DNA of 59,418 nucleotides from the NCBI GenBank assembly GCA_026988015.1, contig JALSMA010000022.1, positions 1-59,418 on the forward strand, written 5' to 3'. The DNA comes from Desulfobulbaceae bacterium (GTDB lineage Bacteria > Desulfobacterota > Desulfobulbia > Desulfobulbales > Desulfocapsaceae). The notes beneath the pieces are model-generated. The model had not been told where the DNA came from. It did not search any database and saw only the letters and a list, made by a program, of their open reading frames with translations. Of the stretch, positions 1-59,418 are shown one piece after another. A program made the position numbers and the translations under genes. Each line of letters begins with the position of its first letter. The stretch's first letter is position 1.

Positions 1-186
1 AGATGTGTCAATAACTAATTTGACCCTGCCAGCTCTTTGTAGATGGACTCGCAATCTCATGCTTCCACCTCACTCAGCGACCGCGGCAAACTACCCAATC
101 ACTTCACTCCTGTCAACGTTTATTCGCAATTTATTTATGTCTGGAAAGGTGAATCTATTTGAAGCCCTGAATGCACGATGTTTTTT
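1..186. other. Window edge, no gene recognised
   Basis: No convincing coding region is visible between the window edge and the end of the TauE/SafE gene. Positions 7-24 hold a short inverted repeat (GTCAA and TTGAC, 8 bases apart), which could be an operator or an element end but is too little to classify. Confidence 0.4.
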
Positions 187-1074
187 TCAGGAGAAGAAGA
201 TGTACTTTGTTGCGGTAGAGAGAATTATTATGGACAGGATTGCTTTTATGGCCTTGGGAGAGAAGTGTCGTTGTGCTTTTGCTCCGAGATAGATTCCGGC
301 AATACCGCCAAGACCAAAGAGGATTCCAAGTGGATAATCAGGGGCGATGTCTTCTGTTGTGAAAATAGATGTTGCAGAGAGAAACTGAAATAGCAATACT
401 CCGGCAAAAGAGGTGATGAATGTTCCCATAAGGCTGGCACCAGCGACTGTATGGATGGGGAGTTTGTAGATGGTTACAAAAAAAGGTGCGATGATGGCAC
501 CGCCCCCTATTCCGTAGATTCCTCCAATGAGGCCAACAATCAGACTGAGGCCTATTATGGAAAAGGTGTGTATTTGGTAATGGATGCCATTGAAGTGGTA
601 ATGAAGTGAATGAAGGCTGAGTCTGGTTTTGTTTATCCTGAAATCATTTGTGGAGTCCTGGGTTTCTTTGGTGTTTCCTTTTTTTATGATATCAATACAA
701 AGTTTCGTTCCTATATACAGAAGGACCAATCCAACAAAAACTTTAAATGTTTCAGGGGAGGGGAGGTAGAGGATTCGAATAAAAACCCCGCCAATGACAC
801 CTGGAAGGGTTCCGATAACAACCAGCCAGGTTAATGGCCAGAGCATTCGGCCTTCTTTGACAAAACGGTAGATACCACCGGGAATTGCTATGATATTATA
901 GAGGTGGTTGGTGCTGCTTACTGCAGGACTGGTAAAACCAAGGACGGAGACCTGGAAGGGGAGGAGGAGGAAAGCCCCTGATACTCCGGCCATGGATGTG
1001 AAGAAAGATATAACACATGCTACAAGTGGCGGGATAAAGGGAGAAATCTCAATATCGGCCACCGGAAAATACAT
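187..1074 (-). CDS. TauE/SafE family membrane transporter (sulfite/organosulfur exporter type)
   Basis: A 295-residue, very hydrophobic protein with the two-repeat layout of the TauE/SafE (DUF81) family: about eight membrane segments in two halves. Each half carries a glycine-rich stretch (TSMAGVSGAF near residue 30 and GLIGGIYGIGGGAI near residue 185). Family members move sulfite, sulfoacetate and related anions, or are uncharacterised permeases, across the inner membrane; the substrate here cannot be read from sequence. The ATG follows a good GGGGAG ribosome site. It lies 18 bases after the small gene at 1093-1374 on the same strand, so the two are probably co-transcribed. A second, distinct family member lies at 19396-20112. 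The family call is secure; the sulfur role is inferred from the likely sulfur-metabolising host. Confidence 0.85.
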   Translation of the reverse strand: MYFPVADIEISPFIPPLVACVISFFTSMAGVSGAFLLLPFQVSVLGFTSPAVSSTNHLYNIIAIPGGIYRFVKEGRMLWPLTWLVVIGTLPGVIGGVFIRILYLPSPETFKVFVGLVLLYIGTKLCIDIIKKGNTKETQDSTNDFRINKTRLSLHSLHYHFNGIHYQIHTFSIIGLSLIVGLIGGIYGIGGGAIIAPFFVTIYKLPIHTVAGASLMGTFITSFAGVLLFQFLSATSIFTTEDIAPDYPLGILFGLGGIAGIYLGAKAQRHFSPKAIKAILSIIILSTATKYIFFS

Positions 1075-1092
1075 ACAGCTCCCCTTTTGGTA

Positions 1093-1374
1093 TCAATCAA
1101 CCCATTTTTGAAGGGTGGCGATGATTTTTTTCGCCTGGTCGGAGCTTGAGATATTAAATTTTGACTTTGGGAGGTACTCTCCATTGCGTTTCTGGTAGCG
1201 TCTAATGGTGTACATCTCCTTGGTAAACTCATTTTTAGCACGGCTCCAGTTTTGGTATCTGAAGATAATGGTCGCCCATGCCCCTTTGGTGAGGATTTCT
1301 TTGTCAAGTTCCTGAACCAGAACCTGTCCATCCTCTTCGTACTGTATGGTGATATCGTTCACATCACTGCTCAT
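1093..1374 (-). CDS. Small conserved protein of unknown function
   Basis: A 93-residue, soluble, charged protein that I do not recognise. It has no signal peptide or membrane segment. The N-terminal part reads as beta strands (ITIQYEEDGQVLVQEL) and the C-terminal part is a lysine-rich helix ending in QKWVD. The ATG at 1374 is preferred over a TTG four codons upstream, because GGAG lies about 7 bases before the ATG. It precedes the TauE/SafE gene by 18 bases, suggesting one transcript. Codon use and the ribosome site support a real gene. No function is proposed. Confidence 0.65.
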   Translation of the reverse strand: MSSDVNDITIQYEEDGQVLVQELDKEILTKGAWATIIFRYQNWSRAKNEFTKEMYTIRRYQKRNGEYLPKSKFNISSSDQAKKIIATLQKWVD

Positions 1375-1434
1375 TATCTGCTCCAAGATGATATATTACT
1401 TTCTAAATGTATGGAATAATAGTGGTAATTTAAG

Positions 1435-1530
1435 CATGATGGCGTCGTAAAAACTCATCACCTGCTTCATTGCTGCATTTTTTGTTTAACCATCTATCAA
1501 TTGATCTTTTTATGAGTCTATCAAACATAT
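1435..1530. repeat. Dispersed repeat, short (internally deleted) copy
   Basis: About 96 bp resembling 20324-20487. The left part (CATGATGGCGTCGTAAAAAC, then CACCTGCTTCATTGCTGCAT) matches the left arm of the other copy with only a few differences. The right part (ATCTATCAA... to ATCAAACAT) matches its right arm. About 60 bp of the middle is missing here. It lies in the intergenic space between the 93-residue protein gene and clpB. The family looks like a non-coding, MITE- or REP-like repeat. Confidence 0.65.
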
Positions 1531-1536
1531 CCTGCA

Positions 1537-1582
1537 TAAAAAAGAAAGGGGAAAGCGGCCCTGTCGCAGCATTCCCCTTTCT
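1537..1582 (-). terminator. Intrinsic terminator of clpB
   Basis: An 11-bp perfect stem (1572-1582 with 1543-1553, AGAAAGGGGAA type) encloses an 18-base loop. On the minus strand it is followed by a T-rich run (TTTCTTTTTT), ten bases past the clpB stop codon. This is a standard factor-independent terminator. Confidence 0.8.
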
Positions 1583-1591
1583 GCTACATTC

Positions 1592-4186
1592 TTAACTGGC
1601 AGTGAAAGTCAGTTCACCGCCACTCACGGCCACTAGGATTTTGCTCTCTTCGGGGAAAGTCCCTGCCAGGATCTCCATGGCCAGGGGATCCTCGAGGTGT
1701 CTCTGGATGGCCCTTTTGAGAGGTCTTGCTCCAAAGAGTGGGTTGTAACCACTTTCCACCAGCAGAGCTTTTGCCTTGTCGCTGATTTCAAGGGAGATCT
1801 TCTTGTCGAGCAGTCTGTTTTTCAATCGTTGCAGCTGGATGTCGATGATTCCAGACATGTCTTCCCGCGACAGGCTGCGGAAAATGATGGTTTCGTCTAT
1901 CCTGTTTAAAAATTCAGGTTTAAATTGCTGGTGCAGGATCTCTTCGATCTGGTTGGAGATATCTCTTTGGCTTTCTTTGTTTTCGGCCATTTTAATGATC
2001 AGGTCACTGCCTAGATTAGAGGTCATGATCATAATGGTATTTCTGAAATCTACAGTCCTGCCTTTACCATCTGTCATACGCCCGTCATCTAGTACCTGGA
2101 GCAGGACATTGAAGACATCCGGATGTGCTTTTTCGATTTCATCGAGCAGGATGACGGCATACGGTCGCCTTCGCACCGCTTCGGTGAGATATCCGCCTTC
2201 GTCATATCCAACGTATCCTGGAGGAGCTCCAATGAGCCTTGCCACGGAGTGTTTCTCCATGAACTCTGACATGTCTATGCGGATCATGGCCTGTTCAGAG
2301 TCAAAAAGAAAGTCAGCGAGGCTCCTTGCAAGTTCAGTCTTACCCACGCCGGTGGGGCCAAGAAAGATAAAAGAGCCAAGCGGCCTGTCTGGATCCTGCA
2401 GTCCTGCCCTGGCACGTCTTACCGCATTGGATACGGACTGGATGGCCTCTTCCTGGCCTATGACCCTCTTTGAGAGTTCATCTTCAGCGTGAACCAGTTT
2501 GTCTTTTTCGCCTTCAAGAAGTCTGTCTACGGGAATTCCAGTCCATTTTGCCACAACTGCAGCCACATCCTCACTACCAACCTCTTCTTTGAGCATCTGG
2601 TTATTTTCCTGGATCTCGTGAAGCTTGGCATTGGCACTGTCCAGCTTTTTCTGGAGTTCGACAATTTTTCCATAGCGAATTTCTGCGGCACGACTCAGGT
2701 CGCCGGAACGCTCAGCTTTTTGCTCTTCTATTTTGGCCTCATCGATCTCTTCCTTTGCCTGGCGGATGGACTGGATTATATCACGCTCAATGGTCCATTG
2801 CCCTTTGAGGGATGTCAGTTCGTCGTTGAGCTCGCCAAGTTTTCTGTTGACCTCTTCAAGTCGTTCTTTAGAGGGCTTGTCTTTCTCCTTTTTCAAGGCC
2901 TCTTTTTCGATTTCCAGTTTTATCTTGATTCGTTCAAGGTTGTCGATTTCTGCAGGCATTGAATCGATTTCGATGCGTAGTTTTGAGGCTGCCTCATCGA
3001 TAAGATCAATAGCCTTGTCCGGAAGAAAACGATCAGTGATATATCTGCTTGAGAGTGTTACTGCAGCAACAGTGGCAGAATCCTGGATCCGGACACCATG
3101 GTGCAGTTCGTACTTTTCCTTGATTCCGCGCAAGATGGCTATTGTGTCTTCCTCACTTGGCTCCTGAACCAGAACAGGCTGAAAACGTCGTTCAAGTGCT
3201 GCATCTTTTTCGATATATTTACGGTATTCGTCAAGGGTCGTGGCACCTATACAATGTAACTCTCCGCGGGCAAGCGCGGGTTTCAGCATGTTGGAGGCGT
3301 CCATGGAACCTTCGGCCGCACCTGCCCCAACTAGGGTATGGATTTCATCGATGAAGAGAATGATCTCTCCAGCTCGTTTTTCTACCTCTTTGAGTACCGC
3401 TTTGAGCCTGTCTTCAAACTCTCCTCTGTATTTTGCTCCTGCTATGAGAGCTCCCAGGTCAAGTGATACGACCTGTTTTCCATCAAGAGTTGCAGGGATA
3501 TCACCGTTTACGATTCGCAGGGCAAGGCCTTCGGCAATGGCTGTTTTGCCAACGCCGGGCTCTCCGATGAGAATGGGGTTATTTTTGGTCCGCCGGGAGA
3601 GTACCTGGATAATCCTGCGGATCTCCTCGTCTCTGCCGATCACAGGATCAAGTTTTCCCTGTCTGGCAATATCGGTGAGGTTCCTGGCGTATTTTTCGAG
3701 TGCCTGGTACTTTTCTTCAGGGTATTGGTCTGTTACCCGCTGGTTTCCCCGAATGGTTGTGAGAGCGTTGAGGAACGATTTTTCATCAATACCAAATTTT
3801 TTGAGCATCTTGGCGCTGGGTGATTTTCCATCCTGGATAATTGCCAGAAACAGGTGTTCCTGGCTGATAAAATCATCCTGCATCTGGCTTGCTGTATTGA
3901 ACGACTTGTCAATGATTTTGCGTAGGTCGTTTGATAGGTAGGCCTGTCCAGCGCCACTGCCACTGACCTGCGGGATTTTTGCTATAAGTTTTCCGGTTTC
4001 CATCAGAACGACCGATGGATCGATTCCCATTTTTTGAAGTACCGGGACAACTACACCTTCTGGCTGCTCCAGTATTGCTTTCACCAGATGTGAAATTCGT
4101 ATCTCTTGGTTGTTGCTGTTCTGGGCGAACTGTTGAGCTGCCTGGATAGCCTCTTGGGATTTAATTGTAAGTTTATCGAATTGCAT
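1592..4186 (-). CDS. clpB: ATP-dependent disaggregase ClpB
   Basis: An 864-residue Hsp100 chaperone of normal ClpB length. With DnaK/DnaJ it threads aggregated proteins through a hexameric cytoplasmic ring. Visible in order: the Clp N-domain (residues 1-145), AAA-1 with Walker A GEPGVGKT near 205 and Walker B ILFIDEIH, the long coiled-coil middle domain (about 410-525), AAA-2 with GPTGVGKT near 605 and [12 protein letters not shown], and the C-terminal D2-small domain. No ClpP-docking IGF loop is seen, which separates it from ClpA/ClpX. The ATG follows an AGGGGG ribosome site and the gene is followed by a strong terminator. It stands alone and is probably stress-induced. A TTGACA element lies about 120 bases upstream, but no clear sigma-32 site was found. 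Confidence 0.97.
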
Positions 4187-4283
4187 GATCTGGTCCCCCT
4201 TTCTTTTTTATGAAAAAACATAAAAAACAAAAAAATATTATAAAAACAGGTTACTAAACCTGGTGTCATTTTCTTTGTAGGGA

Positions 4284-4312
4284 AAATTAAGGACGAAAAA
4301 GGGGTGTGTCAA
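4284..4312 (-). promoter_or_regulatory. Possible promoter of clpB
   Basis: On the minus strand a perfect TTGACA (4307-4312) is followed after 17 bases by TAATTT, a poor -10. The extended CTTGACA could also be read as part of a sigma-32 -35, but no CCCCAT-type -10 is evident. Weak call. Confidence 0.3.
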
Positions 4313-4361
4313 GTTTTTGGCAGGAAATTTGCAATAAGTGCTGTTATGCACTGTGAGGAAA

Positions 4362-4391
4362 GGTGGTGAATCCATGCCTGGATCCACCACC
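4362..4391 (-). terminator. Hairpin downstream of the selenoprotein gene
   Basis: A 12-bp stem with one mismatch (GGTGGTGAATCC with GGATCCACCACC) and a 6-base loop, 17 bases past the selenoprotein stop codon. On the minus strand the following bases (TTTCCTCAC) are only mildly T-rich, so it may be a terminator or an RNA-stabilising hairpin. Confidence 0.5.
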
Positions 4392-4408
4392 GGGAACAAC
4401 TGGCAGGA

Positions 4409-4753
4409 TCAGCCGCAGCCGCCGGACCCGCAGGAACCAGAGCTACATCCGCCACCACTACCGCTGATAGGGTTGGTGGAAGTGATTCCAAAACCTGAAC
4501 GGGGGCCAGCGTCGATAAACTCGACTTTTATGGCACCGCAGGTGTTCATTAATCCTTCTTCAACCAGGAATGTAAGATCATCCTGGTCATATACCTTGTC
4601 GTTATCTTTTGGCTCGTCCAGAGCCAATCCCAATGAAGGGCCTGCTCAGCCTCCCTGCATCAAGGCAATACGAAGGGCAGAACTGATATTGTTCTGTTCC
4701 AAGTATTCCTTGAGCTTTTCAACCGCTTGGTCTGTTACTGTAAAATCAGACAT
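4409..4753 (-). CDS. HesB/IscA-like selenoprotein (in-frame UGA read as Sec)
   Basis: A 114-residue HesB/IscA-fold protein if the in-frame TGA at 4646-4648 is translated as selenocysteine. The first 35 residues end in ALMQGG. The same frame then resumes with AGPSLGLALDEP, which is the continuation the family has after its first metal-binding Cys (GGC-AGPSLGLALDEP). Sec therefore replaces a conserved cysteine. The tail is Gly/Cys/Ser-rich (CSSGSCGSGGCG) and supplies further thiols. A hairpin fitting the bacterial SECIS rules lies just downstream of the TGA. The ATG at 4753 has a strong AGGAGG six bases upstream; the frame extends further upstream but without a ribosome site. Family members bind Fe-S or other metals; the exact role of the Sec form is unknown. 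The gene ends in a second TGA, which has no obvious SECIS. Confidence 0.87.
4609..4627 (-). promoter_or_regulatory. Bacterial SECIS element
   Basis: On the minus strand, a perfect 7-bp stem (TTGGCTC with GAGCCAA) closes a 5-base loop, TGGAC. The loop begins 26 bases after the in-frame TGA and has G at its second position. This meets the usual bacterial SECIS criteria: a loop 16-37 bases from the UGA and a G in the first two loop bases. It lies inside the coding sequence, as expected for SelB-dependent Sec insertion. Confidence 0.85.
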
Positions 4754-4881
4754 GAAAACCTCCTGTAAAATAAAAAAATAGCAAAGGAAAAACCTTTGTT
4801 TCGTTTGCCAATTGAAAATATCGTTATCTGGCCGATATGTCAGTTTGTACTTTTCATCATCGGTGAAAATGATATTATACA

Positions 4882-4909
4882 ATCATAATAACTCACTTAA
4901 AGATGTCAA
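4882..4909 (-). promoter_or_regulatory. Sigma-70 type promoter of the selenoprotein gene
   Basis: On the minus strand a perfect -35 TTGACA (4904-4909) is separated by 16 bases from TATGAT (4882-4887), a 5/6 match to the -10. The start site would be near 4875, giving a leader of about 120 bases. The 313-bp intergenic stretch 4754-5066 also has to hold the divergent pfkA promoter, for which I see no clear match. Confidence 0.65.
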
Positions 4910-5066
4910 TCTTTGTGGTGTGAAAATCGTTATCAAAACTAACAACCTTGCGAGCGTTGCCGGCTGAGGTAACGATTATCCAATATAACGTGTTGAGTAA
5001 CTGTGTTTTGTGAATACTGCAGTATTCCATGTTATTGAGAAAAAGTGAAGGAAAAAGGTCTCCAGC

Positions 5067-6152
5067 ATGAAAAAAATAGTTATTTCCACTGGTGGTGGCG
5101 ATGCTCCTGGTCTGAATGCGGTGATTTATGCTGTGGTTCATGCCTGCTACAGAAGGGGATGGGAGGTGTATGGTAGTCGTAGTGGATACAAGGGACTGCT
5201 TGATATGGATGAGTTGCAGCGCCTAGATCTTTCTGATGTAGCTGATATCTACTCAACCGGAGGGACAATTCTTGGTTCTACCAATAAGGGTGACCCCTTT
5301 GCAATGCCCGTTGAAAATATTGCAGGGGAGGTAACAGTTGTTGATGTTTCAGATAAGATCCTGCACAACTTTAAACGAATGGGTTTTGACTGTCATATTG
5401 CCATTGGTGGTGATGGCAGTCTCGAAATTGCCCGAAAGTTTTCCGAGAAAGGGATGCCGGTAATTGGAGTTCCTAAGACCATAGATAATGATCTTGAAGC
5501 CACTGATCGGACCTTTGGATTTGACACTGCTGTTGCCACAGCCACCGAAGCTTTGGATAAACTCCACTCCACCGCAAAGTCCCATGATCGGGTTATGGTG
5601 GTGGAGGTTATGGGGCGGGATTCCGGCTGGATTGCGCTCTATTCCGGCGTGTCAGGAGGGGCGGATGTTATTTTGATTCCTGAGCTGCCCTTTGATATGG
5701 AAAAGGTCTGTGAAAAAATCATGGACAATGCGCTCCATGAAAAGGATTACGCCATTGTGGTTGTTGCAGAGGGGGCCGTTGCAGCAGGAGGTGAGGTTAT
5801 CAGTAAGGGGATGGCCGAAATTGGGCGAAGTGAGGTGCTGCTTGGTGGTATTGGTGAATGGGTTGCGTCTGAGATCAGGAAACGCACTGGAAAGGATACC
5901 AGGTCCCTGGTGCTTGGACATCTGCAGCGTGGTGGTTCACCGACAACGTTCGACCGGTTACTGGCAATGCGTTTTGGCGCAGCAGCTGTTCGACTCGTTG
6001 AAGAAGGTGTTTTCGGGCACATGGTCGCCTTGATCTCTCCGAATATGAGTTCTGTTCCACTTGAAGATGCGGTCAAATCACGAAAAAAAGTGGATCTTAA
6101 AAATGACAAAGTCTTTACTGCCCGTGAAATAGGTATCTGCCTGGGAGATTGA
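5067..6152 (+). CDS. pfkA: 6-phosphofructokinase (mixed ATP/PPi signature)
   Basis: A 361-residue PfkA-superfamily enzyme that phosphorylates fructose 6-phosphate at C1 in glycolysis, or runs reversibly if PPi-dependent. Motifs visible: the N-terminal glycine loop (STGGGDAPGLN), GGDGSLEIA near residue 113, the catalytic PKTIDND loop near residue 136, MGRDSGWIAL near 180 and the sugar-phosphate site LGHLQRGGSP near 292. The combination of GGDG (ATP-type Gly) and PKTIDND (the PPi-type Lys in place of Gly) is the mixed signature of the so-called group III enzymes. The phosphoryl donor therefore cannot be assigned with certainty. The ATG follows an AAGGAAAAAGG ribosome site. The endonuclease III-like gene starts 7 bases after the stop, so the two are likely one transcript. 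Confidence 0.9.
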   Translation: MKKIVISTGGGDAPGLNAVIYAVVHACYRRGWEVYGSRSGYKGLLDMDELQRLDLSDVADIYSTGGTILGSTNKGDPFAMPVENIAGEVTVVDVSDKILHNFKRMGFDCHIAIGGDGSLEIARKFSEKGMPVIGVPKTIDNDLEATDRTFGFDTAVATATEALDKLHSTAKSHDRVMVVEVMGRDSGWIALYSGVSGGADVILIPELPFDMEKVCEKIMDNALHEKDYAIVVVAEGAVAAGGEVISKGMAEIGRSEVLLGGIGEWVASEIRKRTGKDTRSLVLGHLQRGGSPTTFDRLLAMRFGAAAVRLVEEGVFGHMVALISPNMSSVPLEDAVKSRKKVDLKNDKVFTAREIGICLGD

Positions 6153-6159
6153 TCTGTCA

Positions 6160-6819
6160 ATGAAAGAAGAAAATTCGAATCTTTTTCTGCGGGTGTATGA
6201 GAGACTCCATGACCACTATGGTGATCAGTGCTGGTGGCCTGGAGATACCCCACTTGAGGTGTTGGTTGGAGCGGTGTTGACCCAGAACACAAACTGGAGG
6301 AATGTTGAAAAGGCCATTGGGAATCTTAAAAAAGATCAATGCCTCTCTTTTGCTGTCCTTCACGACATGGATCAGGAGATTCTTGCCGAGTATATCCGGC
6401 CTTCAGGATATTATAATGTGAAGGCCCGCCGACTCAAAAATTTACTACAGATGGTAAAAGATGAGTATGAAGGTGAGTTGTCTTTTATGTTTGCCGACAG
6501 CCTTGAGTCCAGTCGTGAAAATCTTCTGAAGGTAAAAGGGGTTGGGCCGGAAACAGCTGACTCGATTCTACTCTATGCTGCAGGAAAACCTGTTTTTGTT
6601 ATAGATACCTATACTCATCGGGTCTTTTCCAGACATCAGCTTGTTGAAGAAAATACGGACTATTTCAGGTTACAGCAGGAATTTATGGACAATTTACCCA
6701 GTGATGTGAAACTGTTTAATGAGTTCCACGCGCTGATTGTTTCTGTGGCGAAGGAGTTTTGTAAAAAGAAAGAACCCCGCTGCAGCGAATGTCCGCTGCA
6801 GCGGGTGGAGGGGAAGTAG
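6160..6819 (+). CDS. Endonuclease III-like HhH-GPD DNA glycosylase, incomplete Fe-S motif
   Basis: A 219-residue HhH-GPD superfamily protein for base-excision repair. The helix-hairpin-helix is at about residues 122-140 (KVKGVGPETAD) and the catalytic Asp is D149 in VIDTYTHRV. The lyase lysine of true endonuclease III (GVGRKTA) is replaced by Glu131 (GVGPETA), so a monofunctional glycosylase similar to the MagIII group (3-methyladenine type) is more likely than a glycosylase/lyase. The Fe-S loop keeps C201, C208 and C211 with the usual Cx6Cx2C spacing. The fourth Cys is missing: the protein ends eight residues after C211, in RVEGK. A perfect 12-bp inverted repeat sits exactly there. It follows pfkA by 7 bases. 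Confidence 0.85.
   Translation: MKEENSNLFLRVYERLHDHYGDQCWWPGDTPLEVLVGAVLTQNTNWRNVEKAIGNLKKDQCLSFAVLHDMDQEILAEYIRPSGYYNVKARRLKNLLQMVKDEYEGELSFMFADSLESSRENLLKVKGVGPETADSILLYAAGKPVFVIDTYTHRVFSRHQLVEENTDYFRLQQEFMDNLPSDVKLFNEFHALIVSVAKEFCKKKEPRCSECPLQRVEGK
6776..6805. repeat. Perfect 12-bp inverted repeat at the 3' end of the glycosylase gene
   Basis: CCCGCTGCAGCG and its complement flank a 6-base loop. It lies inside the last codons of the endonuclease III-like gene and is not followed by a T-run, so it is not a classical terminator. It encodes the stretch where the fourth Fe-S cysteine would be expected. Confidence 0.7.
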
Positions 6820-6857
6820 CCTGCAAGCAGACTTAGGGGAAGATTGTGTGAAATCTC

Positions 6858-7211
6858 TTATGCTTTTATACTCAAGAGACTTGCTGTCATTTCGTCGGTA
6901 GTTTTCAGGGTCTTTAAGTTTGCCTGGTAAAAAAGACTGTTTAACTGTGATTCCGGCAGCTCTTCTGCTGGTTCAACGTTTGAGCTTTCCACCATTTCGC
7001 TGCCTTCATTTGTCTCTTCAAGTCTCATGAAACCAGGGTTGTTTACCTGTTGCACGGTTGCCTTGACGCCCTGCGGGTCCTGACTAGACATGAGTACGCG
7101 GGTTTTCTTGTAGCCTTCAGTTGATGCATTGGCTACGTTATTGGCGTTGGAGTTGACTTTGGTGCCAAAGGTCTGAAGTCCTGAGAGCGCAGAGTTTACA
7201 GCGGATATCAT
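6858..7211 (-). CDS. Flagellar basal-body rod-type protein, orphan
   Basis: A 117-residue protein built like a minimal flagellar rod protein (FlgB/FlgC class). The N-terminal signature SALSGLQTFGTKVNSNANNVANASTEGYK is the conserved ANNVAN-x-x-T-x-GYK rod motif (given here in part), and the C-terminal segment ends with an amphipathic helix (LKTLKTTDEMTASLLSIKA). Such proteins polymerise into the periplasmic rod or hook. The start is placed at the ATG giving MISAVNSALSG, since the upstream extension (a GTG/ATG-less leader of 15 residues) is not family-like. No other flagellar gene is nearby, so it may be a dispersed rod gene or a related axial protein. Confidence 0.75.
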   Translation of the reverse strand: MISAVNSALSGLQTFGTKVNSNANNVANASTEGYKKTRVLMSSQDPQGVKATVQQVNNPGFMRLEETNEGSEMVESSNVEPAEELPESQLNSLFYQANLKTLKTTDEMTASLLSIKA

Positions 7212-7415
7212 TGTTTCACCCAGAAAGTATTGTAAGCACAAAATATTCGTGCGCATGTATAGCTTGGCTTCTGCGAAAAGAGTGCCAGAAAATAATATGT
7301 GTTATTTAATCTTACAAAAAACGAAAAATCAGTAAGATGTGCTCTGTGTGGGTGGCACGCAGATGCCAGTTGCAAATTACCAATGACAAAAGGTATGGCA
7401 ATACTGAAATTTGGA

Positions 7416-8162
7416 TTACGTTTTGGTGTTCTTGTCGGGGTGGGTTAGAAGTTGGCGGCATATGGCACGAATCAATTTTGTTTCTTTTGACCTGAGTTCC
7501 ATTCTACCAAAAAACTGGCGGATATTCCGCATGTAGTAGGTGTGGTTTTTGTCTTGGAGAAACTCGATTTTGTGGAGGCTGTCTTCTACATAGTGGTACA
7601 TCTTTTCGACTTCATGGGATGAAGCCAGCTTTGCTTTTGGGGCAGCATCTTTCTGTTCGAGAACCACGGTGTAGAAAATTTCATAACAGTGAATTGCCAC
7701 TGCTTGGGCAAGATTCAGGGAGGAAAACCCGGCGGTGGGTATGACTGAGCGGTACTGGCAGTATTTGAGATCCTCGTTGGTCAGACCCCGATCTTCAGCA
7801 CCAAATAAAAAGGCAATTTTATTGTTCGGCAGCAGTGGGAGGATGATCTTCATGATATCCCTCGGACTGTTTCCTGGCCCCCGGTGTCGTCCTTTTCGGG
7901 CAGTGGTTCCGATAACCCGGGAAAAAGGTTTCAGCGCGCTGCTGAGATCTTCATGGAACTCTATGGTATCTATGAGGTGCGCAGCATTATGAGTCGCAAG
8001 TTTTACCATACGCTGATGGTCGGGATACTCCTTTGCTACCACAACAATCCAGGTAATACCCATGTTCCATGCCGCTCGTACTGCTGATCCGATATTTTCA
8101 GGATATTTCGGATTTAAGAGGACGATGGCTGTGTTGTTGAGAAGACCGTTGTTTTGTGGCAT
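7416..8162 (-). CDS. TrmJ-like tRNA 2'-O-methyltransferase (SPOUT family)
   Basis: A 248-residue SpoU/TrmH-class SPOUT methyltransferase. Motif 1 (LLNPKYPENIGSAVRAAWNMG) is near the N-terminus, and the knotted SAM site (AFLFGAEDRGLTNEDL, then SSLNLAQAVAI) is in the second half. The C-terminal 80 residues form the helical extension typical of TrmJ, which 2'-O-methylates position 32 of tRNAs. TrmJ is the best subfamily guess from PENIGSAVRA and length, but other TrmH-like specificities are possible. No strong ribosome site precedes the ATG at 8162. A terminator hairpin for the upstream gene lies just before it, so it probably has its own promoter. Confidence 0.85.
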   Translation of the reverse strand: MPQNNGLLNNTAIVLLNPKYPENIGSAVRAAWNMGITWIVVVAKEYPDHQRMVKLATHNAAHLIDTIEFHEDLSSALKPFSRVIGTTARKGRHRGPGNSPRDIMKIILPLLPNNKIAFLFGAEDRGLTNEDLKYCQYRSVIPTAGFSSLNLAQAVAIHCYEIFYTVVLEQKDAAPKAKLASSHEVEKMYHYVEDSLHKIEFLQDKNHTYYMRNIRQFFGRMELRSKETKLIRAICRQLLTHPDKNTKT

Positions 8163-8180
8163 TGTTCAGTTGAACTCGGG

Positions 8181-8225
8181 AGAAAAGAAAATGGCCATGA
8201 AGCAGATACTTCTGTCTCATGGCCA
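8181..8225 (-). terminator. Intrinsic terminator of the coiled-coil protein gene
   Basis: TGGCCATGA (8192-8200) pairs with TCATGGCCA (8217-8225), with an inner CAGA/TCTG stem. On the minus strand the hairpin is followed by TTTTCTTTTC. It separates the gene at 8273-8785 from the TrmJ-like gene. Confidence 0.75.
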
Positions 8226-8272
8226 CGAATTTCAATTACTGCTGGTGGGTTTGGGATTATAAAACCTTGTGT

Positions 8273-8785
8273 CTATTTACCTATGGTATCCTCAAGGGAG
8301 ACCCTGCTCAGTTTTTCATACTCTTCGACCTGTTTGTCAGGGTTGGTAGGCATTAAGCGTTTCAGCAGTGGAACTACGCCTCTTTCTGATTTTTCAAAGA
8401 GATTTTCAGCCTCTTTCAGGGTGATCTGCCAGGCAGGTGCAAAACCGGGTGCCTTTTCAAACATCATGTCGAGTGCTGTCTGATATACATAAAACTGGCG
8501 AATTTCCTTGCGTCCAGGTTTCTGGTTTAGAGACTGGACTGTGATGCGAAGATTGTCCCGTTCCTGTTTCAAAATTTCAAGTTCCTGCTTTCGCCTCTCA
8601 TTCTCTTTAGAATCAATTTCAAGTTTTGTGTGCAGATGGGTACGTAATCTTGAAACCTCTTTGGTGAGTTCCCGACGTCGCATAAACCCACGTACCAGAA
8701 TGACAATGCAGAAGAAAATACCAATGGCCAGGCCTTTGGCAAAGGGGTTTGCGATGATTGTGGTGAGCCAGTTTGCTTCTTCCAT
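8273..8785 (-). CDS. Membrane-anchored coiled-coil protein of unknown function
   Basis: A 170-residue protein with one N-terminal membrane helix (residues 16-32, GLAIGIFFCIVILVRGF). A charged coiled coil follows (about 34-90, rich in Arg, Lys and Glu), then a soluble helical domain that includes FEKAPGFAPAWQITLKEAE. It is probably anchored in the inner membrane with the bulk in the cytoplasm, judging from the arginines after the helix. The ATG has a good GGAGGAC ribosome site. Single-gene unit with its own terminator. I do not recognise the family. Confidence 0.75.
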   Translation of the reverse strand: MEEANWLTTIIANPFAKGLAIGIFFCIVILVRGFMRRRELTKEVSRLRTHLHTKLEIDSKENERRKQELEILKQERDNLRITVQSLNQKPGRKEIRQFYVYQTALDMMFEKAPGFAPAWQITLKEAENLFEKSERGVVPLLKRLMPTNPDKQVEEYEKLSRVSLEDTIGK

Positions 8786-8911
8786 AGTTGAGGTCCTCCA
8801 GAAAGGCAGTTTGAAAGATAGAGCACATATTTATCAGTTTAATTACAGTCATTCATCAACTTTTTATGCGAAATACGCATTCAAGTCAAGTGCCAATAAT
8901 AAAGCTTCCCC

Positions 8912-11134
8912 TTATGTTATTTCATTGTTGTCTGCACCCGGTCCGAAATAGACTCGATTACGACGTAGGTCAACGTCGAGCAGAATAACATTTATGAGAT
9001 TCCCAATTTGAAAAGATCTGCCGCTGTGTTTTCCTGAGAGACGGTGATGTTTTGCGTCAAATACATAATAGTCGTCTTTCAGAGAAGTAAGAGAAATTCC
9101 ACCACTGACAAAAAGGTCTGTGAGCTCAACGAATATTGCCGACCCGGTAACTCCTGATATGACAGCCTCAAACGTTTCACCAACTTTGTTCTGCATGAAA
9201 CGGACTTTAAGTCTGTCGTTCATTTCGCGCTCGGCAGTTATTGCAATGCGTTCTCTGGCCGAAAGGAAAACTCCCATATCTTTAACAGAGGTCTGACCGT
9301 TTTTTTGTCTGATTTTCACCTTTGTCCTGCGCTGCAGAAAATCCTGCAGTGTTCTGTGTACAGTGAGGTCAGGATAGCGGCGGATGGGAGATGTGAAGTG
9401 GGTATAGTCGGTTGCTGCCAGACCAAAATGGCCAACGTTTTTTTTATCATACCTTGCCTGCTGCATGGTGCGTAACAGGAGGTTGTTGATAACATACTCC
9501 TTGGGACTTCCTGCAACCAGAGTAATCACCTGGCCAAACCAGTCGGGATCCTGGCGCAGTGGCGGCAGGTCAAGGCCAAGGGAACGGCCAAATTCCACAA
9601 ACTCAGTAATTTTCTCAGGAGATGGGCACTCGTGGATCCGATAGAGACCGTCTAGGTGGTTTTCGGTAAAAGTCTCAGCCACTGCTTCATTGGCCGCAAG
9701 CATAAACTCTTCTATCATCTTGTGGGCAAAGTTTCTTTCGGAGCGTCTGATGGAAGCAATTTTTCCCTCATCATCCAAGGTTATGAATGGCTCAGGGATA
9801 GTGAACCCTATAGAGCCCCGTGCCTCCCGCAGCTTCATGAGTTCTGTGGCAAGCTCCCCTGCCCATTTCAGGGGTGTCAGAAATTCTTTGTGTTCACGTC
9901 TGACGTCGGAATCTTTGTCAATCAGGATCTGGCGAACAGTGGTGTAGGTGAATCGTTGCTTGGAGTTGATGATGGATTTGGAAAATTTCTTTTTCAGCAA
10001 GTGACCCTGGCGATTAAAATCCAGGATGGCTGTGAAGGCATAGCGGTCTTCTCTAGGCAGTAGACTGCAGAGGCCGTTTGATAATTTTTCGGGAAGCATG
10101 GGGATGACCCTACCCGGAAAATAGATTGAGGTGCCACGCTGATATGCCTCCTTGTCAAGGGGGGTGCCGGGCTGCACATAATGAGAGACATCTGCAATGG
10201 AGACATGGAGCTGATACCCGTTTCGGGTCTTAGTCACAGCAATGGCATCATCGAAATCTTTTGCTGTTTCACCATCGATGGTGACATGCTGGATATCACG
10301 GAGGTCAAGTCTGTTTTTCGATGGGGCTATTTCATCAGAAATGGCCTCAACAAACTCCTGGGTTTCCGGGCTGAACTTATGGGGAAGATTGTGCTTTTCT
10401 ATGACAAGCCGCATCTGTACGTCAACCAGATCCGGATTCCCGAGAATTTCCACCAGCGTTCCCTCTTCGTGATGGCCATCACGCTCTCCACTGAGTTTTA
10501 CAATGACGGCGTCTCCTTCATGGAGATTTTTTGAAGGGGGATCTTTGAGGAGGATGGAGAATGGATACCTGGGGTCTTCAGGGAGAACAACGGCTTTTCT
10601 GTCATGGAAAGAGACAAAGCCGGCCATCTGCACTCGTCCCCGTCCAATGATGGATAGTATTTCTGCCTCGGGACGGCCATCTTTTTTGACTTTGAATACT
10701 CTGATCAGCACCTTGTCCCCGTGATGAGCATCTCCCATGTTACCAGGGGAAACAAAGGCATCCCTTGTGTATTGTACAGGATTGAGCCGGGAAGTGAGGC
10801 CACTGACGAAACCGAATCCCTTACTGTTTTGGTCAAGGATGCCTTCGCATAAGCCATTCCTGGGGCCTGGGCCATAACTGTTCTTATCGAGCTGTTCCAG
10901 GATTTTTTCATTTGTGAGCCGGGTTAACAGTTTATGCAGCGGCTTCCTGCTGGGCAGGGGGAGCTCCAGTGTTTTGGATAACTCCTTTGTAGTTAACGGG
11001 GGGCTGGTTTTGTAAAGAAGCGTCAAGACCTGTCGGTACAGGGTGTCTTGATGGGTAAACTGCTTTTGGGGCTGATGTTTATGGGCTGAACGTTTGTTCT
11101 TTTTTTTATATTTAGAGTGTCTTTTTTTTTGCAT
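8912..11134 (-). CDS. rnr: Ribonuclease R
   Basis: A 740-residue RNase II/RNB-family exoribonuclease that degrades structured RNA 3' to 5'. In order: a basic N-terminal tail (KKRHSKYKKKNKRSAHKH), a winged-helix domain (about 30-85), two cold-shock/OB domains, and the RNB catalytic domain with the Asp cluster (TIDGETAKDFDDAIAV, near 275). The signature HFTSPIRRYPDL lies near residue 585, and a C-terminal S1 domain ends at GPGADNNEIT. The length and N-terminal HTH favour RNase R over RNase II. The basic tail usually found at the C-terminus of the enterobacterial enzyme is at the N-terminus here. The start is 195 bases from the divergent RelA/SpoT-like gene. Confidence 0.95.
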   Translation of the reverse strand: MQKKRHSKYKKKNKRSAHKHQPQKQFTHQDTLYRQVLTLLYKTSPPLTTKELSKTLELPLPSRKPLHKLLTRLTNEKILEQLDKNSYGPGPRNGLCEGILDQNSKGFGFVSGLTSRLNPVQYTRDAFVSPGNMGDAHHGDKVLIRVFKVKKDGRPEAEILSIIGRGRVQMAGFVSFHDRKAVVLPEDPRYPFSILLKDPPSKNLHEGDAVIVKLSGERDGHHEEGTLVEILGNPDLVDVQMRLVIEKHNLPHKFSPETQEFVEAISDEIAPSKNRLDLRDIQHVTIDGETAKDFDDAIAVTKTRNGYQLHVSIADVSHYVQPGTPLDKEAYQRGTSIYFPGRVIPMLPEKLSNGLCSLLPREDRYAFTAILDFNRQGHLLKKKFSKSIINSKQRFTYTTVRQILIDKDSDVRREHKEFLTPLKWAGELATELMKLREARGSIGFTIPEPFITLDDEGKIASIRRSERNFAHKMIEEFMLAANEAVAETFTENHLDGLYRIHECPSPEKITEFVEFGRSLGLDLPPLRQDPDWFGQVITLVAGSPKEYVINNLLLRTMQQARYDKKNVGHFGLAATDYTHFTSPIRRYPDLTVHRTLQDFLQRRTKVKIRQKNGQTSVKDMGVFLSARERIAITAEREMNDRLKVRFMQNKVGETFEAVISGVTGSAIFVELTDLFVSGGISLTSLKDDYYVFDAKHHRLSGKHSGRSFQIGNLINVILLDVDLRRNRVYFGPGADNNEIT

Positions 11135-11329
11135 TATTTTTTTTGTTTTTCCAAGAAGCTTTTAATTTGGTAGAGTTAAATCATGAACGGCAGGATTCCT
11201 GTTTTGTTTTTTTCTTAGTAATCCGTCGATCTCTTTGTTGAGTAGCATAGTCACGATTGTTTTAAAAGCAATTTTATTTCCGGATTTCCTACGGGATATC
11301 TATAAAAGAACGATATTTTCTGGTTTTTT

Positions 11330-13435
11330 ATGCAGTATATTCCTTTTGATTTAGAGCTGTATCGCAGCCAGATGAGGCAGTTGCTGGGGGCGGCACCCAA
11401 AGCTCACGTGTTCTGGGATGCTCTGGATTTCGCCACAGATGCCCATGATGACCAATGGCGCAGGTCAGGAGAAGCATACATTATGCATCCCTGCTCTGTT
11501 GCAAAAATTCTTGCAGAGGAGATGGATGTTGTTGACCCGGAAATCCTGTCAGCCGCACTGCTTCATGATACTGTGGAGGATGTGGAGTATGTTACCACTG
11601 CGCTTGTGGGGGAAAAATTTGGTTCCTATGTTGCGGCCATAGTAGAGGGTTGTACCAAGGTTACTCAGGATTCCAGTGATAAACAGGCCCTGTCAAAAAA
11701 GGTCCACCGTAAAATATTTTCAGGAGCAGCTCTGCGGCCTGAGGTGATGTTGGTAAAGCTTGCAGACCGGCTCCATAACCTGCGAACCCTTGGCGCCATG
11801 CCTAAGCATAAACGTCAAAAGATATCCGATGAAACCCTTGATATCTACGCACCTCTTGCGACTGTTTTTGGCTTGTTCAGTCTGAAACGGGAAATGTATA
11901 ATCTGGCCCTCTCCTATAAATTTCCAAAACAGGGGGCAAAGCTTCTCAGTCAAATACGACAATTAAAAAAGTCACCCCAGGCCGTTGAAATAGTAGATCG
12001 GCTTGAAAGAAAAACCAGAGAGGTATGGCTTACTTCCAACGTGAGAATACGTACAAAAGGGCTTTGGGCCTATTATGATCCCTCAAATAGGATTTTGCGG
12101 AAAGAGATAGACAATCCACTTGAAATATTGATAATCGCCGATAGTACCCAATCCTGCTACTCAGTGCTCGGCATCTTAAACCAAACCTTTCCTCCTATTC
12201 CACGGACCATCAGGGATTTTATCGCAAACCCAAAACCAACAGGATACCAGGGGCTGCACGCCAGGGCAAATATAAAAGGCCATAAGTATCTCTTTAAAAT
12301 ACGAACAGAGAATATGGCTCGCCGGGCCCAGCGCGGGTTATTTAAGGACTGGAGCTCCAAAAGCAGCACCCAGAGACGTTTTATCAGAGAGATCCAGGAA
12401 CTCTTTGATGTGATCGGATCCGGTGAAGTAGGTTCTTATAGAGACGTTATTGCAGCCAGCGGCAAAAAAGAAATTTACACCTATACCCCCGGTGGAGACT
12501 TGTTCTGTCTTCCGGCACAATCCACTGTGCTGGATTTTGCATTCAGGGTACATACCGACATAGGTAACAGCTGTACCGGGGCAATGATTGGGAGTAAAAA
12601 GGTTCCCAGTGAGCATGAGCTCCGTGATGGTGATGTTATTCGGGTGCTTCGTGCAGAGCATCCTCTGCAGTTTCAGCAATCCATGCTGGAACGCTGCCGG
12701 ACACCCAGGGCTCGAGCAGAGCTCTCAAGGACTTTCCGAGTGCGGAGGCAGCAACTTTCCAAAGTGGTTGGGTTGTCCATTGTGACCCAGGAGATGCTTC
12801 GTTATGGGCTGCCATTTGAGTTATTGGAAAATAAAGAACTGCCGAGGCTTCTAAGTCACTTTTCTCTAACTGATCTCGATGAGCTGTATGTCCATGTTGG
12901 AGAGGGGCGCCTTCGTCTCTCCACTTTGATTTATCAGATCAAGGAGAAGCTGTACCAAGGGCAGTCACCGCTGGTTAAACCAACCGGCCAGCTTAATAAG
13001 GTGGAACTCACCACTCTGGATCCTGTTACCATTAAAATTTCAGCTTGTTGTAAACCGAATCCAACCGATAAAGGTCTGTATGCTTTTTTAAGTGAGAGGG
13101 GACTGTCCATTCATCAAAAAGAGTGTCCCCAGCTGAAGAAAACAAAGTTTCAACGGGAAGATATTGTCGATTTACGCTGGAAACTGCGGCAGAGCAGGGT
13201 TGATAAGCCACAGTCGCTGGTGATTATGGCCGCCACCCAGCACAGGATTATGATGTTACTCGGTGTTGCCCCTGAAGAGATGCGACTGCTTGAGGTGAAC
13301 CTGCTTTCCAAGACCCCAACTGCAAACCCAGCATGGGAAATATGGTTCCAGGTTCCCACCCTCTATGTGCTGAGGAAGGTTTTACGACATTTTGACAAAT
13401 CAGCACTGGTGTACGCTTTTGACTTTGAGTACTGA
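11330..13435 (+). CDS. RelA/SpoT homologue with intact HD hydrolase and degenerate synthetase
   Basis: A 701-residue RSH-family protein with the long-RSH domain order. The N-terminal HD (p)ppGpp hydrolase has H53, H79-D80 and the HDTVED motif, and D146 in LADRLHNLRT, all intact. A synthetase-like domain follows (about 215-335), then TGS (about 385-445, IYTYTPGGDLFCLP), a Cys-containing RIS/zinc-finger-like segment (SACCKPNPTDKG to HQKECPQL) and a C-terminal ACT-like domain. In the synthetase the substrate-loop signature DFIANPKPTGYQGLHA survives. The catalytic EVQIRT is LFKIRT, so Glu is lost, and the FDxxAxRV segment is PLEILIIAD. I infer a hydrolase-only or regulatory protein. The ribosome site is weak; the ATG at 11330 is the only sensible start. 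Confidence 0.85.
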   Translation: MQYIPFDLELYRSQMRQLLGAAPKAHVFWDALDFATDAHDDQWRRSGEAYIMHPCSVAKILAEEMDVVDPEILSAALLHDTVEDVEYVTTALVGEKFGSYVAAIVEGCTKVTQDSSDKQALSKKVHRKIFSGAALRPEVMLVKLADRLHNLRTLGAMPKHKRQKISDETLDIYAPLATVFGLFSLKREMYNLALSYKFPKQGAKLLSQIRQLKKSPQAVEIVDRLERKTREVWLTSNVRIRTKGLWAYYDPSNRILRKEIDNPLEILIIADSTQSCYSVLGILNQTFPPIPRTIRDFIANPKPTGYQGLHARANIKGHKYLFKIRTENMARRAQRGLFKDWSSKSSTQRRFIREIQELFDVIGSGEVGSYRDVIAASGKKEIYTYTPGGDLFCLPAQSTVLDFAFRVHTDIGNSCTGAMIGSKKVPSEHELRDGDVIRVLRAEHPLQFQQSMLERCRTPRARAELSRTFRVRRQQLSKVVGLSIVTQEMLRYGLPFELLENKELPRLLSHFSLTDLDELYVHVGEGRLRLSTLIYQIKEKLYQGQSPLVKPTGQLNKVELTTLDPVTIKISACCKPNPTDKGLYAFLSERGLSIHQKECPQLKKTKFQREDIVDLRWKLRQSRVDKPQSLVIMAATQHRIMMLLGVAPEEMRLLEVNLLSKTPTANPAWEIWFQVPTLYVLRKVLRHFDKSALVYAFDFEY

Positions 13436-13455
13436 AAAATAAAAATGCTTACCGA

Positions 13456-13480
13456 TCCCTGTTCTATCCGGAATCAGGGA
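13456..13480. terminator. Weak convergent terminator
   Basis: TCCCTGTTC pairs with GAATCAGGGA (one bulge) between the convergent RSH gene and the NrdJ-tail-like gene. The flanks are A-rich on both sides (AATAAAAAT and AATAAAAGA), so it could act in the minus direction. Confidence 0.4.
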
Positions 13481-13490
13481 ATAAAAGATA

Positions 13491-14039
13491 TTATTCCTCC
13501 ACGTCCTTCCGGTAACTCTTCAGGACATCAGTCAGCATATCCGGGAGATCGTTTTTCTGCCTTGAACTTCTCTGGAGCTGTTTGATTGTTTTTTCCAAGG
13601 TGAGTACTTCGCCTAGAAAAACATTTCGCAGGATGAGCGAGACCAGTCTGGTGATGGTTGTCAGATTAGAAATACGGGATTGAAGGTGGTCATCTCTGTC
13701 AAAAGCTGTGGATGCAAATATCTCCACAGGATTACCATCCAGTTCACTGACGGAGACATACCAGGTATTCAATTCCCGGTCTCGGGTGCGGTAACGGACC
13801 GCGTCGAGTACTTCAGGGAGTTCCTGGAGCATTGAAAGCCGGCATTCGGAGTCAGCATTTTCATTATGTCGCAGATCCGATTTAATAAGACTGCAGATGC
13901 GTTTGATAGTCTCCGGCTTTTTCTTAATGGTTGCCGCGAGTTCCATGCATTCCTGACAGAATTCATTGCCATGGGTTTCTGTGAGATCTGCATTTTTTCC
14001 ACAGCCGTCACATCGTTCTGTGTATTTTGTTGGTGTCAT
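13491..14039 (-). CDS. Zinc-ribbon protein with a domain like the C-terminal tail of B12-dependent ribonucleotide reductase
   Basis: A 182-residue protein. The N-terminus has a CxxC...CxxC zinc-ribbon-like set (RCDGCGKNADL, then FCQECMEL). The central part, YVSVSELDGNPVEIFASTAF followed by ITRLVSLILRN, resembles the C-terminal domain that follows the barrel in adenosylcobalamin-dependent (NrdJ) reductases. The rest of the reductase is absent, so it is not catalytic on its own. The start is placed at the ATG at 14039, which gives a clean zinc-ribbon start; an upstream in-frame start would overlap aat. It lies 13 bases after aat and is probably co-transcribed. Function unknown; domain similarity is judged by eye. 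Confidence 0.65.
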   Translation of the reverse strand: MTPTKYTERCDGCGKNADLTETHGNEFCQECMELAATIKKKPETIKRICSLIKSDLRHNENADSECRLSMLQELPEVLDAVRYRTRDRELNTWYVSVSELDGNPVEIFASTAFDRDDHLQSRISNLTTITRLVSLILRNVFLGEVLTLEKTIKQLQRSSRQKNDLPDMLTDVLKSYRKDVEE

Positions 14040-14052
14040 CTTGCTGTTGTGG

Positions 14053-14721
14053 TTAAGGGATGGGGATGGGAAGCGATATATGTTGTTGCAGGAGCAGGCG
14101 GAACGCTGCTCCGTCAATTTCTCTGGCTCCAAATGCCATAAGATGGGCCGTCGTCATCTGGCAGTCAATTACTGCAATGTCCTGTTGTTTGAGATGAGCA
14201 ACCAGTGCAACCAGCGCAGCCTTGGAACCGTTACTGATTCTGGTAAACATGGACTCGCCAAAAAAGACCTGGCCGAGCATTATACCGTATAGTCCACCTG
14301 CAAGTTTTCCTTCCAGCCAGCATTCAACGGAGTGGGCAAAACCTGCAAGGTGCATTTTATTGTAAGCCTTGTTCATCTCTTTACTGATCCAGGTTCCTTC
14401 TCCAGTTTCAGTCCTGATTTCAGCACAGGATTTGATTACCCGACTGAACTCCTGGTTAAAGGTGATTTTAAAAGGAGTGTTTCTGAGAGTTCTCGCCAAC
14501 CGCTTGGACACTTTGAATTCCTCGGGGAATAAAACCATTCTGGGATCTGTAAACCACCAGAGTGGTGGCTCTCCCTCTGAGTACCAGGGAAAAATTCCTT
14601 TGGAATAGGCGGTTACCAGCCGTTCCACTGAAAGGTCTCCCCCAACTGCAAGAAGGCCGTTGTCATTGGCAAGTCTCGGATCCGGAAAAACTGTTGCATC
14701 TGTGAGCTGGAATATTGCCAT
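14053..14721 (-). CDS. aat: Leucyl/phenylalanyl-tRNA--protein transferase
   Basis: A 222-residue GNAT-fold enzyme that adds Leu or Phe to proteins with N-terminal Arg/Lys, creating N-degrons read by ClpS/ClpAP. Family hallmarks: FPDPRLANDNGLLAVGGDLS near the start, AYSKGIFPWYSEGEPPLWWFTDPR near residues 40-60, GTWISKEMNKAY, the SVECWLEGKLAGGLYG core and FFGESMF. The ATG at 14721 is chosen over a TTG two codons upstream. It is followed closely by the zinc-ribbon gene. Confidence 0.95.
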   Translation of the reverse strand: MAIFQLTDATVFPDPRLANDNGLLAVGGDLSVERLVTAYSKGIFPWYSEGEPPLWWFTDPRMVLFPEEFKVSKRLARTLRNTPFKITFNQEFSRVIKSCAEIRTETGEGTWISKEMNKAYNKMHLAGFAHSVECWLEGKLAGGLYGIMLGQVFFGESMFTRISNGSKAALVALVAHLKQQDIAVIDCQMTTAHLMAFGAREIDGAAFRLLLQQHISLPIPIP

Positions 14722-14920
14722 GCGCAAGTTTACCGAGAAGCGTGGTTGTTGTCAATTGGCAACCGCACCGTAAAGGCTGAAAAAACATGCAAACCACTGG
14801 ATTGCAGTTTGGAATAGCGTTTGCTGTCCTGAAGATCTAAATCAGTGGAAGGTGGAGAATATGGTTAACCAGAATCTGTGACGATTTGCAGATTGATTCT
14901 TTTGTAAGTTGTTGGATATA

Positions 14921-14937
14921 TTGTGCGAGGTGCACAA
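14921..14937. promoter_or_regulatory. Short palindrome, possible operator
   Basis: TTGTGC and GCACAA separated by 5 bases lie in the gap between the PilZ gene end and aat start, about 200 bases upstream of aat. This could be a regulator site; no family can be named. Confidence 0.25.
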
Positions 14938-14978
14938 TCAGGGATGTTTGAGGAAATCGAACGATCACAGATGCAGGG

Positions 14979-15341
14979 TTAGTATATTGCTGTTGTTTTG
15001 TTACTGATAAAATCTTCCAGATGTTCCTGTTGTGATTTGGAGAGTTGAGTGAACTGTATGGATCGCTGTCTGGTGGATGTCCGTAGAAAAGTAGAGCCGT
15101 GGGAAACCAGTTTGTCGGTGATGATTCTGGTGGGGATTTTGTCGATGAGGACGTTGTCGGATCCGAGGAAAACCCCAAGGACATCGGAAACAGGCTTAGT
15201 GGAGCTCTCTCCCATATACTGAAAGGACAACCCACCCATGCTGATATTAATAACAGGACCGAGGGCATGCTGATTCACTGCCATGGTACCTACTTTGGGA
15301 CGGAATCGTGCAAATTGGCGACGTTCTTTTCCGAGATGCAT
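14979..15341 (-). CDS. PilZ domain protein (c-di-GMP binding)
   Basis: A 120-residue stand-alone PilZ domain. The c-di-GMP motifs are visible: the arginine switch RRQFARFRP (RxxxR) at residues 7-15 and NISMGGLSF (the D/NxSxxG motif) near residue 33. PilZ proteins bind c-di-GMP and change motility, secretion or polysaccharide synthesis. The only diguanylate cyclase-like protein in this window is the REC-GGDEF protein at 45250-46845. The adjacent gene on the same strand is a sensor kinase 138 bases upstream. Confidence 0.85.
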   Translation of the reverse strand: MHLGKERRQFARFRPKVGTMAVNQHALGPVINISMGGLSFQYMGESSTKPVSDVLGVFLGSDNVLIDKIPTRIITDKLVSHGSTFLRTSTRQRSIQFTQLSKSQQEHLEDFISNKTTAIY

Positions 15342-15479
15342 TGTTATGTGATTTTAGATAAATAGATATTGTAGATTAGTATGGAGAGTAGAATTTACCC
15401 GCCTCTATTTTATGTAAACTACATTTCTAAAAAGGAATGGTCAATAGGTAAAAATACCTAATTTTGATGATATGCCGTT

Positions 15480-17528
15480 TTAACGACGATTAATGACCAT
15501 GTCGATGCAGCTGTTGTTTGGCTTCTTGTTGTTGAAAAGTTCCTGTTGCTGCCGAGGAAAAGTAATGGTGAACTGAGCCCCTTTACCAGGGAATCCTGTT
15601 GCAGTGATGGTTCCTCGATGTCGTTCAATAATTTTTTTACAGATTGAAAGGCCGATTCCAGTTCCCCTGAATTCTTTTCGGGTGTGAAGCCGCTGGAAAA
15701 TATCAAAGATGATATCCTTGTGTTCCTCCTTAAAACCTATGCCGTTGTCCTCTATGCAGAGGCGAACAAATCTCTGGTTGTCATAGTTGTCAGGAAACAT
15801 GATGCGTTTAATGTTGACTTTCGGTCTACGAGACTTGTCTGTATACTTCAGGCTGTTTCCTATGAGGTTTTGAAAGAGCTGACGAATTTGCAAGGGATCC
15901 CCTTCTATGACTGGTAAATCAGGATCGACATGAATTTGGGCCTGATTTTTTTCTATCCTGATGGCAAGATCGTCGAGGACTGAGTGGATAACCTCCTGCA
16001 AGTTGACTTTCTCAAAAGGAATAGCCTTGCTGCTGACCCTGGAGTAGAGCAGTAATCCGTCAATGAGATTCTGCATGCGCTTGGTTGAACTTTCAATTCG
16101 TTCGAGGTAGGTGATTGCCTTTTGTGGAAGCGATGTGGCACATTTTATGCGAATTCTGTCACTGAATGCTTTGATGAGAATTAATGGTTCCTGGAGATCA
16201 TGTGATATCACATGGGCAAAATCTTCAAGTTCCAGATTTCTTGCCCGAAGGTGTTCTGCAGTTTCCGAGAGTGATTGTTCTATCTCTTTCCAGTTACTTA
16301 TATCCCTGGTAACTTCTATAATACCTGTAAGCTTTCCCCCCGGATCTCTGAAAGGAGTTGCAGTGACGATGCAGGGGATGGCTGTGCCGTCGGCACGGGT
16401 TTTTCGTGCTTCAACCTCTATTCGCTCTGTACCATTTATTATCTGGGTCAGGGGGCATTTCTCGGTATGACAGAGTTTGCCCGTAAAAACCTCATAGCAT
16501 TTGTGTCCCTGAATCTCCTCAACACTCCTTTGGGTGAGCTGACAATATGCCTTGTTGGTTCTGATTACATTAAAAGCACGATCAATGACTTGCATTCCAT
16601 CCGGGGCACTGTTGAATATTTGGATAAATTCATCGTTGATGGCTACCAGGGAGGATTCTATCCTAAGTTGTTCCTGTATTTTACTGTCAAGCATCGCATT
16701 GGTGGTGCGAAGTTCGGTGGTGCGGTTATCTACAATGTTTTCAAGGTTTTCCTGGGTACTGATCAATTCCTTTTCAGTCTGCTTGTGCTTTTCAATCTCC
16801 TTGGCCAGTTGTCTGTTTGCTGCAATGAGACTTCGCCTGCTGATGGCGAGGCGGTCACCAAAGAAGAGAACTGCGGCAATACCGGTTGCTGCGATGAGTA
16901 GATGACTTAATAGTAACGGCCAGCGCGGTGTGCGACAGGGAATTGGCATGCTGATTGAGATGGCACCTCGAATGTTTCCGTCCGGCTGATCTTCTGGAAG
17001 ATGACAGGAACTGCAGGATTCGGAGAAATAGAGGGGGGCCATGTAACGGAAGACGTTCTGGCCTTTCTCTGTGACAAAGGAACTCTGTTCCCTGCTGCCC
17101 CGTGCAAAAGATTCGAGCCATTCTACTTCCCAGGAATAAGGGGCGTTTTCTGGTCGAAGTGGTGTAAGGCTGGTGAGGTGGAAGCTGACCTTACCGTTCT
17201 TTTTACTGATATCAGCGAGCTGTCTTGTCATGTAAGAGGGGCTTAACAGGGTCAGCGATCGTCCGTCAGCGTCACGTATGGTTTGGCTTTCTTTTGGGAG
17301 GTAGGGGTTTGGTGGGCTGTTCTCCGTGGTGTACACGTATACACCGTTATGCATGAGGTTCCACTGTCTTGAGGCAATAATCTGTTCAAAGAGCGCCCTG
17401 GCTGTAATGCTGGCAATGTCTTCCTGTTCACGGATGTCATCCAGTGTGTTCCACGTAAGTGACGTGGCCACAGCAAGAAGCCAGATGGCAATAGCAATCA
17501 GGCGATAGTTAGACAATGGTTTACGCAT
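15480..17528 (-). CDS. Sensor histidine kinase with Tll0287-like (DUF3365) heme-type sensor and PAS domain
   Basis: A 682-residue membrane kinase. TM1 is at about residues 8-24. A periplasmic DUF3365/Tll0287-like sensor (25-200) carries CSSCH at 172-176, a c-type heme attachment motif. TM2 is at about 203-223, followed by a coiled coil, PAS (295-415), a HisKA domain with H443 in ISHDLQEPL, and an HATPase with IEDNGIGF and GTGIGLSIC. The domain order suggests a redox or gas sensor whose heme needs the Ccm system encoded at 52.9-59.1 kb. There is no response regulator next to it, so it is an orphan kinase. The call of covalent heme rests on the CxxCH motif and the DUF3365 resemblance. Confidence 0.85.
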   Translation of the reverse strand: MRKPLSNYRLIAIAIWLLAVATSLTWNTLDDIREQEDIASITARALFEQIIASRQWNLMHNGVYVYTTENSPPNPYLPKESQTIRDADGRSLTLLSPSYMTRQLADISKKNGKVSFHLTSLTPLRPENAPYSWEVEWLESFARGSREQSSFVTEKGQNVFRYMAPLYFSESCSSCHLPEDQPDGNIRGAISISMPIPCRTPRWPLLLSHLLIAATGIAAVLFFGDRLAISRRSLIAANRQLAKEIEKHKQTEKELISTQENLENIVDNRTTELRTTNAMLDSKIQEQLRIESSLVAINDEFIQIFNSAPDGMQVIDRAFNVIRTNKAYCQLTQRSVEEIQGHKCYEVFTGKLCHTEKCPLTQIINGTERIEVEARKTRADGTAIPCIVTATPFRDPGGKLTGIIEVTRDISNWKEIEQSLSETAEHLRARNLELEDFAHVISHDLQEPLILIKAFSDRIRIKCATSLPQKAITYLERIESSTKRMQNLIDGLLLYSRVSSKAIPFEKVNLQEVIHSVLDDLAIRIEKNQAQIHVDPDLPVIEGDPLQIRQLFQNLIGNSLKYTDKSRRPKVNIKRIMFPDNYDNQRFVRLCIEDNGIGFKEEHKDIIFDIFQRLHTRKEFRGTGIGLSICKKIIERHRGTITATGFPGKGAQFTITFPRQQQELFNNKKPNNSCIDMVINRR

Positions 17529-17586
17529 ACTGTCTGATAGGCGGGTGGGCCTGCCTGCAAAAAAAAGTTATGGTTGTGGACAACAG

Positions 17587-19227
17587 TTACAATAAGCAAG
17601 TAATATTCTTCAGTTCCTGTAGAAATACCTTGTCATTTTCAGAGTAGTCTACGGGGAGTTCTATCAGATGGACACCAGGGGTGTTAAGGCAGGTGGCCAG
17701 TACCTGGGTAAATTGGCCGTTTTTTGAGATTCTGTGACCTTTGGCCCCGTAACTCTCAGCATATTGTATAAAATCAGGGTTCCCAAAATCAAGGCCAAAA
17801 TCAGGAAAATCCATTCCTCTCTGTTTCCACTTGATCATTCCATAGCCATCATCACGCAGGATAATGATTACAATGTTCTGGTCAAGGCGAACCGCGGTTT
17901 CGAGTTCCTGGGAGTTCATCATAAATCCTCCATCGCCGCAGACTGCAATTACCTGTTTGTCAGGGTGAACCAGCTTGGCACTGATGGCAGCCGGGAAACC
18001 TGCTCCCATGGTGGCCAGTGCGTTATCAAGGAGCAGGGAGTGGGAGTGGGTTGCCTTGAAGTTACGGGCGAACCAGATTTTGTACATTCCGTTGTCCAGT
18101 GAAACAATTGAATCATGGGCCACTGTTTTTCGAATGTCATCCACAATACGCTGCGGGGTATTGGGGAACTTGTCGTGTCCCTGATCCTGAAAAACATGAG
18201 CATTGATCTCCTTGCGGATTCGTTTGAAGAAATCATTTTCCTCAAGAACCGTGTCTGCTAGTGCCTCCTGCAGTGCTTTAAGGGTGTGGCCAATATCTCC
18301 TAATACCTCATGCTGGGGAAAGTACACCTCGTCAATGTCAGCTGGTGCAAAGTTGACATGGATCACTTTCATCTCACCATGATTCATGAAGAACGGTGGT
18401 TTTTCGACGACATCATAACCAACGTTAATAATGATATCAGCATGGTCTATGGCACAGTGAAGGTAGTCATGATCTGAGAGGGCAGCCGTTCCCAGGCATC
18501 GGGGAGAATGTTCATCAACCACTCCTTTTCCCATCTGGGTGGTGAAAAAATATAATCCGGTGGCTTCTATGAGTTCACGGGCCACGGGGCATATCTGTTG
18601 TCTGTTGGCGGCTGCCCCAAAGAGGATAAGGGGGTATTGTGCTTTTTTGATCAATTCGGCCGCCTGTTGAATGGCCTCCGGGTTTGCGACCGGGTAGTGA
18701 ACTGCATGTACTTCGATGGGGTGGCTGTTGATCTCTTCGGCTGCAATATCTTCGGGTAGTTCAATATGGACCGGTCCTGATTTTCCATTTACTGCTATGC
18801 GGAAAATATCACGAACCAGGGTTGGGATGGTTCCTGCGTTAACGATCTGTTTTGTGAATTTGGTGAGAGGTTCCATCATGCTCACCACATCAAGGATCTG
18901 AAATCGACCCTGTTTGCTTTTTTTGATGGGTTTCTGGCCGGTAATAAAGACCACCGGCATCCCTCCGAGAAGGCCATAGGATACTGCGGTGACAAAATTT
19001 GTAGCACCTGGCCCGAGGGTTGCGAGGCAGACTCCGGGTTTGCCGGTGAGCCGCCCGTAGGTGGCGGCCATAAAACCTGCCGCCTGCTCATGCCGGGTAA
19101 GAATCAGTCGAACCGAAGAGCCACGAAGGGCCTCAAGGAAGGCAAGGTTCTCTTCCCCGGGGATGCCAAAGATTGTTGTTACTCCTTCGTTTTCCAGACA
19201 TTGAATTAGAAGTTCTGCTCCGTTCAT
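17587..19227 (-). CDS. Acetolactate synthase-like thiamine-diphosphate enzyme, solitary large subunit
   Basis: A 546-residue ThDP-dependent enzyme of the acetolactate synthase family: N-terminal PYR domain with catalytic Glu in TRHEQAAGFMA (near residue 47), a middle domain, and a C-terminal PP domain with the ThDP/Mg motif GDGGFMMNSQELETA near residue 430. Family members join two pyruvates to 2-acetolactate, in branched-chain amino-acid or acetoin metabolism. No small regulatory subunit gene is adjacent, so a catabolic (AlsS-like) or otherwise specialised role is possible; some relatives use other 2-oxo acids. The ATG has a GAGG ribosome site. Confidence 0.85.
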   Translation of the reverse strand: MNGAELLIQCLENEGVTTIFGIPGEENLAFLEALRGSSVRLILTRHEQAAGFMAATYGRLTGKPGVCLATLGPGATNFVTAVSYGLLGGMPVVFITGQKPIKKSKQGRFQILDVVSMMEPLTKFTKQIVNAGTIPTLVRDIFRIAVNGKSGPVHIELPEDIAAEEINSHPIEVHAVHYPVANPEAIQQAAELIKKAQYPLILFGAAANRQQICPVARELIEATGLYFFTTQMGKGVVDEHSPRCLGTAALSDHDYLHCAIDHADIIINVGYDVVEKPPFFMNHGEMKVIHVNFAPADIDEVYFPQHEVLGDIGHTLKALQEALADTVLEENDFFKRIRKEINAHVFQDQGHDKFPNTPQRIVDDIRKTVAHDSIVSLDNGMYKIWFARNFKATHSHSLLLDNALATMGAGFPAAISAKLVHPDKQVIAVCGDGGFMMNSQELETAVRLDQNIVIIILRDDGYGMIKWKQRGMDFPDFGLDFGNPDFIQYAESYGAKGHRISKNGQFTQVLATCLNTPGVHLIELPVDYSENDKVFLQELKNITCLL

Positions 19228-19395
19228 GGTTGCCTCGATGATTATATTGTGGCGTTACTGTTTAACTACTTTCATTTGAACCTGAATCTGCGGCGGGTCA
19301 TTGTGTCTTGTAACTAACTGAAAATATAGTGTAAAAAAAACGAAATCAGTGGTATTTTGAGCAACCACGCTTATAACCATCTAATGGTCATGGTT

Positions 19396-20112
19396 TCAGG
19401 TTATTATCATTATGATACCCATCAAAACCAGAAAGGCAAATATGATCTGTAAATAACGTTCACGCGGAATCATACCATAACTGATGTTTCCAAGTACAGT
19501 GCCAAGCAGTACAAACGGTGCAGAGATCATGAACTGAGTAAACACGTCGATGGTGGTCAGGCCGTTCACTGCGTGAACAATGGCGATAAGATAGGAGTTG
19601 AAAAGGAAAAATCCGCTCAGGGTTGCCTTGATGGTATCTTTTTTCCAGTCACTGAGAGTTGCATAGATAATTGTTGGCGGTCCTCCTGCACTAAATGCTG
19701 CCCCGATGGCCCCGGACATGAATCCTGCAACGTAGGACCATATTTTGTGTAATTTGCGTGGTGCCGGTCTGCTGTATAGGCTGTAGAGTGAGTATGCGAC
19801 GAGCAGTATGCCGAGGTTGATTCGTATCAGAGATGAACTGACCTGTTTGAGCAGTGTGGAACCTGCAATAATACCAGGGATAGCTGCAATGCACAGTGGC
19901 AATATTTTCCCGATGTTAAGGTGGGATCGCATTTTCAGCGAAAGGTATGTGGTAATAACAATGCTGTTGAGGATACAGAGCGGTACTGCGCTTTTGATAT
20001 CAATGATGAGGCTGAGCAATGGGATGGCCACCAGGGCAGAGCCAAAACCGGTCATCCCCTGGACAAATCCAGCAATAAGAAATATGGCGCTGATGAGTAA
20101 AGGAGTAAGCAT
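19396..20112 (-). CDS. TauE/SafE family membrane transporter (second, shorter copy)
   Basis: A 238-residue hydrophobic permease of the TauE/SafE family with about seven or eight membrane segments. The first repeat has IAGFVQGMTGFGSALVAIPLL near the N-terminus and the second has GFMSGAIGAAFSAGGPPTI in the middle. The sequence is clearly different from the protein at 187-1074, so they are not recent duplicates. Substrate is likely a small anion; sulfite or a sulfonate is possible. Monocistronic as far as can be seen. Confidence 0.85.
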   Translation of the reverse strand: MLTPLLISAIFLIAGFVQGMTGFGSALVAIPLLSLIIDIKSAVPLCILNSIVITTYLSLKMRSHLNIGKILPLCIAAIPGIIAGSTLLKQVSSSLIRINLGILLVAYSLYSLYSRPAPRKLHKIWSYVAGFMSGAIGAAFSAGGPPTIIYATLSDWKKDTIKATLSGFFLFNSYLIAIVHAVNGLTTIDVFTQFMISAPFVLLGTVLGNISYGMIPRERYLQIIFAFLVLMGIIMIIT

Positions 20113-20736
20113 TTATCTAAATTCCTTGAACGGCGGCGTTGTTCTGTATACATTTCTGTTACTGAGCCTTGGACCCGTGAAAGATTCAGGATTGTGAGCA
20201 ATTGGATGATATATCAGGGTATTCAAAAGGACAAGGCTGGTGTTTCAGCGGCCGTTCTGCAGAGGGCTGAATTGTTTGCATCTGATTGTTGTTGTCTTTA
20301 TGCTGATTGATCAATATATTAAACATGATGGCGTTGTAAAAACTTTTTACCTGCTTCGTTGCTGCATTTTATGTTCAATTACAACGTACCCTGATACGCC
20401 GAAATCAAACAAAAAATATGCGCCTCGCATCTGAAGCTTTTTACTTATCTATCAAGTGACCTTTTTACGAGACTGTCAAACATCATGCCTCGAAAAAAAA
20501 AATCGTGGAGTTAGAGTCTGATGGGGAAAGTCGTTTCGTATAACAAAACATCAGGCCTTTTTTATGGAAAGACGGCGTATTAATAGACTGTGTTAGCCAG
20601 TACCTGTCTATAAAATAACCTTTTCCCTGTGCCTCGATTTAGAGAATAAATCTCAGTACAGGACAGATACTAACTATTTTGGAATGAAGTTTTTTTTACA
20701 GCAGAATAATTGCTATGGGGTGCGAAAACGAATCAT
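20113..20736. other. 624-bp intergenic region containing a dispersed repeat
   Basis: No gene is recognised. The centre is the full-length copy of the dispersed repeat (20324-20487). The right flank before the AAA-SPOR gene contains no strong promoter match. The left flank carries only short, non-conserved reading frames. Confidence 0.5.
20324..20487. repeat. Dispersed repeat, full-length copy (MITE-like)
   Basis: About 164 bp bounded by CATGATG on the left and its exact inverse CATCATG on the right. A second pair of inner inverted segments (TTGTAAAAA and TTTTTACGA) lies a few bases in from each end. The copy at 1435-1530 has the same arms but lacks the middle. No coding capacity. Confidence 0.7.
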
Positions 20737-22500
20737 ATGGATGTTGAGCAGAAACGATCGGATGCGGCTCCTTTTCAGGAAGAGTGTAATACTGCACAAT
20801 TTTTCGTTGGTGGTGGACGTGGGGCCATTCTCAATGATATAAAAACTGCTCTTCAGGAAAAGGTTGATCTTGTGACTCTTATTGGTGAAGAGGGCAGTGG
20901 CAAAACCATGCTCTGTAGGATGTTGCAGGAACAGTGGGGGGCGGGTAACAGGGTTCTCTTTTTGCCACAGATAGTTGAATCTTTTGAGGATGTCGTTCGG
21001 GTCGCAGCTCAAGAGTGTAATCTTCAATATCCTGTAGATATAAACAGGGCTGATGCAAGAAAAATTTTTCTCAACCTTATTGCAACGCTCAGGGCAAAGG
21101 GGGAGTCTCTGCTTCTGATATGCGATGAGGCTGAAAAGATGTACCTGGCAACCCTTGAAAGGATTCGCAAAATTCTCGATGATGTGAATGCTGAAGGAGG
21201 TGGGCTGCAGCTACTTTTTTCTGGACGCAAGAGTCTCAGCGGCAACATTGAACAGCTTGCACTTTGTGATTTTAACAGGATTACTGAAAAACAGTTTTTC
21301 CTTTCTGCGCTTGATGACAACGAAACCTGGAGTTATCTTAATTTTTGCGTGCAGGGGCTTCGGGGAGCGGAAAATCAGGAGGTTTTTACCAAAGAGGCTG
21401 CTGCCAAGATTGCCTCCATGGGAAGAGGAAACCTGCGTCTGATCAATGTGTATGCAGATGAATCGCTGCGCTCATCCAATGCGGATACCTCATTTCTTGT
21501 TCTTCTTGATCATGTTAAGGATGATACTCCTGATTCTGAGTTCATAGCTCCTGTTGCCGATATCTGGTCACGGCTGCCTTTCCCCCCCAAATATCTTTTT
21601 GGCGGTGCTGCTGCTCTTATTGCTGTCATGCTGGTTTTCCTCCTGAAAGGGGAGGAAGAATCCGTTCCCCTTGAAATTGCTGTAACTGACACGGGAAATC
21701 CCGTTATCACAACAATGCCGGTGTTTCCAGAGAGAGATTTTCCAGATGACACGGTAGAGACAGTACAAGTCCCGGAGGAAGAGCTTCAGGGGGAGCCTGA
21801 TGAGCTGATCGCACCCCGGGAGGTCTCAGAGGTTGGGGGACGGGATATTGTTGAAGGTCCATTTGCAGCTGATGAGGATGACGCTCTTCAGGATGTGGAT
21901 CAGGTGGAGAGCAAACCCGTTGCGACTGAAATATCACGAAACTCTGTGCAGCGCACTCCGGTTGATATTTCCCCGGTGGAAATAGTGGAAAAATCCACTC
22001 CCGATGCGGATGTTTCTGTGTCTCAATCACATAAAAAAATAACAGCGGATAAAAGTAAACGTCTTGTTGCTACGCGCCTTGTGAGCGATCAGAAAAAAAA
22101 GTTGCCCGGCCGGATACCTGTTTCTACTACTTTTATGGAGAAGGTTTCCCCTGAAGTACCCCAGGATCCGATTCTTGGACAGTTCTTTGTCGCGGGGCAG
22201 AGGTGGCTTGCAGGTGAATTCGACAGCAGTTTCAGTATTCAGCTCATGGCTCTGAAGTCCAAGAAAGCTGAAGAGAACTTGAAAAGGATTCTGGCTCAGC
22301 CGGATTATCAGTCTGTAGCTGATAAGCTGGTGATGTTAAGGAAACCTTCCGATCCTCCTGTTTTTATGGTATTCTATGGGGTGTATCCCAGTATGGCCGC
22401 TGCACGAAATGCCCGCAACAATATGCCCATTTTTCTTCGTGATCGTCATCCTTATCCGGTGTCGGTGCGGGGTGCTGTTGAGAAGTCTCGCGTTGAATAA
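20737..22500 (+). CDS. AAA ATPase with membrane helix and C-terminal SPOR domain (DamX-like)
   Basis: A 587-residue protein. The N-terminal AAA/GspA(ExeA)-like domain has Walker A GEEGSGKT at about 50-57 and Walker B CDEAE at about 129-133. A single membrane helix is at about 285-304 (GGAAALIAVMLVFLL), then a long acidic, proline-rich linker (about 305-470). The C-terminal SPOR domain (about 495-587, FSIQLMALKSKK... to YPVSVRG) binds denuded peptidoglycan at division sites. This architecture is that of DamX/ExeA-type cell-envelope proteins, and the rod-shape operon starts about 540 bases downstream. The ATG at 20737 is chosen; an in-frame TTG at 20710 is an alternative. Confidence 0.8.
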   Translation: MDVEQKRSDAAPFQEECNTAQFFVGGGRGAILNDIKTALQEKVDLVTLIGEEGSGKTMLCRMLQEQWGAGNRVLFLPQIVESFEDVVRVAAQECNLQYPVDINRADARKIFLNLIATLRAKGESLLLICDEAEKMYLATLERIRKILDDVNAEGGGLQLLFSGRKSLSGNIEQLALCDFNRITEKQFFLSALDDNETWSYLNFCVQGLRGAENQEVFTKEAAAKIASMGRGNLRLINVYADESLRSSNADTSFLVLLDHVKDDTPDSEFIAPVADIWSRLPFPPKYLFGGAAALIAVMLVFLLKGEEESVPLEIAVTDTGNPVITTMPVFPERDFPDDTVETVQVPEEELQGEPDELIAPREVSEVGGRDIVEGPFAADEDDALQDVDQVESKPVATEISRNSVQRTPVDISPVEIVEKSTPDADVSVSQSHKKITADKSKRLVATRLVSDQKKKLPGRIPVSTTFMEKVSPEVPQDPILGQFFVAGQRWLAGEFDSSFSIQLMALKSKKAEENLKRILAQPDYQSVADKLVMLRKPSDPPVFMVFYGVYPSMAAARNARNNMPIFLRDRHPYPVSVRGAVEKSRVE

Positions 22501-22637
22501 GGATAATAGCAGTACGCTCAGGAAAATACGCAGGTACCTATTTCTGCCAGTGTGCTGCGTTGAAGGACTGAGGGAAGAAAAAAGGAGCCAACCTTTATAC
22601 CGACTAGTTGCGAAATCCTGGAAGTGAGCTGAAACAA

Positions 22638-22676
22638 AACAAAGGGATTAAGGCAAGTTGCCCTAATCCCTTTGTT
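22638..22676. terminator. Bidirectional terminator hairpin
   Basis: A perfect 13-bp stem (AACAAAGGGATTA with TAATCCCTTTGTT) and inner GGC/GCC pairs. It lies 5 bases beyond the 3' end of the minus-strand tRNA gene and about 140 bases after the AAA-SPOR gene. The T-rich 3' arm suits termination of either transcript. Confidence 0.75.
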
Positions 22677-22681
22677 CTATT

Positions 22682-22757
22682 TGGTGGAGCTGAGGGGGAT
22701 CGAACCCCTGACCTCATGACTGCCAGTCATGCGCTCTCCCAGCTGAGCTACAGCCCC
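22682..22757 (-). tRNA. tRNA-Ala (anticodon GGC), CCA encoded
   Basis: A 76-base cloverleaf on the minus strand. The acceptor stem GGGGCTG pairs with CAGCTCC and contains the G3:U70 pair that is the identity mark of alanine tRNA. The D-arm reads TAGCTCAGCTGGGAGAGC, the anticodon loop CTGGCAG gives GGC, and the T-arm has GGTTCGATCCC. CCA is encoded at the 3' end. Confidence 0.97.
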
Positions 22758-22860
22758 AATATTTACTACATTCAAATCTTAGAAGTGCTTCTTTACCAAC
22801 CTTTTCAGCTGGTGTCAACTTTTTTCAGGTGCTTTCTTGGTACGACAGGGCCCATATTTC

Positions 22861-22889
22861 TTGAAAATGAGAGAGAGGTTTGGTAGAAT
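22861..22889 (+). promoter_or_regulatory. Sigma-70 type promoter of the rod-shape operon
   Basis: TTGAAA (22861-22866) and TAGAAT (22884-22889) are separated by exactly 17 bases, each 5/6 to consensus. The start would be near 22897, leaving a leader of about 146 bases before mreB. No other good promoter is seen in the 285-bp gap. Confidence 0.6.
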
Positions 22890-23030
22890 TGAAATTTTGA
22901 TGTGTCAATAGTGCCGAGGGGGTGATGTCACCACTGTTCAAGCGATAGTTTGATCATCTTCCGAAGACCGATTCTGGTTCGTTATTTGCATAAATATTAA
23001 CTGGATAGCACATTGGGTGCTTCAATATAA

Positions 23031-24080
<1,050 letters not shown>

Positions 24081-24142
24081 AAAAGCTGAGTCTCTTTGAG
24101 ACGGTACAGTGTTCGGGGGCACCTGTTATTGAGTGGAAGGAT

Positions 24143-25054
24143 GTGAGGATTGCCGAGAGTAGAATGTTGAGACCAAAAAATAATGACAGAAAGAAGGTAG
24201 CGCGTTTTCGGTTTACCCGTCTCTTTCTACTCAGCTTTCTTTTTGTTGCACTTTTCCTGGCGCTGCTAAGCTCAACTGCCGGCAGCCGTTTTGGCGTTTT
24301 CCACCAGATGACTCTGGAGGCTCTTGGTCCTGTTCAGACCGTATTTACTCGTATTTCCATAAATACCATTCGATTGAAAGATAAGTATATCACTCTCTGG
24401 AATCTTCAGGAGGAGATTGACCAGCTGCGTCATGAACTGGATATCTACCATGCCAAGCTTGATGAGTACCGGGAGGCCTATTCCCGGAATCGCTTTCTCG
24501 AAGCAGAATTGGCGTTTAAAAAGAACGAAACATTTCCTGCTCTTATGGCACGGGTTGTTGGCAAAGATCCCTCCTTCTGGTTTAAGACACTTATTGTTGA
24601 TCGCGGTGAGAATGACGGGGTTGTCACAGGGATGGTTGCCAGAAACTCTCGGGGGGTTGTCGGACAGGTTGTTCAGGTGTCGGATAACTATTCTAAGATT
24701 CTTTTGGCCAACGCACCGTCCAGTGCCATCGACGCTATTGTGCAGAAGAGCAGGGTTCGCGGTATACTAAAGGGTGCTGACAGGCAGGGCTATATTTTGC
24801 AATATGTGTTGAAAAATGCTGATGTTCAGGAGGGCGACGTTATCGTGACCGCAGGAATCGGCGGCGTCTTTCCGCAGGGAATAACCCTTGGAACTGTTTC
24901 AAAGGTTCGCTCCAAGCGGCGGGGGATGTTTTTGGAGATAGAGGTTCAACCAGCTGTGGATTTCGGGCGGTTGGAGTTTCTTTTTATCAACCTCTCAGAG
25001 GAACAACTTGTGATTGACGGACTGAATCGGACATCTTCTGCCGCCGGAGAGTAA
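24143..25054 (+). CDS. mreC: Rod shape-determining protein MreC
   Basis: A 303-residue bitopic protein: a cytoplasmic basic tail, one membrane helix at about 27-45 (LFLLSFLFVALFLALLSS), a periplasmic coiled coil (about 78-120) and the MreC beta-barrel domains (ARVVGKDPSFWFKTLIVDRGENDGV region, given in part). It scaffolds PBP2 and RodA in the elongasome. The GTG at 24143 is preceded by GGAAGG; an ATG at 24164 is an alternative start. Mid-operon, 62 bases after mreB. Confidence 0.94.
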   Translation: MRIAESRMLRPKNNDRKKVARFRFTRLFLLSFLFVALFLALLSSTAGSRFGVFHQMTLEALGPVQTVFTRISINTIRLKDKYITLWNLQEEIDQLRHELDIYHAKLDEYREAYSRNRFLEAELAFKKNETFPALMARVVGKDPSFWFKTLIVDRGENDGVVTGMVARNSRGVVGQVVQVSDNYSKILLANAPSSAIDAIVQKSRVRGILKGADRQGYILQYVLKNADVQEGDVIVTAGIGGVFPQGITLGTVSKVRSKRRGMFLEIEVQPAVDFGRLEFLFINLSEEQLVIDGLNRTSSAAGE

Positions 25055-25056
25055 GA

Positions 25057-25590
25057 ATGGTTGTCCTGAGTTTTTTTCTTCTTGGTTTTATTCTTATTGC
25101 GATTCAGACGACCTTCTTTCATTATTTCCCTCACTGGCTCGGCAGACCTGATCTCTCTTTTATTCTGCTCGTCTTCTCAGGTTATAAGTTCGGCTGGCTT
25201 CCTGGTCTGCTTCTGGCTTTTCTCCTGGGATGGCTCATGGATGTAACATCTGGAGTGTTTCCAGGAACCTATCTGCTTCTTGTGCTGACGGTTTTTTCCA
25301 TTGTGAAATTCTTGAGTCAGAATAGTTCAGTGAGAGAGAACGTCTTTCAAATTCCTCTGGTTGGAGTGAGTTATTTTAGTGTTCAGTGCTTTTTCTACCT
25401 GTTTTTTTCAATAACCCAGCCAGGTACCCTTCCTCCATGGTCTTGGTCAAAAATAGTGCAGGAGACATTGATTCTCCTTGTGGCTTCTATTCCCTGCTTT
25501 GTTTTCTTTAATTGGATGTATGAAAAAATAACTACCAGGCGACTGGCTTCCAGGAGATTAAAGCGCAGTGGTGGTAACCGGTTTCGGTGA
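25057..25590 (+). CDS. mreD: Rod shape-determining protein MreD
   Basis: A 177-residue integral membrane protein with about five helices and a basic C-terminal tail (RRLASRRLKRSGGNRFR). The length and position, directly after mreC and overlapping the PBP2 gene by 4 bases, identify MreD, whose sequence is otherwise poorly conserved. It is an inner-membrane partner of MreC in the elongasome. GGAGAG precedes the ATG. Confidence 0.88.
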   Translation: MVVLSFFLLGFILIAIQTTFFHYFPHWLGRPDLSFILLVFSGYKFGWLPGLLLAFLLGWLMDVTSGVFPGTYLLLVLTVFSIVKFLSQNSSVRENVFQIPLVGVSYFSVQCFFYLFFSITQPGTLPPWSWSKIVQETLILLVASIPCFVFFNWMYEKITTRRLASRRLKRSGGNRFR

Positions 25591-27512
25591 GTGAAAAGAT
25601 GAAGTGGTCCGGATATAAAAACCTTGAAGAACTGAGTGAACATGACGATGCTGATCTTGATCTGCTAAAACGGCGCATTACTTTTGCGGGTCTTGTTATC
25701 ATCTTTTTTATGGCCATCATCTTTGGAAGGCTCTGGTTTCTTCAGATCCATATGGGTGAGGAATACAGGTGTCGCGCTGATAATAACCGTGTCCGAATGC
25801 GTGCTATTGCTGCTCCTCGCGGAAATATCCTGGATGCCAAGGGCAGGGAAATGGTCACCAACCGTCCATCTTTTAATGTTGTGCTGGTTCGTGAAGATTC
25901 AAATGATGTTGATAAACTGCTGAAGAAGCTGGCCTCATCCCTTGATCTTGATATCTCTGTTCTGTGGGAAAAAATTCGAGAGGCTTCATCAAAACCACGG
26001 CATATCCCCATACGACTGCTTGAGGATGTGGACTGGGCAACCCTTGCCTATGTGGAGAATCATAATCAGGAATTTCCAGGGATACGTATTGAAACCGTTC
26101 CAGCCAGAGTCTACCACTATGGAAATCTGGCCGCCCACGTAATCGGTTATCTGGGTGAGATTTCCAAAAAGGAGCTTGCTGCACGTAATAGTGACATTTA
26201 TACCGGCGGAGATCTTATAGGGAAAATGGGATTGGAGCGTTTGCATGAGGAAGATCTTCGTGGTGAAAAGGGCAGCAGTTCTTCCGAAGTTAACGCCAGA
26301 GGATTTGAACAACAGCTGTTAAAGAATATTGAGCCACTTCCTGGAAACGATATCCAGCTGACCATAGATGCTGAACTGCAGAAAGTAGCAGAAGACCTGA
26401 TGGATTCAGAGGATAAGGCAGGCGCGGTGGTGGCCATGGAAGTGAAAACCGGTCGGATGCTGGTACTTGCTTCAAACCCTGTCCTGCCGCTGGATCAATT
26501 TTTAGGAGGGATTTCTCACAAAAACTGGAACGCTATACTGGAAAACCCTAAACACCCTCTTATAAATAAGGTTGTTCAGGCCATGTACCCACCCGGCTCA
26601 ACCTACAAAATGATAACAGCCATGGCAGGGCTGACAGCTGGTGTTATCAATGCTGATACTGTCTTTTACTGTCCCGGGCATTTAAAGTTTGGGAAGCGTC
26701 GTTATCACTGCTGGAAACGGTCTGGACATGGCGCTGTGAACCTGAAACGTGCTATCTCAGAATCCTGTGATGTCTATTTTTACCAGGTTGGCCTGCGAGT
26801 TGGAGTTGACAAGCTTGCTGAAATGGCAAATAAATTTGGATTGGGCCATAAGTCAGGTATTGAGCTGGAGCATGAGAAAAGTGGACTGACACCTACCAAG
26901 GCATGGAAAAAGAAAAGGCGTGGCCAGAAGTGGCAGGAGGGTGAAACCCTCTCGGTGGCGATAGGTCAGGGCTTCAATCTGGTGACACCGTTGCAGATTT
27001 GTCTTATGACCGCAACCATTGCCAACGGTGGTAAGCAGTTGCTTCCACAGGTCATTGAAAAGGTAACTGATCCTGCTGGGAAAGTTCTGAAACAGTTTAA
27101 GCCGGTGGTGGTCAGTGAGTTAAAGGGGGACAAGGCTTTGCTGCAGCAGATTAGAGAAGGGATGGAAGAGGTTGTTCAGGGACAGCGCGGTACTGCGCGG
27201 CAAGTGAGAATAGATGGAGTCACCATAGCTGGAAAGACAGGCACTGCTCAGGTGGTTCGCCTGAAACAGTATAAACATCTCAAAGAGGAAGATATTCCAT
27301 ATAAATATAGGGATCATGCCTGGTTTACCTGCTACGCTCCGGCGGATGATCCTGAAATAGCAGTTACTGTGCTGGTGGAACATGGGCTTCATGGTGGTTC
27401 AGTCGCAGGTCCGGTTGCCAGAGCTCTGCTTGAAAGTTATTTTGCAGAACGCCTGCAGAAGGCGGCAGCTGTGGAAGAGGCCAAGGCCGAAGCTGCCGGG
27501 CAGGAGAGATAA
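25587..27512 (+). CDS. mrdA: Penicillin-binding protein 2 (elongasome transpeptidase)
   Basis: A 641-residue class B PBP. One membrane helix is at about residues 33-50. The PBP dimerisation domain (about 65-235) is followed by the transpeptidase with the catalytic Ser in PPGSTYKM (SxxK, near 337), the second motif SESCDVYFYQ (SxD type, near 392) and KTGTAQV (near 551). It cross-links peptidoglycan during side-wall growth, in complex with RodA. The GTG start overlaps the mreD stop by 4 bases, indicating translational coupling. The C-terminal tail (KAAAVEEAKAEAAGQER) is an Ala/Glu-rich extension. Confidence 0.96.
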   Translation: MSEKMKWSGYKNLEELSEHDDADLDLLKRRITFAGLVIIFFMAIIFGRLWFLQIHMGEEYRCRADNNRVRMRAIAAPRGNILDAKGREMVTNRPSFNVVLVREDSNDVDKLLKKLASSLDLDISVLWEKIREASSKPRHIPIRLLEDVDWATLAYVENHNQEFPGIRIETVPARVYHYGNLAAHVIGYLGEISKKELAARNSDIYTGGDLIGKMGLERLHEEDLRGEKGSSSSEVNARGFEQQLLKNIEPLPGNDIQLTIDAELQKVAEDLMDSEDKAGAVVAMEVKTGRMLVLASNPVLPLDQFLGGISHKNWNAILENPKHPLINKVVQAMYPPGSTYKMITAMAGLTAGVINADTVFYCPGHLKFGKRRYHCWKRSGHGAVNLKRAISESCDVYFYQVGLRVGVDKLAEMANKFGLGHKSGIELEHEKSGLTPTKAWKKKRRGQKWQEGETLSVAIGQGFNLVTPLQICLMTATIANGGKQLLPQVIEKVTDPAGKVLKQFKPVVVSELKGDKALLQQIREGMEEVVQGQRGTARQVRIDGVTIAGKTGTAQVVRLKQYKHLKEEDIPYKYRDHAWFTCYAPADDPEIAVTVLVEHGLHGGSVAGPVARALLESYFAERLQKAAAVEEAKAEAAGQER

Positions 27513-27536
27513 TATGATAAAACTTACGGGACACCA

Positions 27537-28667
27537 ATGTTGCGCATAGACAGACGTTTTTTTCATAGTTTTGACTGGATTTTTCTGGTTTTAGTGCTTT
27601 GTGTCAGCAGTATGGCGCTGATGAATCTATACAGTGCCTCTTACCCGCCATCTCCCTGGGGGATTCCACCGTTTCTCAAGCAATGTTATCTGTTTCTTTT
27701 TGGGATGTTGGCGGTCCTGTTTATTCTATTTTTTGATTATAAGATCCTGCATTTCTGGAATTATCCTTTATACATCTTTATTATTCTTCTTCTGGTGCTG
27801 GTACTGCTCATTGGAAATAGTGCAGGTGGTGCCCAACGATGGGTCAATCTTGGGCTCTTTAAACTGCAACCCTCTGAGCTTGCCAAGTTGATGCTGGTGG
27901 TCACACTTGCCAGTTATTATTCCCGCAAAGAGCAGAGTGATGGCTACGAGATAAAAGCTATGATTACTCCGGTTCTGCTGACTCTGGTGCCATTTCTTTT
28001 GATCCTGAAACAACCGGATCTTGGTACGGCATTAATGCTTGGGATCATTTTTGTGTCCATGACCATTTTTGCCAAGGTTCGCTGGCAGACATATGGCCTT
28101 GGGATAATCCTTGGCAGTTCCATGGGTGTTTTTGCCTGGTTTTATCTGTTGCGGGATTATCAAAAAAGGAGGATTGAGACTTTGCTCAATCCTGACAAAG
28201 ATCCAATGGGGCAGGGATATCAGATCCTGCAGTCCAAAATAGCGGTTGGCAGTGGCGGGGTTAGCGGCAAAGGCTACCTCGAGGGAACCCAGGGACATCT
28301 ACACTTTCTGCCAGAGCGACATACTGATTTTGCCTTTGCGGTGTGGGGTGAAGAGCGGGGGTTTGTCGGCAGTGTTTTCTTTTTAGGAGTTTACTTTTTA
28401 ATGTTGTTCTGGGGGCTCTACGTTGCAATGACTGCCCGTGACCGTTTTGGCGTATTTCTCTCTTTTGGTGTGGTGATGTTGATCTTCTGGCAAGCAGTGA
28501 TCAATCTTCTAATGATTCTTGGTTTTTTGCCTGTGGTGGGGATTCCTCTTCCGCTCGTCAGTTATGGCGGTTCATCTCTGCTGACAACTCTTCTTTCCCT
28601 TGGGATCTTGATGAATGTACGGATGCGTCGATTTCAGACAGGACAGAATATCGAAAAGATGAAATGA
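27537..28667 (+). CDS. rodA: Peptidoglycan polymerase RodA
   Basis: A 376-residue SEDS-family protein with about ten membrane segments. It polymerises lipid II glycan strands in partnership with PBP2. Family signatures: LKQPDLGTALML (near 155, containing the conserved ligand residues), the large periplasmic loop with HFLPERHTDFAFAVWGEERG (near 255-275) and the C-terminal GIPLPLVSYGGSSL (near 335). It is the last gene of the operon, 24 bases after mrdA. Confidence 0.96.
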   Translation: MLRIDRRFFHSFDWIFLVLVLCVSSMALMNLYSASYPPSPWGIPPFLKQCYLFLFGMLAVLFILFFDYKILHFWNYPLYIFIILLLVLVLLIGNSAGGAQRWVNLGLFKLQPSELAKLMLVVTLASYYSRKEQSDGYEIKAMITPVLLTLVPFLLILKQPDLGTALMLGIIFVSMTIFAKVRWQTYGLGIILGSSMGVFAWFYLLRDYQKRRIETLLNPDKDPMGQGYQILQSKIAVGSGGVSGKGYLEGTQGHLHFLPERHTDFAFAVWGEERGFVGSVFFLGVYFLMLFWGLYVAMTARDRFGVFLSFGVVMLIFWQAVINLLMILGFLPVVGIPLPLVSYGGSSLLTTLLSLGILMNVRMRRFQTGQNIEKMK

Positions 28668-28721
28668 CAGCAGATTGTTGCGTTTTCCCAGCTTTGCTGT
28701 GGAGTGTTGTCCAGGGAAATA

Positions 28722-29816
28722 TTACGTATTGTTTTTCTGGCGCAACAGTACTTCGTAAGCCTCGGTGAGACGAATAAATGCCTCCTGGTCTCCCCCTGCG
28801 TCCGGGTGGATAGACTTAGCTTTCTGGCGATAAAGTCTGGTGATCTCCTGTTTGTCTGCCTTCCTCAACGTCTCTTCAGATTCTTCAAAAATTGTTGCAA
28901 TTGTATCCCTGCTCACATACTTTTTCCCATTTGGCCATTGAAAGCTGCGATGGTCATTTATGAAGTCCTGTGCTTTCTGAAATCCACTGTTGTGGCGTGG
29001 AAATCTAGAGTCAAAAAAGAGGATTGTGTAGCGTATCAGGTAGTTATGGAGGCGGTTGAAGTCAGAACGATCCTGCCAGAAGTCCCGGTTGTCATTGAGG
29101 AGACAGATCTCTTCGAGAAATACTTCCTCAATTTTTTCAGCCGGCAGGGCTTGGGGAATGCTTCTGGCAAAGCTCTCTGAGAAATGCTTCTGCAGGTTCA
29201 AGGATGCGTAGAGGTAGGACTTTAATTCATGTTTCCGGAGGCGTGACTCTTCTTCAAGGAAGTACTGTTCGAGTTCATCGCGTGATCTGTTAAGCAGCTT
29301 TGCTTCAAGGCGTGGTGGCATTTTAAATATCCGTCCCTGATTGGTGGCCCCGAACCGAAGAAAGTGGAGCCGCCTTTTATCAAAAGAATGAACTGCCTGA
29401 CCAGTGATGGAAATCAGTTTTGTGCCTGCCTTTATAGTAGAGGCTTGGTTGCCGCGTGAAAAAAAATGTTTCATCTTCCGTTGTATCCCAGGGTCAACAA
29501 AGGGCCACAGGAGATGTTCTAGCTCTGATTCCATATCGCGACCACAGAGTTGTTTAATCTGGTGAACCAGGTCAGTGTCTAAATGAAAGCAGGTGTCGTT
29601 GGGATAGTGAAGGTACTGGCCAGGGTCTGTGCCGAGGTTGGTCAAACTCGTGGTTCGGAATACATTTTTTTTGGAATCCCAGAATGTGAGGCGTATGCTG
29701 TATTGTATCGGACGATTGAGAACAGTGCGGGACAGATAGATGGTGGGAAGGGGGTCACCATGTTGTGTCTTGTTCTTGACTTCGTGAAGAATTCGAGGAT
29801 GTTTTTTTGATGACAT
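28722..29816 (-). CDS. J-domain protein of unknown client (C-terminal DnaJ domain)
   Basis: A 364-residue protein. The C-terminal 45 residues are a J domain with HPD (KAKSIHPDAGGDQEAFIRL), able to stimulate DnaK ATPase. The remaining 310 N-terminal residues do not show the Gly/Phe or zinc-finger regions of DnaJ. They begin with a beta-rich section (TIYLSRTVLNRPIQYSIRLTFW) and continue as a helical region with many charged residues. The ATG at 29816 is chosen; a TTG five codons upstream is possible. It follows the ferrochelatase gene by 87 bases. The client is unknown. Confidence 0.75.
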   Translation of the reverse strand: MSSKKHPRILHEVKNKTQHGDPLPTIYLSRTVLNRPIQYSIRLTFWDSKKNVFRTTSLTNLGTDPGQYLHYPNDTCFHLDTDLVHQIKQLCGRDMESELEHLLWPFVDPGIQRKMKHFFSRGNQASTIKAGTKLISITGQAVHSFDKRRLHFLRFGATNQGRIFKMPPRLEAKLLNRSRDELEQYFLEEESRLRKHELKSYLYASLNLQKHFSESFARSIPQALPAEKIEEVFLEEICLLNDNRDFWQDRSDFNRLHNYLIRYTILFFDSRFPRHNSGFQKAQDFINDHRSFQWPNGKKYVSRDTIATIFEESEETLRKADKQEITRLYRQKAKSIHPDAGGDQEAFIRLTEAYEVLLRQKNNT

Positions 29817-29903
29817 GTGGAGAATTACCAATAAAATTCGTAATCAGCTATGTGTGGAAAAATCATTTGCCTCCCATCGAACACGTATGGGTTCAGAGTG
29901 TTG

Positions 29904-30857
29904 TTATTGCACACAGCTCAGAATAAGTTTTTTGAGCCCGGTGATGAATCTGGGATCGCAGTTCAGGGATTTCGTGGATCGAAGGAGTATACCAAACTCT
30001 TCTGCCTGTTCCCGGTAAAGTATGTCAATTTCATAAAGGGTCTCAACATGGTCGGAGACAAAACTGATAGGAACCATGAGAATATTGCTACAACCATCTT
30101 CAGCAAGTGATTTTATCATGTCAGGTGTTGACGGGGAAAGCCATTCAACGGGTCCAGATCTGCTTTGAAAACAGAGTTTTCCTGGAAGGCGGGTTATCTT
30201 TTCAATATGCTTGATAGTTGCCTTTATATGGTCAACATAGGGGTCTCCTTCCTCGATGAAGGAGATTGGAAGGCTGTGGGCACTGTAAACAACTTCTGGT
30301 CGTTCAGGTGAAAATTTCTCCGCAGACTCTAAGATGTTATCGGCTACATTCCTGATATAGTCCGGCTGGGTGGGCCAGGATTCTATAAGGGAGAGGGAAA
30401 AATCGTGGCTGGACCTTTTGATTGCGCGTTTAAGTTCCTGGACAGAGGAACCGGTGGTGGCACAGGAGTAGTGAGGGTAAAGGGACAGGGCGATAATGCT
30501 CCTGATTCCCTTGGCTGCAAGTTGTCGCAGGGCACTGTCGGTATCCGGTTTCCAGTACCGCATGGCACAAACAACAGTAAAGTTTCCGTGGGAGCGAAGT
30601 TCCTCCTCAAGAGCATGTGCTTGGGCAATGGTTATGGTGGTAAGAGGAGAGCCACCCCCAATTTTTTCATAGGTTTTTATGCTTTTTGGTGCTCTTTTTC
30701 TGGCTATAAACCAGGCAAGAGGTTTCTGCATGAAAAACGGACCTAAGCGGATAATCTCACGGTCAGAAAAGAGATTGTAGAGGAAGGGGCGTACGTCAGC
30801 AGGTTTTTCGGGGCCACCCATGTTCAGGAGTATTATGCCTGTTGCTACTGTTGTCAT
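29904..30857 (-). CDS. hemH: Ferrochelatase
   Basis: A 317-residue ferrochelatase that inserts Fe(II) into a porphyrin. The N-terminal signature is GIILLNMGGPEKPADVRPFLYNLFSD, given here in part. The catalytic His is in YSAHSLPISF (near residue 200) and the acidic metal-site helix is SFVSDHVETLYEIDI (near 265). Whether the substrate is protoporphyrin or coproporphyrin III is not visible. Many sulfate reducers instead make heme by the siroheme-based route, so a hemH gene here is informative. The start could be the ATG (30857) or a GTG 12 bases upstream. Confidence 0.92.
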   Translation of the reverse strand: MTTVATGIILLNMGGPEKPADVRPFLYNLFSDREIIRLGPFFMQKPLAWFIARKRAPKSIKTYEKIGGGSPLTTITIAQAHALEEELRSHGNFTVVCAMRYWKPDTDSALRQLAAKGIRSIIALSLYPHYSCATTGSSVQELKRAIKRSSHDFSLSLIESWPTQPDYIRNVADNILESAEKFSPERPEVVYSAHSLPISFIEEGDPYVDHIKATIKHIEKITRLPGKLCFQSRSGPVEWLSPSTPDMIKSLAEDGCSNILMVPISFVSDHVETLYEIDILYREQAEEFGILLRSTKSLNCDPRFITGLKKLILSCVQ

Positions 30858-31179
30858 TGCTGTTACCACTGTTTGCTGTCTATTTGTATTTGCAGGGAGT
30901 AATAGTATCTATATACCAGAGTGCATGGCAGTGGAAAAGAGAAATGATGTTGCCGTGACTGAGTGAAAATTCAGAACAGATCTTGATTATCCTACCATAA
31001 AACATATAATAAAAAGTAAGGCATACTTTTGTTTGTTGTCTTGTGATCAATGTCAGGCTGGAAGTTCATGCTTGTTGATTGTCTGGACGACTGAGTTTTG
31101 TCAGGGAGCGTGTCTGCGGATGCGTCTGGTGATGGTGGTTTATTTCTGGATCATCATTGTAGCTTAATGGAGGAACCGT
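30858..31179. other. 322-bp intergenic region
   Basis: Divergent gap between ferrochelatase (minus) and the HPF/cold-shock gene (plus). It must hold both promoters. No gene, RNA fold or clear consensus promoter is seen. The centre (about 30990-31030) is AT-rich. Confidence 0.4.
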
Positions 31180-31716
31180 ATGGATTTAAAGGTTGAAACC
31201 CGGAATGTTGAGTTGCGAAAAGGCTGGCAGAAAAAGATAGATGAAGAAAAAGAAAAGCTGGTACGACATTTCGCCAATTTCGTTCTCCACCTCCGTGTCT
31301 CCATCGCGGCAACGACCCATCACAAAGAAGGAGGGTATGAGTTGAAACTTGTGGCTTCCGTTCCGAACGATACGGTTGTTGTAACAAGAAAAGGGGAGAA
31401 TGTCGGTCCCCTGCTTGTGGAAGCATTTGATGTATTATCTCTACAGATGAAGGAGATTTTACGGAAGAAACGTAAAGCCCAGAAGGGGGCTGACCCCTCA
31501 TTTGCTGAAGGTGCCCAGTATGGGGTGATTCGTAAGTTGTCCCCCTACGAGTCATATGGCTTTATTGTGAGCCAGGATGCCAGAGAAATCTATTTTCATG
31601 AGAATTCTCTTAAGGATATCTCCATAGATGCACTCACTGAGGGTGATACTGTGATGTATGGTGAGAGTCTCGGCGACAAGGGACCTCAGGCCTCATGGGT
31701 ACGGGTAAGTCGTTAA
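31180..31716 (+). CDS. HPF/RaiA-type ribosome-associated domain fused to a cold-shock domain
   Basis: A 178-residue two-domain protein. Residues 1-105 resemble the ribosome hibernation factor/RaiA (sigma-54 modulation) fold, with a long basic helix (QKKIDEEKEKLVRHF). Residues 111-178 are a cold-shock/OB domain, GVIRKLSPYESYGFIVSQ... IYFHENSL, with the YGFI and YFH RNA-binding motifs. The pairing suggests a stress factor that binds ribosomes through its first domain and RNA through its second. An AATGGAGGAACC ribosome site precedes the ATG, and a strong terminator follows. Fusions of this type exist in proteobacteria; the function in this host is unknown. Confidence 0.82.
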   Translation: MDLKVETRNVELRKGWQKKIDEEKEKLVRHFANFVLHLRVSIAATTHHKEGGYELKLVASVPNDTVVVTRKGENVGPLLVEAFDVLSLQMKEILRKKRKAQKGADPSFAEGAQYGVIRKLSPYESYGFIVSQDAREIYFHENSLKDISIDALTEGDTVMYGESLGDKGPQASWVRVSR

Positions 31717-31748
31717 AAAATAAAAAATAACGTTAGTGTTACATAATC

Positions 31749-31779
31749 AGGCCCGGTGCTGAATGTCAGCACTGGGCCT
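31749..31779 (+). terminator. Intrinsic terminator of the HPF/cold-shock gene
   Basis: A 14-bp stem (AGGCCCGGTGCTGA with TCAGCACTGGGCCT, one G-T pair) and a 3-base loop, followed by TATTCTTTT. It lies 32 bases past the stop codon. Confidence 0.85.
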
Positions 31780-31948
31780 TATTCTTTTGCGGGCCACTTG
31801 CCATTCCGGTGGTGCAATGGTAAAAAAACGTCTTGTCGTATGACCCGTCAAAAATCAGACTGTCGTGGATCCTGCTACGGTAAAACCTTCTGTCCTGGGA
31901 TCCTGGGTAGAAGGATTGCCATCTTACTATTTCTATTGAGGAAAGCCT

Positions 31949-34624
31949 GTGAGTGACGAAGTATATCTTGTTGATGGCAGTGCCTATATTTACCGGGCCT
32001 ACCATGCCATTGCTCCTTTATCCAACGATGAGGGGATGCCAACCCATGCTGTTTTTGGATTCTTGAATATACTGAAACGTCTTCTTAAAGAGAAGGAACC
32101 GCAGTATCTTGCAGTCGCTTTTGATGTGCGCGGCCCTGTTTTCCGTCATGATATCTATCCAGAATATAAGGCAAACCGTCCTTCCATGCCGGATGATCTG
32201 GCCGTGCAGATCCCTTATATAAAAGAACTTGTAAGAGCCATGAGCATTCCCTGCTTTGAACGCACCGGAATTGAGGCGGATGATATAATAGCCTCGGTAG
32301 CAAAGATTCTCAGTGATCAGGGTGTGAAAGTAATAATAGTGTCCGGGGACAAGGATTTGCTCCAGCTTATTGATGATCAGGTTGTAATGTGGGATCCTAT
32401 GAAGAATAAAATCATGGATGCTGCTGCGGTGATAGAGAAATACCGGGTTACGCCCAAACAGCTTCTGGACTGTTATTCTCTCATGGGGGATAGTTCAGAT
32501 AATATTCCTGGAGTTCCGGGGGTCGGGCCTAAGACTGCAGAGAAACTTATTAATGAGCATGGCAGTCTTGAGGGAGTGTATTTTGCTCTTGATGCAATGA
32601 AAAAATCAAAGTTGAAGGAGCGGCTTGGTGATAACAGAGATGCGGCTTTTCTTTCAAGAGACCTGATTCGATTAAAGTATGACGCAGAAGTACCGACGCA
32701 GCTCAGTGGATATCTTCCCGGTGACCCGAATGAGAAACAGTTGTATGACCTTTACACTCAGTTGGGGTTTAACAGCATGGTAAAGGAGGAAACCAAGGCT
32801 GTTACTGTGCCAACAAAGGGTTTCACCCTGGTGCGGAGTGCTGGTGAACTGCAGGCTGTGGTGGTCCAGTTGCAGGATGCAGATATCCTGGCCATTGATA
32901 TAGAGACAAGCTCTCTCGATATCAGGAAGGCCTCCCTGGTTGGTATTTCCCTCTGTGGTTCTCTGAAGTCCGCCTGGTATGTCCCCTTGTCTCATTGTTC
33001 TGCTGATGGCTCTCCTGTGTCTGGGCAGTTGTCTTCGGAGGAGGTGCTAGAAACCCTGAAGCCTCTACTGCAATCGGTGCAATTACCTAAATTGGGGCAT
33101 AATATAAAGTACGATTATTCGGTTTTGAGGCAGTCATGTGGCTTTACCATGAAGGGTCCTTTGTATGATTCTATGATTGCAGCCTATCTGACGGAACCGG
33201 GAAGAAGATCAATAAAGCTTGATGAACTCTGCCTTGAGCATGGCTATCGTCTCACCTCTTTTGATGAGGTGGTGGACGATCCTAAAAAGGAGAATTGTTT
33301 TGCCTATGTTGACCCGATCAGGGCGTGTGACTACAGTTGTGAAGATGTGTTCGGATCGTTGCTGTTGTGGCAAAAATACCGTGACAAATTAAAAGAGACA
33401 GGGCAGCTTGAATTGTTTGTAGATGTTGAGACGCCCCTTCTGCCAATCCTGGCTGACATGGAGTTGGCTGGGATTGAGGTGTCTGTCTCTGTCCTTGAAC
33501 AGCTTGAGGAAGAGTTTCAGAAGGAACTTGACTCTTTGCAGGAGGAGATCCATTCCCTTGCCGGGTACAGTTTCAATATCCAATCCCCGAAACAGCTCGG
33601 TACTCTGCTTTTTGAAGAGTTGCAGCTTCCCCATGGGCGGAAGACCAAGACCGGTTATTCCACAGATATGAAGGTTCTTGAGAAGCTGGCACCAAGACAT
33701 GAAATACCGGCCAAGATAATGCGGTACCGGATTATTGCCAAGTTGCAGTCCACCTATGTTAAAAAACTCAAAAAATTAATAGATTCTGAAACAGGCAGGG
33801 TACATACCTCATTTAATCAGACGGTAACTGCAACAGGGAGATTGTCATCGAGTAATCCTAATATGCAGAATATCCCCATCCGCAGTGAGGAAGGAAACCG
33901 GATTCGAGGCGCCTTTGTTCCTGCACAGGGCATGATCTTTCTCTCTGCAGACTATTCTCAGATCGATCTGCGGGTACTTGCGCACTATTCGCAGGATGCC
34001 GCACTGTTACACGCCTTTTGTAATGGTGAAGACATTCATTCCCGAACTGCTTCTGAACTGTTTGGGGTTTCGCCGTTGCTGCTTACTCCTGAGATGCGCC
34101 GTGTTGCCAAGTCCATAAATTTTGGTATTGTGTATGGTATGTCCAGCTATGGTCTTTCAAACCAGCTCAATATCAGCCGTAAGGAGGCAAGCAGATTTAT
34201 AGAGAAGTATTTCAATCTCTATGGTGGTGTAAAAGAGTTCATGAGAAGTGTTGTAGAACAGGCCCGCATTGATGGTTATGTCACTACATTGCTAAATCGA
34301 CGCCGCAATATTCCAGAAATTAATATTAAAAATAAGACCAGGAGGGAGTTTGCGGAACGAACGGCCATTAACACCCCCATCCAGGGAACTGCAGCAGATA
34401 TCATAAAACTTGCCATGATTCGCGTGGTCCCAGTTCTGCAGAGGGAAAGCCTGTCAGCACAACTGCTGTTACAGATCCATGATGAACTGGTTTTTGAGCT
34501 TCCTGAAAGCGAACTTGAGGCAACACAGGGAGTGGTGAAGGAAGCAATGGAGGATGCTCTGGTGCTTGATGTTCCGCTTGTGGTGAATTTTGAGGTGGGA
34601 ACCAGCCTTGCCAAAAACACATGA
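31949..34624 (+). CDS. polA: DNA polymerase I
   Basis: An 891-residue PolI. Three domains: a 5'-3' exonuclease (residues 1-290, DGSAYIYRAYHA and GEDADD-like GIEADDIIAS), a 3'-5' exonuclease (about 300-490) with its acidic residues intact (DIETSSLD, HNIKYDYSVL and the YSCED motif), and the polymerase domain. The polymerase domain shows motif A SADYSQIDLRVLAH, motif B RRVAKSINFGIVYG and motif C QIHDELVFE. Proofreading should be active. It starts with GTG, which is not unusual. It is convergent with gltA through a shared terminator. Confidence 0.97.
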   Translation: MSDEVYLVDGSAYIYRAYHAIAPLSNDEGMPTHAVFGFLNILKRLLKEKEPQYLAVAFDVRGPVFRHDIYPEYKANRPSMPDDLAVQIPYIKELVRAMSIPCFERTGIEADDIIASVAKILSDQGVKVIIVSGDKDLLQLIDDQVVMWDPMKNKIMDAAAVIEKYRVTPKQLLDCYSLMGDSSDNIPGVPGVGPKTAEKLINEHGSLEGVYFALDAMKKSKLKERLGDNRDAAFLSRDLIRLKYDAEVPTQLSGYLPGDPNEKQLYDLYTQLGFNSMVKEETKAVTVPTKGFTLVRSAGELQAVVVQLQDADILAIDIETSSLDIRKASLVGISLCGSLKSAWYVPLSHCSADGSPVSGQLSSEEVLETLKPLLQSVQLPKLGHNIKYDYSVLRQSCGFTMKGPLYDSMIAAYLTEPGRRSIKLDELCLEHGYRLTSFDEVVDDPKKENCFAYVDPIRACDYSCEDVFGSLLLWQKYRDKLKETGQLELFVDVETPLLPILADMELAGIEVSVSVLEQLEEEFQKELDSLQEEIHSLAGYSFNIQSPKQLGTLLFEELQLPHGRKTKTGYSTDMKVLEKLAPRHEIPAKIMRYRIIAKLQSTYVKKLKKLIDSETGRVHTSFNQTVTATGRLSSSNPNMQNIPIRSEEGNRIRGAFVPAQGMIFLSADYSQIDLRVLAHYSQDAALLHAFCNGEDIHSRTASELFGVSPLLLTPEMRRVAKSINFGIVYGMSSYGLSNQLNISRKEASRFIEKYFNLYGGVKEFMRSVVEQARIDGYVTTLLNRRRNIPEINIKNKTRREFAERTAINTPIQGTAADIIKLAMIRVVPVLQRESLSAQLLLQIHDELVFELPESELEATQGVVKEAMEDALVLDVPLVVNFEVGTSLAKNT

Positions 34625-34665
34625 CAACTGCATGGTATTAAGCAGTTTCCAGTTTTCTTGAGGCA

Positions 34666-34712
34666 AAAAAAAGACTCCTGCAACAGACAAAATGTTGCAG
34701 GAGTCTTTTTTT
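34666..34712. terminator. Bidirectional terminator between polA and gltA
   Basis: A perfect 20-bp stem counting the flanking A and T runs (AAAAAAAGACTCCTGCAACA with its inverse) and a 7-base loop, GACAAAA. The A-run and T-run at either end make it work in both directions. It overlaps the first two bases of the gltA stop codon. Confidence 0.9.
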
Positions 34713-36003
34713 ATACCCTTTCGTGGATTGGAATAAAGGGCCGTTTTTTATGACCTCGATAGATCTGTCGAGGTCTTCCTATACGTCGGTCTTTGGTGTC
34801 TCCCATCATTTCCATCCAGTGGGAAATCCAGCCAGGTAGCCTGCCCATGGCAAACATCACTGTAAACATATTGGTGGGAATTCCCATGGCCCGATAGATG
34901 ATTCCAGAATAGAAGTCGACATTGGGGTAGAGATTTCTGCTGATGAAATAATCATCACTTCTGGCGATCTCTTCAAGCTGCATGGCAATCTCAAGGAGTG
35001 GGTCGTCGACATTCAAAGCCTTGAGTGTCTGTTCGCATGCCCTTTTTATGATGGTCGCACGCGGATCAAAGGTTTTATATACCCTGTGTCCGAACCCGGA
35101 AAGTCGAAACGGGTCGTTAGGATCTTTAGCCTTTTTGATGTATTTCTCGAAGTCATTGTTGTCTTGATGGATGGCTTCAAGCATCTCGATTACGGCTTGG
35201 TTTGCACCTCCATGCAATGGGCCCCAGAGGGCACTTATTCCTGCAGAGATAGAGGTGTAGAGATTCACCCCGGCACTTCCGACAAGGCGGACCGTTGAAG
35301 TTGAACAGTTCTGTTCATGGTCAGCATGAAGGATAAGCAGCTTATTGAGGGTGGCTACAACTTGCGGATGAACCACGTAAGGTTTTACTGGTTTATCAAA
35401 CATCATATTGAGAAAATTTCCACAATAGGAGAGGTCATAGCGGGGATACACCAGCGGGTGACCGACTGATTTTTTATAGGAAAATGCGGCAATGGTTCTG
35501 ATCTTGGAGAGAAGCCGTGCGGCAATTTCCGGTAATTCTTCTCCTGAGTCCCCTGTCATTTCTGGGTAGAAATTGTGCAGAGTGTTGACCATGGTGGAAA
35601 GGATGGCCATGGGGGAAGCATTTGGTGGAAAATGATCAAAAAAGTGAATCATGTCCTCATGAATAAGGGCAAACCGAGACAGCAGAGATCGAAAATCATT
35701 TAGCTGGGCCTGGGTCGGAAGCTCACCCATGAGGAGAAGGTAGGCGACTTCAACAAAGGAACAATTCTCGGCCAATACATCAATTTCATAGCCACGGTAG
35801 TTGAGGATGCCTTTTTCACCATCGAGGAAGGTTATTTCTGAGCTACATGAACCGGTGTTCATGTAGCCGCTGTCAAGGGTAATGAATCCGGTGGAGTTAC
35901 GGAGTTGCCGGATGTCTATGGCCTTGTCGCCATCGGTCCCTGTTATTATTGGGAGCTGATAACTGTTATCTTCTATAGTCAATGTTGCATGTTTTTCGGA
36001 CAT
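34711..36003 (-). CDS. gltA: Citrate synthase
   Basis: A 430-residue si-type citrate synthase of the GltA (hexameric, Gram-negative) length. It condenses acetyl-CoA with oxaloacetate. Visible: SGYMNTGSCSSEITFLDGE at the start, given in part, HADHEQNCSTSTVRLVGS (active-site His region), GPLHGGANQAVIEML, SGFGHRVYKTFDPRA and NVDFYSGIIYRAMG, all intact. The start is the ATG at 36003 giving MSEKHATL; an upstream in-frame start is less family-like. Confidence 0.96.
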   Translation of the reverse strand: MSEKHATLTIEDNSYQLPIITGTDGDKAIDIRQLRNSTGFITLDSGYMNTGSCSSEITFLDGEKGILNYRGYEIDVLAENCSFVEVAYLLLMGELPTQAQLNDFRSLLSRFALIHEDMIHFFDHFPPNASPMAILSTMVNTLHNFYPEMTGDSGEELPEIAARLLSKIRTIAAFSYKKSVGHPLVYPRYDLSYCGNFLNMMFDKPVKPYVVHPQVVATLNKLLILHADHEQNCSTSTVRLVGSAGVNLYTSISAGISALWGPLHGGANQAVIEMLEAIHQDNNDFEKYIKKAKDPNDPFRLSGFGHRVYKTFDPRATIIKRACEQTLKALNVDDPLLEIAMQLEEIARSDDYFISRNLYPNVDFYSGIIYRAMGIPTNMFTVMFAMGRLPGWISHWMEMMGDTKDRRIGRPRQIYRGHKKRPFIPIHERV

Positions 36004-36285
36004 CGTGTACCTATGTTTCTGTGCTCGGGAAAGAGCATATTGTTGTTTGGCTGCTTCATGCCGCACCAGGAAAATTGAGATACAGGAGTAAGGAAAAACA
36101 TCAGTGCCATAAACTATGGTGTTTTGGCGTGCTGACGTTTTTGGGCTGCCAGGGGACTGCTATTTCTAACAGGAAAATTTACTCCCGAATCATTAATGTA
36201 ACAGAAGTTTGTTCTAAAAGCAAGTTTCGGGATAATGTCTATAAGCATCGCAACGTGATTCATGGATGTTGCAGAGGATTTATTT

Positions 36286-37008
36286 ATGTCGTTGTCAGTG
36301 CAAGGTGTTGTAAATAATCAGTTATATGAGAAGAGACTCAGGCAGTTTGAGGATGAAGTGGCTGTGTATCCAGTGAGTTGTGAAAAGCTGGCTGCTGGAC
36401 GTGATGATAGAGAGTGGCTTGACCAGGTGATTCTAGGGGGGGCTAAGGTCGTTCAGCTTCGCGATAAGGAGAGTTCAGATCGGGACTTACTGGCTAAGGC
36501 CCGTTACTTCAGAGAAAAAACCAGAGAGGCCGGAGTGTTGTTTCTCCTCAACGATCGCCTTGATATTGCCCTGCTTGCTGATGCTGATGGGATGCATGTT
36601 GGTCAAAATGATATTCCGCCTGCGGAAATCAGAAAACTGGCACCTGATATTCTGATTGGATATTCCTGTAACACAGAGGAACAGACGGCTCTGTTGGGTA
36701 AAGAGGTCGCAAGGGGAAAGAGTGCTGTTTCCTACTACAATATAGGTCCTCTTTTTGAGACTGGTACGAAAGAGGGACTGCACACCTTTCTCGGTGCTGG
36801 TGGCATTGGTGACTTTTCTCGTCACTGCAGGCTACCGTTCACCGTCATGGGTGGTATCAAGAAGCATCATCTGGATGAGTTACTCCTGGCAGGAGCAAAA
36901 AGGATCGCTGTGGTTACCGCAATCAGTCTGGCTGTAGACATTGCAGCGGAGACAGCCTGCTGGCAGGATAAAATTCTTTCAGCAAGAAAGGAGGGTACTA
37001 ATGCTTGA
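36286..37008 (+). CDS. thiE: Thiamine-phosphate synthase family protein
   Basis: A 240-residue TIM-barrel protein of the ThiE family, which couples the thiazole and pyrimidine halves of thiamine. Motifs: VVQLRDKESSDRDL near residue 65, LNDRLDIALLADADGMHVGQNDIP near 97, YYNIGPLFETGTK near 155 and PFTVMGGIKKHHLDELLLAGAKRIAVV near 190, quoted here in part. An N-terminal extension of about 30 residues precedes the barrel. No TPP riboswitch is visible upstream. The ATG at 36286 has AGAGG upstream and is preferred to an ATG eight codons earlier. It overlaps the next gene by 8 bases. A TenI-like role is possible. Confidence 0.85.
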   Translation: MSLSVQGVVNNQLYEKRLRQFEDEVAVYPVSCEKLAAGRDDREWLDQVILGGAKVVQLRDKESSDRDLLAKARYFREKTREAGVLFLLNDRLDIALLADADGMHVGQNDIPPAEIRKLAPDILIGYSCNTEEQTALLGKEVARGKSAVSYYNIGPLFETGTKEGLHTFLGAGGIGDFSRHCRLPFTVMGGIKKHHLDELLLAGAKRIAVVTAISLAVDIAAETACWQDKILSARKEGTNA

Positions 37009-37669
37009 TACTGGGAAGACCTTGAAAAAACGTCTTGAAGAGATTGAACTTCTCATTCAGTTTGCAGTACCGGAGCAGGAGATTGGGAAGGCTCGAGAGT
37101 TTATTGAACGCTTCAAGGAAGATGAGTTTGCGCTGAATGTTATCAAGGATTACTACATGACCCTCCCGGATGCACGTGAAGAGACCCTTTTGAAAATAAG
37201 GGTGGTGGAGGAAAAAGAGCAGGTTTTTTTATTGCTTCTCAGCACAGCCATTCATCATTATTTCTATCTAACAAATGATGAAGGTGGCATTTTTCTCGGT
37301 GAGTGGCAAGAGGGGATATGTGATAAACAGGTGCTGAAGTTTTTTGATTATTCAAGTCCTGAATCCTTTGGGAAAATAAAAAAAAATATTGAAAACTGCC
37401 GTGAGTATTTACCACTGGAGCGAATGGATGAGGATGTCTGTCCATCATGCGGCGTAAAAAGCAGTATGCTCCATACCCTCGGTTGTCCGGTTGAGGTTTG
37501 TCCTTGGTGCGGGGGACAGTTGAATCGCTGTAACTGTCGTTTTGAGCAATTGGAGGTGGAAGAGCTGAATGATGAAACAAGACTTGAGGAATTGGAAGAA
37601 AAGCTGCAGAAGAAGGGGCGTATTCCCTATGCAAGAGAACAGCGTCCCACCTTCATGACAGAAGAGTAG
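37001..37669 (+). CDS. Zinc-ribbon protein of unknown function
   Basis: A 222-residue protein with a helical, acidic N-terminal half (about 1-60) and a C-terminal Cys-rich module: CPSCG near residue 143, then CPVEVCPWCGG and CNC, a paired zinc-ribbon pattern. It starts inside the thiE-like gene (8-base overlap) with a strong AAGGAGGG ribosome site, so translation is coupled. Family not recognised; the association with thiamine synthesis is positional only. Confidence 0.75.
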   Translation: MLDTGKTLKKRLEEIELLIQFAVPEQEIGKAREFIERFKEDEFALNVIKDYYMTLPDAREETLLKIRVVEEKEQVFLLLLSTAIHHYFYLTNDEGGIFLGEWQEGICDKQVLKFFDYSSPESFGKIKKNIENCREYLPLERMDEDVCPSCGVKSSMLHTLGCPVEVCPWCGGQLNRCNCRFEQLEVEELNDETRLEELEEKLQKKGRIPYAREQRPTFMTEE

Positions 37670-37689
37670 GACGCTGCGGCTTGTTTTAA

Positions 37690-38619
37690 TTATTTACTGT
37701 CTACATTCTGCAGATAATGGAATAATTCAGAATCCGCTGATAAAATCAGGGAGGTGTTTTTCCCAATAACAGTGGAGTAGCTTTGCAGTGTCTTGTAAAA
37801 AGAGAAAAACTCAGGATCCTGATTGTAAATATCTCCGTATATCTTGGTGGCCTCGGCATCGGCCTTACCTTTAATTCCAGAAGATTCCCTGTTGGCTTCA
37901 GAGAGAATAACCTTCAATTCCCGCTCTACTTTTCCCAGAATCTCAGCCTTCCTACCCTCACCTGTCGAACGTTTTTCGGCAGCGATTCGTTTTCGTTCGG
38001 AGATCATTCGGTCATACACCTTGAGTCGAACGGATTCGATGTAATTCACACGTTTAAACATAACATCGAGAAGCTCTATGCCATACTGAGGGGTTACTTT
38101 CGCAGCAGCCTCAAGAATATGGTTACTGATGCCGTCTCGCCCAAACTTTGGTGGCTCATCATTATTTCTGGGGTTGGTCATCGTCGCCAGTGACCAGTCG
38201 GAACTGCGTATGATCTCGATCAGGTCGTTTTTGTTCACCATATCCCGCACTGTACCATCAATAATATCATCGAGGAGTGACTGAGCCCGTGATTCGGTCT
38301 TTACCGCCTGCATATATTGGAGAGCATCAGTGATGCGCCAACGGGCAGAGACATCAAGGTAGACATATGTCTTATCGTTTGTCGGGATTTGATTGGGGTC
38401 TCCGTCCCAGATCTGCACTCGTTTGTCAAAATAGTTAACATCTTGAACAAAGGGAAGCTTGAGATGAAATCCTGCCTCTGTTTTGGGTTGGCCAACTGGG
38501 GCACCAAACTGGGTGACCATGGCCTGTTGCCCTTCCTTGAGAATGAAAAATCCATCATAGACCACGGTAATGCCAAGCAGTACCAGGCCAATAAGAAAAA
38601 ATTGTACAATTTGTTTCAT
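37690..38619 (-). CDS. hflC: HflC, modulator of FtsH protease
   Basis: A 309-residue SPFH/band-7 protein with one N-terminal membrane helix (about residues 4-22). The body is periplasmic, in the HflKC cage around FtsH. The SPFH core starts at FFILKEGQQAMVTQFG, and the C-terminal helix carries EANRESSGIKGKADAEATKIY. It starts 13 bases after hflK, forming the usual hflK-hflC pair. Confidence 0.93.
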   Translation of the reverse strand: MKQIVQFFLIGLVLLGITVVYDGFFILKEGQQAMVTQFGAPVGQPKTEAGFHLKLPFVQDVNYFDKRVQIWDGDPNQIPTNDKTYVYLDVSARWRITDALQYMQAVKTESRAQSLLDDIIDGTVRDMVNKNDLIEIIRSSDWSLATMTNPRNNDEPPKFGRDGISNHILEAAAKVTPQYGIELLDVMFKRVNYIESVRLKVYDRMISERKRIAAEKRSTGEGRKAEILGKVERELKVILSEANRESSGIKGKADAEATKIYGDIYNQDPEFFSFYKTLQSYSTVIGKNTSLILSADSELFHYLQNVDSK

Positions 38620-38632
38620 GATAGGTTCCTCA

Positions 38633-39745
38633 CTATTTAGCAGCAGGGGCGAAAGTGTTGCTTCCCCGGCTGAGGTTTAAAAGAGGCAGAGGGGTTTGCT
38701 GATCCTTGTCCATAATATAGACAGATTCCACTGTAGGAATAACTTTCTGCATAGTTTCGAGGTACATCCGTTTTCTGGTGACATAAGGGGCGTTGTTGTA
38801 CTCTGTCAGGATGGAAAGAAAACGTTGTGACTCTCCTCGTGCATCATTTACACGACCCACAGCGTAACCGTGCGCCTCTTCAATGATCTGTTTTGCTTTA
38901 CCACGAGCCCTGGGGATCGTCTGGTTGTAAATTTCTTCAGCTTCATTGACCAAGCGTTTCATATCCTGGTCTGCCTCATTCACCTCATTGAATGCGGGTT
39001 TAACCTGATCGGGTGGATTAATATCCTGGAACTGTACGGTACCAACTGCGATACCAGCCTGCAGATTTTTCAACTCTTTCTGAAGTTCCTGTTTGACATC
39101 TGCGGCAAGCAGATCACGATTGGAAAGAACGTAATCAAAATCCATGTTACCAACGATACGCCTGGTGACACTTTCCGAGAGATCGCGAACCGCTTGGCGT
39201 ACATTTTTGATCTGGAAGAGATATTCCCTTGGGTCGCTGACCCTGTACTGAACAATCCAGGCCACATTGATAACATTCTTGTCGGCTGTGAGCATCAGTG
39301 ATTCCATATCATATCCGCGTCGTTCAAAGCTGCTCTTTTGTCCGGGAAAACGGCTGCGGAATCCAAACTCTTCTTTGCGGATCTCTTCAACATCAACCTT
39401 GTAGAGAGTATCTATGTAGGGGAGCTTGAAGTGGAGTCCTGACTCTGAGGTACGGTTATACTGGCCTAGGCGCAACACAACTCCCACTTCAGCAGGATTG
39501 ATTTTGTAAAAAGAGGAATATATGCCCTGCAGCACTAAGATGACCACAACGATGGCGACAATCTTGCCAATCGCAGCATAGGGATTGGAGGGACCGGAGT
39601 CGCCCGGGCTTTCTTTGCTGCGATCTTGTTTGGGAGAACCAGAAAAGTAATCCTGAAGCTTTTTGATGAGTTGGGCCACCATTTCTTCAGGTGTCTGGGG
39701 CTTTTTCTTTTTTCCCCATGGCGGCTGTTGATCCTGATTGGGCAT
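38633..39745 (-). CDS. hflK: HflK, modulator of FtsH protease
   Basis: A 370-residue SPFH/band-7 protein. A cytoplasmic Pro/Gln/Lys-rich tail (NQDQQPPWGKKKKPQTPEE) precedes one membrane helix (about 63-80, IVAIVVVILVLQGIYSSF) and the SPFH domain beginning FYKINPAEVGVVLRLG. Partner of HflC in regulating FtsH proteolysis. AGGAGA precedes the ATG. Confidence 0.94.
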   Translation of the reverse strand: MPNQDQQPPWGKKKKPQTPEEMVAQLIKKLQDYFSGSPKQDRSKESPGDSGPSNPYAAIGKIVAIVVVILVLQGIYSSFYKINPAEVGVVLRLGQYNRTSESGLHFKLPYIDTLYKVDVEEIRKEEFGFRSRFPGQKSSFERRGYDMESLMLTADKNVINVAWIVQYRVSDPREYLFQIKNVRQAVRDLSESVTRRIVGNMDFDYVLSNRDLLAADVKQELQKELKNLQAGIAVGTVQFQDINPPDQVKPAFNEVNEADQDMKRLVNEAEEIYNQTIPRARGKAKQIIEEAHGYAVGRVNDARGESQRFLSILTEYNNAPYVTRKRMYLETMQKVIPTVESVYIMDKDQQTPLPLLNLSRGSNTFAPAAK

Positions 39746-39894
39746 GAACGATATCTCCTGGTATGTTGTTAGGATTTAGGGTCATTAAACAAATAATCTT
39801 CATTAAGGTAATGATTCTTCAGGGGAGTGCAATGTTTTATTTTACTTAAGCATCAAAAAAAATAATTACGAAGATGTCAGTTACGGATTCGGGG

Positions 39895-40833
39895 TTATGG
39901 TAGTGCCAGTTGCCATGCAACAATTATGGCAGTAATTGAAATGCTGAACAAGATTGCCTGGACAGCTAGTGAATCCCGTAATTGTAGCGCGATGGGTCTG
40001 TTCAGCAGCCAGCCGCTACCCAGACCACAGCCAAGACCGAAAAAGTGTGCTCCAAGGTCTGTTCGTTCACCGGAGCTGCCAATCATTGCGAGCAGAGCAG
40101 CCCCTGCCATAAAGGGAAGAATTCTAAGGTATCTTTTGTCACTTCGCAACTTGCCACTGATCATGGAGAGCATGCCGATAACCGCAAAAACTGCGGTGGA
40201 GAACCCCACAAAAAGGTGATCACTGCCGTGGAGTGCAACGTTGATGTAATTGGCAAGGGTGGCGGTTAGGAGCATGGAGAACAGCCCCATACCATTTCCG
40301 GTGAGTTTGCAGAAAAAGTGGAAAAGAAATCCCCCGAAAAGACAGTTTCCAAGAAGATGGACCGTATCAGCGTGCAGGGTGAGGGCGGTGACGAGGCGAT
40401 AGTATTCCTGGTTCTTAAGGATAGCTTCCGCATCTCCTGCCCCATGAGAAAACCAGAAGGAGTGTTCTGCCCAGGGGCCGGTAATCGTATAGAACAGAAC
40501 CAGGCTGCCCACCAGTAGCAGGGTTGGTGGCTGCAGCAGCGGTGTAAAGTTGTGTTCAGGTGCCCCCGGTCTAGGAGGCCAGTTTTCGTTTTCTTTAAGA
40601 TAGGCCCTGAGCTGACGGTTTGCCTCGAGAGCATCATCTGCTACGACGAAAAGAAGAATGTTGTCCTGCTTCTTGTGAAGGGTGTGACTGATTCCAACAG
40701 CAGAGAGGACTAGAGAACAGGAGAGTGCTTCCTGTTTATCATCTGTTGAAAAAACGGCGGTCTGGCGGTCGGGATTTTTTGAATCTCCCGAACCATGCGC
40801 ATTGTTCTTGTTGGTTGACTGGTAATCTGACAT
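39895..40833 (-). CDS. Rhomboid intramembrane serine protease with N-terminal soluble domain
   Basis: A 312-residue protein. Residues 24-85 form a soluble alpha/beta domain (QTAVFSTDDKQEALSCSLVL... DNILLFVVADDALEANRQL, given in part). The rest is a six- or seven-helix rhomboid domain. The Ser/His dyad is intact (S212 in VGFSTAVFAV and H263 in LGAHFFGLG), as are the TM2 residues H154, H159 and N163. It cleaves membrane substrates; no substrate can be named. It stands alone, with the IS4 element beyond its 5' end. Confidence 0.88.
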   Translation of the reverse strand: MSDYQSTNKNNAHGSGDSKNPDRQTAVFSTDDKQEALSCSLVLSAVGISHTLHKKQDNILLFVVADDALEANRQLRAYLKENENWPPRPGAPEHNFTPLLQPPTLLLVGSLVLFYTITGPWAEHSFWFSHGAGDAEAILKNQEYYRLVTALTLHADTVHLLGNCLFGGFLFHFFCKLTGNGMGLFSMLLTATLANYINVALHGSDHLFVGFSTAVFAVIGMLSMISGKLRSDKRYLRILPFMAGAALLAMIGSSGERTDLGAHFFGLGCGLGSGWLLNRPIALQLRDSLAVQAILFSISITAIIVAWQLALP

Positions 40834-41132
40834 GTTTGAAAGAGGTAGTCATTAACTGGTGGTTTGGCAATTAATTCGGGAAGGTGCTCAGGCTGCTGCA
40901 TACGATTGCGGTCGTTACCTTACTGAAAACAAAGCAGTTATCTTCTGAGAATGTTTCCTCTCTTGTCCAGACCTTCCTGTTTATGTTAGGTTTTTTTGAT
41001 GGGGGTGCTGGGCTACTGTGTAAACTGACCTTGATATTATGGTTCGGCACTGATATACCTATGGGTGCTACCTGTTTAATATCCGTTTTGAGCTAGGCAG
41101 GTTAACCTTGTGTTGTAGAGTTCCTTCTTCCG
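40834..41132. other. Intergenic region left of the IS4 element
   Basis: About 300 bp between the rhomboid start and the left target duplication. It is likely to contain the rhomboid promoter and the original upstream region of the kinase cluster, now separated from it by the insertion. No gene or consensus promoter is recognised. Confidence 0.4.
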
Positions 41133-41141
41133 ATAGGGAAT
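41133..41141. repeat. Target-site duplication, left
   Basis: ATAGGGAAT, identical to 42465-42473 on the other side of the insertion element. Confidence 0.9.
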
Positions 41142-42464
41142 CACTGCTGTCCCAACGTTTATTAAGATGGACAGCGTAACATGTTAATTTAGTGAAATAT
41201 TAATGGCAAAATGTCTGTTCTCGACTTGAAATTAGATTATCCTCAAAATTTACCAAATTTTGGGCAAGGAAATCTAACTTATGTACACCGGCAGACTCAT
41301 TTTTTCTCAGGTAATGGATTATTTACCCAAACACATCTTCAAACAATGTGTAAACCGTTACCATGGGAATCGAAAAATCAAAAACTTTACTTGTCTCGAC
41401 CAGTTCTTATGCATGGCATTTGCTCAACTTACATACAGAGAAAGTCTACGAGACATCGAAGTCTGTCTAAGGGCACAGCACAACAAGCTTTACCATATGG
41501 GCATTCGCGGTGGGATAGCCCGCAACACTCTTGCGAATGCCAACAAAACTCGAGACTGGCGGATATATGCCGACCTTGCTCAATCATTGATTACAACCGC
41601 CCGCGATTTATATATCAACGAAGATCTTGGCTTCGATCTCGACAACACAGTCTACGCCCTCGACGCGTCAACCATCGATTTATGTTTATCAGTGTTCCCG
41701 TGGGCCTCCTTTCGAAAAACAAAAGCAGCCGTCAAATTGCATACTCTGCTGGAGCTACGAGGCAATATACCAACTTTTATTCACATAACCGATGGCAAAG
41801 TCCACGACGTCAACGTTCTCGATATCCTTATTCCAGAACCAGGGGCGTTTTACATAATGGATCGCGGATATGTAGATTTCAAACGCCTTTACACAATGAA
41901 CAATACTGGAGCATTCTTCCTGATTCGTGCAAAATCCAACACCCTGTACAGACGGCGATACTCACACAAAGCGGACACTTCGACCGGTGTGATATGCGAT
42001 CAGACAATAGTGCTTACAGGGTTGAAAACTTCTGTGGATTACCCCCAAGTATTACGACGAGTAAAATACCACGATACAGTTACCGGAAAAACTTTCAATT
42101 TTTTGACCAACAATTTTACAATCCCAGCTCAAACGGTAGCAGATCTATACAAACAGCGTTGGCAGGTAGAATTGTTTTTCAAATGGATAAAACAGCATCT
42201 TCGAATCAAAGCATTTTACGGAACATCGGAGAATGCGGTCAAATCACAAATTTGGATTGCTGTGTCCGTTTACGTACTCATAGCGATCATAAAAAAACGA
42301 CTTGGAATTAAAGAAAATCTCTACACAATTCTACAGGTCTTAAGCATTACAGTATTTGAAAAAACTCCATTAGTTCAGGCCGTTACTGGGTCGGCTTACA
42401 AAAGCAACAAGACACCCAGTTCTATCCAGTTGAAATTGTTTGATTACACGTTGGGACACTAGTG
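41142..42464 (+). mobile_element. Complete IS4-family insertion sequence
   Basis: A 1323-bp element with terminal inverted repeats of 17 bp (left CACTGCTGTCCCAACGT, right reversed CACTAGTGTCCCAACGT, two mismatches). It carries one full transposase and is flanked by a perfect 9-bp direct repeat. The intact repeats and open frame suggest recent insertion and likely functional transposition. Only one copy is in this window. Confidence 0.93.
41281..42462 (+). CDS. IS4-family transposase (DDE type, DUF4372 N-terminus)
   Basis: A 393-residue transposase. The N-terminal DUF4372-like domain (about 1-75) is followed by the DDE core: first Asp in YALDASTIDL (near 129), second in FYIMDRGYVDF (near 194), and the Glu in YKQRWQVELFFKWIK near 290. 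The last shows the exact Y-(2)-R-(3)-E-(6)-K signature of IS4. The stop codon lies inside the right inverted repeat. AAGGA precedes the ATG. The frame is intact, so it should be active. Confidence 0.95.
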   Translation: MYTGRLIFSQVMDYLPKHIFKQCVNRYHGNRKIKNFTCLDQFLCMAFAQLTYRESLRDIEVCLRAQHNKLYHMGIRGGIARNTLANANKTRDWRIYADLAQSLITTARDLYINEDLGFDLDNTVYALDASTIDLCLSVFPWASFRKTKAAVKLHTLLELRGNIPTFIHITDGKVHDVNVLDILIPEPGAFYIMDRGYVDFKRLYTMNNTGAFFLIRAKSNTLYRRRYSHKADTSTGVICDQTIVLTGLKTSVDYPQVLRRVKYHDTVTGKTFNFLTNNFTIPAQTVADLYKQRWQVELFFKWIKQHLRIKAFYGTSENAVKSQIWIAVSVYVLIAIIKKRLGIKENLYTILQVLSITVFEKTPLVQAVTGSAYKSNKTPSSIQLKLFDYTLGH

Positions 42465-42473
42465 ATAGGGAAT
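42465..42473. repeat. Target-site duplication, right
   Basis: ATAGGGAAT, identical to 41133-41141. Only 45 bases remain between it and the start codon of the hybrid kinase gene. Confidence 0.9.
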
Positions 42474-42518
42474 ATAATCTGAAACAAGCAGCGTGAGCAG
42501 TATTATTTTACACTGAAT

Positions 42519-45197
42519 ATGATACTCAACGAAAGTAAATTTATCCGGAGGAAAATTTTAGTTCCGGTTGTGCTTATCTTTATTCTGTTGCTGGTTATTG
42601 CCGTTCTGAGCCTTTCGTGGTTGCAGCGAAAACATATCAATACCTCCATAGCACGACAGGATGATACTATTCAGAAGTTGTTTTTATCCTATATGGCCCA
42701 TGATGCACAACTCATGGGGAACCTTCTGCAGCTCTATGGCAATAATGCTGGAATCGTTCAGGCTTTTTCTCAGCGGGACCGGAAGAAGCTTGCTGATGCC
42801 TATGATCGTTTCTACTTCAGATCGCGTTCCGAAGCCCAGATCACCCATTTTGCCTTTCTTGAACCTGATGGCAAAGTTTTTTTTCGTTCCCATAAGCCCG
42901 ATAAATACGGGGATTATCTGTATCATTTTTCTGTAAAACCTGAAGATGCTCGTCCTGGTAAAACTGTTGCCAAAACCGTTGTCAGTATTGAGGGAAAACT
43001 GGTTTTGCGTGTTCTCTATCCTCTTTTTCGAAAAGGGGAGTTGCAGGGCTACCTCGCCCATGCCAAAAGGATAGACAGAATTACGGCTGAAATGAAAGAG
43101 GTGCTTGATACGGATCTTGTTTTTCTGGCAGGGATGGACGTTGTCAAGAATGAGCAGATCCAGAAACGCCTGGCACGTGCTAATGCAGAAGACGGGCAGT
43201 ACCGGTTCAAAGGCTACCAGTTCCTGGCCTCTACCCTGGAATCCCTGCCCCGGCAGTTTACAGCGATTCTGGATAAGTCGTTGCAGAAATATGGAAACGA
43301 TACCTTTACCTTCAGTTTTGCCGATCAGGTATATGTGGCCAAGAAGACGCCTTTAGTCAATCCTGACAACAGCCATATTGCAGATGTCATTCTTCTCAAT
43401 AATATCAGTGAAGAGACGGCAAGCCTGCGGATGCTTTCAGGGCTGCTGGCAGGCTTGTCGCTGGTAACGGGGATTCTGCTTTTTTTCTTTTTTTATCGCT
43501 ACACCGGAGGTATCCAGGAACGTCTTATCACTGTTCACAATGAGCTGCAGGGAGAAATAGAGGAGCGGAAAAAAGCTGAGGAAGCCTTGCAGGATATTAA
43601 CAATACCCTGGCGGAACGAGTTGAAGAGAGGACCCGGGCACTCAAGAAAAGCAATGCGGAACTGCAAGAATCCAGTGAACGATTTCAGGTGGTAATGGAT
43701 AGCCTTGACACTCTAGTGTATGTGGCTGATATGGAGACGTATGAAATTCTATTCGTCAACAAGTATGGGAGTGATATCTGGGGTGATGTGTCCGGTAAGA
43801 TTTGTTGGCAGACTCTGCAGGGAAAACAGGATGGTCCCTGTGATTTCTGCACCAATGACTATCTCCTGAGCAGTGATGGTAAGCCTGGACTGACCTATGT
43901 GTGGGAACATCAGAACCAAGTAACAGGAGACTGGTTTGAGTGCCGGGACCGGGCCATCAGCTGGAAGGATGGACGTATTGTCCGGATGGAGATTGCCACC
44001 AATATCAATCAGCGTAAGCGGGATGAATCTGAAAAGGCAGCGCTGCAGGAACAGCTATTGCAGGCCCAGAAAATGGAGTCCATAGGCCGCCTTGCCGGTG
44101 GAGTGGCTCATGATTTCAATAATATTCTCAGCGCAATCAACGGCTATGCCGAGATATGTTTGTTGAAAATGGAGGATGATAGTCCGTATCGGGAGGAATT
44201 GGAGATTATCCTTGGAGCTGGAGAACGGGCTGCCAGATTGACTCAGCAGCTCCTTGCCTTTAGCCGCAAACAGATTATCAGACAGGAATTAATAGATATT
44301 AACGCTGAAATTGATGATACCTATAAGATGATGGAACGACTCCTAGGTGAGGATGTAGAGATTGATATCTCCAGAGGGGAGGAGTTGTGGCTTGTGAAAG
44401 CTGATCGCTCTCAGCTGGAGCAGGTGGTTATCAATCTTGCTATCAATGCCCGTGATGCCATGCCTCAGGGGGGAAAACTCAGCATTGAGACAGGGAATGT
44501 TACTTTTGACGGAAATTACCTGAAAGAACACTATGATATTACCAGGGGTGATTATGTAATGCTTGCCATCTCTGATAATGGTCATGGTATGGAAGTGAAT
44601 GTCAAAGAGCATATCTTCGAACCTTTTTTTACAACAAAGGGCAAGGGGAAGGGTACCGGGCTAGGGCTGGCAATGGTGTATGGTATTGTCAAACAGAACC
44701 AGGGGCAAATACAGGTGTACAGTGAACCGGGACAGGGGACTGTTTTTAAAATTTATCTACCCAGGGCTATAGAAGTTCCCAAAAAAGATGTGGAAAAGGT
44801 TTCAGGTGAAAATGGCATCGATAACAAAGGGACGGAGACCATTTTGCTTGTAGAGGATGATACTGTGGTCCGGGAGATGAGCCTGACGATACTGGGAGCC
44901 CTCGGATATACCGTACTGGAAGCTGAAAATGGTGATGATGCACTGCAGGTCTGTTCTCACTTTCATGGTGTCATAGACCTGTTGCTTACGGATGTTGTCA
45001 TGCCGAAGATGAACGGTCCGGAACTGGCAGGAAAAATGCGGGAGCTGTCTCCTGGTATCAAGGTTCTTTTTATGTCAGGTTATACCGAAAATGCCATAGT
45101 TCATCATGGTGTTTTGGAAGAGGGCGTAGATTTTATTCATAAGCCGATAACTCCACAATTACTCTCTCGAGAGGTGAGAAGAATTTTAGACAGATAA
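42519..45197 (+). CDS. Hybrid sensor histidine kinase (Cache, PAS, HisKA, HATPase, REC)
   Basis: An 892-residue membrane kinase. TM1 is at about 13-33, and a large periplasmic double-Cache-like sensor spans 34-303. TM2 (about 305-326) is followed by a coiled coil (about 333-388) and PAS (about 390-500) with CDFC inside. HisKA has H531 in GGVAHDFNNILS, and the HATPase shows NARDAMP, ISDNGHGM and GTGLGLAMV. The C-terminal REC has phosphoacceptor D824 in LLLTDVVMP. It starts a six-gene signalling cluster on this strand. No ribosome site is obvious before the ATG, and the IS4 element lies 54 bases upstream, so the native promoter may be displaced. The signal sensed is unknown. Confidence 0.92.
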   Translation: MILNESKFIRRKILVPVVLIFILLLVIAVLSLSWLQRKHINTSIARQDDTIQKLFLSYMAHDAQLMGNLLQLYGNNAGIVQAFSQRDRKKLADAYDRFYFRSRSEAQITHFAFLEPDGKVFFRSHKPDKYGDYLYHFSVKPEDARPGKTVAKTVVSIEGKLVLRVLYPLFRKGELQGYLAHAKRIDRITAEMKEVLDTDLVFLAGMDVVKNEQIQKRLARANAEDGQYRFKGYQFLASTLESLPRQFTAILDKSLQKYGNDTFTFSFADQVYVAKKTPLVNPDNSHIADVILLNNISEETASLRMLSGLLAGLSLVTGILLFFFFYRYTGGIQERLITVHNELQGEIEERKKAEEALQDINNTLAERVEERTRALKKSNAELQESSERFQVVMDSLDTLVYVADMETYEILFVNKYGSDIWGDVSGKICWQTLQGKQDGPCDFCTNDYLLSSDGKPGLTYVWEHQNQVTGDWFECRDRAISWKDGRIVRMEIATNINQRKRDESEKAALQEQLLQAQKMESIGRLAGGVAHDFNNILSAINGYAEICLLKMEDDSPYREELEIILGAGERAARLTQQLLAFSRKQIIRQELIDINAEIDDTYKMMERLLGEDVEIDISRGEELWLVKADRSQLEQVVINLAINARDAMPQGGKLSIETGNVTFDGNYLKEHYDITRGDYVMLAISDNGHGMEVNVKEHIFEPFFTTKGKGKGTGLGLAMVYGIVKQNQGQIQVYSEPGQGTVFKIYLPRAIEVPKKDVEKVSGENGIDNKGTETILLVEDDTVVREMSLTILGALGYTVLEAENGDDALQVCSHFHGVIDLLLTDVVMPKMNGPELAGKMRELSPGIKVLFMSGYTENAIVHHGVLEEGVDFIHKPITPQLLSREVRRILDR

Positions 45198-45249
45198 ACT
45201 GGTGGCTAAGGGTGTTTTTGTTAAAATAATCTCAGGTGTGTTTCAGTAT

Positions 45250-46845
45250 ATGGAAAGTTATCTGAAAAACAAGAATATACTCTGCGTTGATGATGAGCCC
45301 GGTGTTCTTGATGCTTACAGAACTATCCTGGGAGAAGATGGGGATCAGGGGATGTCCATACGGGATAGATTGTCAGCCAGACGACGGCGTGGCGGTGTGG
45401 ACATCAAAGAAGATCCTTCTAAGCTGGAAATGATACAGAGTCAGCCGTCTTTTCGTGTTTTAACTGCATCCAGTGGTGAAGAAGCGTTGGAGATTGTTCA
45501 GCATGAAATAAGTCGTGGCAGGAAAATTGCTGTCGGGTTCTTCGATATGCTGATGCCTGGAGGTATTGACGGTCAGGAGACAATCTCCCGGATTCGGGAA
45601 CTTGACAGCCAGATACTCTGTGCCGTGGTAACTGCTTACACCGACCGCAGTACCATGCAGATCGGAAAAATATTTGAAAACCAGGAAGACTGGTTATACT
45701 TTAATAAACCTTTTACCATGGGTGAGCTCTCCCAGTCTGCCCTTCACCTGGTCTCTGCGTGGAACCGCAGGCGTCGTGAAGAGGCCTTGGTCAGTCAACT
45801 CGAAGCAGTACGGGAAGATCTTTTTGGTATTTTGAACTTTGTCCATGATCTGAACAAAGTACCTCCCATGTTGCTGGAGCCGCTGCTGAGAGGTGTTTTA
45901 GACCATTTTTTAAGGCTGCTTGATGGGCGTGATGGTTTTGTTCAGCTTGGTGATCCTCACCATAGCGAGCTGATAATCGGAGCAGGCTGTTTTGGACAAA
46001 TCAGCGTTGATACAATTTCATCCATGAGAGTCCAGTGGGATTTTGCTGGAAAGTCAATGCATTCTCGTTCCCCCATGCTCCAGGGAGACATGGCTGCGGC
46101 TCCTCTGCAGGTTGGAAATGTCATTCAGGGTGTTATCTTTGCTCAGCGAAGCGGTGGGGTACAGCAGGATCTTAGAATGTTGGAAATGTTTGCAAGCCAG
46201 GCAGTGAACATGATCCGGAATTCCCAGATGTATCAAGAGCTGCACAATACAAATGTTCAGCTCACCTCCACCCTTGATAAACTGCAGCAGACTACTGGAC
46301 AGCTTGTACAGTCAGAAGAGCTTCGTACTCAGTACGAAAAGCTTACCTACTATGATGGCCTCACCAGTCTTCCAAACAGGCGCTACCTAGAAGTGTATTT
46401 TACCCAGACCTTGTCCCACTGCTTACGTCAGCAACATTCCATTGCCTGTTTGATGATTGATGTGGATAATTTTAAAGTTATTAATGATACCCTGGGGCAC
46501 ACAATGGGTGATCTGATTCTTCAGGAAATAGGAAAGGTTTTGAGTGAAGATAAGCGTGGTCATGAATTTATCAGTCGCTACGGCGGGGAAGAATTTGTCA
46601 TGTTACTCGAAGATATCTCACCGGAAAATGCGATGAAAGTAGCGCAGCGAATTCGTGGTGAGGTTGAAGGTCATACTTTTAATGCTAAAGGGGAATCTCT
46701 GAAAGTGACTATCAGCATAGGCGTTGCGGTTCTGACGCCCACGATGACGACTACTCTCACTGAAATTATAGATAAAGCTGACAGTGCTCTTTATGAAGCC
46801 AAAAATAGTGGTAAAAATTGCTGTGTTCTGGCTTCCGTAGAGTAA
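45250..46845 (+). CDS. REC-GAF-GGDEF response regulator/diguanylate cyclase
   Basis: A 531-residue protein. The N-terminal receiver has the usual acidic pair (CVDDEPG) and phosphoacceptor D99 (VGFFDMLMPGG). It carries an insertion of about 38 residues between the first helix and second strand, with a basic patch (SARRRRGG). A GAF-like region spans about 205-320, then a coiled coil, then GGDEF (about 365-531) with an active GGEEF at 445-449. No RxxD inhibitory site precedes it. It should make c-di-GMP in response to phosphorylation. The ATG at 45250 is preferred to a GTG at 45202. It begins 52 bases after the hybrid kinase, the likely partner. Confidence 0.88.
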   Translation: MESYLKNKNILCVDDEPGVLDAYRTILGEDGDQGMSIRDRLSARRRRGGVDIKEDPSKLEMIQSQPSFRVLTASSGEEALEIVQHEISRGRKIAVGFFDMLMPGGIDGQETISRIRELDSQILCAVVTAYTDRSTMQIGKIFENQEDWLYFNKPFTMGELSQSALHLVSAWNRRRREEALVSQLEAVREDLFGILNFVHDLNKVPPMLLEPLLRGVLDHFLRLLDGRDGFVQLGDPHHSELIIGAGCFGQISVDTISSMRVQWDFAGKSMHSRSPMLQGDMAAAPLQVGNVIQGVIFAQRSGGVQQDLRMLEMFASQAVNMIRNSQMYQELHNTNVQLTSTLDKLQQTTGQLVQSEELRTQYEKLTYYDGLTSLPNRRYLEVYFTQTLSHCLRQQHSIACLMIDVDNFKVINDTLGHTMGDLILQEIGKVLSEDKRGHEFISRYGGEEFVMLLEDISPENAMKVAQRIRGEVEGHTFNAKGESLKVTISIGVAVLTPTMTTTLTEIIDKADSALYEAKNSGKNCCVLASVE

Positions 46846-46884
46846 CTCAATGTAATTGAAATGTTTTCCCTTATGGAGGAGCGT

Positions 46885-47607
46885 ATGAAGTTTACCGGTC
46901 ACTATTTTGTTTTTGTCTTCTGTTTGTTGTTCGTGAGTTTTTTTCTTGTAGAGAACCTCAGTGCTGAAGAGGAAGAAGGTGAAGGGATAGCCGAGATCGT
47001 AGAACGCTCTAATATGGTACCTGAACTCCAAAAAACTGTGATAGAACTTTTTTATCATCTCCACCTTCTGGAAAACAGCTTTCGAGATGAACAGTGGCAG
47101 GAAGCAGCCCTTGAAGTATCTAAAATCGATATCTTTTATAATAAAATCCTGCAATTCAGTGAAGAGCAGGACGCCCCTGTGTCGCTTGCGCATCTGCAGT
47201 CTTTTGAATTTTCCCTGGTGGAAATTAACAGGGGAGTCAGGCTGCAGGATCGGAAACTCGTGGAAATGCGTTTTCTTGAACTGCAGCCGGAACTGTTTGA
47301 TATTCTTGATATATTTGCCACCGTTCCTCTTCGCTTAACTGCGAGTCGCTATTATATTGACCTAGCTTTGGCTGCTCTTGAGCAGGGACGTTTTGATGTG
47401 GCTCTTGATGAGTTGGGTGAGATTTCAGAGTACCTGGAGCAGATGGCAGGAACTGTCAACTCAAGGAGCTTGGAAATAACAGCACTGGAGGGGCAGATCA
47501 CAGAAGCCCGTAAGTTCCTGAAAGGGCAAGCACCAGAGAGCCGTGAGGCACTTACAGGTATTCGCCGGTCTCTGGAAACATTGTACCAGGAATTTTCTTT
47601 GAATTAA
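46885..47607 (+). CDS. Secreted helical protein of unknown function
   Basis: A 240-residue protein with a signal peptide (MKFTGHYFVFVFCLLFVSFFLVENLSA, given here only in part: FCLLFVSFF core, cleavage after LSA). An acidic stretch EEEEGEG follows, then an all-helical body with TPR-like helix pairs (for example RYYIDLALAALEQGRFDVAL near 160-180). No catalytic motif or cysteine pair is seen. The ATG has GGAGGAG immediately upstream. It lies between the diguanylate cyclase and a periplasm-sensing kinase that starts 11 bases after its stop. It could be a periplasmic partner or ligand-binding subunit of one of these kinases; this is inference from position. Confidence 0.75.
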   Translation: MKFTGHYFVFVFCLLFVSFFLVENLSAEEEEGEGIAEIVERSNMVPELQKTVIELFYHLHLLENSFRDEQWQEAALEVSKIDIFYNKILQFSEEQDAPVSLAHLQSFEFSLVEINRGVRLQDRKLVEMRFLELQPELFDILDIFATVPLRLTASRYYIDLALAALEQGRFDVALDELGEISEYLEQMAGTVNSRSLEITALEGQITEARKFLKGQAPESREALTGIRRSLETLYQEFSLN

Positions 47608-47618
47608 CCGGAACGCCG

Positions 47619-49715
47619 TTGACAACGACATATCGCTTACGCAACAAACTTTTCATCCTGTCAGCTATTGTTTTCCTACTGTTTGTTATCCTGAATGGCA
47701 CAGCAGCTTTGACAACATCAGCAAGGCTTGAGAGGTACCTGCGTCACCGCTCTGAGATTGAATTACTTCAGGATGCGGCGGAGGTTAATCGCCAATTGGA
47801 AAGCAATGTCTTTCAGAAACAGCAACTGCTCAATCTGCTAGTTGAAAACGTCAATTTGGCTATTGCCATTAAACGTCACCGCTATACTCTCCTTGAGGAA
47901 CTCTTTGAGTCTTGGAAGAACTTCAGTGGTTTCCTGGAGTTTGTATTGTTAAATGGAGATGGAAAGCGAATAGCTGCTGGAAGCCGTGACCGTGGTAGTG
48001 ATATTTCCATGTCCTCATGGTATCGCGATGTTATGGAACATGGGGTATCCAGGATATATTACGAGGCAGGAGCAGACGGTAACCAGCGCGCTGTGTTCTG
48101 GATTATGGCACCTTTTGATGTTCGCTCGAATCGCCATACCTTGATAGCCAAAATAAAATGGCAGAGTATTGTCTCTTTTCTGGATCAGGCTATGCGGGTT
48201 CAGTTGCAGAACAGGGAAAAATTTTATCTTATCCTCGATGACAACTATAACCTTCTCTATCTCCCCCCCTTTCTTCAGGATATGCAGGATTACATAAAGG
48301 ATAGTCTCCCTCATGGTACCCTTGCTGCTGCTGCCAAAGATGTAACTGGAAATCTCCACAGCCTCTATTTTATCGATCAGAATAACTGTGCAGGGTATGT
48401 TCGATCTGAGAACTTTTCATGGCTGGTGCTTTCCCTTCGGAACGAGGAAGAGAACAGGAGTGCCATAACCCGGATATACTGGAGTTCGCTGCGTATTAAT
48501 TTACTGATACTGTTTGTGGGGCTGGTAATCTTTTCTCTTTTGATTTGGAAACTGGTCTCTCCTCTGAGGCAGCTGATAGCTGTTACCAGTGAGATGGTAA
48601 GGGGGACGTATCCCGATAAGATAACAGTTCCTGAGGATCGGGAGATTCGCCAGATTGTTGAATCCATCAACCTTATGATTACAAAAGTACGCCAGCAGAA
48701 ATCCGAGGTGGATCTTCTTTATGAACAGGAAAAAAAAGCCTCAAAAAATCTCAGTATCGCCAATGAACTACTTGCCCGGAAGTCTGATGAGTTGAATATG
48801 AAAAATAAGGAGGCTCAGCTGGCTTTTGATAAGTTGCAGATGCTTCAGGAGGATCTGCTGAAGGCTGAACGGCTCACGGCTGTCGGTGAAACCTCTGGGC
48901 GAGTTGCCCATGAGGTACTGAATCCGATAACAGCGATTCTGTTCAGGGTGGAACGGAATCTTGCAAAAAATCCAACAATGGTGGATTCATTGAAGGGGCT
49001 CCGAGAGATCCTTGCCGACTGGCAACGTGAGCTGAAACAGGGTACCCTGGCGGACTATTTTTCCTTAAAAAACGAAAATGGGTTATCATACGGAGAAGAG
49101 GATCTGCGCATTCTGTTAGAAATGTTAGAGGGGTTTCAAATTCTTAATGATCGTCATTATGGAGACTTTCATTTCATTTTTAAACAGATACAGAGGGTTA
49201 TTAAAATCATCAATACGCTGCGAGAAGCGATCTTGACGACTCGTTCTGTCAGTCGTTTTCAGTGCTCAGTCCCTCTGCATGAGGCCATTGAGCTGTTGCG
49301 GGATCCTCTGCAGAAAAAAAATATTGTGGTGCACAGGAATATTTCGGAGGAGGCGCAGGATATTGAGGCAGATCTCACTGAAATGATACAGGTGTTCACC
49401 AATCTTTTACGAAATGCCATGCAGAGTGTGGAACAGAAAGAACAGGACAGGTCAATCGTTGTTGGTATTACAAAGGGAAGTGGCAATAATATAGAAATTC
49501 GTATTTCCGATAATGGTGTTGGGGTTCCTCATAATCTCAAAAGGAACATTTTTGAGTATCATTTTACCACGAAAGATCCAGGTGAAGGTACAGGACTGGG
49601 GCTTGGTATCAGCAGAAAAATCATACGATCTTATGGCGGAGAACTGAGCCTGGAGGAAAGTTGCGACGGGGAAGGATGTACCTTTCTGGTGAGTCTCCCT
49701 GCAGTAGAGAGCTAG
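47619..49715 (+). CDS. Membrane sensor histidine kinase with extended DHp domain
   Basis: A 698-residue kinase. TM1 is at about 10-30, the periplasmic Cache-like sensor at 31-290, TM2 at about 292-313, HAMP at about 312-362 and a coiled coil at about 363-415. H431 is in VAHEVLNPI. About 80 residues that are not typical of HisKA are inserted between the two DHp helices (about 455-540). The HATPase has TNLLRNAM, ISDNGVGVP and GTGLGLGISRKI. The start is TTG at 47619, 11 bases after the previous stop, because the only later ATG would cut off the first membrane helix. No receiver domain. Likely acts with the following kinase and activator. Confidence 0.87.
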   Translation: MTTTYRLRNKLFILSAIVFLLFVILNGTAALTTSARLERYLRHRSEIELLQDAAEVNRQLESNVFQKQQLLNLLVENVNLAIAIKRHRYTLLEELFESWKNFSGFLEFVLLNGDGKRIAAGSRDRGSDISMSSWYRDVMEHGVSRIYYEAGADGNQRAVFWIMAPFDVRSNRHTLIAKIKWQSIVSFLDQAMRVQLQNREKFYLILDDNYNLLYLPPFLQDMQDYIKDSLPHGTLAAAAKDVTGNLHSLYFIDQNNCAGYVRSENFSWLVLSLRNEEENRSAITRIYWSSLRINLLILFVGLVIFSLLIWKLVSPLRQLIAVTSEMVRGTYPDKITVPEDREIRQIVESINLMITKVRQQKSEVDLLYEQEKKASKNLSIANELLARKSDELNMKNKEAQLAFDKLQMLQEDLLKAERLTAVGETSGRVAHEVLNPITAILFRVERNLAKNPTMVDSLKGLREILADWQRELKQGTLADYFSLKNENGLSYGEEDLRILLEMLEGFQILNDRHYGDFHFIFKQIQRVIKIINTLREAILTTRSVSRFQCSVPLHEAIELLRDPLQKKNIVVHRNISEEAQDIEADLTEMIQVFTNLLRNAMQSVEQKEQDRSIVVGITKGSGNNIEIRISDNGVGVPHNLKRNIFEYHFTTKDPGEGTGLGLGISRKIIRSYGGELSLEESCDGEGCTFLVSLPAVES

Positions 49716-49753
49716 AGAGCAAGAATGATTAAATCATGTGATTGTAAAGACGT

Positions 49754-51220
49754 ATGAAGATATCCACCCGGCTGTTTCTTTATATCTCAAGTCTTCTGAT
49801 CTTGACTTCCATCGGTTTTGGCTACCTGTCCGTACGGGATGAACGCCTGCATCTGGTGGAAGCTGTGAAGATGACTGCGCGGACACTTGGCAGAACATTG
49901 GCTGCCACGTTTAAATATTATCATGTGGATGATCAACATCAGCGTCTTGGGGAGCTGGTCCATGCGGTGCTGCCCCATGACGATCATATTCAGAATCTCT
50001 TGCTGAACATATACGACCGCAATGGTCGACGCATCAACCTCAACTTTGAGCATGGCACAGACAGACAGAGTCTTATACGCGGGCGCGAACTTGGGGAATC
50101 TTTTCCCGGTGAACGTGAGCAGATAATAAAAAATGGGGCCCATGAATATTTTTCAGTGGCCAGTCCTATCATGAATAGTTATGGCGAGTTTCAGGGGACG
50201 GTTGAGGTACTGCTGTCACTGGACAGCGTAAATAATACCCTGGCCGCCCTGATGCGTAAATTCATTGCTTTTATTCTCCTTACATCGCTGCTCCTCGGGG
50301 TGCTGATCTATCTGGTCAGTCGTTGGAGTATCAGTCTGCCTATTTCCAGGTTGAAAGAGGCATCAGAAAAACTGGGGCATGGAGATCTTCGGCTGAGAAT
50401 CCAGAAAAGCGGAGTAACAGAGCTTGATGATCTTATTGAGGAGTTCAACCGTATGGCGTTCAATATTGAACGTCAGAACAGCAAAAGAGATGCGCTGTTT
50501 CAGGAAAAGATCAGCCTTGAAAGAGGACTCAGGCACCAGGATAAACTTGCCTCCATCGGGCAGCTTGCCAGTGGTCTTGCCCATGAAATCGGTACTCCAC
50601 TGAATGTTATCAGTGGACGGGCTGAACATATTTTACAGCAGGCGGATGGTGAACATCCCGACGCCAGGAACCTTAAAATCATTATCAGACAGGCAGAGCG
50701 CATTACAAAAACAATGCAGCAGATGCTTGCTTTTTCCAGGAAGCCCACAGCGCAGTTTAAGCAGGTTTCTCCTAGAAAGATCATTGATGATGCTTTTTCC
50801 CTATGTCAATTGAAGAGGCGGAAAGGCTCTCCGCAAATTGAGTTGATAACTGAGCATTCAAATCAATATTTTATGGCCGATGAGGATGGGCTGCGTCAAC
50901 TCTTTGTGAATCTGATGCTTAACTCCTTTCAAGCGATGTCAGATGGAGGGCAGATTCGGATCAGAATGGAACATGATAATGATGGTCGGGATGAAATTGT
51001 CATTGTCTATGAAGATAACGGACCAGGCATCGCGTCAGAACTGCATAGCAGACTCTTTGACCCTTTTTTTACCACAAAAGAGATAGGGGAAGGCACTGGT
51101 CTTGGTCTTTACATGGTGGCAAACATAGTCCAGGAACACCAAGGAAGTATTCTGCTGGATGGTGAGTTCAGGGGTGGGGCCCGTTTTATTATCCGTCTGC
51201 CTGGTGGTTCCGGGCGATGA
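49754..51220 (+). CDS. NtrB/ZraS-like sensor histidine kinase
   Basis: A 488-residue kinase. TM1 is at about 7-24 and a small periplasmic sensor spans 25-165. TM2 (about 170-190) is followed by HAMP (about 190-240), HisKA with H277 in ASGLAHEIGTPLNVI, and the HATPase with NLMLNSFQAM, YEDNGPGI and GEGTGLGLYMV. It is directly upstream of an NtrC-type activator, its probable partner. Such pairs (for example ZraSR) respond to envelope or metal stress; the signal here is unknown. Confidence 0.9.
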   Translation: MKISTRLFLYISSLLILTSIGFGYLSVRDERLHLVEAVKMTARTLGRTLAATFKYYHVDDQHQRLGELVHAVLPHDDHIQNLLLNIYDRNGRRINLNFEHGTDRQSLIRGRELGESFPGEREQIIKNGAHEYFSVASPIMNSYGEFQGTVEVLLSLDSVNNTLAALMRKFIAFILLTSLLLGVLIYLVSRWSISLPISRLKEASEKLGHGDLRLRIQKSGVTELDDLIEEFNRMAFNIERQNSKRDALFQEKISLERGLRHQDKLASIGQLASGLAHEIGTPLNVISGRAEHILQQADGEHPDARNLKIIIRQAERITKTMQQMLAFSRKPTAQFKQVSPRKIIDDAFSLCQLKRRKGSPQIELITEHSNQYFMADEDGLRQLFVNLMLNSFQAMSDGGQIRIRMEHDNDGRDEIVIVYEDNGPGIASELHSRLFDPFFTTKEIGEGTGLGLYMVANIVQEHQGSILLDGEFRGGARFIIRLPGGSGR

Positions 51221-51269
51221 TGGTGAAGAGGCGTGAAGATGGTGGGATTGTCAGATATCCGGGAATTGG

Positions 51270-52625
51270 ATGAGTGATTGTAACGGAATAGATATCCTTG
51301 TGGTTGAAGACGATCAGGACATGAGGGAGCTTGTCAGGGAGGTACTTACTGAACATGGCCATCGTGTCACCACGGCGGTGAATGGTAAGGATGCGTTGTG
51401 TGCCCTTGAAGAAAAGGTGTTCCCGGTGGTTGTTTCGGATATGAAAATGCCGGTGATGACAGGTGAACGGTTGCTTGGTGAGATCAATGCAAGATTAGAA
51501 GTGAAACCTTTTGTTATACTTATCACAGCATTTGGTGATATTGAAGAGGCGCTGCAGCTGATTAAAAAGGGAGCTTATGATTATATCATCAAGCCCTTCA
51601 AAATGGAACAGTTGCTGATTGCCGTGAACAAGGCTGCGGCTGAACTCGTAATGCGACTGAGAATTGAAGAGCTGGAACAGATTAATCGCAGCTGTATTAA
51701 ACACCATGGATTGGTCGGGAAAAGCCCTGCGATGTCTAAACTCTTCGATTTTATAAATCGGATAGCTGATTCTCCCGGAAATGTTCTGCTTCAAGGAGAA
51801 ACGGGGACAGGGAAAGAGCTTATCGCCCATGCCATTCATCAGGCCTCCAGCAAAAGAGATGCACCTTTTGTGCCGGTAAACTGTGCTGCTATCCCGGAAG
51901 GTCTTCTTGAAAGTGAGTTGTTTGGTCATGTCAAGGGCGCCTTCACCGATGCTGCGGCGTCTAAAACCGGACTTTTTGTTGAAGCAGCCGGGGGGAGTAT
52001 TTTACTGGATGAGATTGCGGAAATGCCCCTTGCGGTGCAGGCTAAAATACTTCGAGTGTTGCAGGATAAAGAAGTCCGCCCGGTGGGTTCTAATGTGTCT
52101 GTACCCGTGGATACCCGAGTTATTGCGGCAAGTAATAAAAACTTGAAAGAGGAAGTCGCTGCTGGAAGCTTCCGGGAGGATCTTTATTACAGGCTCAATA
52201 TCTTTAAGATTGAGATTCCTCCCCTTCGTGAACGGAGAGAAGATATTCCACTGCTTATCAGTGAGTTCCTGGGCGCCCATGAGCAACGTGGTATTAGGGC
52301 GGAGGTTGCAAGGGAAGTGCTGCAATTCTTCCTTGATTACCCGTGGCCTGGGAATATCAGAGAGCTTGAAAATGTAATAGAGCGTTGTGTTTTCCTTGCC
52401 GATAAAGGGGTGATAACCCTTCGGGACCTGCCAGATGATATGCTTGAGAGCTGTCGTATTACAGAGGAGATAGGGTTTGGTACGGTAAAGCCACTGGCAG
52501 AGTTGGAATTGGAGTATGTCCGTTATGTGCTCGAGAAATGTCAGGGTAACAAAAAAAAGGCGGCAAGTCTCCTTGGCATTAACCGTAAAACTATCCATCG
52601 CAGGCTGAAAGGCCTGAAAGACTGA
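51270..52625 (+). CDS. NtrC-family sigma-54-dependent response regulator
   Basis: A 451-residue activator of standard NtrC layout. REC has acidic pocket residues near 13-15 and phosphoacceptor D57 (VVVSDMKMP). The AAA+ domain (about 145-375) has Walker A GETGTGKE near 176, a GAFTDA loop at 223-228 (the sigma-54 contact GAFTGA with G to D) and Walker B GGSILLDEIAEMP near 240. The C-terminal Fis-type helix-turn-helix is GNKKKAASLLGINRKTIHRRLKGL, quoted here in part. It activates transcription from -24/-12 promoters when phosphorylated. A perfect sigma-54 promoter lies 185 bases past its stop, before the ccm operon. Confidence 0.94.
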   Translation: MSDCNGIDILVVEDDQDMRELVREVLTEHGHRVTTAVNGKDALCALEEKVFPVVVSDMKMPVMTGERLLGEINARLEVKPFVILITAFGDIEEALQLIKKGAYDYIIKPFKMEQLLIAVNKAAAELVMRLRIEELEQINRSCIKHHGLVGKSPAMSKLFDFINRIADSPGNVLLQGETGTGKELIAHAIHQASSKRDAPFVPVNCAAIPEGLLESELFGHVKGAFTDAAASKTGLFVEAAGGSILLDEIAEMPLAVQAKILRVLQDKEVRPVGSNVSVPVDTRVIAASNKNLKEEVAAGSFREDLYYRLNIFKIEIPPLRERREDIPLLISEFLGAHEQRGIRAEVAREVLQFFLDYPWPGNIRELENVIERCVFLADKGVITLRDLPDDMLESCRITEEIGFGTVKPLAELELEYVRYVLEKCQGNKKKAASLLGINRKTIHRRLKGLKD

Positions 52626-52644
52626 GCGTTACTTTTTCAGATCA

Positions 52645-52690
52645 AGGGACATTTTGTCCCTCTGTGTCCACTATTGTCCCATTCTGCCCT
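52645..52690 (+). promoter_or_regulatory. Phased TGTCC repeats, candidate binding site for the NtrC-type activator
   Basis: A perfect inverted repeat AGGGACA-TTT-TGTCCCT (52645-52661) is followed by TGTCCA at 52665, TGTCCC at 52675 and a weaker TGCCCT at 52685. The right half-sites therefore recur every 10 bases, one helical turn. The set lies about 120-165 bases upstream of the -24 element, the usual distance for an enhancer used by sigma-54 activators. Confidence 0.6.
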
Positions 52691-52809
52691 CGGCTGTTTC
52701 TTTAGTTTTTCTTCTCAGTCCTGCTGTACTTTTTTTGTATCATGTTATTCCCCGGTTCTGCCAAGGTTTTTACAACAATTTTACCGTCACGCCTTTAGAT
52801 GCGTCAGCA

Positions 52810-52825
52810 TGGCATAGCGATTGCT
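52810..52825 (+). promoter_or_regulatory. Sigma-54 (-24/-12) promoter of the ccm operon
   Basis: TGGCATAGCGATTGCT matches the sigma-54 consensus TGGCAYrNNNNTTGCW at every specified position, with GG and GC spaced by 10 bases. The predicted start is near 52836, about 134 bases before the ccmE ATG. Confidence 0.75.
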
Positions 52826-52881
52826 ATCTGCTAATCCTGTAATCACTGTTCTGATTACACGTCATTTTCCCTTTCCTCTTC

Positions 52882-52917
52882 ATTCCCGGTCGGAAGAGTG
52901 CTCTGATGACCGGGAAT
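52882..52917 (+). terminator. Hairpin in the ccm leader (terminator or attenuator-like)
   Basis: A 10-bp perfect stem (ATTCCCGGTC with GACCGGGAAT) and 16-base loop, followed by AATTTTATTG. It lies between the predicted sigma-54 start and ccmE, so besides ending read-through from the activator gene it would be transcribed in the ccm leader. Confidence 0.55.
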
Positions 52918-52969
52918 AATTTTATTGTGACGGGAACATCTCAGAGAAAATCCATGGAAATGAGGTTTC

Positions 52970-53389
52970 ATGAAGAAGCGTTCAAAGAAAACAGGCATTG
53001 CTTTGCTGCTTATCCTGCTAGGTGTGGGAGTACTTATTTTAAAAGGGATTTCAGATACTGGCGTTTATTATCGGACTGTTAGCGAGGTACTTGTTGATAA
53101 CACTCTTCTTGAGGAACGCGGTGTGAGGATAAGCGGAGAGGTCGAGGGGGGAACCATCACCTATGACCAGCAGGAACTGAAACTCAGCTTTTTGGTGCGG
53201 GATCTTGAAGAACCCGAAAAGACAATGAATGTCGTTTACATTGGTGTTAAACCAGATGCTTTTGATGCAGACGTGGAGGTGATTCTTGAAGGGCGCTATG
53301 AGGCTTCGCAGAATACATTTTTCGCCGAAACACTGCTGGCAAAATGTCCTTCAAAGTATGAAGGAAAAACTGAACAGATAGAGGAGTAA
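52970..53389 (+). CDS. ccmE: Cytochrome c maturation protein CcmE, CxxxY variant
   Basis: A 139-residue heme chaperone with one N-terminal membrane helix (about 9-25) and an OB-fold periplasmic domain. CcmE carries heme from CcmC to CcmF/H. The usual heme-binding HxxxY is C126-PSK-Y130 here, so Cys replaces His. This variant is known from sulfate reducers and archaea. It leads the operon 130 bases after the sigma-54 promoter start. The stop is 3 bases before ccmF. Confidence 0.92.
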   Translation: MKKRSKKTGIALLLILLGVGVLILKGISDTGVYYRTVSEVLVDNTLLEERGVRISGEVEGGTITYDQQELKLSFLVRDLEEPEKTMNVVYIGVKPDAFDADVEVILEGRYEASQNTFFAETLLAKCPSKYEGKTEQIEE

Positions 53390-53391
53390 CT

Positions 53392-55344
53392 ATGGTAACC
53401 TTGGGGAATCTGTCGCAGTCGGCGGCTTTTATATGCAGCCTTCTGGCTATGGTCCTGCTGCTGATCGGGCTGATGCGAAATGACCTGCGTTTTATAGAGG
53501 CTGGCCGTCGTGCTCTCACCGGAGTCGCTGTTTTTGCAAGTATGGCAGCTTTTTCGCTGGCGCGCCTCTTTATGACCGATAACTTTCAGGTGGAATATGT
53601 CGCATCCTATTCAGATCGGGCTCTGCCAATTTTTTATAAAGCAACTTCTTTCTGGGCGGGACAGAAGGGGTCGCTGCTATTCTGGGCCTGGGTGTTGAGC
53701 ATTTACATTGCCATGGTGGCCTTTAATACCAGAAAAGAGACCACCCGTAAAAACACTCCTTATATTTATCTTGTTCTGGCAGCCATTGTCAGCTTCTTTT
53801 TCCTTCTCCTTATAACCGTTTCTTCTCCCTTTGATCTTTTAGCCTATATGCCAAAAGATGGAAATGGCCTTAATCCTATGCTGCAGAATCCGGGCATGAT
53901 TTTTCATCCTCCTACTCTGTTCCTTGGTTATATCGGTTTTACCATACCTTTTGCTTATGCTATTGCTTCTTTGATATCAGGGGAAATTGATCCAGACTGG
54001 CTGAAAAAGACCAGGCGCTGGAATATTTTATCCTGGATTTTCCTCACCATTGGTATCATCCTCGGTGGTCAGTGGGCCTATGTTGAACTGGGATGGGGAG
54101 GATACTGGGCTTGGGATCCGGTTGAAAATGCCTCCTTTATTCCCTGGCTGGTTTCAACAGCATTTATCCATACTTCTATTATCCAGGAACGTCGGAATAT
54201 TATGAAAGTATGGAATATGTCACTTATTGTTTTGACCTTTTTGACCTGTATTTTCGGGACATATCTGGTGCGGAGCGGGATTCTTCAGTCTGTCCATGAT
54301 TTTGGTGCAACCGGACTTGGTGGTTACTTTCTAATTTTTATGATTGTGGTTGCCCTTGGAAGTATTATTCTTATTGCCGAGAGTTATGGTGATCTACGAA
54401 CCGAACATTCTCTGGAGTCTCTTATCTCAAGGGAGTCTACCTTTCTCTTCAACAATGTGATTTTACTGGCCATTGCCTTCTCTACTTTTTTTGGTACCAT
54501 TTTCCCTCTTATTTCAGAGGTTGTAACTGGCAATAAGCTCACGGTAGGCGAACCGTTTTTCAACATGGTGAATACCCCTCTGTTTTTATTGCTTCTAGCT
54601 ATAACCGGGCTCTGTCCTTTGATTTCCTGGCGAAAATCCTCAATTAACAATCTAAAACAGAACTTCATGTATCCTTTTGGGCTGGCATTCGCTGGAGGGG
54701 TGCTAATGTTTGGCCTTGGTATTCGTGAGTTTTATCCGTTGGTTGCCTTTACCCTGTCAATTTTCGTTTCCGCTACCATCGTGCTGGAATTTATCGGCGG
54801 TGCAAGGGCCAGAAAAAAACTCACCGGAGAAGTCATTCTGCTGGCATTCCCAAAAGTAATCTGGAAACTGCGTCGCCGTTATGGTGGATATATTGTTCAT
54901 TTCGGAGTGGTACTGGTAGTGATTGGAATAACAGGTTCCACAGCATTTAAACTCGAGAAGGAAGTCACCCTGCAGCGTGGTGGAACCATGAGTATTGGTG
55001 ATTACACTCTGCAGTACAAAGATTTTAACAGCTTTCAGGACAGGAACCGAACCGTCTATGCTGCTACCATAGGAGTGGTTAAAGATGGGAAGGCTGTGAA
55101 TGATATGTTTACAGAGCGGCGTTATTACATAAATGCGAAGCAGCCTACTACCGAAGTGAGCCTCAGGATGAGTCTCAAGGAAGATCTCTATCTGACCATG
55201 CCAATGATCGGCAAAAATGACGAGATCACCATAAAGGCAGCAGTCAATCCTTTACTGGGATGGGGATGGCTTGGTGGTGTATTCATGGTTGTTGGTGGGA
55301 TTATGGCTATTATTCCATCAGGTAAAAGGAGAAAGGCGGTATGA
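53392..55344 (+). CDS. ccmF: Cytochrome c heme lyase subunit CcmF
   Basis: A 650-residue heme-handling protein with about 14-15 membrane segments. It receives heme from CcmE and joins it to apocytochromes. The WWD signature, GWGGYWAWDPVENASFIPWL, is near residue 240. It is followed by conserved His-containing loops and ends with a soluble periplasmic region (about 505-610, VTLQRGGTMSIGDYTLQ). It overlaps ccmH by 4 bases. Confidence 0.96.
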   Translation: MVTLGNLSQSAAFICSLLAMVLLLIGLMRNDLRFIEAGRRALTGVAVFASMAAFSLARLFMTDNFQVEYVASYSDRALPIFYKATSFWAGQKGSLLFWAWVLSIYIAMVAFNTRKETTRKNTPYIYLVLAAIVSFFFLLLITVSSPFDLLAYMPKDGNGLNPMLQNPGMIFHPPTLFLGYIGFTIPFAYAIASLISGEIDPDWLKKTRRWNILSWIFLTIGIILGGQWAYVELGWGGYWAWDPVENASFIPWLVSTAFIHTSIIQERRNIMKVWNMSLIVLTFLTCIFGTYLVRSGILQSVHDFGATGLGGYFLIFMIVVALGSIILIAESYGDLRTEHSLESLISRESTFLFNNVILLAIAFSTFFGTIFPLISEVVTGNKLTVGEPFFNMVNTPLFLLLLAITGLCPLISWRKSSINNLKQNFMYPFGLAFAGGVLMFGLGIREFYPLVAFTLSIFVSATIVLEFIGGARARKKLTGEVILLAFPKVIWKLRRRYGGYIVHFGVVLVVIGITGSTAFKLEKEVTLQRGGTMSIGDYTLQYKDFNSFQDRNRTVYAATIGVVKDGKAVNDMFTERRYYINAKQPTTEVSLRMSLKEDLYLTMPMIGKNDEITIKAAVNPLLGWGWLGGVFMVVGGIMAIIPSGKRRKAV

Positions 55345-55808
55345 GAAACATGTGGATAATCTTGTGCTCCTTAATCCTGTTGAGCCAGGCTGCAACAGTG
55401 CAGGCTTTGACAAGGAGTGAAGTCGAAAAAAATCTTATCTGTTATGCCTGTCCGGGAGAGCCATTAAATATTGATCGTTGTGGTGGTGGAGACCAGATGC
55501 GTGCTGAAATTGACCGCAGGTTGTCTCTGGGGCAGAGCAAAGAAACAATACTGGAGTTTTTCGTACAGCAGTTTGGTGATGGCATCCTCACTGCCCCCCC
55601 TCAGAAAGGATTTAATCTTGTTGCCTATGCAGCTCCTTTTGTCGGTCTGCTTATTGGACTGGTTGTTGCGGTGATCTTTGTCTGGAAGTGGGCGGCAGCA
55701 GGGAAATCATCCAGGGGTGGAAGGAATGAAGATGTCGAAGCTGCCGCCCTGTATAAGGATATGGAAAAGCAGGTGGAAGATGAGCTCAAGAAACTGGAGA
55801 ATGACTAA
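55341..55808 (+). CDS. ccmH: CcmH-type thiol oxidoreductase of cytochrome c maturation
   Basis: A 155-residue protein: a signal peptide (about 1-22), a helical periplasmic domain with C34-YA-C37 and an extra C47 (NIDRCGGGD), then a C-terminal membrane helix (about 100-118). CcmH keeps the apocytochrome CxxCH reduced. The canonical LRCxxCQ is LICYACPGE here, so the flanking residues differ from the enterobacterial form. Overlaps the neighbours on both sides. Confidence 0.88.
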   Translation: MRNMWIILCSLILLSQAATVQALTRSEVEKNLICYACPGEPLNIDRCGGGDQMRAEIDRRLSLGQSKETILEFFVQQFGDGILTAPPQKGFNLVAYAAPFVGLLIGLVVAVIFVWKWAAAGKSSRGGRNEDVEAAALYKDMEKQVEDELKKLEND

Positions 55809-56308
55809 TGATTGTAGGCTTTTTTATGTTGATAATGATATGCGTTTCTGCCTATTTCCTGTCCCCTCTGCTGGGGCCTGCGGAGAGATGGCTGACTGAC
55901 GTGGATTACGGAGCTGCCCGCAGGGCTCTTGAAGCAGAAAAAGAGTCATATCTGCGGGCCATGAAAGATATTGAATTTGAGCATGCCTCCAACAAAATTA
56001 ATGACTCGGACTACGCTGACCTCAAGCTGCATTATGGTGCTCAAGCCGCAAAAGCGATCCGTGCCATTGAATTGTTACGGGATGATGAGCATCCCGCACT
56101 TGAAGAACCCCAAGACTTGTCATCCGGCCAGGTTGAGTTGCAAAAAAAACTCGAAGTAGAGATTGCCAATATCAAGGAAAAGCTTGATAAGCTTGAGTCT
56201 GGTTGGGACAACGGCGCAGTGGACGATGCCCAGTACGTTGAGTTGCATGATGAACTCATGGCGCAGCTTGAAAACCTTGTCGCCAGGCTTGAAAAGGCCA
56301 GGGCCTGA
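55808..56308 (+). CDS. CcmI-like membrane protein (N-terminal part)
   Basis: A 166-residue protein with an N-terminal helix (about 2-22) and a helical domain (DVDYGAARRALEAEKESYLRAMKDIEFEHASNKINDSDYADL, given here in part) that resembles the N-terminal module of CcmI/CycH. A second coiled-coil segment follows (about 105-165). The TPR half of CcmI is absent here, but a separate TPR protein closes the operon at 58561. Overlaps the ccmH stop by 1 base. Confidence 0.7.
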   Translation: MIVGFFMLIMICVSAYFLSPLLGPAERWLTDVDYGAARRALEAEKESYLRAMKDIEFEHASNKINDSDYADLKLHYGAQAAKAIRAIELLRDDEHPALEEPQDLSSGQVELQKKLEVEIANIKEKLDKLESGWDNGAVDDAQYVELHDELMAQLENLVARLEKARA

Positions 56309-56309
56309 A

Positions 56310-57029
56310 ATGTCCTGTTTTTTGACTGTAAAAAATCTTTTTAAAGAGTACGAGGGATGCCGTGCCTTGAGAGGAGTCAACTTCGGTCTTGAAAAGGGTG
56401 ATTTCCTGAGCCTTTTCGGACCAAATGGCGCTGGCAAAAGCACTCTGCTTGGTATTGTCTCAACATTGGTATCTCCAAGTTCCGGGCAGATCGAAATAAA
56501 AGGGTTTGATCTCACAGAGGAGCCGGAACAGTTTAAGAAACAGCTGGGGGTTATTTCCCACAACTCTCTACTTTATGACCATATGACTGCCCTTGAAAAT
56601 CTGATCTTTTATGCCTCCCTTTATAAGGTCAAAGCCCCGGAAAATAGAGCCGTCGAATTGTTGCGTGTTGTGGAACTGTATCCACGACGTCATTCCAGGG
56701 TCGGGCAGTTTTCACGGGGAATGCGGCAACGTCTCAGTGTAGCACGGGCACTGGTAAACGATCCTGCTCTGTTGTTACTTGACGAACCGTACAGCGGGCT
56801 TGATCAGTATGCCGCAGCTATTTTAACAGAACAGCTGGCTGAACTGAAAAGTAAAGAGCGAACAGTGATTATGGTAACCCATAACCTGGATCATGGACTG
56901 AATTCGGCAACAAAGGTTGGAATTCTTTCTGCAGGATGTCTGGTTTTTATGGAGGAACGAGACAGCGTTGATCCCGCCCTTTTTGAAGTAGAGTATCTCA
57001 GGCATGTTCAGGGAGCAGTGAGGGCATGA
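56310..57029 (+). CDS. ccmA: Heme exporter ATPase CcmA
   Basis: A 239-residue ABC ATPase. Walker A GPNGAGKST is near residue 37, the signature FSRGMRQRLSVARAL near 131, Walker B LLLLDEPYSGLD near 150 and the H-loop VTHNLD near 190. With CcmB and CcmC/D it releases holo-CcmE. The start is set at the ATG giving MSCFLTVKNLFKEYEG, 1 base after the CcmI-like stop; a longer in-frame start upstream would overlap that gene and is not family-like. Overlaps ccmB by 4 bases. Confidence 0.94.
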   Translation: MSCFLTVKNLFKEYEGCRALRGVNFGLEKGDFLSLFGPNGAGKSTLLGIVSTLVSPSSGQIEIKGFDLTEEPEQFKKQLGVISHNSLLYDHMTALENLIFYASLYKVKAPENRAVELLRVVELYPRRHSRVGQFSRGMRQRLSVARALVNDPALLLLDEPYSGLDQYAAAILTEQLAELKSKERTVIMVTHNLDHGLNSATKVGILSAGCLVFMEERDSVDPALFEVEYLRHVQGAVRA

Positions 57030-57694
57030 GCGGTTTCTGGCTTATTTTACAGAAAGACCTGCATGCTGAGTTCAGAAAACCTGAATCTGTGATCTCCATG
57101 GTCTTTTTTGGGTTCCTGCTTCTGGTTATTCTGAACTTGGCCATTCCGCTGGGCTCAGAAATTTCTTCTGAAACAGGGGCCGGGATTCTCTGGGTGGCAA
57201 TCACTTTCTCCTCTATTCTTGGTCTCAACAGGACCATGAGTCAGGAAAAGGAGAACCGCTGCATGGATGGACTGTTGCTGAGTCCTGTGAGTATTGAAGA
57301 ATTTTTTGCTGCGAAGATGGTTGTGAACGTTGTGCTGATGCTTCTTGCCGAATGTTCTATTGTTCCACTGTTTTTTATTCTTTATGGTGATAGTTTTTTT
57401 CAGTCTCTGCCAATGCTTGTTCTGGTCGTTTTGCTTGCTAATATCGGTTTTGCGGCTATAGGAACACTATTTTCTGCTATTACCGCCGGTACGAGTCGAA
57501 ACGAGGCTCTGCTCCCACTGCTGTTTTATCCACTGGTAATTCCACTTATCAGTATCACGGTAAAGGTTACATCAATGATATTTCAGGGTGCTGTGATAAA
57601 GGATTATTCCTCCTGGCTGTACGTGATGCTCGCTTACGGGTGTATTTTTACCGGACTTGGTTTTTTGCTCCTGGGTCACGTTGTCAGAGAGTAG
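57026..57694 (+). CDS. ccmB: Heme exporter membrane subunit CcmB
   Basis: A 222-residue permease with six membrane helices. It begins SGFWLILQKDLHAEFRKPE, typical of CcmB. The second half contains LFYPLVIPLISI. It partners CcmA. Start overlaps ccmA (ATGA). Confidence 0.93.
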   Translation: MSGFWLILQKDLHAEFRKPESVISMVFFGFLLLVILNLAIPLGSEISSETGAGILWVAITFSSILGLNRTMSQEKENRCMDGLLLSPVSIEEFFAAKMVVNVVLMLLAECSIVPLFFILYGDSFFQSLPMLVLVVLLANIGFAAIGTLFSAITAGTSRNEALLPLLFYPLVIPLISITVKVTSMIFQGAVIKDYSSWLYVMLAYGCIFTGLGFLLLGHVVRE

Positions 57695-57731
57695 GGATCA
57701 ACTTGAATAAACGCATTTATCAGGATTACTT

Positions 57732-58415
57732 ATGTCAATTAAGAAAGACCAGATAGTGGTCATTGTGGCTGCTTTACTGTTTTGTTCTGCAATTTATACT
57801 GTCTTTGTCTATGCACCCACGGAAAGGGTGATGGGGCCGATCCAGAAGATATTTTATTTTCATTTGTCCAGTGCGCTGGTGGCTTTTCTGTCCTTCTTTA
57901 CGGCATTTGTCAGTGGTGTTTTGTTCTTGATTCGAAAAGATTTGAAGTGGGATGTTGTTGGGGTGGCCAGTGTCGAGATCGGTCTGGTGTTCACAACTCT
58001 TGTTCTGATCACCGGAGTACTCTGGGGAAGGCCGGTGTGGAATACTTGGTGGACCTGGGACCCGAGGCTCACCACGTCACTGATTCTCTGGTTTATTTAT
58101 GCCTCTTATTTTATTTTACGTTCATCGGTGGAGAGACAGGATAAGCGAGCTGTTTTTTGTGCAGTTCTTGCCATTGTCGGCTTTGTTGATGTACCCATTG
58201 TCTTTTTATCGGCCAGGCTGTGGCGAACCATTCATCCCGTTGTGATACGGGCAGGTTCAATTGATATGGCCCCAGCAATGATTACAACACTCCTGGTGTC
58301 CCTTGGTACTTTTACCCTTCTCTGGGCTCTTCTTCTGTACCATAGAACGAGAACACTCACCATGGCCGGTAGGGTGAAAAACTTGGAAAAACGACTGGAT
58401 GGAGGAATTCTATGA
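57732..58415 (+). CDS. ccmC: Heme exporter protein CcmC
   Basis: A 227-residue, six-helix protein that hands heme to CcmE. It has the tryptophan-rich WWD motif NTWWTWDPRLTTSL (near residue 97), and the flanking His residues are at FYFHLSSA and TIHPVVIR. Starts 37 bases after ccmB and overlaps ccmD by 4 bases. Confidence 0.94.
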   Translation: MSIKKDQIVVIVAALLFCSAIYTVFVYAPTERVMGPIQKIFYFHLSSALVAFLSFFTAFVSGVLFLIRKDLKWDVVGVASVEIGLVFTTLVLITGVLWGRPVWNTWWTWDPRLTTSLILWFIYASYFILRSSVERQDKRAVFCAVLAIVGFVDVPIVFLSARLWRTIHPVVIRAGSIDMAPAMITTLLVSLGTFTLLWALLLYHRTRTLTMAGRVKNLEKRLDGGIL

Positions 58416-58558
58416 GCAGCGAACTGTTTTTGATCGCAGGGTATATGGTTATCTGGGGTGGCGTGTTTGGTTATGTCTTTTTTGCCGCCCGGCAGCAGCA
58501 TCTGCTTGCTGCAAGAGTACAGGTGCTAGAAGAACTGATAAAGGAAAAGGAGCTTTAA
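58412..58558 (+). CDS. ccmD: Heme exporter small protein CcmD
   Basis: A 48-residue single-helix protein: MSSELFLIAGYMVIWGGVFG, followed by YVFF and a charged cytoplasmic tail rich in Gln, Arg and Lys. The size, helix position and place between ccmC and the next gene all fit CcmD, which stabilises the CcmC-CcmE complex. The ATG overlaps the ccmC stop (ATGA). Confidence 0.88.
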   Translation: MSSELFLIAGYMVIWGGVFGYVFFAARQQHLLAARVQVLEELIKEKEL

Positions 58559-58560
58559 GA

Positions 58561-59139
58561 ATGGTTAATGTAAGGACGACCAAGGAAGTAGTGGTTATTG
58601 TCTTTTTCGGGATGGTAACGGCAGTGATGGTGCTTTTTGCAGTGATTAATCTCCCTGGAAACAAGATCCCTGAGAGTAGCCCTCAAGATACTGCAATCTT
58701 GTCACAACAGAGCCAGCAGATGCTGATTGAGGAAAAAATTGCAACATACAAATCTATTCTTGTCAATAACCCGACCAGCATCAGAGCTTTGACAGAGCTT
58801 GGTGATGTCTATTTTGATTCCGGCAGATATCAGGAGGCCATTGACATCTTTTTAAGAGCCTCTGAAGTTGGTCCGGCAACCGTCCATGTGGAGAATGACC
58901 TTGGATTATTGTATCTGAATATAAATCAGTACGATCTTGCCATAGAACGGTTTCAGAGGGCCCTTGATGTAGATCCGTCACATGTGGATTCACTTTTTTA
59001 TATCGGCATGATCTACCAGTATAAGGGGGATGCAGAGATGGCTGAAAAAGTTTTTGAAAAGATCCTGGCAGCAAATCCGTCCCCGCAGTTGATTGAAAAG
59101 GTTAATGAGCAACTATCTGGAATGAAGAGCCAACGGTAA
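58561..59139 (+). CDS. Membrane-anchored TPR protein (CcmI C-terminal-like)
   Basis: A 192-residue protein. An N-terminal membrane helix (about 10-30, VVVIVFFGMVTAVMVLFAVI) is followed by a periplasmic domain with at least three TPR repeats (ALTELGDVYFDSGRYQEAI, NDLGLLYLNINQYDLAI and FYIGMIYQYKGDAEMAEKVF, residues about 78-165). It is at the end of the ccm operon with an AAGGAG ribosome site. It probably supplies the apocytochrome-binding TPR half of CcmI. Confidence 0.82.
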   Translation: MVNVRTTKEVVVIVFFGMVTAVMVLFAVINLPGNKIPESSPQDTAILSQQSQQMLIEEKIATYKSILVNNPTSIRALTELGDVYFDSGRYQEAIDIFLRASEVGPATVHVENDLGLLYLNINQYDLAIERFQRALDVDPSHVDSLFYIGMIYQYKGDAEMAEKVFEKILAANPSPQLIEKVNEQLSGMKSQR

Positions 59140-59418
59140 TCGTGAAAATGCAACATTTTTTCTGAAAATTTGTTTTCTTTTGGAACCTTTTTCGAGCTGC
59201 GTTGAGCAGTGAGGTGGTCAAGTAAAAGTGGACATTCAGTTAAGCAGCATTCGCCAGCCGTGATCTGGTCGACCTGGTGAATAAAAATATTTTGTAGAAA
59301 CGGCCCCAGGCGGTGGCAGGAGTACAAGCTATAAATTACGCTCTCTGTGAGGTGAGAGGATAGACTCCCCGTGGGGCTTACGATAGGAGAAAATTTGTAT
59401 ATGTGACCCGTGGTACTT
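59140..59418. other. Window end, no gene recognised
   Basis: About 280 bp after the TPR gene. Near 59145-59159 a small AT-rich hairpin (AAAATG with CATTTT) might terminate the ccm transcript. No coding region is supported. The motif GGTCAAGTAAAAGTGGACA near 59217 could be a mobile-element end but has no partner in the window. Confidence 0.35.

Follow-up and report, generated by a model that had tools for sequence, protein, structure and literature searches.

A predicted HesB/IscA-like selenoprotein with a conserved SECIS-type hairpin in a Desulfobulbaceae genome

The window analysed here, a stretch of 59,418 nucleotides from a Desulfobulbaceae bacterium, was found to carry on its minus strand (4409..4753) a gene for a HesB/IscA-like protein of 114 residues plus stop, in which an in-frame TGA at residue 36 almost certainly directs the insertion of selenocysteine (Sec). 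The gene, its recoding signature, the accompanying hairpin, the decoding machinery, the family and the predicted fold are all evident at the level of sequence, and the overall explanation that we favour, with fairly good confidence, is a selenoprotein of the IscA/HesB family (NF038090) working as an A-type Fe-S carrier. HesB-like selenoproteins have been known since 2005-2006, and the gene in the window is a well-supported further member. Judging by the accessible portions of the sources, HesB was already named among the known selenoproteins in 2005 (PMC1242214), Table 1 of a 2006 survey gave 11 HesB-like selenoproteins from Syntrophobacter, Desulfovibrio, Geobacter and others (PMC1794560), a 2007 scan placed the HesB family in Desulfovibrio vulgaris (PMC1914089), and reviews of 2022 and 2026 include HesB-like selenoproteins (PMC9312934, PMC13188914); the survey and the scan thus bear out the statement of a first-pass annotation of this DNA that Sec-containing HesB-like proteins are known in deltaproteobacteria. 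Searches of the open-licence literature returned nothing on NF038090, on IscA selenoproteins in Desulfobulb- taxa or on tandem HesB selenocysteine in Desulfovibrio.

The gene call is supported by the translation, by matches to the NF038090 and PF01521 models and by dN<dS on both sides of the TGA. Its ATG lies at 4753-4751, and when the TGA is read through, the minus strand from 4753 to 4409 gives MSDFTVTDQAVEKLKEYLEQNNISSALRIALMQGG-U-AGPSLGLALDEPKDNDK...GGGCSSGSCGSGGCG, followed by a TGA (4409..4411, minus strand). In frame 1, the plus strand of 4409-4753 encodes no HesB/IscA-like protein. The splitting of one frame by a TGA at 4646-4648, recorded at first reading, was confirmed on the minus strand (4648-4646), where this codon is that of residue 36. 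An AGGAGG ribosome-binding site (4759..4764, minus strand) stands 5' of the ATG, and further upstream a promoter-like site, TTGACA-16-TATGAT (4882..4909, minus strand), matches the consensus at 11 of 12 positions; the region holds three such sites against a shuffle mean of 1.6, which argues only weakly for this one. Downstream of the stop, a hairpin read by eye (4362..4391, minus strand) is possibly a terminator, its T run being weak here and the site unlisted by the scan; a hairpin with a T run occurs at the same post-stop place in relatives such as L052, L053, L061 and L063. The six best-ranked named records (L052-L057) encode a protein 93 to 98% identical over the matched part, and belong to MAGs called Desulfocapsa, Desulfobulbaceae or Deltaproteobacteria, which makes a host resembling the sulfur-metabolising Desulfocapsa very probable.

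Two further local features were observed. The leader at 4798-4772 (minus strand) was given by the scan as a small hairpin and T run ahead of the ATG, and a conserved leader attenuator was considered there and rejected, as by eye only close relatives (L052, L054, L055, L057, L058 and L060) looked similar and the deeper ones displayed were without it. On the plus strand, an antisense ORF of 147 codons (4338-4781) spans the entire Sec gene, and clustering placed comparable antisense frames in 24 of 89 loci; a gene caller could prefer this ORF over the interrupted true frame.

The codon at the Sec position was read in homologous copies from the collected loci, in which a phmmer search gave 115 domain hits, 113 with a readable codon, one gapped and one outside the alignment. 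These 113 copies count the window gene twice and some genomes twice, and the distinct proteins without that of the window number 100 (73 Sec and 27 Cys). It was found that the codon was TGA in 81 copies, TGC in 20 and TGT in 12, hence the aligned homologues have Cys at the TGA position in 32 of 113 cases, as the earlier annotation had claimed. Among 34 Sec copies (L052-L085) compared with the window, every comparison with a computable dS gave a lower dN than dS both before and after the TGA, with some dS values saturated and with the block before the TGA including two leader codons where the N terminus of the form is shorter. For instance, no nonsynonymous change separated the window gene from L052, with 5 synonymous changes before and 16 after the TGA, nor from L055, with 10 before and 23 after.

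The first stop after the Sec/Cys codon, from which the true stop of the window gene was assigned, was TGA in 79 of the 113 copies, TAA in 21 and TAG in 12, with one copy running off its contig. A second Sec at the terminal TGA (4411-4409) was also considered and was rejected, given that the stop near this place is TAA or TAG in 33 of the 113 copies and that, in several relatives, it is closely followed by a hairpin and a T run.

Just downstream of the Sec codon, a SECIS-type hairpin (4609..4627, minus strand) consists of a stem of 7 bp, TTGGCTC/GAGCCAA, with arms at 4627-4621 and 4615-4609, and a loop of five bases, TGGAC (4620-4616). The first-pass annotation had described a perfect 7-bp stem with a 5-base loop 26 bases after the TGA; the hairpin itself is real, but nucleotide 26 is where the loop starts, the 5' arm of the stem beginning at nucleotide 19. 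The loop contains a G, matching the bacterial SECIS feature of a G in a small apical loop, as given in the accessible part of PMC1088965. At the gathering threshold, the sole Rfam match in the 59,418-nt window was a tRNA (22685-22757), and the silence of Rfam at the hairpin was counted neither way.

Folding energy alone gave z = -1.86, with 9 of 200 shuffles folding as well, and as this was too weak to rely on, a comparative test was used instead. All of the inner six pairs were formed in 72 of 73 distinct Sec 51-mers (that of the window counted once) and five in the other, whereas of 27 distinct Cys 51-mers one formed all six and four formed five. Stem codons were correspondingly uniform in 75 distinct Sec genes (the window's own excluded), with GCT in 74, CTG in 75 and GAG in 74, whilst elsewhere in those genes GCT made up 21% of Ala codons, CTG 37% of Leu codons and GAG 33% of Glu codons. 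In one Sec copy (L097), both sides of a stem pair were changed, from C-G to U-A. By these comparisons, synonymous sites within the stem are frozen in the Sec copies, and the stem is mostly decayed in the Cys copies. The Cys copies that still have the stem are L031 and the second copy of L081, which matches the expectation for recent Sec-to-Cys changes; a stem remnant after such a change is likewise reported for a Desulfitobacterium HesB-like gene in the accessible part of PMC1794560. Together with the NF038090 match, the conservation of the hairpin upholds the original description of a HesB/IscA-like selenoprotein gene with a SECIS.

Machinery for Sec insertion was matched over cut-off in the host genome (99.8% complete), namely selA (597.3 bits), selB (375 bits), selD (374.1 bits) and the tRNA-Sec (76.1 bits), and the search for selA, selB, selC and selD that had been proposed as a check on the gene therefore came out in its favour. 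The selD frame of the host (L019) itself has an internal in-frame TGA near its start, hence selenophosphate synthetase is probably a selenoprotein too. A natural control for Sec decoding of the TGA is provided by one genus (G092, G139, G142 and G175; 95, 92, 93 and 78% complete), in which neither a tRNA-Sec match nor a selB above cut-off was obtained, the tRNA-Sec result for G175 being taken from its non-appearance among the listed matches. G139 had a selB match of 190.8 bits, below cut-off and with a TAA inside. The nine family copies listed for these four genomes, five of them over the family cut-off, are all without TGA.

There were also genomes that count against a strict pairing of TGA copies with Sec machinery. 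Under a strict filter, tRNA-Sec was unmatched in 24 of 193 genomes of the order, 12 of which were followed up. Six of these carry a TGA copy and yet gave no tRNA-Sec match; G145, G090 and G122 (94, 92 and 85% complete) were also without a match to selB, whilst selB was present in G131, G005 and G082, completeness across the six ranging from 85 to 98%. A TGA copy with no tRNA-Sec match was likewise seen in G058, G069, G075, G081, G042 and G159 (61 to 88% complete), which lay outside the selB search. Gaps in the drafts or missing contigs, together with the strict filter, are the likely explanation for TGA copies with no tRNA-Sec match.

Membership of the IscA/HesB family, with an IscA-type fold, is very likely. 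The protein scored 139.7 bits against NF038090 (IscA_HesB_Se; cut-off 85), with residues 4-105 aligned to positions 2-101 of the 101 in the model, and 132.5 bits in the genome search; in score and alignment this near-full-length match revealed no difference from the family, which is over cut-off in 182 of 193 genomes sampled from the order. PF01521 (Fe-S_biosyn) was also matched (32.1 against a cut-off of 26.3). Scores were below cut-off for TIGR01911 (HesB_rel_seleno; 50.7 against 66.35) and for the general carrier model TIGR00049 (55.1 against a curated 58.8, and 47.3 in the genome search), and far below for the IscA, SufA and ErpA models. Given the TIGR01911 score, by current models the protein belongs to the sister model NF038090. 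With the HesB-like selenoproteins of TIGR01911 it nonetheless shares the IscA-like domain and an occurrence in anaerobes including deltaproteobacteria, as described in the accessible portions of PMC1794560, PMC9312934 and PMC13188914, and where a table in the last of these gives their Sec motif as UxGP, the sequence here is U-A-G-P.

The predicted structural model had a mean pLDDT of 78.6, with a mean of 62 over residues 31-40 and values below 50 in the tail (99-114). It superimposed on E. coli IscA (1s98) with a Z of 12.5 and an rmsd of 2.5 over 93 aligned residues, and on SufA (2d2a) with a Z of 12.3 and an rmsd of 2.1 over 91. Residue 36 aligned with Cys35 of E. coli IscA (chains 1s98/1r94; position counted from the alignment), which we take to be a metal-ligand cysteine, and on that understanding the proposal that Sec replaces the first metal-ligand Cys holds. 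In its predicted fold, and in where its first ligand would stand, the protein thus resembles E. coli IscA, SufA and ErpA, whilst it differs from all three in having Sec in place of the first ligand Cys and in falling short of the cut-offs of their models, and its gene differs in not standing beside isc or suf genes within the window.

The Gly/Cys-rich C-terminal tail (4412..4447, minus strand) contains Cys103, Cys108 and Cys113. In an alignment of 46 sequences (that of the window and 45 chosen from 75 diverse ones), residue 36 and Gly38 were invariant, and the three tail cysteines were conserved to 90% or more across both Sec and Cys forms, the tail being gappy. The tail had been regarded at first reading as unusual and perhaps as a second thiol cluster. 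Neither suggestion was supported, in that its cysteines are family-wide and occupy the position of the C-terminal Cys ligands in IscA, and so it is more likely that they and Sec36 make up a single site. IscA-type carriers use three Cys as ligands, of which the last two form a CxC motif; the tail here instead has the spacing C-x4-C-x4-C, and this departure from three Cys with a final CxC counts against a carrier.

Cysteine content also varied amongst the copies. In 10 of the 27 distinct Cys 51-mers, a second Cys directly follows the Cys at the Sec position (the Cys copies of L097, L101-L105 and L107-L110), and at least four Cys occur in the last 28 residues of 21 of the 27 distinct Cys proteins, against 11 of the 73 Sec forms.

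A-type carriers coordinate iron or a cluster between their subunits through three Cys, on its way from scaffold to target proteins. A comparable role would here begin with decoding of the UGA at residue 36 by SelB and tRNA-Sec, aided by the hairpin just downstream. Sec36 and the tail cysteines Cys103, Cys108 and Cys113 would then jointly hold iron or an Fe-S cluster supplied by the NifU/NifS-type scaffold of the genome, and the carrier would pass it on to target proteins. A NifU_N scaffold protein is clearly encoded once in the host genome (172.3 bits), with another match barely reaching the cut-off, and the frame downstream of the NifU_N gene appears by eye to be a NifS-like cysteine desulfurase. 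We consider the carrier function reasonably likely; the insertion of Sec, the binding and transfer of a cluster and whatever advantage selenolate may hold over thiolate are inferred. Two further observations count against the carrier role, in addition to the spacing of the tail cysteines and the scores below the cut-offs of TIGR00049 and of the IscA, SufA and ErpA models. No Fe-S assembly genes were found among the eight neighbouring frames scanned in the window, and in Methanococcus maripaludis disruption of the HesB-like gene left nitrogen fixation unimpaired, according to an unpublished remark in the accessible part of a 2024 paper that calls the function of this selenoprotein 'not clear' (PMC11097638). 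For the A-type carriers of E. coli K-12, conditional lethality is described in an iscA erpA strain (PMC2682760).

An unlikely but not negligible alternative is that the protein is a selenol/thiol redox protein or sensor built on the IscA fold, which would form a selenenylsulfide between Sec36 and a tail Cys and hold no cluster. A tail that is possibly flexible, as its pLDDT of under 50 over residues 99-114 may indicate, and that carries three nearly invariant Cys would suit such a protein. However, the protein is predicted to fold like IscA, with Sec36 at the position of its first ligand Cys, and the sequence contains no UxxC or CxxU motif.

The genomic neighbourhood bears on a second alternative. 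Downstream of the Sec gene is a clpB-type chaperone gene (1592..4186, minus strand), whilst upstream lies a divergent 6-phosphofructokinase gene (5067..6152, plus strand); both were identified with Pfam, and members of the same BLAST clusters, which were built by single linkage and named from the window members, occur in 48 of 89 and 51 of 89 loci, respectively. As many loci are short, these counts are lower bounds. The recurrence of the clpB-type gene, and the soft metals that a soft selenolate with a Cys tail would be expected to bind, could point to a protein handling selenium or toxic metals/sulfide, such as a selenide or soft-metal binder tied to protein stress, and not Fe-S clusters. We think this improbable, as the 222-base gap ahead of clpB contains a terminator-like site, and as Cys-only forms persist in the genus with no detected Sec machinery, forms that selenium handling would not need. 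The reading of the TGA as a plain stop, a sequencing error or the mark of a pseudogene is scarcely credible beside its recurrence in 81 of 113 copies from many assemblies, dN<dS after it, the synonymously locked hairpin and the full Sec machinery.

Returning to the favoured interpretation of an A-type carrier, profile searches of the host genome with PF01521 and TIGR00049 (E up to 0.01) found no IscA-type match except the Sec gene; in 14 control genomes, PF01521 gave matches in 9 and TIGR00049 in 8. By these models, the only detectable A-type carrier of the host is the predicted selenoprotein. A single TIGR00049 match was obtained in 10 of 55 genomes of the host's family (G000, G033, G104, G131, G124, G163, G112, G202, G207 and G154), and when the ten were read one by one, nine proved to have the Sec form (the window, G104, G124, G112, G131, G163, G202, G207 and G154) and one the Cys form (G033). 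The '1 TGA' flag of the genome search was unreliable as a count of Sec, that of G033 having come from a terminal TGA. Since G163 (87%) and G202 (79%) are under 90% complete, another carrier may be absent from these two assemblies. G033 (L127), which belongs to the same genus, is assembled in 2 contigs and has a tRNA-Sec, encodes only the Cys form, hence the role does not require Sec throughout the genus. This Cys form has a Gly/Cys-rich insertion ahead of its GF motif. A genome with a selenoprotein as sole carrier was not met in the accessible portions of the HesB selenoprotein literature, none of our searches having been aimed at that point alone.

Sec and Cys copies were also seen to share a locus in 23 of 90 loci (some genomes having been fetched twice), in Desulfobulbales and Desulfovibrio-type records (L023, L037, L045, L047, L049, L051, L067, L079-L082, L086, L087, L097, L101-L105 and L107-L110). 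Such copies in one locus could be a selenium-dependent pair. A more speculative reading, which we rate as less likely than not, is that the selenoprotein is the sole A-type carrier here and in several family relatives, so that Fe-S delivery in these organisms would depend on selenium supply, and that elsewhere the closely placed Sec and Cys copies could serve as selenium-replete and selenium-poor versions of one carrier.

A genome that is 99.8% complete, with the Sec form as its only detectable IscA-type protein, offers a clean setting for asking what selenium adds, and makes a selenium dependence of Fe-S delivery testable. The Sec/Cys pairs and the Cys-only genus with no detected Sec machinery provide ready-made comparisons for the family.
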